Source of the DNA: Planctomycetia bacterium
GTDB taxonomy: Bacteria > Planctomycetota > Phycisphaerae > Phycisphaerales > SM1A02
DNA length: 59,994 nucleotides
Direction: 5' to 3'
Assembly: GCA_005790565.1 (NCBI GenBank)
Contig: SXUJ01000159.1
Coordinates: 1 to 59,994 of the forward strand
The notes below the pieces were generated by a model. That model saw nothing but the letters and a program-made list of their open reading frames with translations, made no database searches and was not told where the DNA came from. The translations under genes were made by a program, and so were the position numbers. How positions within the stretch are numbered: position 1 is the stretch's first letter; the number at the start of each line of letters is the position of its first letter. Of the stretch, positions 1-59,994 are shown piece by piece.

Positions 1-636
1 CCCACACTTTGCGCGGCATTCATCGTTTCCTCCTTGCTCCCTTGCTCGGGCGCAGACGCCGCGGATCTCAAAGTCGGCTCCGCCGCGCCAAAAATTTCCG
101 TGGATGGCTGGGTGAAAGGTGAGCGGGTTCGAAAGCTTGAACCGGGAACCGCGTATGTGGTGGAGTTCTGGGCGACCTGGTGTCCGCCGTGCGTCGCAAG
201 CATTCCGCATCTCACCGAGTTGCAGAAGGCAAATCCCAACATCATTTTCATTGGCGTGGCGGGCAGCGAGCGCACGAAGAACGCCGCGGCCGGAGTGAAG
301 AAGTTTGTTGCCGGTCAAGGTGAGAAGATGGAGTACAGAGTTGCGATTGATAGCGACAATTCCATGAGCAAGGCATGGATGCAAGCTGCCAAGCAGGGCG
401 GCATTCCCTGCGCATTTGTCGTGGGCACGGACGGAAAGATCGCGTTCATTGGACACCCAACAAGCGATCAATTCTCCGAGGCCATTGCAGTGCAATCGAA
501 GAGCAGCAAGCTGCCGGAGAAGAAGCCGGCGAAGTCTGACGACAGTGATGCCGGTGAAGCAAGAGAAACCGCACCCGTGGAAGAGGCACCGGCGAAGCCC
601 GCTGGTTCCTCTGACGCGCCTGCAAAGCCGATCTGA
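1..636 (+). CDS. TlpA/thioredoxin-like exported protein, 5' end probably truncated by window edge
   Basis: WATWCPPC thioredoxin-type motif; frame is open to base 1 (PTLCAAFIVSSLLPCSGADA looks like a signal peptide); low-complexity Pro/Ala/Lys C-tail. Confidence 0.8.
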   Translation, partial: PTLCAAFIVSSLLPCSGADAADLKVGSAAPKISVDGWVKGERVRKLEPGTAYVVEFWATWCPPCVASIPHLTELQKANPNIIFIGVAGSERTKNAAAGVKKFVAGQGEKMEYRVAIDSDNSMSKAWMQAAKQGGIPCAFVVGTDGKIAFIGHPTSDQFSEAIAVQSKSSKLPEKKPAKSDDSDAGEARETAPVEEAPAKPAGSSDAPAKPI

Positions 637-746
637 GCCGAACTGCGAAAGACTGATTGCTTGCGAGGATTGGGATTCGATCGTGAACATCTTGGTCCCG
701 TCGTCCCCGCCTCAGTAGGAACGGGCAACACCTCGCGGGACCACTC

Positions 747-3464
747 ATGTCGACCGAATCTCCGCTTTGCCATCGCGCTTCATCCTCCCTGCGAACACTC
801 TCGAGTGCCGCGCTTGCATTCGTCTGCGCGACCTCCGGGCTCGCGCAGACTGGCTTCATCAACTTTGAATCACCGCAGTCGCACCCGATTGATGTCACGC
901 CGGATGGAAGCAAACTCGTCGCGGTCAATACGGCGGACGGCCAGTTGGAGGTCTTCGACCTCGTCGACGGAATGCCGGTGCGGCGAGGCGCAGTTCCGGT
1001 TGGTGTGGATCCAGTTTCCGTGCGCGTTCGCAGTAACGGTGAAGCTTGGGTCGTGAACCAGATCTCCGATTCCGTCAGTGTGGTGGACCTCGCCTCGATG
1101 CGCGTGATGCGCACCATACTCGTGGGCGATGAGCCGGCCGACATTGTCTTTACGGTGAAGCCCGCGCGCGCGTTTGTATCACTCGCCGCATCGTCGAGGT
1201 TGGTGAGCTTTGATCCCGCGAGTGCGACGCCGAGCCTGACGACTACGGTGATCAACGGCGCACAGCCGCGCGCGCTCGCAGTCAGCCCCTCCGGCACGCT
1301 TGTCTATGTCGCGATCTTTGAATCGGGCAACAAGACAACCGTCATTCCACGGACCACAGTGAACAGCCCGGCAAGTCCCTACGCGGGCGTCAATCCTCCG
1401 CCGAACTCGGGGAACGCATTCAATCCACCCCGCGCCGTCGGTCAACCACTGCCGCCACGAGTCGCACACATCGCGCGCAAGAATGCCGCGAATCAGTGGA
1501 TCGATGACAACAACCGAAACTGGACCAGTCAGATCACTTGGGATGTCGTCGACAACGATATCGCGGTTGTGAACGGGACAACGCTTGCGACGACTTATGT
1601 CACTGGCTTGATGAGTTGTGTGGCAGGGATTGGCGTCGCGCCGAGCGGAACGATCTTGGCAGTCGGCATCGAGGCGAGTAACGAGATTCGATTTGAGCCC
1701 GTGATTGACGCAAAGTTCGCGAAGATGTTTGGCGCATTCGTCCAATCCGGCGGTACTGGCACGCCAGTGATTACGGATCTCAACCCGCATCTCACCTACA
1801 CGACATCCTCCATTCCTGAACTCGAGCGGTATCAGTCGATTGGCGATCCGCGCGGCGTTGCGTGGTTGCCCGACGGCAGTGCCGCGTTCGTGGCATCGCT
1901 TGGTTCGAACGCAGTCATCGCGTTGAGCCCCTCCGGTTCCCGACTCGCGAAAGTCGCGGTGGGAGAGGGGCCCAGCGGTCTCGTTGCGTCGCCGAGCGGG
2001 GACTTTGTGTATGTGCTGAATCGTTTCGACGGGTCGGTGAGTGCGATCAGCTCGACATCGCTTGCCGAGTCTGCGCGCGTGGCCTTCCACGATGCGACGC
2101 CGATCCTTGTGAAGAACGGTCGTCGCTTCATCTTCGACACGAATCTCACCTCCGGCCTCGGCCACACAGCATGCGCGACGTGCCACATCGATGGTCGCAG
2201 CGATCGACTCGGGTGGGACCTTGGGGATCCGACCGGCGCGGTGCAGGCATTCGATGAGACCTGTCAAGTTCCGGGTTGCATTGCGTGGCATCCCATGAAG
2301 GGGCCTATGACAACGCAGACACTCTTCGGCATCATCGGGAACGAGCCGATGCACTGGCGCGGCGAGAAGGATGACATCACGGAGTTCAACGCGGCGTTTA
2401 CACATCTCCAAGGTCGATCGGCGGAGCTGACGATGGCGGAGATGTCGTCGATGACCGACTACCTCGCGTCCCTCACCTTCCCTCCTAATCCGAACCGAAA
2501 CCTCGACAATTCACTCAAGACATCGCTGCCGATCTTTGGCGGCGTGGTGACCGGTATCGGCGGCACGGGCAATCCGGTTACGGGGCAAACGATCTTTAAC
2601 AACGCGCAGATCTTTGGCGCGCCTCCTGGGCTGACTTGCCTCAATTGTCACGCGGGGATCATCGGCTCCAACAATGTTGTGGACATTCCTGCTCCCGGTG
2701 GCGAAGCGCAGAATCGCAAGAACGCTCCACTTCGCGATGTTTGGCGAAAGGTAGGCGCGAATCGAGGCTCAACGACGGCGCTTCGCGGTTTCGGGTTTGA
2801 CCACAATGGAGAAGAGGCGACGATTCAGGACCTGCTCTCGGTCGGGTTTGCATTCCCTGGGGGCGCGGTTGGTGCGCAGCAGCGTCGTGATGTCGAAGCA
2901 TTCTGCCTCTCGTTTGGCACGGAGACACTCGCAGGTGTCGGAGCGCAGACGACGGCGACCGGAGTCGGCAACGACACGGCGCGCATCAATGCATTCGTGG
3001 CATTGGCGTCGGCCGGTCAGGTTGCACTCATCGTGAAGGGCAATCAAAGTGGTGCCGCGAGGGGATGGGTGTTCCAAGGCGGAAGTTTCCGAAGCGATCG
3101 TGCGGCAGAGCCGCTGCTCTCGCCCGCGCAACTGCTCGCGCTGGCCTCGGTTGGGAGTGAATTGACTTACACACTTGTCCCCGCCGGAACGCAGTTGCGA
3201 CTGGGCGTCGATCGCGATACCGACACGTACTTCGATGCGGATGAGATTCTCGCAGGCAGCGACCCCGCGGACGCCAACAGCATCCCTAGTGTCTGCCTCG
3301 CCGATATCGCGCCGACGCAACATGATGGAGTTGTCAACGCGCAGGACCTGTCAGCGATGTTGTCGCAATGGGGATCGGGGGGATTTGCCGATCTCAATCA
3401 TGATGGGATCACCGACGCTGCCGACATGTCAATACTTCTGAGCGCATGGGGAGATTGCAACTAG
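747..3464 (+). CDS. Exported YVTN-type beta-propeller / di-heme cytochrome c-like protein with C-terminal dockerin-like doublet
   Basis: Signal peptide; repeated 'SPSGDFVYVLNRFDGSVS'-type propeller blades; two CxxCH heme motifs (CATCH, CLNCH); C-terminal HDGVVNAQDLSAMLSQWG...NHDGITDAADMSILLSAWGDC. Confidence 0.8.
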   Translation: MSTESPLCHRASSSLRTLSSAALAFVCATSGLAQTGFINFESPQSHPIDVTPDGSKLVAVNTADGQLEVFDLVDGMPVRRGAVPVGVDPVSVRVRSNGEAWVVNQISDSVSVVDLASMRVMRTILVGDEPADIVFTVKPARAFVSLAASSRLVSFDPASATPSLTTTVINGAQPRALAVSPSGTLVYVAIFESGNKTTVIPRTTVNSPASPYAGVNPPPNSGNAFNPPRAVGQPLPPRVAHIARKNAANQWIDDNNRNWTSQITWDVVDNDIAVVNGTTLATTYVTGLMSCVAGIGVAPSGTILAVGIEASNEIRFEPVIDAKFAKMFGAFVQSGGTGTPVITDLNPHLTYTTSSIPELERYQSIGDPRGVAWLPDGSAAFVASLGSNAVIALSPSGSRLAKVAVGEGPSGLVASPSGDFVYVLNRFDGSVSAISSTSLAESARVAFHDATPILVKNGRRFIFDTNLTSGLGHTACATCHIDGRSDRLGWDLGDPTGAVQAFDETCQVPGCIAWHPMKGPMTTQTLFGIIGNEPMHWRGEKDDITEFNAAFTHLQGRSAELTMAEMSSMTDYLASLTFPPNPNRNLDNSLKTSLPIFGGVVTGIGGTGNPVTGQTIFNNAQIFGAPPGLTCLNCHAGIIGSNNVVDIPAPGGEAQNRKNAPLRDVWRKVGANRGSTTALRGFGFDHNGEEATIQDLLSVGFAFPGGAVGAQQRRDVEAFCLSFGTETLAGVGAQTTATGVGNDTARINAFVALASAGQVALIVKGNQSGAARGWVFQGGSFRSDRAAEPLLSPAQLLALASVGSELTYTLVPAGTQLRLGVDRDTDTYFDADEILAGSDPADANSIPSVCLADIAPTQHDGVVNAQDLSAMLSQWGSGGFADLNHDGITDAADMSILLSAWGDCN

Positions 3465-3542
3465 TTCGTGCCTGTGCATCGATCCTGTCTGCACCGGTGC
3501 GCCGAGTGGTCGCGTATACTTCGTGCTCGCTCGGAACTTCTC

Positions 3543-3860
3543 ATGTCAAACATCACGGAACCCACTGGCTACAGTCACGAAGACGCACGCTTTCACGAAC
3601 TCGACGCGAAGGCCCTGGAAAAAATGCGCGCTCAGTTAGACGCAAAGCGGAAGGCCGCGGCGAGTGCCGAGGCGAAGTCCGCACATTGGCTTCGCTGCCC
3701 AAAGTGTGGCGCGGAGATGAAGGAGCAGGCGTTTGAGAATGTCGCGATCGATCAATGCCAATCCTGCAAGGGCGTGTTCTTTGACAGCGGCGAACTGGAG
3801 TTGCTCCTCAGCCACTCGAAGGCGCGTGCTGGTTTGCTTGGACGGCTTTTCAATCGATGA
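3543..3860 (+). CDS. TFIIB-type zinc ribbon protein
   Basis: CPKCGAEMKEQAFENVAIDQCQSCKGVFFDSGELE, typical zf-TFIIB family pattern. Confidence 0.8.
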   Translation: MSNITEPTGYSHEDARFHELDAKALEKMRAQLDAKRKAAASAEAKSAHWLRCPKCGAEMKEQAFENVAIDQCQSCKGVFFDSGELELLLSHSKARAGLLGRLFNR

Positions 3861-3882
3861 ATCGCACTCTACTGGCGAATCG

Positions 3883-3927
3883 ACCTCCATCACCTCCCAT
3901 ACCTCCAATACCTCCATGACCTCCACC
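3883..3927 (+). repeat. 5 x 9-bp tandem repeat, consensus ACCTCCNNN
   Basis: ACCTCCATC/ACCTCCCAT/ACCTCCAAT/ACCTCCATG/ACCTCCACC read directly. Confidence 0.95.
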
Positions 3928-4512
3928 CATCGAATCTCCCGACTCTCACTCGCCGCACTCGCAGCGACCACAACGATTCTCCTCGCAGTCGCGATGCCGG
4001 CGATCGCGCAGGACGCACCAGTTTCTTCGAAGTCCGTCCCAACACAGGAGGCGCCCGGCGCGCAGAACGGAGAGCAGGCACCCGTGCGCGGTGGTTCTCG
4101 TCGAGCAGGTCAAGACGGCGGCGCGCCTCGCGGTGGTCGCGGCGAGAATCCAAGCATGGGTGGTTCGATGAAGGCGATGAACCGAGCGCTCAAGTCACTC
4201 ACCGGATCGATCGAAGATGCATCGAAGACTGCGGACAATCTGAAGCTGATTGGTGAGATGGAGCGAGGTTGTATTCTCGCGAAGAACGCGCCGCTCCCCG
4301 CGGACATCCTGAAGGACGCGGCGGGCGATGCGGCGAAGGCGGAAGTTGCGACGCGCTTCCGCAAAGACATGATTCGGCTTGCTCAAGCGCTGCTTGAACT
4401 TGAACTCGCCGTCATGAATGGCAAACTTTCCGCTGCGAAGTCGATGCTTGCCAAGATCGACGCTGAGAAGGACCACGCGCACGAAGAGTTTGGCGTCGAC
4501 GAAGACGAGTGA
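3916..4512 (+). CDS. Exported hypothetical protein (signal peptide plus helical C-terminal domain)
   Basis: MTSTHRISRLSLAALAATTTILLAVAMPAIAQDAP signal peptide; start codon lies in repeat unit 4. Confidence 0.65.
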   Translation: MTSTHRISRLSLAALAATTTILLAVAMPAIAQDAPVSSKSVPTQEAPGAQNGEQAPVRGGSRRAGQDGGAPRGGRGENPSMGGSMKAMNRALKSLTGSIEDASKTADNLKLIGEMERGCILAKNAPLPADILKDAAGDAAKAEVATRFRKDMIRLAQALLELELAVMNGKLSAAKSMLAKIDAEKDHAHEEFGVDEDE

Positions 4513-4539
4513 TTCGCACGCGAGGTACGCGGTACGCGC

Positions 4540-5100
4540 TCAAGAGCCGTGGTCGGCGTTTGATTCGAACAGTAGCCACTGCATCATCGCGCCGCGATCT
4601 TCAATCGACCAACGCTCGTCATAGATGCATGCCCAGACCATGCGCCACTGTGCGTTTTTCTCGCCGTCAAGCTTCCAGTAACGAGCGGACTCCTCGGCGG
4701 TGATCTCGTTCGACCCGAACTTATGATCGAGTGGCAGCATGCTCCGCACCGTCGCGAGGTATGGCTTCGCGAGGTTACGGAAACTCTCGAATCGCGTCTC
4801 GGAGACGATTTGCTGTGCTCGAACCCGAACTTGTGCTTCGCTCACAGGGGCGGCAAGGCCGGTGGATCCCATGTCGTCGACCGAAATCTTCGTCGCGGGG
4901 CGAACTTTCAAGGATTCGAGTTCTTGGGGGGTGAGCGCTCGGCTCTGATTTCCGCTCTCAACCGTACGCGCCGCACTTGCCGGAGGCGTCGCATCACCCG
5001 CAGCATTCGTGTGCTCGCAGCCAACGACGAGAAGCCCTGACGCCGCACTCGCTGCAATGGCTCCAATCAGAGACAGAGTATGCAAATCTCGGCGGATCAC
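4540..5100 (-). CDS. Hypothetical lipoprotein
   Basis: LIGAIAASAASGLLVVGCEH lipobox-like sequence; probable GTG start overlaps the upstream prepilin stop (GTGA). Confidence 0.6.
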   Translation of the reverse strand: MIRRDLHTLSLIGAIAASAASGLLVVGCEHTNAAGDATPPASAARTVESGNQSRALTPQELESLKVRPATKISVDDMGSTGLAAPVSEAQVRVRAQQIVSETRFESFRNLAKPYLATVRSMLPLDHKFGSNEITAEESARYWKLDGEKNAQWRMVWACIYDERWSIEDRGAMMQWLLFESNADHGS

Positions 5101-5909
5101 CAATCTTGCCCTGGATAGAGGTGGAGGACGAGCCACTTGTAATCAGGAGTTTCGAAAAAGAAACTCTCTTGTTCGAGATTCATGAAGTGGTCGACGTCCG
5201 CCTGATTAGACGCGTGATGGAACGGCTCGGTATGCCCGTCCATGTACGAGAACTCCCAATACCCTGGATTCCAGTTGTGCAACTTGTCGCGCCAGACAAA
5301 GCTGAAGTTGCCCATGATCATCCAGCCATCGTGGTTGTATTTGCGATGATCGAATTCGCTGACGCAGCAGAGTGTTTCGGCTGGATGCACGACTTTCGAC
5401 ATGCGGTCGATCTGCGCGCTTGGAGGGCCGCCCCAGAAGACTGCGGTTTCGGTCGAGGCGAGGAATCCATTCAGTGAGTAACTCCGCAATCGATCGGTTG
5501 CCGAATGCGGATCGAACGGACTCTTGTAGACGGTGAGGTCTCCGATGTAACTCCACAGCGCGCCATTCGTCATGGCTGACTCCGTTTCGAAGCCTTCTTC
5601 GGTCGTGTTGCCAGCGACAGAACTCACAACCCAGTCGTAGGTAGGGTGCGCGCCAGTGTCAACCCCCGCAAACTTGCCACTATTCTCAACGAAGTAGGAG
5701 AGAAAGCCTGTCGTAATGGTTCGCTGATGCTGCATCGACTCAGTCATTCGAACTTGCTGCTTCAACTTTCCGGCGCCGACTAGAATCAGGGAGAGGAGGA
5801 ACCCAACGACCGCGACTACGACGAGCAATTCAACGAGCGTGAAGGCGCGTCGACGCGCTTGCACGAGCCCAGCCGGAGCGGCGGAAATTGTGAGTCGTTG
5901 TGCGTCCAT
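5097..5909 (-). CDS. Type II secretion/type IV pilus-like pseudopilin (prepilin-type N-terminal cleavage/methylation)
   Basis: RRRAFTLVELLVVVAVVGFLLSLILVGAGKLKQQ class III signal; C-terminal FSYMDGHTEPF similar to planctomycete H-X9-DG prepilin motif. Confidence 0.85.
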   Translation of the reverse strand: MDAQRLTISAAPAGLVQARRRAFTLVELLVVVAVVGFLLSLILVGAGKLKQQVRMTESMQHQRTITTGFLSYFVENSGKFAGVDTGAHPTYDWVVSSVAGNTTEEGFETESAMTNGALWSYIGDLTVYKSPFDPHSATDRLRSYSLNGFLASTETAVFWGGPPSAQIDRMSKVVHPAETLCCVSEFDHRKYNHDGWMIMGNFSFVWRDKLHNWNPGYWEFSYMDGHTEPFHHASNQADVDHFMNLEQESFFFETPDYKWLVLHLYPGQDW

Positions 5910-6119
5910 ACAAGGAACAATCGCTCAAGAAGCGGGTGCAGTCAAGGGTAGGTTCGCACCGAGTAGCGCGTTAGTTCCTGGTTTGAGGCGATCAGGGGTA
6001 GGGCAGGGTTGCGGAGCGGTGTTGGTTGTAGTAGTTTCTGATATCGGTTTCTTCGGAAGAACCGCTCGGTCCTGCGGCGAGAAGAGTGGAAAGCCTTAGA
6101 TGTTGCTAGGAGTGTTGGT

Positions 6120-7358
6120 ATGCGGATTCGAATCGTTTGGGGCGCTGTTTTCATAATCATTGTCGGGCGGGGAGCCGCATTCGAGGCAGCCGACCTCGGG
6201 CAGTCCGCGCCCCCTCCCGCGCCTCAGCCCATCGCGGCACCCCCAACGCCACCTCCGCCAGCGACGCCGCCAACCTGGCGCCGTGCCCGCCCCCGCCTCT
6301 TCCCAGCGGCCAAGGTCGCATTTCCGCAGATCGCATCCTGGGTGCAGGGTGGCCCGGTCGTTGGCTGGGAGCCGGGCAAGGTGTACCTCATCGAGTTTTT
6401 CCTCACGACCTGCGGGCATTGCGAGGAATCAGCCCCGCTCGTCGCTGAGTATGCGCGCGCATTCGCCGATCGCGGCGTTGTGCTCTTTGCAGTGACTGAA
6501 GAGGAGCCGGGACTCGTCACCGCGTGGCTCGGAGAAGAAAATCGACGGGAGGTACTCACCTACCCAATCGCCGCAGACCCAGACAAGTCGACGCTCTCGC
6601 AGTTTCAACTCGCCACGCTGCAACACACCACGCCGAGAGTCTTCGTTGTGCAAGACGGAGTGGTGCAGTGGTATGGACATCCCGACGAGCTGGACAAGCC
6701 GCTGGGTGCGGTGCTGGAGGGGACCTGGAAGCCGGAGTTGATTCGCGCGGAGTTCATCCTCAACTCGCAAGAGAAGCGCGCGCGGGATGAAATCAACCAG
6801 GCCTATGCGGCATGTGAAAAGAGTGGAGACTGGAGCCAACTGCGCATCCTTGTCGATGCGATTATCGCCGGATTTTCGGAACGAAAGTCAGTCTTCGAGT
6901 TGATTCGGTTTGGGGCACTTGTCGGATCGATGGGCGAAGAAGCGGAGGGGTACGCGTATGGACGCACGCTTGCGAGTCAGTACCAAGCAGACGCGACCGT
7001 GCTCCGGTCTATCGCAAAGACAGTCTTAAGTGCGGCGTATGTCCAGCATCGAGATGTCCCGTGGGCGTTTGAACTTGCGCAGCGAGCCGATGCCCTCTCA
7101 GGCGGAAACGATGCGCGCGCCGCCGAGACGCTCGCGCTTGCATTTTGGTCGATGGGCGATCGCGCACAAGCGCTTTCGAATCTGGAGCGTGCGATCTCAC
7201 TCGATGCGACGGGGAAACTGCGACCGCAGTGGGCGCAGAAACTTGCTCGCTGGAAGGATGCGGTTCCTGGCCCAGAGCCGAGTAAGGCGCGCAATACTGT
7301 CCGGGGGAAGACCGCCGACGATCCGAACGAGGATGAGTCCTCAACGACCGCAAAGTGA
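6120..7358 (+). CDS. Thioredoxin-like (TlpA family) protein with TPR-like C-terminal region
   Basis: YLIEFFLTTCGHCEESAPLVAEYA redox motif; repetitive helical C-terminus. Confidence 0.7.
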   Translation: MRIRIVWGAVFIIIVGRGAAFEAADLGQSAPPPAPQPIAAPPTPPPPATPPTWRRARPRLFPAAKVAFPQIASWVQGGPVVGWEPGKVYLIEFFLTTCGHCEESAPLVAEYARAFADRGVVLFAVTEEEPGLVTAWLGEENRREVLTYPIAADPDKSTLSQFQLATLQHTTPRVFVVQDGVVQWYGHPDELDKPLGAVLEGTWKPELIRAEFILNSQEKRARDEINQAYAACEKSGDWSQLRILVDAIIAGFSERKSVFELIRFGALVGSMGEEAEGYAYGRTLASQYQADATVLRSIAKTVLSAAYVQHRDVPWAFELAQRADALSGGNDARAAETLALAFWSMGDRAQALSNLERAISLDATGKLRPQWAQKLARWKDAVPGPEPSKARNTVRGKTADDPNEDESSTTAK

Positions 7359-7505
7359 ATCGAATCTCGCGGGGAGAAGCGTTGCGCATCCGTGGCGGTG
7401 CTCGGGAAGGCGCGTGGATGACTCGGAAGAAGCATGCACACGGACCGAGGTTGCGCTGCGCACAGAACCGTGAAGGTGAGCAGTCGCGTGAGTTATGATG
7501 GATCG

Positions 7506-8114
7506 ATGCGCGTTTCCAACTCAATCGTCAAGCACTCATTTGTTTTCGTCGGTCTTTTCGCCTGCGCTGGATGTGGGGGGCAGGGGCCGCTCAATAGAGA
7601 TCCCATGAGTCCGAGCGTGAAGGACTCATTGGTTGATCCGGAGCCTGACATCACTCGCGCGATTGGCGCGGATTTCTCGACCTTCAGTTCCGTACTTGTT
7701 GAGTTTCCAACCATCGCGCCTGATGCAACGCAAGGTGATGATGTTGAGTCGGCGCAACTCGACGACTTGCGCGCGAAACTGCAGAAGGACCTTGAGTCCG
7801 CGTTCTTCAAAAGGTACGCGCGGGCGTCTGCCGCAGGGCCGCAGGTGCTCGTCGTGCGCGCGAAAATCGTGCGGGCGGTTCCGAACAAGCCGTTCCGAAA
7901 TCTCGTGCCGGCTAGCCGCGTGATGGGATCGGGGCGGGGTTACGCGGCAGTGGAGGCGACGATTTCAAACGGCGGTGATGGTGCGCTGATGCTTCGCTTC
8001 CGCGACACAGACGCGACGAGTCGGGCCGGCTTGGAACAGTTCAGTACGTGGGGAGCGGTTGAAAAAACCTTCGAGCTTTGGGCGGCTGCCATTGAGGGCG
8101 CGACGGGTCGCTGA
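7506..8114 (+). CDS. Lipoprotein, possible DUF3313 family
   Basis: LFACAGCGG lipobox; overall pattern resembles DUF3313. Confidence 0.5.
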   Translation: MRVSNSIVKHSFVFVGLFACAGCGGQGPLNRDPMSPSVKDSLVDPEPDITRAIGADFSTFSSVLVEFPTIAPDATQGDDVESAQLDDLRAKLQKDLESAFFKRYARASAAGPQVLVVRAKIVRAVPNKPFRNLVPASRVMGSGRGYAAVEATISNGGDGALMLRFRDTDATSRAGLEQFSTWGAVEKTFELWAAAIEGATGR

Positions 8115-8216
8115 CATCGTGCGCGAAGGAAATCGCGAACGAGGATCCTCGAAAGCGGTTCAGGCAGTTCGCCTAGGGGCAGTGACACTTACAAGCGATG
8201 CACGCAAAAACGAACA

Positions 8217-8242
8217 CGGGGCGGTTCTTGCGAACCGCCCCG
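8217..8242 (-). terminator. Rho-independent terminator of the PEP-CTERM-like gene
   Basis: 11-bp perfect stem CGGGGCGGTTC/GAACCGCCCCG, loop of 4, T-run on minus strand. Confidence 0.8.
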
Positions 8243-8310
8243 AGTCATGTGTCAACTTGGCTTGACTCTCTCCAGTTCCGAGAAACCGTGCGAGGTCAAC
8301 CGATTCGCGA

Positions 8311-8865
8311 TTAGCGGCGACGACGGCCAGCGAGGCCGGCGAGACCGAGAAGGGCGATCGCGCCTGGAGCTGGAACCTCGTTCACGCCGTGAAGCGTGAT
8401 CGTGCCACTCCATGTGCCGGAGGTGCCAGCAGCACCGTAACCGTTTCCGATCCAGACCGACATGGTTGGATTTGCAGCCATGTCAATGCCGGTCGTGAAA
8501 TTCACGGTGCCGATCGAGGTCGTACCAACCGCAGAGCTTCCGCCGTTTGGCCAGAAGTACCGCTGACCGGCTTGGAGGTTCGAGTACCCGCCGCACTGGA
8601 GCATGCCGCCCGCTGCGAGAGGCGTACCAGCAACATACACGGCCAGATCGTCGGCGTAGGTCCAGGAAACCGAGGCGTTGAGGACGACGTTGATGGAAGC
8701 GCCGGTGAGGGTGCCCGAGAGGCTGCCCGCGGTCGCGGCTTCCACAAAGTTAAATCCTGCGAACGTTTGGCTCGTCAAGGTGTAGGTCACATCGGCCGAG
8801 GCGGCGGATGCAACGGCGGCAGCGAGCGTGCCGACTGCAAGCATGGTCTTCATGAGTCTCTCCAA
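8311..8865 (-). CDS. PEP-CTERM-like sorted protein
   Basis: Signal peptide; C-terminal VPAPGAIALLGLAGLAGRRRR. Confidence 0.8.
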   Translation of the reverse strand: MERLMKTMLAVGTLAAAVASAASADVTYTLTSQTFAGFNFVEAATAGSLSGTLTGASINVVLNASVSWTYADDLAVYVAGTPLAAGGMLQCGGYSNLQAGQRYFWPNGGSSAVGTTSIGTVNFTTGIDMAANPTMSVWIGNGYGAAGTSGTWSGTITLHGVNEVPAPGAIALLGLAGLAGRRRR

Positions 8866-9650
8866 AGAAAAAAGGGTGTGATTTCAGACGGTCAAACAAA
8901 CCAGTGCAACCGTGAAACGAGCACGCTCTCAATCGTGCGCGAATCCAGCGGTAACTCTCAACGGGGAGAGTGACCCAACGAAGCCAGGGTGCAAACGAAA
9001 CACCCGGATTTTATGAGAATTTACAGGGTCGGTATTGGGACGCGCATAACTAGAGCAGCGCCAACGCATTGCGATGCAACGCTGGCGGTGAGGATTGGAT
9101 TGTGCGGCACAATTGGAAGGACGGCTGTGCTCGACCGTTTCCGCAATGCGAGCGGGGAAGGCGCGCCGCTAGATATCGGTCGGGGAACCTCTGAACTGGC
9201 ACGCGCTGCCTAGTCAGAGGGGCCTGGATTGGAGTTTGAGCCGTGGGACTGGGTCCAGTTGCGCCTCGATGCCCCGTGACGGGTCAATACCCAGCACCTA
9301 TAGAAAGCGGGGCCTTCACCGACCACTTGTTTCTGGACTCGGGAGTCTTTGCGGGACCGCTCGTCTCCCCTTGGGAAGGGCTACAAACTTGGAATTGGGA
9401 CGCGGTATCAAACCCCCGAGCGGATGACCGACCGCCCACGCACTTTGAGCTCACCGAACGCAATCGCCGACACGCAATGCGCGAAGGGAGCGCGCTCGTT
9501 CATCAGAGACCTGCACTCGCCGAGCGTCGGGTGGCTTCGGAAAATCTCCGGCACGATGTGTTCGCCCCGAGCGAGACTTCCAACCTCGGTGCTCGCGTGC
9601 GCTCGGGGCTGGCCGCCAGGCGCGAGTTCCGCTTGTAGGCTGTCAGGTCG

Positions 9651-11018
9651 ATGCCGCCTTTGGAAAGCAAGGTCAACCAGCTTTTTACGCAAGCAAACGC
9701 AGCACTCAGTCGTGGCAATCTCGACGAGGCGGCCGAGATCGCCGAACGCGGGCTCGCTCTCGAGCGGGCGCACCCATTTCTCGGATTGGTGCGCGCGGTC
9801 GTCGACCATCGACTCGGGCGAACGACCCTCGCCGTCGAGAGGCTGCGCGCCCTTCTTGCGCAGAACCCATCGAACGCCGTTGAGATAACCATCATGCTCG
9901 CGGAAGTCCTCTCTCGGAGCGGTCGCCGAAGTGAAGCGGATGCGCTCCTCGCTTCACGCACTGACTGGAAGACAGATGAGCGGGGAGCGCTGCTTGAAGC
10001 GAGGCAACTCGCTCGGAGTGATCGACCCCAAGCGATTGAGAAACTAATCTCGTGCGTGGCTCACAGCAAGCATGTGTCGTTCAAGCGCATCGCCGGATTT
10101 GAGGCGGTGCGGATGCTCGACGCGGACGCGCGATATCGAGAAGCGTTTGAACTTGCGGATTCGATTCACCAGCAGACGACGCCACCGTTTGACATTCTCG
10201 GGGTGGAGGCCGACGCGCATGAGCAACTGCGGCTGCTTTCGCGCGCCGTTCGAGTGGGCGCAGGTCCGTACACGCGTCGCGCCTTGCCACCTGATTGCAA
10301 CCAAACGGCGATGATCGTCGGGCTTCCTCGCAGTGGAACGACGCTTGTCGAACAGATGCTCGACCGTCATCCCTCCATCTCGGGAATCGGCGAGTTTGAA
10401 GGCGTTTCCAACTTGGGTGAGGCACTTGTTTCGAAGGGCGTCTGGCCGGATCGCCTGCGCGATTTGTCGGCGAGAGACGCATCGCATCTGCAATCCGAGT
10501 ATCTCGCGGGAGCCCATGCGAGGAGGCGCGCGGGTGCGTCGCACACCTTTGATAAGACGCTGCGTGCGTGGCGATTGCTTCCGGCGGTGGCTGCGGTGCT
10601 CCCTGGGATCTCTCTCGTGCACATCGAGCGGGAGGCGCGTGATTGTGCGATCAGCATGTTCCTGTCGAATTTTCATCCGAACTCCTTCGGGTTCACCGCA
10701 AACCTCGACATGATTCGCCGCGTGATTGTCGCGGAGCGAAAACTCGTGGCACCATCCTTCGAGGCGTTGGCCCTGCGTGCGGTGCGCGTTCGGTACGAAG
10801 CGCTCGTCGCGAGTCCGGAAGTTGAAATCCGGCGCGTGCTTGAGCACCTTGGCGTAGGATTTGATCAGCGCGTAATGAGTCCGGAAGCGAACGAACGAAC
10901 AGTCTTGACGCTGAGCCACGAGCAGGTGCGCCGAAAGATCAACAACGCGAGCATCGGCCGATGGAAGAACTATGCCTTTGCGTTCGATGCTCAATGGGAC
11001 TCGCTTGATTTCGCGTAA
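9651..11018 (+). CDS. TPR-containing sulfotransferase
   Basis: TAMIVGLPRSGTTLVEQMLDRHPSISGIGEFE (PAPS 5'-phosphosulfate loop); N-terminal TPR-like helices. Confidence 0.85.
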   Translation: MPPLESKVNQLFTQANAALSRGNLDEAAEIAERGLALERAHPFLGLVRAVVDHRLGRTTLAVERLRALLAQNPSNAVEITIMLAEVLSRSGRRSEADALLASRTDWKTDERGALLEARQLARSDRPQAIEKLISCVAHSKHVSFKRIAGFEAVRMLDADARYREAFELADSIHQQTTPPFDILGVEADAHEQLRLLSRAVRVGAGPYTRRALPPDCNQTAMIVGLPRSGTTLVEQMLDRHPSISGIGEFEGVSNLGEALVSKGVWPDRLRDLSARDASHLQSEYLAGAHARRRAGASHTFDKTLRAWRLLPAVAAVLPGISLVHIEREARDCAISMFLSNFHPNSFGFTANLDMIRRVIVAERKLVAPSFEALALRAVRVRYEALVASPEVEIRRVLEHLGVGFDQRVMSPEANERTVLTLSHEQVRRKINNASIGRWKNYAFAFDAQWDSLDFA

Positions 11019-11190
11019 GAAGAGCCATGCGCGGGCGGACAAGAGCGATTTCAACCACAACACCCGTTCAATTGCGCATCGAGCGTGACGCTCCGTAACA
11101 ACGCAGTCAAACTCGCACGCTCTCGTTGGCGGGCACCATGCCCAAGGCCGAAGCGGAGGCGCCTGATCTCCGTTGACCCTCCGGATGGCT

Positions 11191-13116
11191 TCATGTCCAA
11201 TCCGCGAGAAGTCTTGTGAGATCCGTCGCACCGACGACGCCATCGCAATCAAGATCGGCAAACGGATGCTGTGTCTGCCACGCGGCGAGCAGCGCAGCGA
11301 GGTCCGCGGCGTTCACGACTCGGTCATTGTTGAAATCTGCGCAAGGCGGCGCAGGTAACTGCGTGAAAACCACCTCAAGGCGTGGCCGAAGAATGATGTT
11401 CGCGTTCTCTCGCGTGCGGATTTCGATTCCATCGTCGTTGCCGGTGATCACTTCAGGGACAATGGCCACGCCGAAATTGGGATGTCCCTGCTGCCAGAGC
11501 GAGACGGCCGCCGTCACATCGATGCGCCGCATCGTGTCGGTGTCTGGGACATTGTCGCCAGGAAATGTCGCGAGGAGTACGCTCAGGTCGCTACCAACCG
11601 TGAGGCCGCCGATGAGGGAGTTCCATGTGGAACTCTCCTCCCACGCGCGCTCCACGAGATAGACGAAGAAGTCAGGGCTATAGAGTGCGCTATCGATGTC
11701 GTCAGGGAGATCGAGAACGAGCGTGGCCGAGAGAATCGTCGCATCCAATGGGATGCTTTGCGCGCCGAAGATGTTTTCGAATCGCAGGAGCGCTTGGCCT
11801 TGCGCGTCGCTGAAGAACGCGTTGGAGACATCGTCATCCGACACACGCGTGTTCGCCTGCCCGAAACTCGCATCCGGTGATGCTTCGCTCACCCAGGTGT
11901 CGCGCGCGCCGCTGTAACTCCCAACACCCTGTTGGAACGCGCGGAACTGCTCGCTTGGGGGAAGCCGGTACTCGTCGAAGGGAACCGAGAGGGTGAAATC
12001 ACTCTCGTCGGTTGTGCGAGTTGCGTTGAGCGTGGGTGAGTAGGTATCGAAGTCAATCGTGTTCCGCTCGGTATCGAACGCCAAGATGCGCATCCAGCCA
12101 TTTCCGCCATTGGGATCGTCTTGAAAATCAGCGAGCACCTCGTGGATCAACCGCCCTTCGATGTTGGGGCTTGTCTGGCGATACTCCGCGTGAAAGTGTC
12201 CGCACTGCACGAGGAAGATGTTGGTGTTCTTGCGCAGAAACCACGCGTAGAAGTCCTCGGACTGAATGCCACTGGGGTTGTAGAAGGACTCGATGGTGTA
12301 CCAACTTGAGGGATAGCGACCACTCGGGACGATCGGAACGCCCGACGAATAGTCCTCCGCATCTTGAAGGTACTTGTGCGTGGTGACGATCGCTGGTCGA
12401 CCCTTGTGCGTGTCGAGGATTCCTTGCGCCCACGCGAGTTCCACGATCGGGGTATCACAGTCGAGGTGCAACGCAAGGAACGGGATTCCGCCCGCATTGA
12501 AGTACTGGAACGAACTCATGCCTGAAGGCGACGCGCCACCAAACCAAGGCTGATGACTCGATCGCTGCGGTCCGAAGTGCGCGAGGAACTGCTGTGGGAC
12601 ATAGGTGCTGCCTGGCACGCCATCGGGTGTGATGTCGTGGTTTCCAGGGCACACGCCATAGATCACGCCCGCCGCATCGAGCACGGTCATCGCCGCGTCG
12701 GCATTCGCCCATTCCCATTCTTGCAGCGCATGGTTGACCACATCGCCGAAGTGCGAGACGAATCGGATGTTGAGTTGGTCGCGATTCGTCGCAATCCAAC
12801 TGGTTTGCGCGAGAAATGTCGCGGGAATGAACTCGCTGTAGTTCTGCGTGTCCGGCAGGCCAGCGACCGTGAATGCCGCTTCATTCTGGGTGAGTGCTCG
12901 TTGCAGCAGCGGTGCATCGAATGGACGCGTCACCGAATGAGCCGGCGGCACCTTCCGCTCGACTGACTCTCGTGCGAGTGCGGGCGGCCTCCTCCGATGC
13001 GCGTGCGAATCAATGCCGTCGTGCGCAAGCACTTGAATACAGACGAGCAGCACTACTCCCGCAGCGCTCGTCCGGGGGGCGGGAATCAACGATCGAATCT
13101 TTTCCATGCGTGACAT
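11191..13116 (-). CDS. Metallophosphoesterase with DNRLRE-like domain and C-terminal dockerin-like doublet
   Basis: SHFGDVVNH, CPGNHDIT, TTHKYLQD, CGHFHAEY metallophosphatase motifs; DTWVSEASPDASFGQANTRV; NNDRVVNAADLAALLAAW...CDGVVGATDLTRLLADW. Confidence 0.8.
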   Translation of the reverse strand: MSRMEKIRSLIPAPRTSAAGVVLLVCIQVLAHDGIDSHAHRRRPPALARESVERKVPPAHSVTRPFDAPLLQRALTQNEAAFTVAGLPDTQNYSEFIPATFLAQTSWIATNRDQLNIRFVSHFGDVVNHALQEWEWANADAAMTVLDAAGVIYGVCPGNHDITPDGVPGSTYVPQQFLAHFGPQRSSHQPWFGGASPSGMSSFQYFNAGGIPFLALHLDCDTPIVELAWAQGILDTHKGRPAIVTTHKYLQDAEDYSSGVPIVPSGRYPSSWYTIESFYNPSGIQSEDFYAWFLRKNTNIFLVQCGHFHAEYRQTSPNIEGRLIHEVLADFQDDPNGGNGWMRILAFDTERNTIDFDTYSPTLNATRTTDESDFTLSVPFDEYRLPPSEQFRAFQQGVGSYSGARDTWVSEASPDASFGQANTRVSDDDVSNAFFSDAQGQALLRFENIFGAQSIPLDATILSATLVLDLPDDIDSALYSPDFFVYLVERAWEESSTWNSLIGGLTVGSDLSVLLATFPGDNVPDTDTMRRIDVTAAVSLWQQGHPNFGVAIVPEVITGNDDGIEIRTRENANIILRPRLEVVFTQLPAPPCADFNNDRVVNAADLAALLAAWQTQHPFADLDCDGVVGATDLTRLLADWT

Positions 13117-13226
13117 TGGACCACGCGACTGACCCTGAATCGAAAAACTCTCCCAATCTTCTGCCCGAATTCTCGACGGAGTTTGCGCGCCGCTCACTGC
13201 AGTTCTCGTCGCGCACTGCAGCGAGT

Positions 13227-14933
13227 TCAGGAGAGTGCGGCATCGATTTGTGGCGCGGCCCACAACGCCTCCGTCAGCGCAGTTTCCACTGCGGGGAGCA
13301 ACCAATTGTCTTGGTTCACGAACCACAGTCGGTCGCCAAGCGGGCGGCGGAGCTCGTCTGGGAGTCCGCTCGAATAGGTACCTGGCTGCGCAAACGGCAT
13401 GGCGTGCCCCCAACGCGCAAGTCGTACTTGTGCCACCGACGCTGGATCAACCTGAAGCAGCGCGAGCATCGCTTGCAACTGTGGCGCGGCGCGAATTGCC
13501 GATGCACGCCAGTCGGATTCCTGCACGATCGTGAACCGCGCAGTGTGCCAAGGCAACGGCCAGTAGACCGTGAGGACGCCCTTGTTGTTTGGGTGAAGCG
13601 CGAATCCGCCATTGACTGCATCCGTGATGATGCGCGCGGTCTCGAACTCGTTTGCGTCGGTGGGGAACACCGTGCTCCCGTTGAGGTAGAGGTCGTAGAA
13701 ATCATGTCCGAGTGGCGCATCGAGCACCACATTGGCGACCAGATACGGCACGGTCGGGACGAGTTGCATCGCTTCGCGCTTCGCGGGGTCGGCCTCTTCC
13801 AACCATGGCAGCATGTGTCGAACGATGTGCTTCGCGTTGGCGAAGGCAACCTGCCGAGCGAAGGTCGTCTTGCGTTTTCCTTCCCCATCGCGCCAGTAGA
13901 CCAATGCTCCGCCCGGCGTGAGTTCCACGGCACCGACCGTCGCTTGGGCGCGAAAATGAGCGCCTTGCCCGCCGTTTCCATTCGTCCGCGCGTGCTGCCA
14001 CAGCGCCCGCGCGAGGCCTGCATTTCCAGCCGGAAGGACATTGCGGCCGAACTCTTCAGCAGCAACGAAATTCCAACCAGCAGCTGCGCTGAGTTCGTCT
14101 GTGCCGACACCGAGACTCGAAGCGCAATACGCCTGCAAGAGGTACTGCAGGCGAGGCGGGAGTTCACCGCAACGCAGCAGAAGATCTTCGCGGAAGGTGC
14201 GGCTATCGAGTTCGAGTATCTGCGTGGATGGTCTGCCATCGAATGGAATCTCGGGATACTCGCCGAACGCGAACTCCTTGACCGCAGCTTGATACGCCGC
14301 GAGCGCCGCACGATCCTTCGGGCTTGCATCGCGCCCGAGCAACGATTCGGTCACCGCGCCGTCGTACTCAAAGGCGAATTCACCATTGTCTTGCCGCCAG
14401 AGCGCGGGAAGGCGGAGTTCCTCGTAGAGGTCTTGCAGGGGCGTGCCTGGATCATCCTGCATGAAGTACGCACTCGCGTGGCTCCAGGATTGCGCACGGA
14501 AAGACTCGCCCATCGCGTTGCCGCCAAGGCGTGGACGCAACTCAAAGAGCACGGTGTTGCGATGTCGGAGTTGATGCGCGAGTGCGAGGCCGGAGAGTCC
14601 GCCGCCAATGATGGCGACATCGATGCGCTCTTCGACCGCGGGGTACTCAGCGCAGTGCTCGCAAGAATGGAACGGCAGCGTTCCCGAGCCAAATGCATCC
14701 CCTAACCATGTTGGTGCGAATGGAAGTCCGCCGATGACTTCGCTCGTTCCAAGCGAGTGCAGACGAAGAACTGGATCGATCCTGAATCGGGGCGGGGACG
14801 GAGGAATCATGGACGGATGCTCGCGGGCGAGAAATGCGCTTGCATTTACTTTCCCATTGAACGCACCCATAGCGATGAGCGCGCCCAATCTACTCTTGAT
14901 CGCATTTCGTCGACTTGGGTCGCGCGGCGTCAT
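13227..14933 (-). CDS. FAD-dependent oxidoreductase / amine oxidase-like protein
   Basis: VAIIGGGLSGLALAHQLRHRNTVLFELRPRLGGNA dinucleotide-binding motif. Confidence 0.75.
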   Translation of the reverse strand: MTPRDPSRRNAIKSRLGALIAMGAFNGKVNASAFLAREHPSMIPPSPPRFRIDPVLRLHSLGTSEVIGGLPFAPTWLGDAFGSGTLPFHSCEHCAEYPAVEERIDVAIIGGGLSGLALAHQLRHRNTVLFELRPRLGGNAMGESFRAQSWSHASAYFMQDDPGTPLQDLYEELRLPALWRQDNGEFAFEYDGAVTESLLGRDASPKDRAALAAYQAAVKEFAFGEYPEIPFDGRPSTQILELDSRTFREDLLLRCGELPPRLQYLLQAYCASSLGVGTDELSAAAGWNFVAAEEFGRNVLPAGNAGLARALWQHARTNGNGGQGAHFRAQATVGAVELTPGGALVYWRDGEGKRKTTFARQVAFANAKHIVRHMLPWLEEADPAKREAMQLVPTVPYLVANVVLDAPLGHDFYDLYLNGSTVFPTDANEFETARIITDAVNGGFALHPNNKGVLTVYWPLPWHTARFTIVQESDWRASAIRAAPQLQAMLALLQVDPASVAQVRLARWGHAMPFAQPGTYSSGLPDELRRPLGDRLWFVNQDNWLLPAVETALTEALWAAPQIDAALS

Positions 14934-15019
14934 CCCCTCTAAAGTAGTACAGAATCGCACGCGAGGCATGCGAAGGTGCAACTATCTGCGGAAGTCCTCG
15001 ATGCGAGGTCGCACATGGA

Positions 15020-15826
15020 TCAGCGCTGGAGTGCCAATCGAAGTTGGACGGCGAGCCGAGGAGAGGCGGCGATTGCGTTTCCGCCGTCGAGCCTCCTTGC
15101 TCCAGACCAGTCTGTGATGACGCCGCCCGCTTCAGGCATGATCACCGCGAACGGGCCAATGTCCCAAGGGTGCATGATTGGATCCACCATCGCATCCGCC
15201 CGCCCGGTTGCGACGAGGAGGAGGCCATAGCAATCGCTCCACCCTCGGATGCGTCCGCAACAGTTTGCAAGTCGTACGAACGCATCGACGCGATCGGCCT
15301 TGATGTAATACTCGCTTCCGCTCGTGCAAATGAGCGCATCCGCAATTCGATCACACTGTCGCACCTTTGCCACTTGCGTCGCACTCCCATCGCGAATCCA
15401 TTGCGCACCGGACCCGCGCTGCGCGATCACGCGCTCGCCAAGGGCGGGAAAATCTGCGACCCCCGCGAGAACGGTTTCGTCCTGGCCGTTGGCGTTTCGG
15501 TGCGCAAGGGCGATCAGGATTCCGAAGAGCGGAACGCGATTGGCAAAGCTCACCGTGCCATCGATCGGGTCGAGAATCCAGCGGAAGGCGCTCTCGCCAC
15601 AGCTCTCGCCAAGCTCTTCACCGAGAACCCCGTCGTGTGGGAAACGAGATTGAATGGTGGTGCGGAGATACTCTTCGATGCCGCGATCGGCCTGTGTGAC
15701 TGGAGATGCGTCAGATTTCAACTCCACGCCGAGGTCTTGGCGTCCATAGAAGTGCAGCGCAATCTTCCGCGCGCCATCGGCGAGTTCATGAAGCAAGGCT
15801 TTGCGCGATTCGAGAGCGTCGTCCAC
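15020..15826 (-). CDS. Inositol monophosphatase family protein (histidinol-phosphatase-like)
   Basis: GEELGE and WILDPIDGTVSFANRVPLFG motifs; C-terminal WDIGPFAVIMPEAGGVITDWSG. Confidence 0.85.
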   Translation of the reverse strand: MDDALESRKALLHELADGARKIALHFYGRQDLGVELKSDASPVTQADRGIEEYLRTTIQSRFPHDGVLGEELGESCGESAFRWILDPIDGTVSFANRVPLFGILIALAHRNANGQDETVLAGVADFPALGERVIAQRGSGAQWIRDGSATQVAKVRQCDRIADALICTSGSEYYIKADRVDAFVRLANCCGRIRGWSDCYGLLLVATGRADAMVDPIMHPWDIGPFAVIMPEAGGVITDWSGARRLDGGNAIAASPRLAVQLRLALQR

Positions 15827-15871
15827 GGACGCACTCTACATCGTTCTCGTCTGCGGAGACCTGCTCGCGCG

Positions 15872-17305
15872 TCAGTGACCGATCCAGACGCCGTCGACGA
15901 GGCGATAGCGAACGGCTCGCGCGATTTGTCCGGTGAGTTGTCGTGTGGCGGTGGTGGCACCGCTCGCGTCCACTTCGAATGCCGTTCCAGTGTTTGTGAG
16001 CGTCACGAGTGTCGAACCGTTGCTTTGGCGGAACGCGCCGCACTGTGTGGGTCCGCCGTAAAACCCACCGACTTGTCCCACGCTCCAGATCGGAGTGGCG
16101 GGTCCAAATGCGCTCGATGCGGGCACGATGTATCCACCACTCTTGTCGCGTGGCGGGACGATTTCCACGAGTTGCGACCAATCGTTGGTAGTGCCGATGC
16201 GATCGCCGTTGTTGAAGGCGAGCAAGTTCCCTGCGCCCGGCATTCCTTCATCAATCCATGTTGCGCCATGCACGACGCGAAAGTACTGATCGGCTGCAGT
16301 GCCGCGGCGAGAAACTTGGGGGTTTCCCCATCGATAGAGCAGATCGCCGCCCTTCCCACGCGCGCCTCCGGTGTGTGATGCGGCTTCCTGCGTGGTTGTG
16401 GAATGATCGATGACCCAGAGCTCGTTGAAGGATCGCGAACTCACAACGATCTCGTCGCGTGCGGGGTTGTAGTCAATGGCGTTGAGATGGACCCAATCAC
16501 TACTGACGATCGCGCCGAAGTTGATGTCAACGAGTTGCGGTGCTTGCGAGACCACGCCGAAGTTTGCCGCCGCCGGGTTGGCATCTTGAATGAGATGGTT
16601 CCACAAACTCCAACTCCAGACGATTTCATAGGTGCTCATGCCTGTTGGACGCACTTCGATGATTCGTTCGGAGTACATATTGGCAGTGATCGTGCTGCGT
16701 CCGGCCGCGATCGCTTCCGCTTGCGTGCGCAGATCCCACACGATGCAGAGAATGTTTCCATTCGGCAGTGGGCAGACATCATGATGCTGTTGGAACAGCG
16801 CGGATGCGATGATCAGATCGGAGGTCAACACGCCGGCGGGGGAAAAGATTTGCAATCGGCCACCACGCCCTGCACCGGTGAAGCTTCCTTGTGCATAGTT
16901 GCAAGGCCGAACCATCGATCCATCCGGGAAGAGGTAGCCGACGCTTGCGCCATTGGTTGCGCCGGTCCAGGTTCGGACCGTTGCTCCATTTGCGTCGATC
17001 GCGGTCGTCGTGTTTGTGTCGAGGCGCGTGAGGAGCGTCCACTCAATTGGCGCAGGACAAGTCCCCCAGTTGCCAAGCAGCAGCGCGAGATCCGCAGCGT
17101 CGGTTGCGCCGTTTCCATCGATATCGCCGCTCGCCCCGCCCCAAGAGGACAGGAGTTGTGCGATGTCTTCGGCGTTTACGGCGTTGTCGCCGTTGAGGTC
17201 GCCATCGCAAGCGCCCGCTGCGGCGCTGCCGAGCATGATGCCGATCATGGCAGTCCCTACGCGCAGGGCGAGAGGAGTAGAAATGAGCGCGGTTAGGAGT
17301 CCCAT
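15872..17305 (-). CDS. Arylsulfotransferase (ASST)-like protein with N-terminal dockerin-like doublet
   Basis: N-term CDGDLNGDNAVNAEDIAQLLSSWG...DIDGNGATDAADLALLLGNWGTC; then ASST-like HHDVCPLPNGNILCIVWD, DWVHLNAIDYNPARDEIVVSSRSFNELWVIDHST. Confidence 0.75.
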   Translation of the reverse strand: MGLLTALISTPLALRVGTAMIGIMLGSAAAGACDGDLNGDNAVNAEDIAQLLSSWGGASGDIDGNGATDAADLALLLGNWGTCPAPIEWTLLTRLDTNTTTAIDANGATVRTWTGATNGASVGYLFPDGSMVRPCNYAQGSFTGAGRGGRLQIFSPAGVLTSDLIIASALFQQHHDVCPLPNGNILCIVWDLRTQAEAIAAGRSTITANMYSERIIEVRPTGMSTYEIVWSWSLWNHLIQDANPAAANFGVVSQAPQLVDINFGAIVSSDWVHLNAIDYNPARDEIVVSSRSFNELWVIDHSTTTQEAASHTGGARGKGGDLLYRWGNPQVSRRGTAADQYFRVVHGATWIDEGMPGAGNLLAFNNGDRIGTTNDWSQLVEIVPPRDKSGGYIVPASSAFGPATPIWSVGQVGGFYGGPTQCGAFRQSNGSTLVTLTNTGTAFEVDASGATTATRQLTGQIARAVRYRLVDGVWIGH

Positions 17306-17381
17306 GAAGTCAGGTGACGAGTGTGGCTCGACTGCGGCATGTTTGTCGGATGTCCGGGGACGGGGGACAAGCGCAAGGGGT

Positions 17382-17417
17382 AAAACGCGACGACCGTGCG
17401 GAGGCGCACGGTTGTCG
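17382..17417 (-). terminator. Rho-independent terminator
   Basis: 13-bp stem (one G-U) CGACGACCGTGCG/CGCACGGTTGTCG, tetraloop, then TTTT on minus strand. Confidence 0.75.
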
Positions 17418-17745
17418 GAGACATTTCGAGTCAGACGATCGTCACGGAGCCGCGCTCAGTGACCAAGGAGCGCCTGAACGACAATTCGCGCGGCATCTGA
17501 GAGCGCAGTGCTCTCTTCCTTTGCGGTCGAAGCACGAACACCACAACCCGGCGGGTCGTTTCGATTCAGCGCTAGGCTGAAAACACGAGTAAACACGGGC
17601 GAACCCTCCCTTACGCTGTGCCGCCAAGTGCCGCCTTTCGGCAGCGATCCACATCGCCTACGCCCTTTCCTAGCCGGGTAGCCAGGTGCTGCCTGCTTGG
17701 CAGCCGCAAACGATGTCGGACCCCTTGGTCAACCTCCGAGCGGAG
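17418..17745 (-). ncRNA. Candidate structured RNA or long 3' UTR, unidentified
   Basis: Several hairpins (including a GAAA tetraloop) and a long-range ACATCG/CGATGT helix upstream of the terminator; no credible ORF. Confidence 0.35.
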
Positions 17746-17804
17746 TTTGTACCGCATCGCGTCCGAAGCAAGTGTTTTTTCAGAATTGGGGCAACAAAAC
17801 CGCG

Positions 17805-18725
17805 TTACCTTGGGCAGGGGGCATGCACGCGGAAGACATAGGTCGCGATTCGTCCTTCGCCGACCGTGTCGGCGGTTCCATCCGTGAGCGCGGAGGTCGG
17901 CGCGGTCATTGGTTCGACGGCGATGTAGTTGGCGCCTAGAGGGGAGAAGACTTGCATTGCGCGGTAGCCGTCGACAAAGTCGATGGCGAGGTCGCGATGG
18001 GGTTGGCTGACCATCGCGCGGACTTGGGTCGTTGGAAGTTCAAAGAGTGCGTCGATGGCGTTGCCAACAGGGACCGCCATGTGCGCCTTCGCTTCGCCCA
18101 GAATGAGTGGCAGTGCAGGGAGGCCAGAGGCGAGAAGGCTGACCTCGCGCGCGATCGGCAAGTCTGCGTGCGCGTGCGACGCGGATTGGACGAGAAAATA
18201 CGGATGCCACCCGAACGCGACCGGAACCGCCATTCCTTGATCGGCATGAATCGCGGTGCTGATCGTGATTGCAGCGCGCCCTTCAAACTCCCCCAACTCC
18301 CAGCGGAGCGCGAGCGTGTGGGCAAAGGGATAGGCGTCCATGAGCCATGCGTGCGCGCCCCAATCAAGCCTCGCCTCAAGAACGCTTTCGCTTTGACGCG
18401 AGATCACCCAGTGCGGCCATCGCAACAAGAGTCCGTGCATCGGAAGTCCAGACGCATCCCGTTTGAGCGAGAGTTCGCGCGAGAGATCAACTTCGCGGCC
18501 AGCGCAGTGGAACCGATCGTGTCGCAGGCGATTGGCGTACGGATAGAGCAGAGGGATTCCGCCAGTCCGCGTGGAGCGCAAGAACTCCTCCCTCGGTGAA
18601 GGCAACGCAAGGAGTTCCTCGCCGTTGATGGTCCAACTCGTCGCCACGCAGCCGAAACTCGGCTCGATGGTCAACGCAGATCGCAATCCAGCGCAACCAA
18701 GGGTGATGGGAGAAGCATCACTCAC
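17805..18725 (-). CDS. Aldose 1-epimerase family protein
   Basis: GGIPLLYPYANRLRHDRF, HGLLLRWPHW, GWHPYFLV motifs; GTG start overlapping upstream TGA. Confidence 0.75.
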   Translation of the reverse strand: MSDASPITLGCAGLRSALTIEPSFGCVATSWTINGEELLALPSPREEFLRSTRTGGIPLLYPYANRLRHDRFHCAGREVDLSRELSLKRDASGLPMHGLLLRWPHWVISRQSESVLEARLDWGAHAWLMDAYPFAHTLALRWELGEFEGRAAITISTAIHADQGMAVPVAFGWHPYFLVQSASHAHADLPIAREVSLLASGLPALPLILGEAKAHMAVPVGNAIDALFELPTTQVRAMVSQPHRDLAIDFVDGYRAMQVFSPLGANYIAVEPMTAPTSALTDGTADTVGEGRIATYVFRVHAPCPR

Positions 18726-19282
18726 GGTGTGAGTGGTTTGGCGGGAGGCGCATTCTCCGCGGGTTTTCTCGCGCCATCCACGCTGAGGCTGTCGACGCAG
18801 GTCTTTAGCGCAGTCGCGTGTTCCTTCCAACCAAGCGCTGACGCGCTCGCCGTCGCGAGAACAATGTTCCCTCGGCGCGTTCGCGCCTTGGCGTAGTAGT
18901 GCACCATGCCGTCGCCTGCATCGCCTTCGTACTCCATGACCAGCGCCTTCGCGTCGTCAGTGCCACCTTCCGTGTTGGTCGTGAAGCCTTCGCCAAGAAC
19001 AGTCCAACCCGCATCCTTCAGTCGGCGAAGCGAGTTCGCTCTGTACTCCTCCATCGACTCCGTCAGTGGTTGAATCACCACGCTGACATTGGGCGTGAAT
19101 CCATCTTCCGCCGCGGGGAGGCTCATCGAGAGGGGCATGTAGTCGGTTGCGCTCAGGCCGGCGGTGAGCGGGGCGATGGAGAATCCCATCGATACGAACT
19201 TCAACGATGGCGGGGCAGACGCGATGGAGGCAGCGATCGAAACAAGTGCAACGGCAGTGATGGCGATGGTTGATGTCCGCAT
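18722..19282 (-). CDS. Exported hypothetical protein
   Basis: MRTSTIAITAVALVSIAASIASAPPS signal peptide; GTGA coupling to downstream epimerase. Confidence 0.6.
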   Translation of the reverse strand: MRTSTIAITAVALVSIAASIASAPPSLKFVSMGFSIAPLTAGLSATDYMPLSMSLPAAEDGFTPNVSVVIQPLTESMEEYRANSLRRLKDAGWTVLGEGFTTNTEGGTDDAKALVMEYEGDAGDGMVHYYAKARTRRGNIVLATASASALGWKEHATALKTCVDSLSVDGARKPAENAPPAKPLTP

Positions 19283-19348
19283 GGCGCGAAATCTCTTGGA
19301 AAAGGAACTCTCCGTCGCGAGGATGCTATCCGCCCCGTCGATACCTCC

Positions 19349-19392
19349 AAAAACAAGACCGCAGCGGAAGGGGTTGAACCTCCTGCTGCGGT
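19349..19392 (-). terminator. Rho-independent terminator downstream of tRNA-Gly
   Basis: ACCGCAGC/GCTGCGGT stem followed by TCTTGTTTTT on minus strand. Confidence 0.6.
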
Positions 19393-19400
19393 GCTTCGAA

Positions 19401-19471
19401 GCGGGCGAAGGGATTCGAACCCTCGACATTCACCTTGGCAAGGTGACACTCTACCACTGAGCTACGCCCGC
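19401..19471 (-). tRNA. tRNA-Gly(GCC)
   Basis: GCGGGCGTAGCTCAGTGGTAGAGTGTCACCTTGCCAAGGTGAATGTCGAGGGTTCGAATCCCTTCGCCCGC folds as a cloverleaf, anticodon GCC. Confidence 0.95.
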
Positions 19472-19590
19472 AACTCAGGCAGTGCGTCGCACTGCGGGTC
19501 GGGAAGAATAGCAGGTTCGACAATTTCGGCAAGCGGCTTTAGAAACAGTTCGGAAGAGGGATTTCCGGAGGCGATGGTTATCTCGCGTCG

Positions 19591-20988
19591 TTATGCAAAA
19601 ATCTCCGAGACAACCCTTCCATGGACATCGGTGAGTCGGTGATCGCGCCCAGCGTGTCGATAGGTAAGGCGTTCATGGTCGATACCCATGAGCGCCAAGA
19701 TCGTGGCGTGGAGATCGTGCACATCGCACTTGTCGACCGCGGCGTAGTACCCGTAGTCATCGGTTTCGCCGTAGGAGAATCCGCGCTTCACACCCCCGCC
19801 CGCCATGAACATCGTGAAGCCGTGAGGATTGTGGTCGCGCCCATCACCCCCTTGTGCGGTTGGCGTTCGACCAAACTCGCCGCCCCACAGCACGAGGGTG
19901 TCCTCAAGCATTCCGTGGCATCTCAAGTCCTCGATCAATCCTGCGATGGGGCGATCGACTTCAGCGGCATTGGTCGCATGACCGTTGCGAAGGTCTCCGT
20001 GTTGATCCCACTTGTAACTGTGCGTGCACTGGATGAACCGAACGCCCGCCTGCGCGAATCGGCGCGCGAGCAGGCACTGCCGACCGAAGTTTTCTGTCTT
20101 TGGATCATCCATGCCGTACAACTTCTTGGTCGCATCACTTTCGCCGACGAGATCCATGACCGGTGGCGCGGCCGCCTGCATGCGATACGCAAGTTCGAAA
20201 CTCTCGATGCGACCTTCGAGCGCGCTGTCGCTGCCTGATCGCGCGAGGTGCTCCGCGTTGAGTGCCTGGAGGAAGTCGAGTTCTTTGCGCTGAATATCTG
20301 GTGGAAGCCCCGCAAGCATGTGCTCGAATTGCGCGTTGGACGCGGGCACGCCCGCGTGACCGATCGGCGTGCCATGCGTGCGCGCCGGAAGAAAGGAACT
20401 GGAGAAGTTGTTCACGCCGCCATGCCCGAGCGTAGGGCAAATCGTGATGAAGGCGGGGAGATTCGCGTTCTCCGTGCCGAGCCCATAGGAGATCCATGCC
20501 CCCATGGATGGTCGGATGAAGGTGTCACTGCCCGTGTGGATTTTCAAGAGGGCGCCGCCGTGCGCAGGATTGGAGCCATGCAAGCTCTTGATGAAGCAAA
20601 GATCGTCGACGAGCTTGGCGACATTGGGAAAGAGATCGCTGACCCATGCCCCGGATTGTCCGTACTGGCGAAACTTCCAAGGACTCGCGAGAAGGTTTTC
20701 GGTTTGCGCAAACTGCACGCGGGGCTTCGCGAAAGGCAGGGGCTTGCCGTGATCGCGTTGCAAGAGCGGCTTGTAGTCAAACGTATCGACTTGCGAAGGC
20801 CCCCCGTGCATGAAGAGAAAGATGACGCGCTTCGCTCGCGGCACGAAGTGCGGACTGGCAAGGATGCCGTCGCCCGCCGACGCTTCCTGCGCGAGCAACC
20901 CAACGAGTGCGAGCGATCCGAACCCAGCGCAGAGACTCGTCAACGCATCGCGTCGCGAGATCGGATTGTGTCGGTGATCGCAGAGCAT
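19591..20988 (-). CDS. DUF1501 domain-containing protein
   Basis: RRDALTSLCAGFGSLAL; RVIFLFMHGGPSQVDTFDYKPLL; VLWGGEFGRTPTAQGGDGRDHNPHGFT. Confidence 0.92.
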   Translation of the reverse strand: MLCDHRHNPISRRDALTSLCAGFGSLALVGLLAQEASAGDGILASPHFVPRAKRVIFLFMHGGPSQVDTFDYKPLLQRDHGKPLPFAKPRVQFAQTENLLASPWKFRQYGQSGAWVSDLFPNVAKLVDDLCFIKSLHGSNPAHGGALLKIHTGSDTFIRPSMGAWISYGLGTENANLPAFITICPTLGHGGVNNFSSSFLPARTHGTPIGHAGVPASNAQFEHMLAGLPPDIQRKELDFLQALNAEHLARSGSDSALEGRIESFELAYRMQAAAPPVMDLVGESDATKKLYGMDDPKTENFGRQCLLARRFAQAGVRFIQCTHSYKWDQHGDLRNGHATNAAEVDRPIAGLIEDLRCHGMLEDTLVLWGGEFGRTPTAQGGDGRDHNPHGFTMFMAGGGVKRGFSYGETDDYGYYAAVDKCDVHDLHATILALMGIDHERLTYRHAGRDHRLTDVHGRVVSEIFA

Positions 20989-21007
20989 GGTGAGCGGCGA
21001 GACACGC

Positions 21008-23245
21008 CTATTCCATCGTGACGAACTCGTTGGTCGAAAGCAGGGTATGGCAGAGACGTGTCAGCGCCGCATCAGGCGCGAGTCCTGCATGCGCGAGAGC
21101 GGCGAGAAACACATCGGACCTCGTCCGCTCCTCCGTTGTTGGTTCCCGCGCGAGCGTGATGCGAAAGGCCTGTTGGATTTGCGCGTGGGTCGGCGCGCCC
21201 CCTTCGAGGGCCAGTGACGCGATGCGCTTCGCCGCGTCTTCCACAAATGGTGCGTTCATGAAGAACAACGCCTGCGGCGCGACCGTTGTTCGGGAGCGAC
21301 ACTCAATCGGCGTACTCGCGTCGGGATAATCAAACGCCGTAAAAAGTCCGAACATCGCGTTGCGAATGACCGGCAGATAGACCGTTCGCCGAGGCGCGTC
21401 ATAGTTCGCAGCATTTCCCGATTGGTCGTTCGTGACATAGTCATGATCCGACGAGCTCAAGAGCGTGCCGCCCATTGTCGTGTCGAGGGCTCCCGATACC
21501 CACAGCACCGAGTCGCGGAGGACTTCTGCCTCAACCCGTCGACGAGAAAAACGAGAGAGCAGTCGATTGTCGGGGTCCGTGACGGGGAGTCCTTGCTCCG
21601 ACGCGCTTGCCTGCCGATAGGTTGCGCTCGTCATGAGGAGTCGATGCATCGCCTTCATGCTCCAGCCACCCTGCATAAAACGCAGCGCAAGAAAATCGAG
21701 AAGTTCAGGATGCGAGGGCTTCCCGCCAAGAATTCCAAAGTTGCTCGGCGTATCGACGATGCCGACGCCGAAGTGCCACCCCCAAAGCCGGTTCGCAATG
21801 ACACGCGCGGTCAGTGGATTCTCCTCGTGCGCGATCCAGTGCGCGAGTTCCAGGCGACCGCTCGCATCGCTCGGGAAACTCGGTCCGGCAAGCGTACGAT
21901 CGAAAATCGCGGGAACGCCTCTCGGAATGGTCGGACCCTTGGGAGTCGTGTGATCGCCGCGGTCGTGAAGCGGCGTTTCATCGACCTTGGACTCCTTCAC
22001 CACAAGCCCGTGCGGAAGAGGGGCAGGCTTCGCTCGCTCGTGCTCGTCGCGACTCGCGCGAGCAGCCAAGAAACTGTCGCGCTCTGGGAGCGCGTTGTTC
22101 GCCCCGCGCTCGGCCGAAAGCGCGAGCGACAGCCACGGGTTTCCGTCGCGGCGATCGATTGCGTAGAGGAGGCGTTGCGCGTGCGCGTCGTGCTCGCGAC
22201 GCCGTAAGTTTGCGTGTGCTTCGTTCCGCGCCTTGTCCAACAGTTGCGCGCGGTCATGCCAATCCTTCGAGCGCTGCACTTCGACCGCCGTCGCGAGCGG
22301 GCGTTGGGCGACCCGACCAACCGTCGCGATGCTATCGAAGGTCGAAACACTACGGAAGACGCCTGACAATGCAAAGTAGTCGGACTGCGAAATCGGATCG
22401 AACTTGTGATCGTGGCAACGCGCGCAGGAGATGGTCTGGGCAAGGAATGCCTTCGAAACCACATCGATCTGTTCATCAACCACATCGACGCGCTCCTGTT
22501 CCTGGTCGGGCTCCGCGAGCATCTTGGGGCCGAGCGCGAGGAAGGAGAGCGCTGCGAGCCGGCCACGCGTCCGCGCGTCATCGTCCTTTGACGGCTGCGC
22601 TTGCTCCGGGATGAGGTCTCCGGCGAGTTGCTCGACGATGAACTCGTCGAAGGGCATGTCGCGATTGACTGCGTCGATCACATAGTCGCGGTAGTGATGC
22701 GCATTGGCATAGGCGATGTTTTCGTCAACGCCATTGGAGTCCGCGTAGCGAGCGACATCGAGCCAGTGGCGGCCCCATCGTTCGCCATACTTCGGTGATG
22801 CGAGCAGGGCGTCGATGCGTTGTTCATAGGCATTCTCCGCGCGATCGCGCTCGAATGCCTCCACTTCCTCAACGGTGGGAGGGATGCCGAGGATGTCGAG
22901 ATACGCGCGCCGCAAGAGCAGTCGCCGAGGAGCCTCGACTGCTGGTTCCAGGCGTTCGAGTTCAAGGCGCGCGAGAATGAAGTTATCGATTTCGTTGCGG
23001 ATCCACGCGGAGTTCGCGACGCGCGGACGCGCTCGAGGAGCGATGGGTTGGTAGGACCAGTGCCGTGCGTGCTCTGCGGTCGATACCGGAAGGGGGCGCG
23101 TGATCCCATTTGACCGTTCGACAACCTTTGTGGCGCGCGTTCCTGCCGCAGGAGTTGCGCTCGTCATGGGCGCGGCGACGAGAAGCGAGATCGCCACGAC
23201 GCAACCGAAAACGACGCGCATGGGCAATCGCGCGGTTTGGTGCAT
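21008..23245 (-). CDS. DUF1549/DUF1553 domain-containing protein
   Basis: IDNFILARLELERLEP...RRAYLDILGIPPT; WLDVARYADSNG; CARCHDHKFDPI; ARVIANRLWGWHFGVGIVDTPSNFG. Confidence 0.92.
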   Translation of the reverse strand: MHQTARLPMRVVFGCVVAISLLVAAPMTSATPAAGTRATKVVERSNGITRPLPVSTAEHARHWSYQPIAPRARPRVANSAWIRNEIDNFILARLELERLEPAVEAPRRLLLRRAYLDILGIPPTVEEVEAFERDRAENAYEQRIDALLASPKYGERWGRHWLDVARYADSNGVDENIAYANAHHYRDYVIDAVNRDMPFDEFIVEQLAGDLIPEQAQPSKDDDARTRGRLAALSFLALGPKMLAEPDQEQERVDVVDEQIDVVSKAFLAQTISCARCHDHKFDPISQSDYFALSGVFRSVSTFDSIATVGRVAQRPLATAVEVQRSKDWHDRAQLLDKARNEAHANLRRREHDAHAQRLLYAIDRRDGNPWLSLALSAERGANNALPERDSFLAARASRDEHERAKPAPLPHGLVVKESKVDETPLHDRGDHTTPKGPTIPRGVPAIFDRTLAGPSFPSDASGRLELAHWIAHEENPLTARVIANRLWGWHFGVGIVDTPSNFGILGGKPSHPELLDFLALRFMQGGWSMKAMHRLLMTSATYRQASASEQGLPVTDPDNRLLSRFSRRRVEAEVLRDSVLWVSGALDTTMGGTLLSSSDHDYVTNDQSGNAANYDAPRRTVYLPVIRNAMFGLFTAFDYPDASTPIECRSRTTVAPQALFFMNAPFVEDAAKRIASLALEGGAPTHAQIQQAFRITLAREPTTEERTRSDVFLAALAHAGLAPDAALTRLCHTLLSTNEFVTME

Positions 23246-23319
23246 GTGCGGTGGTGCAGTCAACACATGCGAAGTATCCACAGATTCGCCCGGTGGGCAA
23301 GGCGAGCACGCCGTGGCGG

Positions 23320-23640
23320 CTACCAATTGCGGATGACGGCAGCGCCAGCGAATGTGCCTCCGACGATCTTCGCAACCAGAAACGCGTTGGGGTCGAGGGT
23401 CAGCGGATAGATGGGATTGAGCGTGACGGCGAGTGCAGCGCAACCACCGCACCAGATTGCGAGTCCGTCCTTTCCAAAGACGTTCGCGGAGATGGCGAAG
23501 GTCACCAGCGAGATCCAGCGCGCCACATCGTTCCCGACCTTTTCAATGGGAATCACCTCAAACGCATGCAGAAAGAGAAACGCACTCAAGAGTGCGAGTG
23601 CGATGAGGATGCCTTTGCCTGAGTCAACATGCTTTGCCAT
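23320..23640 (-). CDS. Small integral membrane protein (DUF6804-like)
   Basis: 106 aa with three or four hydrophobic segments. Confidence 0.5.
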   Translation of the reverse strand: MAKHVDSGKGILIALALLSAFLFLHAFEVIPIEKVGNDVARWISLVTFAISANVFGKDGLAIWCGGCAALAVTLNPIYPLTLDPNAFLVAKIVGGTFAGAAVIRNW

Positions 23641-23675
23641 TGCAGGACTATCGGCGATTCGGCCGCACTATGAAA

Positions 23676-23708
23676 AACCGCGCGCCACTCGAGGAATGGC
23701 GCGCGGTT
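23676..23708 (-). terminator. Rho-independent terminator of the tricorn-like gene
   Basis: 12-bp stem AACCGCGCGCCA/TGGCGCGCGGTT, TTTTT on minus strand. Confidence 0.85.
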
Positions 23709-23731
23709 GGAAACCTGAACCGGCGCGAAAC

Positions 23732-26700
23732 TCAGCGATCTGTCGTCGGAATGCCCATGCCTCGGCGATCGGGGTAGGCGGGTTTGGGCGTTGGTGTGTA
23801 GGGGCGCTCGCCGAGTTGTTGGAGAAGGACTTCAACCGCCTTGGCAAGTTGCGGATCCTTTCCGTCCGTCATGAGCGCAGGGTCGTCGAGCACTTCGATG
23901 TCGGGATCGACCCCGTGGCCCTCGACGCCCCATGTGCCATCCGTTTCATAGAAGCCAAAGGTCGGAACGCTGATGGTGCCCCCATCGAGGAGCCCTGGAT
24001 TTCCAGAGATTCCAACGAGTCCACCCCAGGTTCGAGTGCCAATCACTGGCCCGAGTTTGTTCGCCTTGAAGAGCCACGGGAACATGTCGCCGCCCGAGCC
24101 CGCGAGGCCGTTGATGAGCATCGCCATCGGACCTCGGTGTCCGTCTGGTGGCCACGCATAATCACGCGCATCACGCCGAGCCCAGAAGTTTGTCACTGGT
24201 CGATTGAGCAGTTCGATGAAGCGCGTTGGAATCTGCCCGCCGCCGTTCCAACGATCATCGATCAAGAGTGCCGGCTTCGTGCGTTGACCAAAGAACTGGC
24301 GGACGAGTTCGGTTTGCCCATCCGTTCCCGTGTTTGGGACATAGATGTAACCCACCTTGCCGTCGGAAAGGGACTCGACCATTTGTCGCTTGGATTCAAC
24401 CCAATCGCGATAGTGGAGATTTTCTTCACTCGCTATCGTCGCCACCACGATGTCCTTCGCGTCGGCATCGAGTACTGGTTTTTTGGAAACTGTCAGGACC
24501 ACGGATTTTCCCGCAAGTCCGACAAACGGCGCCCAAGGATCGACCATGGGGTCGATCGCCACTCCATTCACCGCGAGTAGGTAGTCGCCCTCGCTTACGC
24601 CGAGCCCCTGCTCTTGCAGCGGGGAGCGTGCGTCGGAATCGAATGCGCCGCCGTGGAAGAACTTCGCAAGTTTCCATGCTGCCGCCGTGGAGCCATCTTC
24701 GTTGGTTGCGCGCGCGAACGCCACGCCAAGAAGTCCGACTGCTCGATTGTCCACCTCTTCGACATCACCGGTGCCTTGGAGGTACGCGTGCCCGACATTG
24801 AGTTCCGAAATCATCTCCGCGATGAGGAAATTGAGGTCTTCGCGCGTGACGACGGAGGGGAGCATCGCTTCATACTTTGCACGAATCGCGAGCCAATCCA
24901 CTTTGTGCATTCCAGGGTCGTAGAAATAGTCTCGCATGATGCGCCATGCATCGGTGAGGATCTCTTTCCACTCATGCGCGGGAGCGACAACCGAAAGCAT
25001 CGGGGTGCTCACGATTGGCTTGGGTGTTGCGCCTGCGCCTGCAGTCGCGATGGATGCGCCTCCTCGGCCGCCGAGCAGTAACTTCTTGCCGTCCGCGCTG
25101 ATGTCGAAACGGAGGCCGGTCGCGCCGGTCTTCTCGGCCAGGGTTTTCTCGGAGAGATCAAGAATGCGCACGGAGCCATCGCGGCCGTAGAGCAGTTCGT
25201 TCTTGTCATTGAAGCCGAGCGAACCGAATGCGCCCGCAGGGACTGGGAGTTGCACAGCGCGCGCCTCGAACCCATCGAGGTCGATGAGGACTTCCTTCCT
25301 GCTTTCCTTCTTCGCGCCGTTACCAGATCCATCAGCGGCGCCCTTGTTTGCTGCCACGCGCGTGGCGGTGAACGGGGAAGCGATGCGCGCGCCTTGCTCG
25401 TCGGTCGTGAACATGTTTCCGCTCATGCTGTCGCCAGTGATGGTGCCTTCGATCTCAAAGGTCTGTGCATTGAGTGAGCCAGTGAGGCGCAGTGTGTTGG
25501 TTGCTGCTTCGAAGGACCCCTTGACCGCCGCAGTTCCATGCGCCGAGACAGTCGTGCCCTCGGCCGTGCCGTCGGCAGTGATGGAGAGTGTCATGGTGAA
25601 GTCGACAGAGACTTCGCCGACCTTGCACGAGCCTTTCCAATCACCAGCAGCGGGTGAAACTGGTGACGCGTCTTGGGTGCGAACTTCAACTTCGTCTGAC
25701 GCGGCTGTGTCGAACGAATCGAATGCGACGCTCAACTCGCCTCGTCGACGGCGACCGCCCTGTGGTGCGCCGCCTTGTCGAGCGCCATCTGCGGGCGAGG
25801 GGGGTGTCGCTCCCGCGCTCGCTGGTTTCGCGTCATCCTTCTGTCCCTCTTCGTCGCTCGTTGGGAGCCACGGGAGTTTGAAATCCCTTTTGAGCGGTAC
25901 CGCAAGGAGTACCGTCGAGTTGTCGTAGATCCACGTCGTGTCAAACTCCCCGTACTTTGGCGCAAAGTTGCGACTGCTCTTGAACGCGAGCCAATCTCCC
26001 TTGCGATCAAAGGTGGGTTCGCTGTCGCTGAAAAATCCACTCGTCACTTGGGTGAGCGCCTTGGCCGCGTCGGTTTCCTTGGTGTCGTAGAGATAGATCG
26101 CCTCAAGCTCCGTTTGGTCGCAGGATCGACTCCACGCGATCCAACGAGAGTCGTGCGAAATCGAGATGTCAACAGGGCGGGGGCCTTCTGGATTGCGATC
26201 GAGGTGCGTTGTTACACCGTCCGCAAGTCTTACGAGATCGATGTTGCCAGACTTGTCCTGCAAGACGACCGACTTCGAATCCGGAGTCCACGCGATCGCG
26301 GTGCGGAACGCATTTCCATCCCTCGTGATTTGCACGGCCGGGGCGGGACTGGCGCTGATTTTTCCATCCGCGCTCTTCTGATCCGCCGACATTGTGTACA
26401 GCTCATACTCGCCGGTCGCATCGGAGAAGTAGGCGATGGTCTTGCCGTCTGGGCTCCACGAAGCGCTCCGTTCGAAGACGCTATCGGTGCGCGTGAGATT
26501 GCGCGGCGTGCCGAGTTCTGCAGGAGCCGACCAGATGTCGCCCCGCGCGACCAACGCCACGCGCTTGCCGCTGGGTGAAATCGAACTTCCCTGAATCTCC
26601 GTCGCAGCGTTGACGGTCGTCGCGCGCATCGCATCGCGATCTCCGGGCACCGAGATTTCGACGGGTACGCTCTGCTTGGTTGCGAGATCGAGGCGATAGA

Positions 26701-27607
26701 TGTGGTCGCCCCACTGAAAGACCATCTCGCCCGCGCCATCGGTGTCAGGGCCAATGGCACTCCACTTCACATCGGTACCCTTGAAGTGCGTGATTTGCTC
26801 GGTCTTTCCGCCGTCGATGTCATACGAGAAGACATTCAAGACATTCGTGTCTTCTGCGTTTCGATCGGAGAGAAAATAGACTTTGCGCCCGTGCCACATG
26901 GGCAGCGTGTCGGTGCCTTCCCAGTCCGTGATGCGCTTGGATTCATTCGTCTTGATGTTGTAGATCCACACATCCGTGGCCATGCCGCCTCGGTAGCGCT
27001 TCCAAGTGCGAGTATCCGTGGAGTGGGGGGTGTAGGCGAGCCACTCGCCGGTGCGATCAAGCGAACCATTTGCTCCGTAGGGCACAGGAAGTTGCGTCGG
27101 GAGTCCGCCCGCGGCTGGGACGGTGTAGAGCTTCTGCGCTCGTGCGAGTCCCTCGAGCGCGCTTGACGCGAGGATGAGGCCGGAGCCATCGGGCGTCCAA
27201 TCGCACAGCGACTCCGCGCTCGGATGGTGGGTCACTCGTTGGGGAATGCCGCCAGAAATGGGAAGTGTGTAAATGTCGGCTGCGGAGTCGTAGTTTCCTC
27301 GGAATGCAATGCTCTTGCCATCCGGCGAGAAGCGGGGCGAACCTTCAAAACCGGAAGGGTTCGCGATCGGGCGCGCAACGCCGCCCGCTTTTGGGACGAG
27401 CCACAAGTCGTTGCCGTACACAAAGACGATGGAGTCCTTCGAGATGTCCGGATAGCGACAGAGACCCGAACTCCCCTGCGCCAAACTCGTACTGCTGGCT
27501 GCGCAGCCGAGCAGCACTGCGCAAACCCATCCGACTTGTCGGTTGATGCGAAAAAAGAAGCGACGGCGATTCGGAGTCGAGTTCGACTCAGCGAGAGTTG
27601 CATCCAT
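23732..27607 (-). CDS. Tricorn-like S41 family peptidase
   Basis: WD40/TolB-like propeller repeats (GVARPIANPSGFEGSPRFSPDGKSIAF), PDZ-like VSEGDYLLAVNGV, catalytic GLAGSGGDMFPW, TRTWGGLVG. Confidence 0.9.
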   Translation of the reverse strand: MDATLAESNSTPNRRRFFFRINRQVGWVCAVLLGCAASSTSLAQGSSGLCRYPDISKDSIVFVYGNDLWLVPKAGGVARPIANPSGFEGSPRFSPDGKSIAFRGNYDSAADIYTLPISGGIPQRVTHHPSAESLCDWTPDGSGLILASSALEGLARAQKLYTVPAAGGLPTQLPVPYGANGSLDRTGEWLAYTPHSTDTRTWKRYRGGMATDVWIYNIKTNESKRITDWEGTDTLPMWHGRKVYFLSDRNAEDTNVLNVFSYDIDGGKTEQITHFKGTDVKWSAIGPDTDGAGEMVFQWGDHIYRLDLATKQSVPVEISVPGDRDAMRATTVNAATEIQGSSISPSGKRVALVARGDIWSAPAELGTPRNLTRTDSVFERSASWSPDGKTIAYFSDATGEYELYTMSADQKSADGKISASPAPAVQITRDGNAFRTAIAWTPDSKSVVLQDKSGNIDLVRLADGVTTHLDRNPEGPRPVDISISHDSRWIAWSRSCDQTELEAIYLYDTKETDAAKALTQVTSGFFSDSEPTFDRKGDWLAFKSSRNFAPKYGEFDTTWIYDNSTVLLAVPLKRDFKLPWLPTSDEEGQKDDAKPASAGATPPSPADGARQGGAPQGGRRRRGELSVAFDSFDTAASDEVEVRTQDASPVSPAAGDWKGSCKVGEVSVDFTMTLSITADGTAEGTTVSAHGTAAVKGSFEAATNTLRLTGSLNAQTFEIEGTITGDSMSGNMFTTDEQGARIASPFTATRVAANKGAADGSGNGAKKESRKEVLIDLDGFEARAVQLPVPAGAFGSLGFNDKNELLYGRDGSVRILDLSEKTLAEKTGATGLRFDISADGKKLLLGGRGGASIATAGAGATPKPIVSTPMLSVVAPAHEWKEILTDAWRIMRDYFYDPGMHKVDWLAIRAKYEAMLPSVVTREDLNFLIAEMISELNVGHAYLQGTGDVEEVDNRAVGLLGVAFARATNEDGSTAAAWKLAKFFHGGAFDSDARSPLQEQGLGVSEGDYLLAVNGVAIDPMVDPWAPFVGLAGKSVVLTVSKKPVLDADAKDIVVATIASEENLHYRDWVESKRQMVESLSDGKVGYIYVPNTGTDGQTELVRQFFGQRTKPALLIDDRWNGGGQIPTRFIELLNRPVTNFWARRDARDYAWPPDGHRGPMAMLINGLAGSGGDMFPWLFKANKLGPVIGTRTWGGLVGISGNPGLLDGGTISVPTFGFYETDGTWGVEGHGVDPDIEVLDDPALMTDGKDPQLAKAVEVLLQQLGERPYTPTPKPAYPDRRGMGIPTTDR

Positions 27608-27700
27608 GCCCAAAGCGTACAAGTCAGCGTCGTGTTCCGCATTTCGTCGGGGAAATGCGTTTCGCGATTGCAACGAGAGGAGTGCCGATGGAAACGCAAG

Positions 27701-27726
27701 AGGGACCGCCAAGTCTGGCGATCCCT
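27701..27726 (-). terminator. Possible terminator of tRNA-Ser
   Basis: AGGGAcCGCCA/TGGCGaTCCCT hairpin just 3' of the tRNA; weak T-tract. Confidence 0.4.
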
Positions 27727-27741
27727 CATGCATCATCAACG

Positions 27742-27826
27742 GTGGAGAAGGGATTCGAACCCTTGAAACCCTGACGGGTTTACCAGTTTTCAAGACTGGT
27801 GCGTTCAACCACTCTGCCACCCCACC
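27742..27826 (-). tRNA. tRNA-Ser(TGA)
   Basis: GGTGGGGTGGCAGAGTGGTTGAACGCACCAGTCTTGAAAACTGG...GGTTCGAATCCCTTCTCCACC; long variable arm, anticodon TGA. Confidence 0.95.
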
Positions 27827-27872
27827 TTGAGGCCTCGAATACTAGCAGAGGCATGAGGATGGGCTCAGGAAG

Positions 27873-30557
27873 CTACAAGGGACGAATCGATTGATCGGTG
27901 TGGACGCCCGACTGTTGATGTGGGGCGCTTGGATCACCCAACCGACGCGGAAGCGTCAACTTTGCGATGACGGCACTCCATCCTGTTTGGTGCGAGGCAC
28001 CGCAACCGCGACCGGTATCGCCGTCGAAGTATTCGTAGAAATTGATGAGTGTCTTGAAGGTCGGATCTTGCGCGAGTGCCGGATGCACGCGCATGCATGG
28101 GCGCACCCCCTCTGCGTTGGGGAGGAAGAGCGATGCGAGCCGCCGAATGATTTCATCTGCGGCCTCGAGAATCGTAATGCGGCTCTCGCTTCCCACGGGG
28201 TACTCGAGTTTGAAATCGTCACCATAGTAATGATGGAACTTCTGAAGACTCTCGACGAGCAGAAAGTTGATGGGGAGCCACACGGGTCCGCGCCAGTTTG
28301 AGTTACCTCCGAAGAGTCCGCTTCGACTCTCCGCGGGCTCGTAGGTCACAGTGTGGGCTTGGTTTTCCGACCAGAACACGAAAGGGCGATCGCGAAGATC
28401 CGCGGACATGCTTCGGATTCCGAAGGGGGAAAGGAAGTGCGTTTCATCAAGCGCCTTGCGAAGCAGGGCCTTCATGCGATGCCCACGCAACAGGGAGAGC
28501 AGTCGACGATCGCCGCGACCGGGATCGGTCCACCGCGAGACGAGGCCGGCAAGTTCCGGTCGTTTCTCTAGGTACCACTCCAGTCGCTCACGGAACACAG
28601 GAAGTCGTTCGAGCACTTCCGGCTCGATCGTCTCGACGCAGAAAAGTGGCATCAAACCGACGACGGAGAACAACTTGAGCGGAATGACCTTGTTGTCTCG
28701 ATCCTCGATCATGTCAAAGTAAAAGCCATCTTCCTCATCCCAGAGTCCCTGCCCAAGGCCGGCGGAACTCATGGCTTCCGCGATTTGTAGGAAGTGCTCA
28801 AAAAACTTCGCCGCGAGATCTTGATAGTACGGACGATCGTGGGCGAGTTCGAGCGCGATCTTCATCATCGTCAGGGCGAACATCGCCATCCAACTTGTGC
28901 CGTCGGCCTGCCGCAACCGTCCGCCCGTTGGAAGTGGTTGGGAACGATCGAAGACGCCCACGTTGTCGAGTCCGAGGAACCCGCCTTCAAAGATATTGCG
29001 CCCGTCTGCGTCCTTCCGGTTTACCCACCAAGTGAAGTTCAGCAAGAGGCGATTGAAAACGGACGCGAGGAAGTCAAGATCTTCGACGCCATTGGCGCGT
29101 CGGTCCATCTGGTAGACGCGCATGGCTGCCCACGCATGAATCGGCGGATTCACATCGCCAAAGGCCCATTCGTAGGCGGGGATCGCGCCGTTGGGATGCA
29201 TGTAGTGATCTGTGAGCAGCTTGCGAAGTTGGTCCTTCGCGAAACTCGCGTCAATCGGTGCGATCGCGACGCAATGAAAGCAGAGATCCCAGGTTGCAAA
29301 CCATGGGTACTCCCAAGTGTCGGGCATCGAGAGCACGCTCGACGCGGCGAAGTGAGGCCAGTCGTGGTTGCGACCTCGTTTGCGTGCTGCAGGCGGTATG
29401 GGCTGCCTCGGATCTCCCTCAAGCCACCGCCGGATGTCGTACTCGTAATACTGCTTGCTCCAGAGTACACCTGCCCACGCCTGTCGCTGCATGCGTGCGA
29501 CTTCCGGATTTGGATCGAGTGCTTGCAGGATCTCGTAGTAATCATCGGCTTCGCCAAGGCGTTGCTCGACCACCATCCCTGCTTGCTCCACTGGAAAGGA
29601 AGCCGATTCTGGTGCGAGCGTGATGTCGATCGCATGTCGGCCGCCTGCGGGAATTGTCAGTCGATGCCAGACGGCGGCCTTGGTGCCACGCATGGCAGGA
29701 TTGACGGCGTCGAGTGCGCCATGCACAACGCGTTCGTGAATGCCGTCCTTGAAGTAGCGGCCATTGCGCGGTTCGCGCGCATGCCGCATGGCGTTGGTGT
29801 CGTTGTCGCAGAACAACTGCTCGGCCCCTGCATCGTGACGCAAGACGAAGTTTCCAAGTGTCGCGTGCCGTGCGATGATGGTTCCTGCTTCGGTTCCGCG
29901 CTCGAGCAGAGGCCGTGGGCCATCATTCCATGACCACGAGTTGCGAAAGAAAATCTGCGGAAGCAGGTCCAGCGCAGCATCGTCCGGGCCTCGGTTCACC
30001 ACTTCAATGCGGAGCACTGTCTCGCTCGGCGTGCGCTTGGCGTAGGTGATCCACACTTCAAAGAAGCGCTTTTCGTCGAGAATTCCGGTGTCCGCGAGTT
30101 CAAACTCGTCATCGGCCTTCGTGCGTCGCTTGTTTACTTCGACCAGCGTGGCATAGGGAAACGCTGCTTGCGGGTACACATACATCATGCGATTCCACGC
30201 ATGGCTCGGCACCGCATCTTCGTGGAACCAATACTCCTTCACATCCTCGCCGTGGTTTCCCTCTTCATTCACGAGGCCGAAGAGCCGCTCCTTCAGGATG
30301 GGGTCTTTGCGATTCCAGAGCGCAATACTGAGGCAAAGCGTGCAGTCTTTGTCCGACCATCCACCAATTCCATCCTCGCCCCATCGATACGCGCGGCTCC
30401 GTGCGTCATCGTGGGGGAAGTAGTTCCACGCGCTTCCATCGGCGGAGTAGTCTTCGCGGACTGTTCCCCATTGCCGCTCGGAAAGATACGGACCCCAGAG
30501 CCGCCACAGATGGCGCTCGTCGTTGTTGAGCATGCGTTCGCGTTCGCTCGTCGTCAT
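27873..30557 (-). CDS. GH63/MGH1-like glycoside hydrolase
   Basis: SADGSAWNYFPHDDARSRAYRWGEDGIGGWSD; WEYPWFATWDLCFHCVA; NSNWRGPVWLPINFLLVE. Confidence 0.85.
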   Translation of the reverse strand: MTTSERERMLNNDERHLWRLWGPYLSERQWGTVREDYSADGSAWNYFPHDDARSRAYRWGEDGIGGWSDKDCTLCLSIALWNRKDPILKERLFGLVNEEGNHGEDVKEYWFHEDAVPSHAWNRMMYVYPQAAFPYATLVEVNKRRTKADDEFELADTGILDEKRFFEVWITYAKRTPSETVLRIEVVNRGPDDAALDLLPQIFFRNSWSWNDGPRPLLERGTEAGTIIARHATLGNFVLRHDAGAEQLFCDNDTNAMRHAREPRNGRYFKDGIHERVVHGALDAVNPAMRGTKAAVWHRLTIPAGGRHAIDITLAPESASFPVEQAGMVVEQRLGEADDYYEILQALDPNPEVARMQRQAWAGVLWSKQYYEYDIRRWLEGDPRQPIPPAARKRGRNHDWPHFAASSVLSMPDTWEYPWFATWDLCFHCVAIAPIDASFAKDQLRKLLTDHYMHPNGAIPAYEWAFGDVNPPIHAWAAMRVYQMDRRANGVEDLDFLASVFNRLLLNFTWWVNRKDADGRNIFEGGFLGLDNVGVFDRSQPLPTGGRLRQADGTSWMAMFALTMMKIALELAHDRPYYQDLAAKFFEHFLQIAEAMSSAGLGQGLWDEEDGFYFDMIEDRDNKVIPLKLFSVVGLMPLFCVETIEPEVLERLPVFRERLEWYLEKRPELAGLVSRWTDPGRGDRRLLSLLRGHRMKALLRKALDETHFLSPFGIRSMSADLRDRPFVFWSENQAHTVTYEPAESRSGLFGGNSNWRGPVWLPINFLLVESLQKFHHYYGDDFKLEYPVGSESRITILEAADEIIRRLASLFLPNAEGVRPCMRVHPALAQDPTFKTLINFYEYFDGDTGRGCGASHQTGWSAVIAKLTLPRRLGDPSAPHQQSGVHTDQSIRPL

Positions 30558-32674
30558 GCGGTGATGGGCTCGTCACGGATCATGCCAGGCGTTGGATTCT
30601 CCGCGATGTCGAGCACATGGTGCAAGTCAGGGAAGCGCGCGAGCAACTCCAGTGGTGCCGCGACGCTCCACGCTTGCGCGAAACATCCTTTCGGTGCAAA
30701 AGGCGCTTGAGGGTCGCGGATTTCCGCAATGCTGCCAATACAGCCATCGCGAAGTTGCGTTCGAAATGCGAATGCAATACCTCGAACGAACAGATTCTCT
30801 CGGCGGAGTCGCCAATGCGAACTCACCAGCAGAAGGAGCAAGAATGGCCACGCCGTGCCTTGGTGATAGGCCCCGTCACGGGTTGCCTGATTCCCTCGGT
30901 ACTCGCGCACATAGCGCGGGTCTTGCGGCGAGAGCGTTCGGACACCGTAGGGTGTTAGGAGGTCGCGCAGCGCGACTTTGAGCACGGAACGGGCGCGATC
31001 TTCGTCGAGGATGGGGAATCGCAAACCGGTGGCGAAGAGTTGGTTCGGACGAATGGATGCGTCGTGGCCATCGATACGCACGACGGCGGGGAGGTCTGGG
31101 TCTTCTGTTTCAAGCACATCGAATAGGCATCCATCCCGGGCATTCCAGAAGCGCTCGAACCCACTGCGAGTTTGCGAGGCGAGCGCGCCAAGTGGGATTG
31201 GATCTTTGCCAACTCGTGCAGCAAGCGCCTCAAGCCCGCGAAGGGCTTCGTGCCAGAGCGCGCTCAATTCAACAGGCTTTCCTCGGCGCGGGGTCACGAC
31301 ATGCTCCCCAATCCGTGCGTCCATCCAAGTCAATTGCACGCCTGGTTGCGACGCATACACCAATCCGTCCTCTTTCACGCGCACGCCATTGGCAGTGCCA
31401 TGAAGGTAGGCGGCGATGATCTCCTCGGCTTTGGGCCAGAGTTCGCGCCCAAAGTTGAGATCGTCCGATCGCTCGACGGTGCGGCAGAACGCGCTCAGGA
31501 AAAGCAGTGGCGCATCGGCGCTGTTGTATTCCGCGATGCCCGTTCGATCGGGAAATCGATTGGGAAGGAGACCATCGCGCAAGTGTTCGGCGAAGGTTCG
31601 CAAGACAAGTTTGGCGTCATCGATTCGCCCCGTTGCAAGGAGCAGTCCCGGAAGCGCGAGCATCGCGTCGCGACCCCAATCCTCAAACCAAGGAAATCCA
31701 GCCAGAATCGAGCATCCCGCGGGCCCGTCCCCCCGGGGCCTCGTCACGATGAACTGATCTGCGGCGAGGACAAGCTGCCGTGAAGTCGGACCACTGACGG
31801 TGTCGCCCGCGGCATCAAAGAGCCTCGCGCTGTGCGCGCGCGCTGTCGACAGTAGGTGTGATCCCGCGCAGTTTGAAACTTTGGAGGTTGATACGACGAG
31901 CGAGGATTCGCCGCCAGAGTGGAACGACACAGTGCTGTCGAGCGCGTGGAAACTGGACGCAAGCGAGTCGTAGCCCCGTGCAGATTCCTCGTCGAGCCGG
32001 AAGTTGCGCCACCAGCCACCCGTCGGTTGTAACGCGCGCCCGCGAACCAAGTGCCCGGAGCAGTGCGATTCCACAACGAGCGTCGTCGAGGTGGACGCAA
32101 GGGCGTTCGCGGGGAGCGTGATGGTGGCGCGGCTTCGCTCGAGTCGCATGGTGGGAATCCAATGTGCGTCAGGGTCGAGCGAATGAAAATCGCGATGCTC
32201 GACAAACAGCGCACTCGTGATCGTGAGAGGCACAGAGGTATCACGAACCGCGTGGCAGATCGCGAAGCCAGGAAGATCCCCAAGCCGCACGATGCGTCTT
32301 TCAATCCTGCATCCGCGCACTTCAAAGACCCAGGTCGGAATGCCGTCCTCGAGGGCGAAGCTGATGAGATTGTCGGCGGCGTTGGGTGCGATCGTCCCAT
32401 CGAGCCACCGGGCGCTTGTCAACGGGAATGTCTGGTCTTCAATCGTGACGGTTTCGAGGACGACCGGAACGAGCATGCGTCGCGCGACGGGTGGTTGCGT
32501 CGCGTGGATAAAGAGGCCGTGGTATCGCCGAGTGCGGATGCCCGAGAGCGTGCCGCACGCAAAACCGCCGCAAGCATCGGTCGCGAGCCACTCAAGACTG
32601 GTTGCGCGTTCAAGCGGCTGAACATCCGCGCGTGCCAATTGCGGGTAGGAGGGGTAGAGCGGTTCGTTGCCCAT
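30554..32674 (-). CDS. Glycogen debranching enzyme / amylo-alpha-1,6-glucosidase family protein
   Basis: LEWLATDACGGFACGTLSGIRTRRYHGLFI; IVTRPRGDGPAGCSILAGFPWFEDWGRDAMLALPGLLLATGR; ATRDGAYHQGTAWPFLL; 4-bp ATGA overlap with GH63-like gene. Confidence 0.9.
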   Translation of the reverse strand: MGNEPLYPSYPQLARADVQPLERATSLEWLATDACGGFACGTLSGIRTRRYHGLFIHATQPPVARRMLVPVVLETVTIEDQTFPLTSARWLDGTIAPNAADNLISFALEDGIPTWVFEVRGCRIERRIVRLGDLPGFAICHAVRDTSVPLTITSALFVEHRDFHSLDPDAHWIPTMRLERSRATITLPANALASTSTTLVVESHCSGHLVRGRALQPTGGWWRNFRLDEESARGYDSLASSFHALDSTVSFHSGGESSLVVSTSKVSNCAGSHLLSTARAHSARLFDAAGDTVSGPTSRQLVLAADQFIVTRPRGDGPAGCSILAGFPWFEDWGRDAMLALPGLLLATGRIDDAKLVLRTFAEHLRDGLLPNRFPDRTGIAEYNSADAPLLFLSAFCRTVERSDDLNFGRELWPKAEEIIAAYLHGTANGVRVKEDGLVYASQPGVQLTWMDARIGEHVVTPRRGKPVELSALWHEALRGLEALAARVGKDPIPLGALASQTRSGFERFWNARDGCLFDVLETEDPDLPAVVRIDGHDASIRPNQLFATGLRFPILDEDRARSVLKVALRDLLTPYGVRTLSPQDPRYVREYRGNQATRDGAYHQGTAWPFLLLLLVSSHWRLRRENLFVRGIAFAFRTQLRDGCIGSIAEIRDPQAPFAPKGCFAQAWSVAAPLELLARFPDLHHVLDIAENPTPGMIRDEPITA

Positions 32675-32729
32675 GCTCGATCGAACGGTGAAAGGCGAGA
32701 GGGAAGCGTACTCGCCGCGAAGCGAAGAG

Positions 32730-33863
32730 TCACACGCGCGCACGAACAACTTCGTCGAAGGAACCGAGAAGTGGGTGCGCGCCCCAGAGCGATGCCTGCG
32801 AGGGACCAAACACCAGTACATCGTTCTCTCGCACCGCTGCAACACAGACTCCATCGCGCAAGAGTTGCCGTCCAAGATCCTCAGAGACCCTCAATCGAAA
32901 GAGGCCATCGTCGCGGTGGTGATCAACATGCGTGGCAAGGCACTCGGCGCCGAACGCGGTGGGTTCCACCGCATGGAGTCGCATTGGCATCGAAAGTGTG
33001 CCCGCGCTCGACTCCGTGCTCGCGATGCACCAGGCGCTCGGCCGAACGCCAAGAAACAGCGTGCGCCCTTCCATCGAAACTGGCGCGACGCACGGCGCGT
33101 CCTCGCCAAGAAGTGAGGCAACATCGCTATCCGATGGTCGTGCGAGCACCGCGCGGGTCGTGTCGAACTGCCGCAGTTGCCCGTGCGCAAGAACCGCAAG
33201 ATGCGTGCCGATCGCGATGGCATCCGCAATATCGTGGGTGGCGATGAGTGCGGTGCACACGCGAGCGCAGAGCACTGTGCTGAGGGTTGCGCGCAATGCG
33301 AGTCGTGAAGGTCGATCAAGGTTTGCAAACGGCTCGTCGAGCAGCAAGATCGCGCCCTGGCGTGCGAGCGCACGAGCAATCGCACATCGGCGCCGTTCAC
33401 CCGCCGAGAGTGTTGGTGCGTTTCGGGCAAGGAGGCGCGTGATGTTCATCGCTTCCGCGATGTGATGGACGGCGAGTGCGCGTGCCTTGGGTGATTCACG
33501 ATGTTGCGTGCTGTAGGGAAGGCGCGCATTGTCGATGTTCGCGCCGACGGTTAAGTGTTCGTGGAGCAACGCGTCGTCAAACGCAATGCCGATCTCGCGC
33601 GTGTGCGGCGCGTCACGCGAGATATTCCTTCCACCAAGCACGACGCTGCCTTCGCTTGGGATCAGCCCCGCGATAGCGCCAAAGAGCGTGCTTTTCCCCG
33701 CACCACTTGCGCCGAGGACGGCGACGATCGAACCGCGAGGAACATCAAGCGAAACGCAGTCCAGCATCGGATCGCCGAGTGGCGCGCGCACCGTAAGTGC
33801 GCGCAGGGACAGCGCGCATTCGTTGGTCGCACTCGGAATTGGCGTCGGCCCAATCGCGCTCAT
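32730..33863 (-). CDS. ABC transporter ATP-binding protein (MalK/PotA/ModC-like)
   Basis: GASGAGKST Walker A; TLSAGERRRCAIARAL signature; ILLLDEPFANLD Walker B; H-loop ATHD. Confidence 0.85.
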   Translation of the reverse strand: MSAIGPTPIPSATNECALSLRALTVRAPLGDPMLDCVSLDVPRGSIVAVLGASGAGKSTLFGAIAGLIPSEGSVVLGGRNISRDAPHTREIGIAFDDALLHEHLTVGANIDNARLPYSTQHRESPKARALAVHHIAEAMNITRLLARNAPTLSAGERRRCAIARALARQGAILLLDEPFANLDRPSRLALRATLSTVLCARVCTALIATHDIADAIAIGTHLAVLAHGQLRQFDTTRAVLARPSDSDVASLLGEDAPCVAPVSMEGRTLFLGVRPSAWCIASTESSAGTLSMPMRLHAVEPTAFGAECLATHVDHHRDDGLFRLRVSEDLGRQLLRDGVCVAAVRENDVLVFGPSQASLWGAHPLLGSFDEVVRARV

Positions 33864-33908
33864 GAGAACTCCTGTGTCGCCAAATCGAGTTGGCGGCTTC
33901 GCGCGCGG

Positions 33909-35025
33909 TCAACTCTTCAGATCGCGCTCGGTGCGCCGCCGTTTCAGTTCGGCGTCGATGAATCCCCAGAGTGCGCCGTTGAGCACGGACATCGGATTCC
34001 CGACCTCATGGCCGGTGCGATGGTCTTTCACGCGATTGTCGTAGAAGACATAGCTGCGGATCTGGTTGCCCCAATCTCGCGTCACTTTGCCCCCCGTGGC
34101 GGCGCTGATCTCTGCGGTGCGGCGTTCTTCCTCGAGTTGTTCGAGTTTTGCCCGTAGCACAGTGAACGCTTGCTTGCGATTCTGCGGTTGTTCGCGATAG
34201 GTACTCGCGACCACTTGGATTCCCGTGGGAATGTGCGTGAGGCGAATCGCGCTGGCGACCTTGTTCACATTCTGGCCGCCCGGACCACTCGCGCGCACGA
34301 AGGGAGTGATTTCCACATCCTTCTCGGGAATCTCAAGATCCGTCTCCTCAAACTCGGGAGTCACATCGACGGTTGCGAAACTGGTTTGGCGTTTGCCTTC
34401 CGCGTTGAACGGCGAAACGCGCGCGAGTCGGTGCGTTCCGCGTTCGCAACTGAGGTAGCCATACGCAAAGAGGCCGGTGATGCGATAGCCAACCTCGGAA
34501 ACGCCCGCCTCGGCTCCGGCATTGCGGTGTAACTCTTCTACCTTCCAGCCCATCTCTTCAAAGAAGTAGAGGTACATGCGCTCAAGCATGCCGGCCCAAT
34601 CTTCGGCTTCGGTTCCGCCTGCACCCGCCTGAATGGTGAAGAAGCAATTGCGGTGGTCATGTTTGGCGCCGAGAAGCGATTGCTGTTCGACCTTGTCCAT
34701 CTGCGCAAGCAGTTTGAAAAGCGACTCGTCCACCTCCTTGAGGAGCGCCTTGTCGTTCCCCTCCTTGGCGAGTTCGTAGCCCACTTGTGCGTCTTCGAAC
34801 TCGCGCATCACGGCTTCGAGTGGCTCGATCTGTGCGCGCACAACCTTCAATGCATCGATCGTTTTCTGCGCTTCTTTCTGGTTGCTCCAGAAGTCCTCTG
34901 CACTCAGACGATCATTGAGCAGTCGCCTCGTCTCGGCCTTGCCATCGAAGTTAAAGAGAGTCGCGAATCGTCAAAATCCGCGCCTCAAGATCCTGGAGAA
35001 TGGGTTGGTGAGCGTCGAAATGCAT
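33909..35025 (-). CDS. prfB: Peptide chain release factor 2, programmed +1 frameshift at 34956-34950
   Basis: GGQ loop (RASGPGGQNVNK), SPF motif (HRLARVSPFNAEGK); N-terminal part MHFDAHQPILQDLEARILTIRDSL ends at in-frame TAA, +1 shift restores NFDGKAETRRLL...DFWSNQKEAQK. Confidence 0.9.
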
Positions 35026-35100
35026 GGGTCGCGAATGCTAGCCGAAAGCAGCGCGCTTCAGTGCTGCGTCGAACTCGCGATTCCCGCTACCCTCCCTCCG

Positions 35101-36339
35101 ATGTCCGCAGTGAGTCCCATGCATATCTCCTCTCGAATCGCGTCGATGTCCGAGTCCGCAACGCTTGCCGTCGGCGCGAAAGTGGCTGCGTCACGCGCGA
35201 AGGGACGCGATGTCATTGCCTTCGCGATGGGAGAGCCGGATTTCGACACCCCTGCCAACATCAAGGCTGCTGCGATCGCTGCGCTCGAACGAGGGATGAC
35301 GAAGTACGCGCCTACCGCGGGCGAGAAGTCCGCGCGTGAAGCCATCGCGGAGAAGTTCTCGCGGGAAAACGGTATCGCGACGAAGTTTGATCAGGTCACC
35401 ATTACTGCCGGTGCCAAGCACGGCATTTACATGGCGCTTCAAGCGATCATTGAGCCAGGTCGAGGTGACGAAGTGTTGCTTCCCACTCCGGCGTGGGTTT
35501 CGTACAAGCCGCTCATTGAATTGGCAGGCGCGAAGTGCGTCGAGATTCCGGGCGCAGTGGGGAACGGATTCCGAATCACCCGTCCGCAGCTTCAGAGTGC
35601 CGTGAATGCGAAAACGGTCGGCATCGTGTGGAATTCGCCGTCGAACCCCTGCGGGATCGCGTATCCCGCGCCGGAAGTGCGCGAGATTTGCGAGGAACTT
35701 GCGCGGCATGAGCGCATCACGATTCTCAGCGACGAAATCTACGAGAAGCTCATCTACCCCGAGATTGCGCCCGGACTCACGCACTTTTCGCCGGGCTCGC
35801 TCCCTGCGCTCGCGCATCGCACGATCACGATCAACGGTCTGAGCAAGTCCTACGCGATGACTGGTTGGCGCGTTGGGTACCTCACTGCACCGAGCGCGAT
35901 GGCGAAGGAGCTCATCAAGCTCCAAGGGCAAATGACGAACTCCATCCCGAGTTTCTTCTATCCAGCGATTGTGGAAGCGCTCACCGCCAGCGCCGCGGGT
36001 GTTGAAGTGATGCGCGCCCGATTTGCGGTGCGAGCGAAACTCATCCATGAAGCACTTACGAGTGTCGCGGGTGTTCGAAGCGTCGCGCCGAACGCTGCGT
36101 TCTACGCCTTCCCCGATGTGAGTAGCCACTTCCACAAGACTTCGCCAAGTGGTGCGCGGATCACAAGCGCACAGTCGTTCGCCGACGCGCTGCTTGAGGA
36201 AGTGCATGTCGCGGTGGTGCCGGGCGAAGATTTCGGCGGATGCGCCCATGGCAACATTCGTCTGTCCTTCGCATGCAGTGAAGAGTCCATCACGAACGGT
36301 GTGGCACGCATCCGCGATTGGGTCGCGCAACTGCGCTGA
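35101..36339 (+). CDS. Class I/II pyridoxal-phosphate aminotransferase (aspartate aminotransferase-like)
   Basis: AFAMGEPDFDTPANIK, NSPSNPCG, SDEIYEKLIY, INGLSKSYAMTGWRVGY. Confidence 0.92.
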   Translation: MSAVSPMHISSRIASMSESATLAVGAKVAASRAKGRDVIAFAMGEPDFDTPANIKAAAIAALERGMTKYAPTAGEKSAREAIAEKFSRENGIATKFDQVTITAGAKHGIYMALQAIIEPGRGDEVLLPTPAWVSYKPLIELAGAKCVEIPGAVGNGFRITRPQLQSAVNAKTVGIVWNSPSNPCGIAYPAPEVREICEELARHERITILSDEIYEKLIYPEIAPGLTHFSPGSLPALAHRTITINGLSKSYAMTGWRVGYLTAPSAMAKELIKLQGQMTNSIPSFFYPAIVEALTASAAGVEVMRARFAVRAKLIHEALTSVAGVRSVAPNAAFYAFPDVSSHFHKTSPSGARITSAQSFADALLEEVHVAVVPGEDFGGCAHGNIRLSFACSEESITNGVARIRDWVAQLR

Positions 36340-36359
36340 CCGCGGCGGTGTGCGGGCGA

Positions 36360-37286
36360 TTACTTTGTGGTTGGGTCTTGCTTGCGCTGGGCAAACATCC
36401 AGTCCAACACCCCATCCGAACCAAAGGTGTACGCCGGAATCCACGAGCAGTGACCGACCTTGGTGTACTCGCGCGACATGGGGTTGGGGGCGCGCTTGGG
36501 AAGCGGTCGTGGGTTTGCGGGGTCTGCGTTCGGTCGGGTGACCCGTGCGAGTTCCGCACTCGCGCCAGCGATGGCCTCGCACATCGCCCGCGAGAGCGCG
36601 ACGGGCACGATCGGGTCGTCATCGCCGTGGACGATGAAGAAAGGAATCGCCGCGACCTTCGGGGCCGTTGTTGGATCGCCCCCTCCGCAAATCGGCACGA
36701 CTGCCGCGAAGAGTTCGGGCCGACGCGCCGCGAGGTCGAAGGAGCCGAATCCGCCCATCGAAAGCCCGGTGAGGTACACGCGCGTTCGATCAATGGGCTT
36801 GCTCGCAAGCACTTCGTCGATGGCAAGCATGACCGCGCGCATGGCCTTCGTTGGCTGGGCATCGAACTTTGGCAGTTCGCCGCGCTTCTGCACCCCTTCG
36901 AGGTCAATGGGTGACCAAAGTTCGGCGGCGGGGCACTGCATGGCGAGGACGAAGCACGCGTGCTTGTGCTGAAACTCTGTTCGCATGCAGAGCGCGGGAA
37001 AGTGTTTGAGTTGCGCCTTGTTGTCTGAGCCTCGCTCACCTGCGCCGTGGAGGAAAACGATGAACGGGTACTTCACTTCCGCCTTGGTCGACGCCGCTTC
37101 GGGCTCGATCAGCAACCCGCGATAGAGCGATTCCGAGAGCGCATCGTCCGAGGGAACCTTGATTTCGATCGGCGTCAACTTCGTCGCCTCCGCGGCGGTC
37201 GTCGTTGACGACTGCGCGGAAACGGCGTTTGCGCCGCAGAAGAGGAGGGTCAGCAAGAAGTGGACGATCGAATTCGCTCGCGTCAT
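36360..37286 (-). CDS. Exported alpha/beta-hydrolase (phospholipase/carboxylesterase-like)
   Basis: Signal peptide; [37 protein letters not shown]. Confidence 0.85.
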
Positions 37287-37882
37287 GCGCGCGAGGATAC
37301 GGCAGCATTTCGATTGAATCCCGGCACACCGACGGGCGCCGGTTGCGATCGCACTTCGTAGTTGGGCGTGAGCGCAATCTTGAGAGGCAGGCGCTTGCCG
37401 GTTGGATCGCGCGGGATGTTCTCTTCATCGATCATGCGCTGAATGGCCATGATCCCTTCGATCAGCATCTCTGGTCGTGGCGGGCACCCCGGGACATAGA
37501 CATCGACCGGGATGTATTGGTCAACGCCTTGGACGACGGCGTAGGTATCAAACACGCCGCCTGTCGATGCGCAAGCGCCCATCGAAATGACCCACTTCGG
37601 CTCAGCCATCTGCTGATAAACGCGTTGCAAGACCGGCAGCGTTTTCACACTCACTCGACCAGCCACGATCAGGAGGTCTGCTTGGCGGGGGGAAAATCGC
37701 ATGACCTCCGCGCCGAACCGAGAGAGGTCAAACCGAGAGCACGCCGTCGCCATGAGTTCGATGCCGCAGCAGGCGGTCGCGAACGGCAGCGGCCAGACGC
37801 TTGAACGGCGCGCCCAATTGACGACGCGGTTGAGTTGCGTCGTCACGACGCTGTCAGTGGGAAGGGCAGTTTCGAGACCCAT
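37283..37882 (-). CDS. nuoB: NADH-quinone oxidoreductase subunit B
   Basis: [52 protein letters not shown] carrying the N2 cluster cysteines. Confidence 0.93.
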
Positions 37883-37970
37883 AGCGGCAGTTTCAGGCAG
37901 GAAGCACCAATGAATGCCACGCACCCAAGGGAGCGTGGCGACTGCGGCAGAGTGTAGCAGGCAGTTGGGT

Positions 37971-38369
37971 TTACGCGACTGCTTTGTAGAGGTCGTCTCG
38001 GCCGTACAGCATCGCGTACATGCGATCGATCTTCATCATGCGAAGGAGATCGCGAAGTTGACCGTTCGCGCCGAAAATCACCGGTCGCATGCCCATGGCG
38101 TTGCATCGGTTTCGGAGATCGATGAGCATCCCAAGTCCCATGCTCGAAAGCACGGTGACGGAGCTGAAATCGAGCACGAGGCTGGAGTTTCTCGGGAAAT
38201 TGTTGGCGCCCAAGGCATCCGCAATCTCCGAGATAATGATGGGCGCCTCGCGCTGTCCGACGACCGGGCAGGTAATGCGTGCGACGACCCCGCGCACATG
38301 CCGCTCGACGGCGACATACTGAGCGAGCGAGCCACGATCGGAGGTATTGGAGGTGTGGAAGGGAGTCAC
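37971..38369 (-). CDS. STAS-domain protein (anti-sigma factor antagonist-like)
   Basis: [39 protein letters not shown]. Confidence 0.75.
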
Positions 38370-38597
38370 CCCAATCTCCTCGACCGTCTACGGTCCCAAA
38401 TGGAGCGATGTGCAAAAGAAACTGAGAATTCCTGCAATCCGCTCCCCCAGCGAAGGGGCAGGGGATTCGCGTCCAAGCGGTTGGATTGCCGAAAGAGAGG
38501 TGGCCTTGAGTGGGTTCGAGCAGAGAGATGCACTTCTCTCAACACGAGTTCCCAGAGTGGGTTGGACCCCTTGAGGACTCTGAGAGCGCCAAGCAGG

Positions 38598-39932
38598 ATG
38601 CGACGCGACATGCAAGAACTTCAAATCGATACCTCCTCGTCAAGCATTTGCGTCGTCGTGAACGAGCCGCTCTCGGTGGCCGCGCCGCGCGCGACTTCCG
38701 AGGAGCCTCGTCGTCCCATGTCGACGCACGCATCTTCGCATCTCAGCACCGTTCGTGTGGCGGAAACGCTCGCGCGCGGTGAGCAGACCCTCGCGCAACT
38801 TGAAACTCGACTGCAGGAGTCGCGTGATGTTTCGACCAACGCAGTCGTGCATGCGAACGAACTGCAGGATCGATTGCGGCTGGGGGTGCGAATGTTGCAG
38901 GCACTCGATGTGCAACTGAAGCGCACTGAACAGGTGTCGCCCGAACTCGATCAGCGCCTCGCTTCCGGCGAAGCGCTCTTTGCGCGCGTCACGGAGGCGG
39001 GCGTTTCGCTTGATGCGGCCGCCAATGCTGCCGCCTCGTGTGCGAGCGAGCGATTCGCGGAGCGCGTGGACGGGGTTCTTGCGGAGAAGCTCGCATGGCT
39101 CGATGGCGAGGTGCAGTGGCGTCTCGCACGGTTGGGTGAGATTGAGGCGCAGGTGGAACACGCCGTGCAATCCAAGCTCGCTGCATTCTCGCAAGGACTT
39201 GATCAAGTGACGCAGGCGCTCGCGCATCGAGTGGATACCGCGGCGGCGCACTTGGACGATCGCATCGCGAAGGCGAGTGACCTCACTCGCCTGCGCGCCG
39301 ATGCCGAGCGCGCGATCGCGCAACTCGAGCAGCGCCTTGCTTGTGCTCGCCACACGCTGAGTGAAGTGGATTCGAAACTCGGAGGCGGCGTGCAGGAACT
39401 GGACGCGCGCGCCGAGACCCTCATGGTCCTTCGAGAAGATGTCTTGCATATCACTCGGACGCTGAACGGCGCGTGTGCGGACACCGCCACGACGCTGACC
39501 GCGAAACTCGATGAGGCTCGGCGGATGCAGGAGTCCATTCGATTTCTCGTCGAACGCGGCGAAGAAACCTCTGGCAATCTCGCGATTGCGGAGGATCGAC
39601 TCGCGCGCACGCAGAGCGGCATCGACGCAACCCTTCGCGCGCTTGAACCGTGGGAACCGATCGTCCTCGGTGGCGATCCCACCAAGATTGCGTCGGCGGC
39701 GCGCGGCATCGCCACCGTGGTCCGTGAGCAACTTTCCAATGAAATGCGGGTGGTGAGTGCGAGCCTGCGTCAGTTAGCGCAACGCACCGAGCGCGCGTTC
39801 AGTTCACTTGAACTCGAAGCAGATGGAACCGCGCGAAGCGATGCGCGAGCGCCCGACGCGAAAGATCTGGCGATTGAAGTGTTGAGGCTCGAAGTGCCCG
39901 CGCCGCGTACGGCGCCGGTTGCGATCATTTGA
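38598..39932 (+). CDS. Long coiled-coil protein of unknown function
   Basis: Continuous heptad-like Ala/Glu/Arg/Leu-rich sequence, no signal peptide. Confidence 0.6.
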   Translation: MRRDMQELQIDTSSSSICVVVNEPLSVAAPRATSEEPRRPMSTHASSHLSTVRVAETLARGEQTLAQLETRLQESRDVSTNAVVHANELQDRLRLGVRMLQALDVQLKRTEQVSPELDQRLASGEALFARVTEAGVSLDAAANAAASCASERFAERVDGVLAEKLAWLDGEVQWRLARLGEIEAQVEHAVQSKLAAFSQGLDQVTQALAHRVDTAAAHLDDRIAKASDLTRLRADAERAIAQLEQRLACARHTLSEVDSKLGGGVQELDARAETLMVLREDVLHITRTLNGACADTATTLTAKLDEARRMQESIRFLVERGEETSGNLAIAEDRLARTQSGIDATLRALEPWEPIVLGGDPTKIASAARGIATVVREQLSNEMRVVSASLRQLAQRTERAFSSLELEADGTARSDARAPDAKDLAIEVLRLEVPAPRTAPVAII

Positions 39933-39959
39933 ACTTCCATCAAGTGCACGCGCAGCGGA

Positions 39960-41819
39960 TCAGCGATCGATCGCAACGCCGTCGAGTTGCCTCAACTCCT
40001 CCGTCGGTGCCTCTGGGCTTACGCGGCGCATCCCGTCGCTTCCTTCGCCGAGGTAGAGATCAATCGCCGTCCCGAGGTCGAGAAAGATGGAGAGCGAGCC
40101 GAGCCCTGTGTCTTTGAAATGGTATTCGTTCATGCCGCCGGCACCGACGGATTGCCAAGCGAAGCGATAGCGATCACGACCCGCGCGATCTTCGAAAAGC
40201 CCGAATGCCTGCTGCGCCGCCGCGCCGATCGCGAGTCCGTCGCAGTGGTAACTGTCATCGCCCGTGTCATCAATGAAGACGGCGACGCTTTCGTCCCACG
40301 CGCCTCCGCAATTCGCAGCGGTGGTACAGGCATTGCTGTCATTGCCCGAGGCGTCGAGGTAGATGCTGCCCGCCTGATGCGCAGCCGCCGCAATGCCGTA
40401 ACGATCCGAGGTTCGCACATCGTCGCCGCCTCGATCGCGCACCGCACCGAGGCCGAAGTAGTAGCCGCAGCCTTGGGAAAACTCGCCGCTCTCGCTGCGA
40501 TCGTTGCCCGAGAAATCATCGATGAATCCAGTTCCTCCGCTCACATCGCGACGGAAACCGAACCCCATCCCGATACCCCACGAACAATCACAAGTCGTCA
40601 ATCCATACACCGACAGTCTTTCCCCTTCAACACGGTAGAGGTCGTTGCCTTGCGCCTCGAGCACGAGACCAATGCCAAGCGGTCCGCCAAGGGCGACGCC
40701 AAAGATGCCGCATTGGTATCGGTCATCGCCACTGAGATCGACGATCGCTCCAATTCCCGCCACACCGGTTCCGACCGACCAACTCTTTCCGCGATAGATG
40801 TCGTTGCCCGCACGATCCACGATGACGCCCACGCCGCAAATGCCGACAGCGGCACTCGCGAGTCCCCCCTCGTAGATGTCATTGCCCGCTCGGTCATCGA
40901 TGAATGCGATTGCGCCCACACCCGACGCAGGACCAAACGCGCCGCCATCATGGTGATCATTGCCAGCGAGGTCGACGATACCACGCTGATCGAATGCGAC
41001 GTGCCGCCAGTGATACTTGTCGTCGCCCCCAAAGTCGAAGACGGCGGCGATGACTCCGAGGTCATACTCATTCGCTCCTAGACCGCCGACGATGATCCAG
41101 CCGAGGTCGGGAATCTTCTCGCAGGTGACGATCGTGCCTTGCACGGCGCCCTTGAGTTCGTCGGGGAGTGCATCGCCCTCCATCGCGGGGATGCCTTCAG
41201 AGATCGCGAGGTCGACCTCGAGATGCTCGATCGCCGCGAGCAGCTTGGCTCGATCGATGCTGGCGAAGCCCGTGGTGGCGATCTCCCTCCCCCGCGTATC
41301 TTCCGGTGCAATCCGAAGGTTCTCGACTCGATCGGTCAGTACTCTCGTAATGTCCGTTCCGAACGCCGCGCCCAAGGTCGCCTTCGGGACCGCGCTCTCG
41401 ACGATCGGGCGAGCGCCGTTGAGGAGAAAGTCCATCAGCCAGATGCAGGCCGTCGGATGCTCAACTTTGAATGTGCCGTGCGCTTCAACATCAGCGAGCG
41501 AAACGCCGAGCGCGGCGGCTCCACTCTTGCTGATCGCGGTGAACGGGTGCGCGCGGAGTTCCCCTTCCTCGGCGCTCAGTCGAGCGAGGATAGACTCGGC
41601 TTGAAAGGGATCCGCGAAGAGAGCCTGTAGGGATGTTGGAAGATCGAGTCGATGCTGCTTCTCGGCGAGGCGAGGCAAGCTCTCGAGTAGCGCGTTGGCG
41701 CGAGTTCGCGCGGAAGGTCCGAGTGCGTCGAGTGCAAGCTTGGCATCGCGCGATGGCGCGGATTGCAGCAAGAATAGAGCCGTCATAGAGGCGCAAAGAA
41801 GCATGACGGCAGCGTACAC
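39960..41819 (-). CDS. Exported repeat protein with about 12 'hD-x-x-G-[ND]-D-x-Y' repeats
   Basis: Signal peptide; FIDDRAGNDIYEGG / VIVDRAGNDIYRG / AIVDLSGDDRYQCG etc. Confidence 0.7.
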   Translation of the reverse strand: MYAAVMLLCASMTALFLLQSAPSRDAKLALDALGPSARTRANALLESLPRLAEKQHRLDLPTSLQALFADPFQAESILARLSAEEGELRAHPFTAISKSGAAALGVSLADVEAHGTFKVEHPTACIWLMDFLLNGARPIVESAVPKATLGAAFGTDITRVLTDRVENLRIAPEDTRGREIATTGFASIDRAKLLAAIEHLEVDLAISEGIPAMEGDALPDELKGAVQGTIVTCEKIPDLGWIIVGGLGANEYDLGVIAAVFDFGGDDKYHWRHVAFDQRGIVDLAGNDHHDGGAFGPASGVGAIAFIDDRAGNDIYEGGLASAAVGICGVGVIVDRAGNDIYRGKSWSVGTGVAGIGAIVDLSGDDRYQCGIFGVALGGPLGIGLVLEAQGNDLYRVEGERLSVYGLTTCDCSWGIGMGFGFRRDVSGGTGFIDDFSGNDRSESGEFSQGCGYYFGLGAVRDRGGDDVRTSDRYGIAAAAHQAGSIYLDASGNDSNACTTAANCGGAWDESVAVFIDDTGDDSYHCDGLAIGAAAQQAFGLFEDRAGRDRYRFAWQSVGAGGMNEYHFKDTGLGSLSIFLDLGTAIDLYLGEGSDGMRRVSPEAPTEELRQLDGVAIDR

Positions 41820-41871
41820 TCAGTGCATGCGCGAGCGCCGGACTGCACGAAATCAGGACCCCCATCAGTTC

Positions 41872-42894
41872 ATGGACAGTTCGCGCGGCGAGCGATTGCA
41901 GCGCGTCATGGCCGATGCTGGGCTCGCGTCGCGCCGCGAATGCGAGGCGCTGATCCTCGCGGGTGAGGTGGTCGTGAACGGACACCTCGTCAACACGCTT
42001 CCCGCGTGGGTCGACCCAACGACCGACGACATTCGCGTGGGAGGCACGCGCCTCAAGCCGACCGAACAGCACGTTTACATCGTGCTGTTCAAACCGCGCG
42101 GCGTCGTCTGCACCAATAGTGATCCGGAGGGACGACCTCGTGCCATTGACCTCATCAAGCATCCACTGAACACGCGACTCTACTGTGTGGGTCGATTGGA
42201 TCTCGATAGTTCTGGCCTCCTGTTTCTCACCAACGACGGCGAACTCGCCAATCGATTGACGCACCCGCGCTACGAAGTACACAAGGGATATGAAGTCGTG
42301 CTCGGAGGAAGCATCGATGGAGATGACCTCAAGAGTCTCGAAGAGGGGATCTACCTCCCGGAGCGCGAAGGCGCGGGATCACGCACTTCTCGTAGTGAGC
42401 TTCGGTTGCTCAAGCGCGACCGCGAGAAGACGACGATTTACATGGAACTGCGCGAGGGACGAAATCGCCAAATCCGTCGCATGATGCAACGAGTGGGTCA
42501 TCCGGTGAAGAAGCTGCGCCGCGTGAAGTTTGGCCCGATTCAATTGAAGGGACTCGCAGTGGGTGAGTGGCGCGAACTCATGAGCGCAGAGTTGCGCACA
42601 CTGCGTCGCGCAGCAGGACTCCTTCCCGCGCGCCCTGGTCATGCGCCGGCGGCCAGTGAGAAACGCACGGCTTCTTCGTCGCGAGACTCCGGGAAGAGCG
42701 CTCCGATCAAGGCGACGGTGCACGGCGCGAAGGCGAAAGGTGCCGGCATCGAACTCGGCGCGGGAGCTCGCATTCTCGCTGGTGCAAAGGAGCGAGCGAT
42801 TCCAAAGTCAGCGCCTCTCACGCGGGGCGCGAAGGCGACTTCCACGCGCAGCCGTTCGCGCACGGAAGATCGCGCGAAAACTCGCCACTCGTGA
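41872..42894 (+). CDS. Pseudouridine synthase, RsuA/RluB family
   Basis: S4-like ERLQRVMADAGLASRRECEALILAGEVVVNG; VGRLDLDSSGLLFLTNDG; EGRNRQIRRM; basic C-terminal tail. Confidence 0.93.
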   Translation: MDSSRGERLQRVMADAGLASRRECEALILAGEVVVNGHLVNTLPAWVDPTTDDIRVGGTRLKPTEQHVYIVLFKPRGVVCTNSDPEGRPRAIDLIKHPLNTRLYCVGRLDLDSSGLLFLTNDGELANRLTHPRYEVHKGYEVVLGGSIDGDDLKSLEEGIYLPEREGAGSRTSRSELRLLKRDREKTTIYMELREGRNRQIRRMMQRVGHPVKKLRRVKFGPIQLKGLAVGEWRELMSAELRTLRRAAGLLPARPGHAPAASEKRTASSSRDSGKSAPIKATVHGAKAKGAGIELGAGARILAGAKERAIPKSAPLTRGAKATSTRSRSRTEDRAKTRHS

Positions 42895-42945
42895 TGAGTG
42901 AGTGACGGATGCATTCGGCGGATGCGCCCTAGAGGCAGACTCCGT

Positions 42946-43710
42946 TCAATAAATCCAACTCTCCAGAACCGCCCCCGCAGGCGCGACGGTGTGCTGCGGA
43001 TCGGTTGTCATGAGAAGCGCGTCAAGCGTGCCGCCGTGCGTCTCCTCGACGGCCCGTTGGGCGAGGTCTGGGCCGATACCGATGTTTCTCGTGCGAAGCC
43101 AAGTGATGATCGACTCGCGCCGGCTCTGAGGCGCGGTGCCTTCGCCCTTGTATCCGCTCGCTGGTACCCCCCCTCGGACAAGGACGCTCGTCGCGTTTGA
43201 TTCACAGATGGTGACCCGACTGTCGATTGATCCAGCACATGGCTCAATACGAATGCCTTCGAGTCGCAGCGGTCGCGCGACTTGCGTGATGACCATCCAT
43301 GTCTGCTTGAACAAGCGGAGATTCGTGGGTGCAAGCGGGGCAGCGTGTACCCGATCGCAATCGCGCCGAAGCTCTTTTCGATCGGAGACGCGCATTGCTC
43401 GACGCCAGTCGCGGGCGGTTGAAAAGGACGCCATCCACTCCGCCATCGAGTCCCAATCGAGCGGGCCGTTCCTGCTCACAAGGTGCTCGTGCGCGATGCT
43501 GAGCGGCGAGTTGATACGCCAAAGATGCGTGCCTCCGTCGGCGCGAGAGTTTTGAATGCGTCGGCAAAGTCCCGCACGATCGAGTCGCTCAACACCAGCG
43601 ATGACTGTTGCGCCGGGCCAAGTTCGCCATGCGTGATGTATGTGGGGCGTGCCAGAGTCGGCGCTCGTGAGCGAGATGCCGTGAAGTGTGAGTTCGTTCC
43701 GGTCAACCAC
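42946..43710 (-). CDS. Hypothetical protein, possibly RNase H-fold (DUF429-like); start uncertain
   Basis: Weak pattern: WRINSPLSI, APTNLRLFKQTW, GGTLDALLMTTDP; GTG start overlapping upstream gene stop. Confidence 0.35.
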   Translation of the reverse strand: MVDRNELTLHGISLTSADSGTPHIHHAWRTWPGATVIAGVERLDRAGLCRRIQNSRADGGTHLWRINSPLSIAHEHLVSRNGPLDWDSMAEWMASFSTARDWRRAMRVSDRKELRRDCDRVHAAPLAPTNLRLFKQTWMVITQVARPLRLEGIRIEPCAGSIDSRVTICESNATSVLVRGGVPASGYKGEGTAPQSRRESIITWLRTRNIGIGPDLAQRAVEETHGGTLDALLMTTDPQHTVAPAGAVLESWIY

Positions 43711-43954
43711 GCCCACATCCACCGTTTGGTTTGCCACAACCACAGCCACCCGAGTGGATGTGCGTAGACGGCGTTGCGGGCGCACTCTCAGTGCCGCTGG
43801 CGCCGAGTCCGAAGGTCGACAAACGGCGCAGAAAGGTGCGTCCTTGCTTCTCGGGATCCTCAACTTTGAGATCCGCGTCTTTCATGGGACGCAAGAGTTC
43901 AATCACGGTTCCGTCTTCGACTGCGACATACTCGTAGATAGGCATGGTGGTCAC
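43703..43954 (-). CDS. FmdB-like small protein lacking the canonical zinc knuckles
   Basis: MPIYEYVAVEDGTVIELLRPM... FmdB-like start; C-tail SGGCGCGKPNGGCGRG. Confidence 0.6.
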   Translation of the reverse strand: MTTMPIYEYVAVEDGTVIELLRPMKDADLKVEDPEKQGRTFLRRLSTFGLGASGTESAPATPSTHIHSGGCGCGKPNGGCGRG

Positions 43955-43974
43955 TCGTTGCTAGGATCGGAGAT

Positions 43975-44694
43975 TCAAACGCCTCTCGTCTGAGGCTCCC
44001 AAATGTGCTTGTGAAGTTGCGTTTGTTGGCGCACGGGTAAGCGGTCCGCGAGGATCCACTCCGCAAGCGCGCGTGGATCAAGCGCTGCGCAGCCTTTGAT
44101 TTCTTTGCCGACAGCTTGGGCGGCAACTGGACTCAACAAGATCGCGCGGGTTCGACTCGCGAGTTGATGGGACTCGATCATTTCGCGCGCCCAGAGGTAA
44201 TCCTCGCGACTTGTCAGGACGAACTTCACTTCGTCGTGCGGGCGAAGGTGCTCGAGGTTCCCGAGGAGGTTCTTTCCACACTCGCCGCTTCCAGGTGTCT
44301 TCAAGTCCATGATCAGAATGGCCCGCGGATCAGTCGGACGAATGTCGATAGACCCAGAGGTTTCGATGAGCACCGTGAACGACGCCTCGCAGAGCATGCG
44401 GATCAGGGCAAACGCGCGAGGCTGCGCGAGCGGCTCGCCGCCGGTGATTTCAATGAGTGGGCACGCAACCTCGCGCGCTTCCTGAAGCAGCGATCGCAGG
44501 GTGCGCGGGGCGCTCTCTCGGAACGCGTACTCCGTGTCGCAGTAATGGCACCGGAGGGGGCATCCGCCCAGACGAATGAAGAAACAGGGACATCCCGCGA
44601 ACGACGACTCGCCTTGAATCGAATAAAAGGTCTCGTTCACGCGCAGCGTCGTGTCGAGGGTCGTCGTTTCAAGGATGGGAGTGAGTGTGGACAA
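43975..44694 (-). CDS. queE: 7-carboxy-7-deazaguanine synthase-like radical SAM protein (probable TTG start)
   Basis: LRVNETFYSIQGESSFAGCPCFFIRLGGCPLRCHYCDTEYAF; IEITGGEPLAQ. Confidence 0.88.
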   Translation of the reverse strand: MSTLTPILETTTLDTTLRVNETFYSIQGESSFAGCPCFFIRLGGCPLRCHYCDTEYAFRESAPRTLRSLLQEAREVACPLIEITGGEPLAQPRAFALIRMLCEASFTVLIETSGSIDIRPTDPRAILIMDLKTPGSGECGKNLLGNLEHLRPHDEVKFVLTSREDYLWAREMIESHQLASRTRAILLSPVAAQAVGKEIKGCAALDPRALAEWILADRLPVRQQTQLHKHIWEPQTRGV

Positions 44695-44734
44695 TGAGGT
44701 TGTGTAGAAGGTGGGAGCGCGAGTTTCGAGGGAC

Positions 44735-44777
44735 AAAAACGACGCCGCCCCCACCTTTGATAGAGGAGTGGGGGCGG
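44735..44777 (-). terminator. Rho-independent terminator of tRNA-Leu
   Basis: 10-bp stem CCGCCCCCAC/GTGGGGGCGG followed by GTTTTTG on minus strand. Confidence 0.75.
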
Positions 44778-44784
44778 TGTCGAA

Positions 44785-44868
44785 TGCTCAGAAGAGGACT
44801 TGAACCTCCAAGGGATTGCTCCCACCAGCACCTCAAGCTGGCGCGTCTGCCAATTTCGCCACCTGAGC
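44785..44868 (-). tRNA. tRNA-Leu(GAG)
   Basis: GCTCAGGTGGCGAAATTGGCAGACGCGCCAGCTTGAGGTGCTGG...GGTTCAAGTCCTCTTCTGAGCA, anticodon GAG, long variable arm. Confidence 0.93.
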
Positions 44869-44974
44869 AGCGTTCCTCACGGGTGAGGGTGGAGAAGTGT
44901 AGCACCCTCACCCAATCGCGGCAAGCAACTCACGGGTGGGCGCCAAGCATCATCTGCCGCACGCGCCACGAAAA

Positions 44975-45002
44975 GCGGGAGCCCCCGAGTGGGGACTCCC
45001 GC
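44975..45002 (-). terminator. Rho-independent terminator of the metallopeptidase gene
   Basis: GCGGGAGcCCCC/GGGGaCTCCCGC hairpin with TTTT on minus strand. Confidence 0.75.
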
Positions 45003-45039
45003 AGTGAAACGCTCACAATGCTTCGTTCGGGCCTGAGTC

Positions 45040-47847
45040 TCAACCCCACGCGTTGAGCAGGGCAGCAACATCGGCCGCGTCAACGACGCCGTTGCCGTCG
45101 ATGTCGCCGATGCCGGCCCCGCCCCAGTTGTTGAGGAGGATTGCAACATCCGCAGCATCCACAATGCCGTCGCCATTGAGGTCTTCAGCCGCGCCGCACT
45201 CGACGACCGAGATGCGGACTTCATCGACCGCTGCCTCGATGAGCGAGCCGGTCCCCGCGTCATCAGCGATGAATCGCAGCTTCATCGTCGCAGTTGGAGT
45301 GACAAAGTCGGCGATGCGGAGATTCTTGTAGATCCAGCCGCCATCGACCTCGGTTCCACCTGGTCCAACGGTTTCGAGCGCGACCCATGAGGTGCCGTTG
45401 TTATTCGAAATCTGCACGCGGAAGGTGTCTGCGTTTGGTGCACCGCCTTGACTGTTGGAGTACCAACGATAGTAGGAAACGCGTGCTTCGCTCCCTGTTG
45501 CATTCATCGTCGGCGATGTCAGCGTGGTGTATCCACCGTCAACATCCGCCGCGCCGAGCGTGCCGCCTGCTGTGCCTTGTCCGGTGAAGAAGCAATTCAC
45601 GCCAGTGCCCGTCGTGACGTCGAGTTCAGGTTGGACTTGGGTGGAGCCATTGACCGTTCCGACGGGGTCGGCGCGAACCCACAGGCCCGTGGTCGCGGTG
45701 TCACCGGCGGTAGTCAAGGTCCAGCCGAGATTGGTTTCGACGGTGTCGACAAAGGTGTTGGACGATCCGGTCGCGACTGATGCATTGTTCACCGTTGTGG
45801 GTGCATTCGCGGGGCTTGTGACCGCGATGCCCGTGGTGGTGTTCGCAGCAAAATAGAACTGCAGCGTTGTCCCGCACGCGAGTGCGGGGAGCGTCGCGGT
45901 GTATTCATTAGGAGCGCCTTGTGTCATGTTCGCAACAGAGAATGCACCGGTGGTTGCATTGCGCCAGTAGAGCTTCCCGGTGCCAGCGGCTGGGGTTGCG
46001 CTCAGTGCGCTGACATTGACAGTAACCGTGGTTGAACCATTGGGATTGGAGAGCGTGGGAATGCCTGATGGGAAGCTGAATCCGAGCAGTTCGACCGCAG
46101 GGCCGGGCAGGCCGTGCGCGGTGAACGCGCCGTTGATCGCCGAGTAGTCAGGAGTTCCATCGCTGATGTTTCCGTTGTTGTCGTTCAGCGTGAGATAGTC
46201 AATTGTGATGTCGCCAGCGATGCTCGTCCCCGTGTGAAGCGGCATGGCATTGACGGCGAGCGCCGCAAGCTTGGCGCGGTAGGTGGTTGGGTATTGCACA
46301 GCGAAGGTATTGCGAAGACTCCAAACGCATCCAGAGATGAGTTGCCCACAGGCATGGATTTCAGATCCACAGCTTGAGCAACCCGTGGATGAGTACTGGC
46401 AGGTGTTGTTCGCATTGCGGATGCCGTTGGCGCAAGTTTGGAAACCAACGCCAAGTTCAGGCTGATCCTTCATGAGCACACCCATCACATCGCCCATGCC
46501 TTCGCCGTACGCGCCCTGGCCTGAGCCCGCGACTGCGACGAGGTGATGACCGTATTCGTGGTGCACAACATCGCCGAAGCCTGTGTTGTTGCATCCGCCG
46601 CCGGAGGCATAGAAGTTGATCGAGGAGCCGTCGTAGTACGCGTTGCAGGTTCCTGCAACCCCGACATTGATTGGCCAGTTCAGTTGCGTCGAAATGGTTG
46701 GGAAACTGGGGCTCACGCTGAGGGTCAGGTCGCGAACGAGATTGGCCTGGATGTACGCGTTGACTTCCGATCGCGTCAACTCGACGTTGTTCGCGGAGTT
46801 ATGCATGAAATCAAGCACCCCGCCCGCCGAGCTCGTTGTGATCGAACTCTCTGCACCAGGAACATTGTTCATGGTGAAGTAGCGGCCGGAGGTCGTGGAG
46901 GTAAATGCGGTGTTCGCGCCGATGATCGCGACCGCAACGCCGTTGGCATTTGCGTAGACGGTGGTCGCACCGTAGGTAATCTTCCCGTACGGAAGGGCCA
47001 TGGAAACTTCGTTCGCGCATGCATCCGCAACCATGTTCTCGGTGCCCAGCCCCCGCGTGTTGATCGTGAGGTCTGCGTTCAGGATCATGTTCTCTTGGAA
47101 GAGGATGCGACCGGAGGCTGCATCCACGACGAAGAGGAACTTCTGTCGGCTTGCTTCATCGAAGACATTGCCACCCTCGGCGATGAACTTCACGGCGAGG
47201 ACCGGCGTGGCTGCGTTGACTTCTTCGTAGCCAGCCCAAATGACCATCTCTTGCGCGCTCACGGTTGGCGCTGCGCGGAACTCATTGAGTGCATACCGCG
47301 TCGCGCGCTTCATGTCGAGGCGGCTTGGGGGAAGCACCTTGCCCGAGAAGGCCGTCACGAAGTCGCCGAGGTCCTTCAACTCATTCGAGACGAGCACGAG
47401 CGGAAATCCGGCCTCGTTTCGAACGAGGCATCGAACGCTCGAACGGAAGACGGGCACGCCCTTCACGAATTGCGAGTAGGAGACGAGAGTGAACTTCTCC
47501 ATGCCGGTTTCCTCGTCAACCATCAGTGGTTGGAGGCAGTGGCCGTCTTCGTACTGCCCGATTGCCAGGAGATCGCCAAACTGTGCGCCGAAGATCGGAG
47601 CCCATGACTGAAGGAAACTCTCGGCAGACTCCATCGGGGTCGCGCCGTTGGAGAAGGCCGCGCCGTACACGCGAGTGATGCCGCCATCATTCGTGAAAAA
47701 ACCAGTTCCTGGATGTTCCGCAAGAAATGCCGATTGCGACGGAGTCGCTGGCGCGCTGTCGGGTCCATTCGAGGCACCCGGTGATTGGGCGTAGGCGAGG
47801 GAGGAAGCACAAAGCGCGAGGGAGAGCGTCAACCTTGCAAAGTTCAT
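45040..47847 (-). CDS. Exported M36/thermolysin-like zinc metallopeptidase with C-terminal dockerin-like doublet
   Basis: FTP-like propeptide; DVVHHEYGHHLVAVAGSGQGAYGEGMGDVMGVLM (HExxH plus downstream Glu); C-term DLNGDGIVDAADVAILLNNWGG...DIDGNGVVDAADVAALLNAWG. Confidence 0.85.
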   Translation of the reverse strand: MNFARLTLSLALCASSLAYAQSPGASNGPDSAPATPSQSAFLAEHPGTGFFTNDGGITRVYGAAFSNGATPMESAESFLQSWAPIFGAQFGDLLAIGQYEDGHCLQPLMVDEETGMEKFTLVSYSQFVKGVPVFRSSVRCLVRNEAGFPLVLVSNELKDLGDFVTAFSGKVLPPSRLDMKRATRYALNEFRAAPTVSAQEMVIWAGYEEVNAATPVLAVKFIAEGGNVFDEASRQKFLFVVDAASGRILFQENMILNADLTINTRGLGTENMVADACANEVSMALPYGKITYGATTVYANANGVAVAIIGANTAFTSTTSGRYFTMNNVPGAESSITTSSAGGVLDFMHNSANNVELTRSEVNAYIQANLVRDLTLSVSPSFPTISTQLNWPINVGVAGTCNAYYDGSSINFYASGGGCNNTGFGDVVHHEYGHHLVAVAGSGQGAYGEGMGDVMGVLMKDQPELGVGFQTCANGIRNANNTCQYSSTGCSSCGSEIHACGQLISGCVWSLRNTFAVQYPTTYRAKLAALAVNAMPLHTGTSIAGDITIDYLTLNDNNGNISDGTPDYSAINGAFTAHGLPGPAVELLGFSFPSGIPTLSNPNGSTTVTVNVSALSATPAAGTGKLYWRNATTGAFSVANMTQGAPNEYTATLPALACGTTLQFYFAANTTTGIAVTSPANAPTTVNNASVATGSSNTFVDTVETNLGWTLTTAGDTATTGLWVRADPVGTVNGSTQVQPELDVTTGTGVNCFFTGQGTAGGTLGAADVDGGYTTLTSPTMNATGSEARVSYYRWYSNSQGGAPNADTFRVQISNNNGTSWVALETVGPGGTEVDGGWIYKNLRIADFVTPTATMKLRFIADDAGTGSLIEAAVDEVRISVVECGAAEDLNGDGIVDAADVAILLNNWGGAGIGDIDGNGVVDAADVAALLNAWG

Positions 47848-48102
47848 CTGGACTCCGTTGGAGAGGTTCGGACGGAAGAGAGCGGACGGATGACACTACC
47901 TCTGGGCAGAGGGTGTGCACGCGAATACATTGTTCCCCAAACTTCGCAGGTGGCGAGGCTTGGGTGCGTTATTTCGCACAATTTTGTAGGATCTATCAGC
48001 TTCACGGAGCGGCTTCTACGGACGCATTGCGGATACGGTTCAGGCGCAGTTCTCAGAACCCGTAAGGGCGCGAATCTCATTCTGATTCCTATAAACCCAT
48101 AA

Positions 48103-48591
48103 ATGGCAGAGCGTAAGGACAAATCAAAGGACCGTGAGCCGGTCATTGAAAACCGAAAAAGTCGGTTCGATTATGAGATTCTCGAGACGCTCGAGTGCGG
48201 GATAGAGCTCCGCGGCAGCGAAGTGAAATCGCTTCGGCTCGGTCTGGCGAGCCTTTCTGAGGGGTGGGCGAAGGGTGAGATCGCGCCGGTAAGCCTCACG
48301 CTGATTGGCGTTCACATCGGTGAGTATCACGCAGCGGGCGCGGCGAGGCAGCATGAGCCCACCCGAGGGCGCAGACTCCTCGCACATCGCCGAGAAATCC
48401 TTCGGCTTACCGCGGAAGTGAAAGTGAAGGGAGGAACGCTGGTTCCCCTGAAGATCTATTGGAAGGGAGGCCGAGCGAAGGTGCTCATCGGATTAGGCGT
48501 TGGCAAAACGCGCGGCGACAAGCGGGAGTCGATCAAGTCTCGTGAAGACAAGCGAGACATGGATCGCGCGATGAGTCGTCGGCGCGATTGA
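48103..48591 (+). CDS. smpB: SsrA-binding protein SmpB
   Basis: ENRKSRFDYEILETLECGIELRGSEVKSLRLGLASL; C-terminal KTRGDKRESIKSREDKRDMDRAMSRR. Confidence 0.95.
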   Translation: MAERKDKSKDREPVIENRKSRFDYEILETLECGIELRGSEVKSLRLGLASLSEGWAKGEIAPVSLTLIGVHIGEYHAAGAARQHEPTRGRRLLAHRREILRLTAEVKVKGGTLVPLKIYWKGGRAKVLIGLGVGKTRGDKRESIKSREDKRDMDRAMSRRRD

Positions 48592-48609
48592 AATGCATGC
48601 GCGGAGGGC

Positions 48610-49344
48610 TCACGGACTTCGCATCAGGATGCACTGGCCGCTTTGCGCGTCGAGTTTTCCTTCCGCGCAATCGAGACAAACTTGTGCGACGGAGTCAGCA
48701 GAGATGGTTCGTTCACTCGGCACGATCGAATGAGAAAAGAGTCGGCGAAGCAATGGCGTCTCAACGCACCCGAGATTGAGCACGAACGCTGTGACGCCAA
48801 TGAGCTTCCCTTCGATGGCGACCGACCGCGCGAGACTATCAAGCCCAGCCTTGCTCGCCGCGTACGCGAGAAATCCGGTGAAGGGGTCGGAACTCGCGAG
48901 TGAAGAAATCAGCACGACGCAACCGCATTGGCGCTCCGCAAAGTGCGTCCACGCGTGCGCGATCATGTTCGCGGGCGCGATGACATTGATGCGCAGGGTC
49001 TCGTCAATCAGCGCGGCAGTGTGCTCTCCGATTGCGCATTGCACGCCGATGCCTGCAGCGAGGACAAGCGCGTCTATCCGGCCATATCGCGCAATTGCCT
49101 GATCGATCACCGATCTCGAAACCGCGGCGTCGATGAGATCTGCCGCGATGCAGTGATGCGCCTCCGCTTCGTGCATTGAGCGCCGCACTGCGTCAAGTTT
49201 CTCCAGCATCCTTCCAACGAGCACAACTCGCCAACCGTGTGCTGCATACAGACGAGCGGTTGCTGCTCCGATCCCGCTCCCCGCACCGGTGATGAGCGCG
49301 ACTCGCGAGAGAGGGTTGTGCCGCGCTGTGGTGGCAGTTGCCAT
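48610..49344 (-). CDS. Short-chain dehydrogenase/reductase
   Basis: VALITGAGSGIGAATARLYA; YAASKAGLDSLARSVA. Confidence 0.9.
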   Translation of the reverse strand: MATATTARHNPLSRVALITGAGSGIGAATARLYAAHGWRVVLVGRMLEKLDAVRRSMHEAEAHHCIAADLIDAAVSRSVIDQAIARYGRIDALVLAAGIGVQCAIGEHTAALIDETLRINVIAPANMIAHAWTHFAERQCGCVVLISSLASSDPFTGFLAYAASKAGLDSLARSVAIEGKLIGVTAFVLNLGCVETPLLRRLFSHSIVPSERTISADSVAQVCLDCAEGKLDAQSGQCILMRSP

Positions 49345-49347
49345 GAC

Positions 49348-51414
49348 TCAGATTCCGAGGAGACGGCGCATGTCGTTGGCGAAGGTGAACAGGAAGAGTG
49401 CTGCGACGAAGATGATGCCGCAGAGGACAGCCATGGATTGGAATCGCACGCTCGGTGCCTTTCCGCGAATTCCCTCGTAGAGGGCAAACAGCAGGAGCCC
49501 GCCATCGGCAATCGGAATCGGAAGTGCATTCACGACGGCCAGATTCACGGAGAGCAGCGCGAGGAAAAAGATCAGGTATGAGAAGCCTTCATCGGCCACG
49601 CGTGTGCCGACGTGCAGAATGCCGATGGGGCCTTGCAATTGCGTGGCACTGACCGTTCCGCGCGCGACGCGATCGATCGTCGCGAACACACTTTTGCCAA
49701 CCGCATAGGTTCGTTCGAATCCCATCGTGACCGCACGGATCGGATCGCCACCGGCCGAGAGGAGCACATAGGCAGGATCGAAGTAGTTCGAATCAATTGG
49801 AAACCGCCATCCAAGCGCGCGCACTTCCGTCAGCTGCGCACTCGTCAGAATGAGCGGCATGGAACTCGGCTCTGCGCCCACTCGCGGGTCGAGCACAGTG
49901 AGTTCGAACGCGGTTGGCTCGCTGGAGGGGTTGGCCTCGCCCCGCCGCAGCGCAGAACGAAGCTGGTAGAAATTCGAGATGGGTTCGCCATTCAGCGCGA
50001 GCAGTCGGCCCGTCGGAACGATCGCAAGCGAGGAAGCGGGGGTGGGTTGTTCCACCGCATTGACGGTCGATTTCGCGATGCTTCGTGCGAGGAAAGGCAA
50101 GTCCCACGCGGGATGCAAGTAGACCCCGATGCGACCATCTCCATCCGTCTTGAGCAGGAGCGAGAGTTCCGCGTCAGCGCTCGCGTCATCCTTCCCTCGG
50201 CGCAGGATTCTCACGGGAATCTCGGCCTTGGGGCGCGAGCGGACGAACTCGATGAGGTCGGCTGCCTTCGGTCCAGCGAGGTCGCCGACGGAGAGAAAAA
50301 CATCGCCCGTTTCCAGCACCCCTTGATTGCGGCTCGAAGGATCAATCGCTTCGACCGCGCAGAGCGGGGCAAGGCCGACAAGCCCCTCATCGATGCGCGT
50401 CGCGCCAGTCGGTGTCACCGAATGGAATCGACTGAACATCGCGCGTGGGAGGAGGGACGCTTCAACCTTGGCTCCATCGGGCAACATCCAATCCGCCGCG
50501 AGTGGAGATCCATGGCTGTCCGCGGCAATGCGCTGCGCATCGACGAGGTTCGAGATCGGTTGCCCATCGAGTGCGACGAGTCGTGCGCCGGGAACAATGG
50601 ATGCCGGGAGTTGCGCGCCCTTGATCGCCGCTCGCACGAGCGCGTCGGACTCCCGAACTGCCGTCAGCGTGGCGCTCGAAGTGGGTGCGATGCCCAGCGA
50701 GCGAAGTCCGCTCGCTTCATCCACGGTCGGATCCACGCTCGCGACGATCGATTCTTCGCCGCTTGCGCTCGTTCGCGTCAGTGAGATCGACATTGGTGTG
50801 TCTGGTCGACTCATCGCCGCCGCGATGATCAAATCGTTGAAGGTGTCGATGCGTTCGCCGTCGCAGGACTGCACGCGATCACCCGCACGGATTCCAGCCT
50901 TTGCTGCAGCGCCCTGAGGATCGAGCGTGCCGATGATCGGCGCTTCAAAGTTGACGCCGTGGAGAAATGCGCCGAGAAACAAGGCGATCGCGAGAACAAG
51001 GTTGGCCGCAATCCCGCCGAGAATGATGACGATCCGCTTGGGAATTGGACACCCGGCGAACGATCGAGGGTTGTTGCTTGCCTCCACAGGCTGCCCATCT
51101 TCCTGGCCAAGCATGCGCACATAGCCTCCGAGCGGAAGTGCGCGCAGGGAGTACTCCGTTTCGCCGAGTCCAAACTCGGCGAGTTCCTCGTCACTGCACT
51201 CGATCGGGCGTTTGCCGATTCGGTTGATCACGCGCGCATCCGCGCTTCCGAAGCAGTAGCCGACGCCTTTGCGATAGGAGCAAAGCACTGGCCCCATGCC
51301 GATTGCGAATCCGTCAGCGCGAACACCGGCCCACTTCGCGGCTGCGAAGTGGCCGAGTTCGTGCACAGCGATCAAGAGGCCAAAGCCAAGGAGGATGAGG
51401 AGGAAACTTCCCAA
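49348..51414 (-). CDS. rseP: Site-2 protease RseP-like zinc metalloprotease
   Basis: HELGHFAAAKWAGVRADGFAIGMGP; NALPIPIADGG; PDZ-like segments. Confidence 0.9.
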   Translation of the reverse strand: MGSFLLILLGFGLLIAVHELGHFAAAKWAGVRADGFAIGMGPVLCSYRKGVGYCFGSADARVINRIGKRPIECSDEELAEFGLGETEYSLRALPLGGYVRMLGQEDGQPVEASNNPRSFAGCPIPKRIVIILGGIAANLVLAIALFLGAFLHGVNFEAPIIGTLDPQGAAAKAGIRAGDRVQSCDGERIDTFNDLIIAAAMSRPDTPMSISLTRTSASGEESIVASVDPTVDEASGLRSLGIAPTSSATLTAVRESDALVRAAIKGAQLPASIVPGARLVALDGQPISNLVDAQRIAADSHGSPLAADWMLPDGAKVEASLLPRAMFSRFHSVTPTGATRIDEGLVGLAPLCAVEAIDPSSRNQGVLETGDVFLSVGDLAGPKAADLIEFVRSRPKAEIPVRILRRGKDDASADAELSLLLKTDGDGRIGVYLHPAWDLPFLARSIAKSTVNAVEQPTPASSLAIVPTGRLLALNGEPISNFYQLRSALRRGEANPSSEPTAFELTVLDPRVGAEPSSMPLILTSAQLTEVRALGWRFPIDSNYFDPAYVLLSAGGDPIRAVTMGFERTYAVGKSVFATIDRVARGTVSATQLQGPIGILHVGTRVADEGFSYLIFFLALLSVNLAVVNALPIPIADGGLLLFALYEGIRGKAPSVRFQSMAVLCGIIFVAALFLFTFANDMRRLLGI

Positions 51415-51495
51415 AGTTGATGTCTCGAGTGCGCGTGCGTGTTGGTGTGCGGGGAGGGAGAGGGCGAGCGAGTCTTGCCGCCGATCGGCGTTTGG

Positions 51496-52746
51496 CTAAG
51501 AAGGCGAGCGGATCGATCGCGAAGCGTGGGCGTGAGCTGAGCGGGTGGACTGCCGCGCGAATGCGCGCGCCTGCGTGTCTGCATCGAAGACTTCGTCGAG
51601 CGTGTGCGATGTGTTTGTGGGATGAGTGCGCGAGGCAAATCGCTCAAGCGTCGCTTCGACAATGCGCGTGATAGCCGCAAACCCGATGCGCCGCGCGAGA
51701 AACTCTTCGACGGCGACCTCGTTGGCGGCGTTGAAGACCGCGCCCGCGAGTCCTCCACGCAAAATGACTTCATGCGCGAGGGAAAGCGCGGGAAACCGAC
51801 GGTGATCGATCGGCTCAAACTCGAGCGAACGCATCGTGCTCCATTCCAACTTTCTCGAAGGGCCGTCGAAGCGCGCTGGGTCGGTGAGCGCGTGCTGGAT
51901 TGGCGTGCGCATATCGGGGGGGGCGAGTTGCGCAAGCGTGGAGCCGTCGAGGAACTCTACGAATCCATGCACGATAGATTGTGGGTGCACGATTGCATCG
52001 AGCCGGTCGCTGGGCAATCCGAAGAGCCAGTGCGCCTCGATGAGTTCGAGGGCTTTGTTCATCAGCGACGCGGAATCGATCGTCACCTTTGGCCCCATCG
52101 TCCAAGTTGGATGTCGTAGCGCGTCTTCTACCGTGACGCGTGAGAGTTCTTCGGCCGTTGCCTTGCGGAAGGGTCCCCCAGAAGCGGTCAGCACCACTCG
52201 ACGCACATCCGTGAATCCTCGCTCAAAGCGCGAGGCCGACTTCAGGCACTGAAAGAGCGCGTTGTGCTCGCTGTCGATGGGGAGGATTCGTGCGCCTTGT
52301 CGCTCCGCCTCACGCATCACGATTGCGCCGGCGGCGACGAGTGTTTCCTTGTTCGCGAGCGCGAGGTCGCAACCAAGTTGAAGCGCGGTCAGCGTCGGTT
52401 GAATACCGGCAGCACCCACAATGGCGACGACGACGAGATCGCGACGCTGTGCGAACGCGCGAAGCATTTCGCACGGGGCGGATGCGCCTCGAAACACCGT
52501 GCAATCGGGTGAAAACGACGACGCGCTTGTCTCGGAAGTCACCGCGACTGCGCGGCATTGGAACTCCTTCGCCTGATGCGCGAGTTCGACCTCCCGTCGG
52601 TGCGTGCTGATGCCCACGACTTCAAAGTCCGGTGGAGGCAGTGGCACACCGCGATTGCGTTGCAGGGAGAAGTCGCGAATGACATCAAGCGTGTTCATCC
52701 CGATGGATCCTGTGGAGCCAAGGATGAAAACGCGTCGACGCATCAA
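51496..52746 (-). CDS. dxr: 1-deoxy-D-xylulose-5-phosphate reductoisomerase
   Basis: RVFILGSTGSIGMNTLDVI; LANKETLVAAGAIVM; LPIDSEHNALFQCL; HPTWTMGPKVTIDSASLMNKALELIEAHWLF. Confidence 0.96.
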   Translation of the reverse strand: MMRRRVFILGSTGSIGMNTLDVIRDFSLQRNRGVPLPPPDFEVVGISTHRREVELAHQAKEFQCRAVAVTSETSASSFSPDCTVFRGASAPCEMLRAFAQRRDLVVVAIVGAAGIQPTLTALQLGCDLALANKETLVAAGAIVMREAERQGARILPIDSEHNALFQCLKSASRFERGFTDVRRVVLTASGGPFRKATAEELSRVTVEDALRHPTWTMGPKVTIDSASLMNKALELIEAHWLFGLPSDRLDAIVHPQSIVHGFVEFLDGSTLAQLAPPDMRTPIQHALTDPARFDGPSRKLEWSTMRSLEFEPIDHRRFPALSLAHEVILRGGLAGAVFNAANEVAVEEFLARRIGFAAITRIVEATLERFASRTHPTNTSHTLDEVFDADTQARAFARQSTRSAHAHASRSIRSPS

Positions 52747-55700
52747 CGATCATCGCCCTTGGGTCGTTCGCCGGGCGCAAGCTTTCGATTGCGCGCGTAC
52801 AGGCCTCGCTTCACCGGTGTGGTAGGAGTGGCTGCGGGGGGCGCGGGGGTTGAAGGGGGCAGCGTTGCAGCAGGACGAGCCGCAGGCGCATTCGACGATC
52901 CTCGCGACTGCGGACTTGAGGCTCGTTCGCCATCCTGACCTCCGCGCCCACCGCGACCCCGACGCCCTCGTCGGCGACCTTCCCGCGCGTCTCCGCCTGA
53001 TGGTTTGGATGCCGTGCCGGCATCGTCCGGAACACTGCTCTTTGGATGCGGCTGCGCGCGGGGGGCGCTAGACCCGGTCGTTTCCGTGGAATCGTGCGGA
53101 CGAGAGCGACCTCTTCCGCCGCGGCGTCGCCTTCGCTTGCGGGCACCGCCTCCGGTCTCTTGGGCCGCACTTTCACCCGGAGCACTCGCAGTCTCCGCAT
53201 CGTCGGCGGCATTTTCGGCGGGTGCTTCCGCGTCGGTCGATTCACCAGTGTGCGGCTGATCTTCATCGGCTTGGCGATCCCGTCCTCGTCCCCGACCGCG
53301 TCGTCGGCGCCTTCGGTTGCGCCCGCCTTCGGATGCATCGTCGCGTGCGCCATCGTCAACTTCGCGCTTCATGCGACCATCGTCCTCGGCCTGTGGCCGG
53401 CGAGACTCGAACTCCAAGGCGACGGACGACAACTCTTCTTCTGTCAACGCCTCGAGCCGCTCTGGATCCGGTTCGGGAATCGGAAGTGCTCCATAGTGCA
53501 TGCGGATCGTGTCCGCTTCCGCACCAGTGAGCTTCGTCATGTGACTCTTCTTCCCAAGTCCGAGCTCAATGCAGAGTGCGAGGAGGTCCTTGCTCGCCTG
53601 CGAAAGTTCCTTTGCGAGTTCAAAGACCTTGATGACATCTCCAGTCGCACGAAGCGAGAGTGCCTCGGTGACGGCGCGTTCATGCGCGCGCATGCGCGCG
53701 GCAGCGCGTGCTTCGGCCAGCGCGCGTTCATGCTCCGCGAGTTCCTCACGCGCCGCTCGTTCTTTCGCTTCGCGCCGAGCAAGCGCATCGGCCTGCGCAC
53801 GAAGCGCCGCTTCTTGTGCGCGCTGCTGGGCATCTCGCTTGAGCGCCTCCGCAACCGTGGGCTCGGCGGCGTCGAGGTCCGGAAGATCGTCAAATCCACC
53901 AGAGAGAATGAGCGCAGTTGCGTCTGCAGCTGCTGGCTTTCGCCGGCGTCGTCGGCGGCGGCGACCGCCGCTTTCGCTTGGCGCACCATCATCGTTTGCA
54001 TCGTCGTCGCCTTCTTCGTCTGCGGGAACCGTCGAAGGAAGCTTCGCAATCGTGGGGCGATCAAGCCTTGGCATGCGATCGAGTTCGATGTCGGTGTCTC
54101 GATCGTCGTAGGCGTAGAAGTCGGCGCGGTCGGGAGGGATCGCGTCACTGATTCGCACGGAGACGGTCTTGCCGAACTCGTCTTCAATCTCGACGAGGGC
54201 GCGACGCTTGGTCGAGAGCAAGGTCGCTGCGACTTTGCTTCCCACCACAATCTCGACTCTTCGAACGCGATCGATATCCAAGATCGCCGCAAGCCGGCGC
54301 ATCGCATCGCGTGCGCCAGCCTCGGGGTTTCGGAGTTCGCCCGTGCCGGAGCAGGCAGGGCAATCGTGATAGTGCGTCTTGCGCATGCTCGGTCGCATGC
54401 GCTGACGGGTCAGTTCAAGGATGCCGAACTCAGAGATCGGTGCCACTGTGTACTTCGCGCGATCCTTGCGAAGATGCATGCGGACGCGCTCTTCAATGTC
54501 TCGGCGGTGCTTCGCCGACCGCATATCAATCAGATCGGCGACGACTAATCCGCCGAGATCTCGCAGTCGAAGTTGACGGCAAATCTCGTCGACGGCTTCG
54601 ACGTTCGTGTTGTACGCATTGGTCTCCGAGTCGCGCGCGGCACGCGAGCGCCCGCTGTTCACATCAATCGCCACGAGCGCTTCGGTTTGATCGAAGACGA
54701 GTGCGCCGCCAGAGGGCAGCGGGACTTCGCGCGAATGGATGAGTTCGATCTGCCGTTCGATGTCGAAGGCGTAGAACAACGGCGTACTGCGATCCCAGTA
54801 CCGAAGCAACTCGCTCGCGCGAGGTGCAACGACTTCAAGGAAGGCTTTCGCTCGGCGGAACGCGCTTTCGCTATCGACAATGATCGCTTCGACATCGCCG
54901 TCAATGCCATCGCGGATCGTGCGCAGCAGTACATCTCCCTCTGCGTAGAGTTGGCACGGCGCGCCCACGGCGTGCATGCGTTTCTCCATCTGCTGCCAGA
55001 GCCGAGTGAGATACTGCGCGTCACGCATCAGTTCGGTGCGCGTGGCATCGAATCCCGCAGTGCGCAGAATGAACCCGAATCCGTCCTGCAGTTCGAGGGA
55101 ATCGAGGATCTTTCGCATCGCGCGGCGTTGATCTTCGTCCTCCACCTTCCGGCTCACGCCGATGTTGTCCATGTCGGGCATCATCACGAGCAAGCGGCCT
55201 GGGAGAGAGAGATAGCTCGTGACGGTGGGGCCTTTGGAGCCGAGTCCTTCCTTCAGCACCTGCACGAGAATCTCTTGCCCACGCTTCAGGGCGTGTTGCA
55301 TCATCGGGCGGTCGTATCGTGGGATCTTTCGTCCCACCTTCTCCGTTCGCTCTTCGCCGGGAAAGTACTTCGGATGGAGGTCGCTGACATGGAGGAATCC
55401 ATTCGCCCCTTCGCCAAAGTCGACGAATGCGGCTTGAATGGCAGGCTCGACATTCAGCACGCGCGCCTTGTAAATGCTGCCGACATTCGTCGCCGTCGCT
55501 GTGCGCTCGGAGAAGTACTGCGCGAGCGTGTTGTTTTCGAGAATCGCAATGCGCAGTTCGGAACCCGCATTGTCGTTGACGAGCATGACAATCTTCGGCT
55601 TTGGCTCCGTGCGCCTCGGAGCATCATCCTGTTCAGGCATGGGGTCCGCGACCTCTGGCCGCGGTCGCGCATCGTCGACTGTCGGAGAAGACGCGGCGTT

Positions 55701-56210
55701 TCGCCGACCTCGTCCGCCGCGCCGCCGCCGGCCGCGTCGGCCCTCGCCGGTCGTGATCGCTGTGGTTTCCGCTGCGAGTTCCCCGTCCCTCGGCGTTTGG
55801 CTTTCGGCGTCCGTGCGCAGCGACTCAGGGTCGTCGCCGCCGACTCCGCCTTCGGTCTCGCCGTCGTCGTCGAGGTCGCGCTCGTTCGCGGGGCTCTCGT
55901 CGTGCGTGTCATCGGACTCCTTGTCGGTCGATTCTGCGCGAAAGGCGGTCGCGGCAGATTCCCAGGCTTCAAGATTCCACTCCTGCGCAGGCGCTTCGTC
56001 GGCGAGCGGGGGAGTCGCGCCATGCCACTCGTGTGCATTTGTCCACGCGCCGCTCGATTCGTCCGAAGTCGAGGGTTGCGGAACACCGGCTTCCGCTGCC
56101 AATTCGTCAGCCGACTCTGTTTGCGGCAAGGTCGCATCCGTGGGATGCGTTTCGTGCATGGTTTTGTTTGCGTTCTTCTTCGACGCGGGATCCGTTTCGT
56201 ACTCAGTCAT
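52743..56210 (-). CDS. Ribonuclease E/G with long low-complexity arms and an IF2_N-like segment
   Basis: S1-like NVGSIYKARVLNVEPAIQAAFVDFGEGANGFLH; EALVAIDVNSGR; CPACSGTG Zn-link; GLVVADLIDMR; VIKVFELAKELSQASKDLLALCIELGLGKKSHMTKL. Confidence 0.92.
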   Translation of the reverse strand: MTEYETDPASKKNANKTMHETHPTDATLPQTESADELAAEAGVPQPSTSDESSGAWTNAHEWHGATPPLADEAPAQEWNLEAWESAATAFRAESTDKESDDTHDESPANERDLDDDGETEGGVGGDDPESLRTDAESQTPRDGELAAETTAITTGEGRRGRRRRGGRGRRNAASSPTVDDARPRPEVADPMPEQDDAPRRTEPKPKIVMLVNDNAGSELRIAILENNTLAQYFSERTATATNVGSIYKARVLNVEPAIQAAFVDFGEGANGFLHVSDLHPKYFPGEERTEKVGRKIPRYDRPMMQHALKRGQEILVQVLKEGLGSKGPTVTSYLSLPGRLLVMMPDMDNIGVSRKVEDEDQRRAMRKILDSLELQDGFGFILRTAGFDATRTELMRDAQYLTRLWQQMEKRMHAVGAPCQLYAEGDVLLRTIRDGIDGDVEAIIVDSESAFRRAKAFLEVVAPRASELLRYWDRSTPLFYAFDIERQIELIHSREVPLPSGGALVFDQTEALVAIDVNSGRSRAARDSETNAYNTNVEAVDEICRQLRLRDLGGLVVADLIDMRSAKHRRDIEERVRMHLRKDRAKYTVAPISEFGILELTRQRMRPSMRKTHYHDCPACSGTGELRNPEAGARDAMRRLAAILDIDRVRRVEIVVGSKVAATLLSTKRRALVEIEDEFGKTVSVRISDAIPPDRADFYAYDDRDTDIELDRMPRLDRPTIAKLPSTVPADEEGDDDANDDGAPSESGGRRRRRRRRKPAAADATALILSGGFDDLPDLDAAEPTVAEALKRDAQQRAQEAALRAQADALARREAKERAAREELAEHERALAEARAAARMRAHERAVTEALSLRATGDVIKVFELAKELSQASKDLLALCIELGLGKKSHMTKLTGAEADTIRMHYGALPIPEPDPERLEALTEEELSSVALEFESRRPQAEDDGRMKREVDDGARDDASEGGRNRRRRRRGRGRGRDRQADEDQPHTGESTDAEAPAENAADDAETASAPGESAAQETGGGARKRRRRRGGRGRSRPHDSTETTGSSAPRAQPHPKSSVPDDAGTASKPSGGDAREGRRRGRRGRGGRGGQDGERASSPQSRGSSNAPAARPAATLPPSTPAPPAATPTTPVKRGLYARNRKLAPGERPKGDDR

Positions 56211-56722
56211 CAGACGCCTTCCTTCTGTTCAGCGAGCGCGTGGCAATCGCCATCGCTCGGTGGTGAGCGCAGAGCAGCAATGCTCGCACCACCTCGTTGG
56301 GTGGAAGTGACCGTCACGAAGTTTGAGTGAGTCGAAGGAGACTTCGTGCGCATTGCGCAGGAAGTCAGGTGCAGAGACGCTCTCGTGCAAGCGGGACTCG
56401 CGTCCCGGTCGCACCCCGCCTTCTCCAATCGTTGCGCATTAGATCGCGCACTCGATTGGATGACGGATGCAGTGAGGAGGCTGGTTTCGCCTCGTGTCTC
56501 AACATCCTGTCCGGAGCAGCCTCGTGGCTCTTCGATCCTCGCTTCACGAGGAAGCGAACGATGCACAAGAGAGAATCACGAAGGGCCATCACCTCAAGCG
56601 AGGTGCCACTCGCGCTGCTGCGGATACCGTCGACTTGCTCACCCAGAATTGGGCGCGTGCTTGATTGTTCGCGCACGCCCATGCTTCGTGGTCAGCCACA
56701 TGTTCATTTCGACCCCCGATGC

Positions 56723-58492
56723 CTACTCGGCTATCCAGCCAGCGAAGGATCCGGGGTCAATCTTCCGAAGTTCGTCGCGGAGGGTGTTCAGCACCTGCCG
56801 CTCAGAATCGAAGGAACCGACCCGGCGGGCCAGTTCTTCGCAATGTTCAACTGTCGTCGAGCGAATCACGCGCTTGATGAGCGGGATCTGACTCGGGACA
56901 AGGGAGAGTGTACGAAGCCCGAGGCCGATCAGCAACATCGTAAAAATCGCCTCGCCGGCCACCTCGCCGCACAAAGAGCATTCGACACCGGCGCGTCGGG
57001 CGGTGCGAACGACCGTTTTCACCAAGTAAAGGACGGCAGGACTTGCGCCTGAGTAGAGGTGCGCGACGCGCTCATTTCCACGATCGACCGCGAGGGTGTA
57101 TTGGATGAGGTCATTGGTGCCGATCGAGAAAAACGAAACCTCCTTTGCGAATGCATTAGCCATCAGTGCAGCACTCGGCGTCTCGACCATGATCCCAACA
57201 GGGATGTTCGGGTCGTAGCGCACGCCTTCTTCGGAGAGTTCCTCGCAGACATCGTTGAAGATCAATCGCGCCTGACGGAGCTCCATGACCGTCGAAACCA
57301 GTGGGAACATCACCTTCAGGGGGCCGAACGCGCTCGCGCGGAGAATTGCGCGAAGTTGCGTCTTGAACAGAGGCTTGTGTTGGAGGCAGTAGCGGATCGA
57401 ACGCAGGCCGAGGAACGGGTTGCGCTCTGGTTCGGCGGCCCGCTGTTGCGTGTACTTGTCCGCACCGAGGTCGAGGGTGCGAATCGTGCAGGGTCGGCCC
57501 TTCAACAACTCAACCGCGTGCTTGTAAGCGGTGAACTGTTCCTCCTCCGTTGGTTCGTGGTCGCTCGTGAGATAGAGAAACTCGGTGCGGTAGAGGCCGA
57601 CGCCATCGCCGCCGTTGGCAAACACGCTTTCCACTTCATGCGGAAACTCGATGTTCCCGAGCAGTTGAATACGCGTGCCGTCCTTCGTCACCGCTTCGAG
57701 TTGCGCGGTGTTCCGCAACATGCTTCGGTAGACGGAAAATCGTTCTTGCTGGATGCGATACTCAGCGAGCGTCCGCGCATCGGGCCGGATGATGATGACG
57801 CCGGTGTCGCCGTCGACGATGATCATGTCGCCATCGGCCACGCGACCCATCACTCGGCTACAGCCGACGACGCAGGGAATCTCGATGGCGCGCGCAACGA
57901 TCGATGTATGGCTCGTGCGACCGCCAAGGTCAGTCGCAATGCCGATGACCATGGTTCGGTCCATCCCCGCCGTTTGCGAAGGAGTCAATTCGTGTGCGAT
58001 GACGATGGACGGCTCTGTGAGCGTGGCGAGCCGATTTTCGTCTTCCCCCATGAGTTTCGCGAGCACTCGTCGATCGAGGTCGAGGACATCATTCGCCTTC
58101 TGGCTGAACATCTCGCTGCCGAGGGCGCGGAACTGATCCGCAAGTCTTTGGAACGCATCCGCGACGGCAACCTCTGCATTCACGCGATCGGTGAGAATGC
58201 GAGCGCGCATCGGCGCAAGGAGGGTGGGGTCTTGGAGGAGTCCAAGGTGAAATCCGAAAATCTTGGCGGCATCTCGTCCGATCTGCGCTTCCGTTCGATC
58301 ACGCAGGACGGCGAGTTCTTCGACCGCGCCAACAAGTGCAGCGTCGAGTCGTGCCACTTCTGCATCGAGCTGGTCAGCTTCGATGATCCGTCGCGGCACA
58401 TGGGTTTCAGCGCTACCTAGCACGATCGCCCGTCCCATGACGATCCCAGGGGATACGGGGATGCCTTTGACGGATTGCATTCCTGATCGCAT
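56723..58492 (-). CDS. ptsI: Phosphoenolpyruvate-protein phosphotransferase (PTS enzyme I)
   Basis: GIPVSPGIVMGRA; active-site GGRTSHTSIVAR; NPFLGLRSIRYCL; CGEVAG. Confidence 0.94.
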   Translation of the reverse strand: MRSGMQSVKGIPVSPGIVMGRAIVLGSAETHVPRRIIEADQLDAEVARLDAALVGAVEELAVLRDRTEAQIGRDAAKIFGFHLGLLQDPTLLAPMRARILTDRVNAEVAVADAFQRLADQFRALGSEMFSQKANDVLDLDRRVLAKLMGEDENRLATLTEPSIVIAHELTPSQTAGMDRTMVIGIATDLGGRTSHTSIVARAIEIPCVVGCSRVMGRVADGDMIIVDGDTGVIIIRPDARTLAEYRIQQERFSVYRSMLRNTAQLEAVTKDGTRIQLLGNIEFPHEVESVFANGGDGVGLYRTEFLYLTSDHEPTEEEQFTAYKHAVELLKGRPCTIRTLDLGADKYTQQRAAEPERNPFLGLRSIRYCLQHKPLFKTQLRAILRASAFGPLKVMFPLVSTVMELRQARLIFNDVCEELSEEGVRYDPNIPVGIMVETPSAALMANAFAKEVSFFSIGTNDLIQYTLAVDRGNERVAHLYSGASPAVLYLVKTVVRTARRAGVECSLCGEVAGEAIFTMLLIGLGLRTLSLVPSQIPLIKRVIRSTTVEHCEELARRVGSFDSERQVLNTLRDELRKIDPGSFAGWIAE

Positions 58493-58520
58493 GGGTGAGA
58501 GATCCTACGCCATGAAGAAC

Positions 58521-58548
58521 AAGGGCGCGCGGAAGTCCGCGCGCCCTT
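58521..58548 (-). terminator. Rho-independent terminator-like hairpin downstream of dnaK
   Basis: 12-bp stem AAGGGCGCGCGG/CCGCGCGCCCTT, tetraloop, GTTCTTC downstream on minus strand. Confidence 0.7.
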
Positions 58549-58571
58549 GAGAGGAGACCTACCTTGGAGTT

Positions 58572-59994
58572 TTATGCATCCTTGACTTCGAAATCCGCGT
58601 CGATGACATCGTCCTTCTTGGACCCAGTGGAGTTCTCGGTAGTCTCCGCCTTGGGTGCAGCGCCTGCTTCACTCACGGGGATTTTGCCGAGTTCAACGCT
58701 GGCGTCGCTGAGTTGCTTCATGGCCGCTTCGATTGCCGCCTTGTCATCGCTCTTGATGCGTTCTTCGAGATTCGCGGCCGCGCTCTCAATGGTTCCACGA
58801 AGAGCCGCAGGCACGCGCTCGCCAACATCCGCGAGCGCTTTCTTCGTGCCGTACACCAGTTGCTCGGCCTGATTCTTGAGGTCAACGAGTTCACGACGCG
58901 TTTTGTCGCTCGCTGCATTTTCCTCCGCCTCGCGCTTCATGCGCTCGACTTCGTCCTTGGAGAGGCCGGAGGAACCCGTGATCTTCACTTCCTGCTTCTT
59001 GTTCGTGGCCTTGTCGGTGGCGCTCACATTGAGAATGCCGTTCGCATCGAGAGCGAACTCCACTTCAATCTGGGGCGCCCCTCGCTGGGCAGACGCGATG
59101 CCGGTGAGATCGAATCGCCCGAGCGTTCGATTGTCGGACGCGAATTGCCGTTCGCCTTGAAGGACATGAATCGTCACCGAAGTTTGCCCATCGCTCGCGG
59201 TCGAAAAAACTTCCTTCTTGCTCGTCGGAATCGTCGTGTTGCGAGGAATGAGTGTGGTCATCACGCTCCCAAGTGTCTCCACGCCCAAGGAGAGCGGCGT
59301 GACGTCGAGAAGCAGCACATCCTTGACATCCCCCATCAGCACGCCACCCTGAATGGCTGCGCCGATGGCGACGACTTCGTCTGGATTGATGGAGCGGTCG
59401 AGCGCCTTCGCTTGGAAGATTTCCTTCGCGATGTCTTGGACTTTAGGAATGCGAATCGAACCACCGACCATCACAACTTCTTCGATGTCCTTGGGATCGA
59501 GTTTCGAGTCGCGAATCGCTTGCTCGCACGGGCCACGCAGTCGCGCGAAAAGATCCGCGCACATCGACTCAAACCCGACGCGCGTGATGGTGGTCTGAAG
59601 GTGCTTCGGTCCATTCTGGTCGGCCGTGATGTAGGCGAGGTTCACACTTGTCTCGAGTTGCGTCGAGAGTTCGATCTTTGCTTTTTCAGCGGCTTCCTTC
59701 AAGCGTTGGAGAGCCATCGCATCGCTGCGGATGTCGATGCCTTCCTTCTTCCGGAAATCCTCGGCGAGCGAGTTGATGATTCGTTGATCAAAGTCGTCGC
59801 CACCGAGGTGACCGTCGCCGTTACTCGAAAGCACTTCGAAGACGCCGTCGCCGACATCGAGGATGGAAATGTCGAAGGTACCACCGCCGAGGTCGAAGAC
59901 GGCGATGCGGGCGTTCTTCTTCTTTTCGAGGCCGTAGGCAAGTGCAGCGGCAGTGGGCTCATTGATGATGCGCCCCACCTTGAGCCCGGCGATC
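58572..59994 (-). CDS. dnaK: Molecular chaperone DnaK, C-terminal part (gene continues beyond window)
   Basis: [59 protein letters not shown]; frame is open to the window end. Confidence 0.97.

Follow-up and report, generated by a model that had tools for sequence, protein, structure and literature searches.

A candidate hairpin stimulator in place of the Shine-Dalgarno-like element at prfB frameshift sites with UAA or UGA in the Phycisphaerales

The prfB gene within a 59,994-nucleotide stretch of planctomycete DNA (contig SXUJ01000159.1 of assembly GCA_005790565.1, order Phycisphaerales; referred to here as the window) probably contains a genuine, selected +1 programmed frameshift in which the Shine-Dalgarno (SD):anti-SD stimulator has been replaced by a refolding hairpin, and where the stop codon may be either UGA or UAA. 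Comparison of sequences reveals the frame structure and its conservation, repeated switching of the stop codon, loss of the SD-like element, and a hairpin with covariation. It is likely that the whole order has exchanged the SD:anti-SD stimulator for a cis-acting mRNA hairpin, and that the RF2-specificity of the stop has been relaxed alongside.

The RF2 frameshift is a textbook bacterial recoding switch, in which the SD-like stimulator and UGA have been described as nearly invariant. UAA is read by both RF1 and RF2, and UGA is specific to RF2. Prince et al. (2025) surveyed 12,753 RefSeq genomes and found the prfB motif in 64% of them. Among the 8,164 motif-bearing genomes the stop was TGA in 98.6%, TAA in 1.4% and TAG in none; the authors described the TAA sites as randomly distributed, without broad fixation in clades, and the SD-like element as hyper-conserved (PMC12421855). 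A survey in 2013 gave the consensus of the shift site as YTT_TRA_C (PMC3711429), and a 2016 review counted the SD-like stimulator among the major, highly conserved features of the RF2 cassette (PMC5009743).

The prfB locus and its reading frames

The features of the locus, numbered by position in the window, are as follows.

34951 to 35025, minus strand: zero-frame prfB leader ORF, 24 codons (MHFDAHQPILQDLEARILTIRDSL) followed by TAA, read directly from the sequence
34950 to 34956, minus strand: shift site CTT TAA C, with CTT at 34956-34954, TAA at 34953-34951 and C at 34950
33909 to 34952, minus strand: main prfB ORF in the +1 frame, encoding RF2 with the SPF and GGQ motifs and ending in TGA

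The leader starts with the ATG at 35025, and the zero frame ends ...TCT CTT TAA. The +1 frame is open from AAC at 34952-34950 (AAC TTC GAT GGC...) to the TGA at 33911-33909, and skipping one base generates a complete RF2 product of 371 amino acids. The fused translation includes both the SPF tripeptide and the GGQ motif, and scores 391.5 bits against TIGR00020, where the cut-off is 370. It aligns with solved RF2 chains of the E. coli type from residue 9, and the junction is free of gaps. The sequence is therefore that of RF2 on both sides of the junction. The same genome has a separate RF1 gene, on another contig, whose product carries the PAT motif. The initial annotation had assigned a prfB +1 frameshift site with UAA at this position, and the frames, the TIGR00020 score and the RF2 alignment over the junction all confirm the assignment.

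An early in-frame stop followed by RF2 in the +1 frame is kept in 138 genomes of the order, and in 129 of these 138 the leader ATG lies 23 codons 5′ of the CTT. Instead, translation might start internally within the downstream frame, at TTG 34850 or at a non-canonical start, and give RF2 with the frameshift unused; many relatives have an ATG at codon 15 of the +1 frame that would be compatible with this. Yet reading of the ORFs in the window confirms the earlier observation that TTG 34850 is the first start codon of this frame, and that it lies 3′ of conserved RF2 helix residues. Moreover, the zero-frame peptide, its 23-codon length and CTTTRAC are conserved across the order, and the RF2 alignment runs on through the junction. 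Internal initiation is thus very improbable.

The prfB ATG has no SD sequence, either in the window (35026-35055) or at the same place in relatives. A −10-like TANNNT box (TAGCAT) is found close 5′ of the ATG, within 20 nt in 97 of 129 members of the order. The absent SD and the nearby −10-like box suggest that the prfB transcript may be leaderless in many species.

The stop codon at the shift site in relatives

We collected prfB from 242 species-level genomes and scored the shift site in each, with taxonomic groups based on group labels and record titles. The relatives are metagenome-assembled genomes (MAGs) of Phycisphaerales and other Planctomycetota from independent projects, many of them from lakes. 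The initial annotation had proposed that prfB 5′ regions be compared in this way, and the comparison finds CTTTAAC to be conserved. It occupies the identical position in 4/4 species of the genus, and occurs in independent lake metagenome assemblies too (L047-L049). The same sequence is present in 63 of the 193 genomes of the class that have a shift site, and in 59 of 138 within the order. By group, family f1 has 35 genomes with TAA, 65 with TGA and five without a frameshift (TAA in 35/100 of those with the frameshift), and the other families of the order have 24, 14 and six respectively (24/38). The other orders of the class have four with TAA, 50 with TGA, one CTTTGAG and one without a frameshift (TAA in 4/55), and the sample of the phylum outside the class has no TAA, 26 TGA and 11 without a frameshift. 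UAG was found at the shift site in none of the 193 genomes of the class with the frameshift. CTTTRAC, comprising the slippery CUU U and the 3′ C, is present in 192 of these 193. The base following the stop is not C at L321 (G205) and L190, which have CTTTGAG, nor at L199 (CTTTGAA) and L203 (CTTTGAT).

The type of site is uniform in all 23 genera of family f1 with at least two sampled species. An RF2 tree built without the residue of the shift site requires at least 20 changes between UAA and UGA within the class, and at least 10 losses or gains of the frameshift overall. Loss by way of a continuous frame was seen in family f1 (L024, L227, L032, L046 and L264) and in f6 (L128, L133, L141, L286, L289 and L299), and two cases of loss in genus 7 retain a partial relic of the stem described below.

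As the contigs are MAG-derived, the TAA might reflect an error of sequencing or assembly, or prfB might be a pseudogene. But the same base is found in 63 genomes of the class, including the single-contig G012, G130, G140, G145, G158 and G162; the site is uniform within genera, and the gene is otherwise intact. A sequencing error at the site, which the initial annotation had named as a way in which it could be wrong, is ruled out by CTTTAAC in the relatives, which refute this explanation as a whole. We regard it as extremely improbable.

UAA is fixed in genera and recurrent through the order, counter to the picture of a poorly tolerated state scattered among species. That picture was probably drawn from reference genomes that sample the Phycisphaerae group thinly. 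UAA alone is a known minority state of the prfB shift site. The earlier reading of UAA in place of UGA therefore holds for this gene but is not new, given the 1.4% of PMC12421855 and the YTT_TRA_C consensus of PMC3711429. The published TAA sites share with ours the position in CTTTAA, a stop readable by RF2 and the lack of TAG (PMC12421855, PMC3711429). They were called scattered, whereas here UAA is fixed within genera and common through the order, and the SD-like element is missing.

Loss of the SD-like element

34961 to 34965, minus strand: site at which the SD-like element was lost, with CGCGA in the window and CGGGA, AGGGA or AAGGA in outgroups

The SD-like element upstream of CUU is absent throughout the order, with CGC or CGT before GAC in every tabulated sequence. 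The outgroup orders of the class have the pattern GCC CGG AT. ... ... ATC CGG GAC TCT CTT TGA C, where CGGGA is SD-like, whereas the window's order has GCG CGG AT. ... ... ATC CGC GAC TCT CTT TRA C, which is not. The pattern upstream of CTT is ungapped across the class. Two synonymous changes are involved, CGG to CGC for Arg and GCC to GCG for Ala; these remove the SD-like run and convert a C-G pair of the stem into G-C. As read from the sequences, the SD-like run was lost and the stem pair flipped in one and the same change. An altered anti-SD was considered as the cause of the SD loss and rejected, because 23 of 24 16S genes have GGATCACCTCC intact (the 24th is unread, and none is from the window's own assembly). 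The initial annotation was correct that no AGGGGG-like stimulator is present, but had overlooked a strong stem-loop in its place.

A conserved stem-loop upstream of the shift site

34962 to 34982, minus strand: stem-loop upstream of the shift site, indicated by minimum free energy (MFE), covariation, and synonymous constraint on the stem but not the loop
34957 to 34961, minus strand: spacer ACTCT from the hairpin to CTT, 5 nt, with fixed spacing in the ungapped alignment A1
34958 to 34986, minus strand: possible lower extension of the stem, G34986, A34985 and G34984 with C34958, T34959 and C34960 across a G·A mismatch

The 5′ arm of the stem-loop (CGCGGAT, 34982-34976) pairs with the 3′ arm (ATTCGCG, 34968-34962) to form 7 bp. 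The loop (TTTGACG, 34975-34969) has 7 nt, and a U·G pair may close it to 5 nt. SD-bearing and SD-less versions form the same 7-bp stem and 7-nt loop, ending 5 nt before CTT. The 3′ arm spans the position of the SD duplex. In the window, 40 nt including the lower pairs have an MFE of −13.0 kcal/mol (z = −3.39).

The peptide Ala-Arg-Ile..Ile-Arg-Asp fixes five of the seven stem pairs. Only two pairs, at third codon positions (Ala/Arg and Arg/Ile), can therefore be tested, and the case for an RNA structure rests on these two pairs together with codon choice. Among distinct sequences of the order the two are formed in 78/78 and 77/78, where 28.6 and 21.0 would be expected from each gene's own codon usage (20,000 simulations, with maxima of 46 and 37). 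In the other orders of the class the figures are 45/53 and 44/53, against an expectation of about 18. Elsewhere in the phylum they are 9/25 and 6/25, which is at chance level with no excess. The two free pairs also change identity. In alignment A1, from which nine class sequences are omitted, most of them having no evident hairpin, one free pair is GC in 53, CG in 29, GU in 15 and AU in three sequences, and the other is GC in 88, AU in five, GU in five and CG in three. The covariation score was reached by 0 of 500 shuffles, pairing fell from 90% to 31-40% when the partner was slid, and RNAalifold, unguided, finds the helix in A1. The counts of 78/78 and 77/78, and the retention of pairs in genomes with the frameshift (below), are unselected and independent of A1.

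Codon choice points the same way. Third-base entropy, taken over 129 sequences of the order, is 0.00, 0.03 and 0.07 for the codons of the 5′ arm, 0.55, 0.73 and 0.61 for those of the loop, and 0.12, 0.39 (C or U, both of which pair with G) and 0.07 for those of the 3′ arm. The 77 downstream codons have a mean of 0.71 and a minimum of 0.30. Recoding 33 nt with each gene's codon usage while preserving the peptide gives a mean MFE of −6.0 kcal/mol, compared with −13.7 kcal/mol observed in the order; the effect of recoding is small elsewhere in the phylum.

These data bear on the idea that the frameshift is real but that the hairpin is merely a by-product of peptide and codon choice, with slipping driven by CUUU, a weak stop context and slow termination alone, and no upstream stimulator. 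Amino acids do encode five of the seven pairs. In addition, Flavobacterium johnsoniae makes little use of SD sequences yet retains a low-efficiency prfB frameshift (PMC8710568, PMC12421855), and SD signals are rare at starts here as well (11-13% versus 3-6% for the control, in simple long-ORF gene calls). F. johnsoniae is thus alike in keeping the frameshift where SD-led initiation is rare, but it has a perfect SD-like AGGAGG (PMC8710568) that is absent here. A by-product would not lead us to expect third-position pairs that covary and are kept far above the level set by codon usage, nor constraint that follows the stem and not the loop, nor recoded sequences that fold much worse. We think this explanation unlikely.

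The stem is retained with the frameshift. All 138 genomes of the order with the frameshift have 6-7 of the 7 pairs, and genomes of the class that lack it have no more than 5 of 7. That the stem decays where the frameshift is lost links it to the frameshift, and not to the peptide or a DNA-binding protein. Instead of a stimulator, the inverted repeat could be a DNA operator, an RNA element that affects attenuation or the stability of the mRNA, or, in SD-bearing relatives, a lid over the SD-like sequence. A 7-bp dyad with a 7-nt gap does resemble a repressor site, and in the sister orders the hairpin co-occurs with the SD-like CGGGA within its 3′ arm, which would suit a lid. This co-occurrence suggests that the original role of the hairpin may have been different, for example hiding the SD-like element. 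However, G·U pairs (15 and five of 103) suit RNA better than a DNA dyad, the sequence of the stem changes while complementarity stays, and the stem keeps a constant distance from the slip site. The decay upon frameshift loss also speaks against an operator or another RNA element, and a search of Rfam gave no match for the stem-loop. Roles of this kind in place of stimulation are improbable.

Within the lower stem only G34984-C34960 (pair 6-30) has third-position constraint in the order, with entropies of 0.00 at codon −10 and 0.07 at codon −2. This pair is formed in 78/78 sequences of the order and 31/53 in the rest of the class. The GAG/CTC lower stem is conserved in the order, but covariation support is limited to the one pair and we keep it only as possible.

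UAA, SD loss and the sensing of release factors

UAA is present in 62 of 154 SD-less genomes, compared with one of 38 having an SD-like run. L318 (G225) is the sole genome that combines UAA with SD-like CGGGA. SD-less lineages account for 19 of the minimum of 20 stop switches; within the class, a branch-length rate test based on parsimony and pruned trees gives p = 0.007 in favor of a link. By count the link between UAA and SD loss is strong, but the tree has about six SD changes in all, too few to give a phylogenetically paired test any power, and the link is therefore suggestive.

Use of stop codons was compared in 20 kb samples from 20 UAA and 20 UGA genomes, again from simple long-ORF gene calls. 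Terminal TGA is 73 versus 75%, and terminal TAA 14.5 versus 9.4% (p = 0.08). Usage is similar in the two sets, and does not support stop-codon usage as the reason for UAA. High TGA use has been reported alongside loss of the prfB frameshift (PMC12421855); in the order-wide samples (L359-L398) UGA makes up about 73-75% of terminal stops and the frameshift is nevertheless kept.

In these samples TAG (66) and TAA (57) are about equally common as terminal stops, yet UAG is not found at any of the 193 shift sites of the class, which favors continued sensing of RF2. The argument is partly confounded, as UAG would turn the +1 codon from Asn or Asp to Ser. Taken with the 20 or more switches between UAA and UGA, and stop usage that does not differ significantly, it indicates that RF2 sensing is probably kept. 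Most likely the circuit still senses RF2, and RF1 might add repression in species with UAA. For the altered feedback logic proposed in the initial annotation there is little indication, since UAA and UGA interchange so readily.

Proposed mechanism and its relation to known systems

We infer the slipping itself, its stimulation by the hairpin and the feedback behavior as follows. After 24 codons the ribosome would halt, its P site holding tRNA-Leu on CUU and its A site UAA C. Where release factor is plentiful, termination would occur at UAA. Where it is scarce, tRNA-Leu would slip from CUU to UUU, AAC would enter the A site and full-length RF2 would be made. The order has lost the SD-like run that pairs with the 16S anti-SD. 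The stem-loop, which ends 5 nt before the P-site codon, could refold behind the ribosome as it exits with CUU still in the P site, and would supply a strain on the mRNA in the same direction as an SD duplex. The strain would be greater if the lower pairs close (G34984-C34960 and beyond). Such a stimulator would allow either of the stops that RF2 reads, UGA or UAA, and not UAG.

There is a precedent in vitro. A stable hairpin engineered 5′ of CUUUGA gave about 60% of the +1 stimulation of an SD with 70S ribosomes, only in the absence of RF2, and less when the hairpin was destabilized (PMC6321510). Sequence comparison places a stable RNA hairpin directly 5′ of the E/P sites here too. The two share this location in place of the SD, and the +1 direction expected when release factor is scarce. 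The earlier stem was engineered with 12 bp and studied in vitro (PMC6321510), whereas the present one is natural and covarying, known from comparison of sequences, and with its 7 bp and 7-nt loop is weaker than the 12-bp hairpin.

Compared with the canonical E. coli prfB (AGGGGG UAU CUU UGA C; PMC12421855), the leader of about 24 codons, the CUU slip codon within CUUU, the stop followed by C and the +1 shift into RF2 are all shared. The differences are UAA in place of UGA, and a stem-loop where the SD-like element is absent. The hairpin in place of the SD-like stimulator is a stronger departure from the textbook cassette than UAA, and the more original feature. As judged from the sequences, what is new is that UAA, known as a rare state, is fixed in a clade, and that a conserved hairpin lies where the SD-like stimulator has been lost.

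In such genomes prfB may be miscalled or truncated by motif-based gene finders built around AGGGGG and UGA. The order would represent a large natural clade in which the textbook RF2 switch has had one element traded for an RNA hairpin, leaving the stop free to be UAA. The roughly 20 exchanges of UAA and UGA are natural replicates with which to ask whether RF2 alone is sensed, or total release-factor activity, and the hairpin offers a natural system in which to study the forward push that a ribosome receives from a duplex behind it. If our interpretation is correct, nature has re-engineered the textbook autoregulatory switch here and has arrived at a counterpart of the engineered hairpins that mimic an SD.
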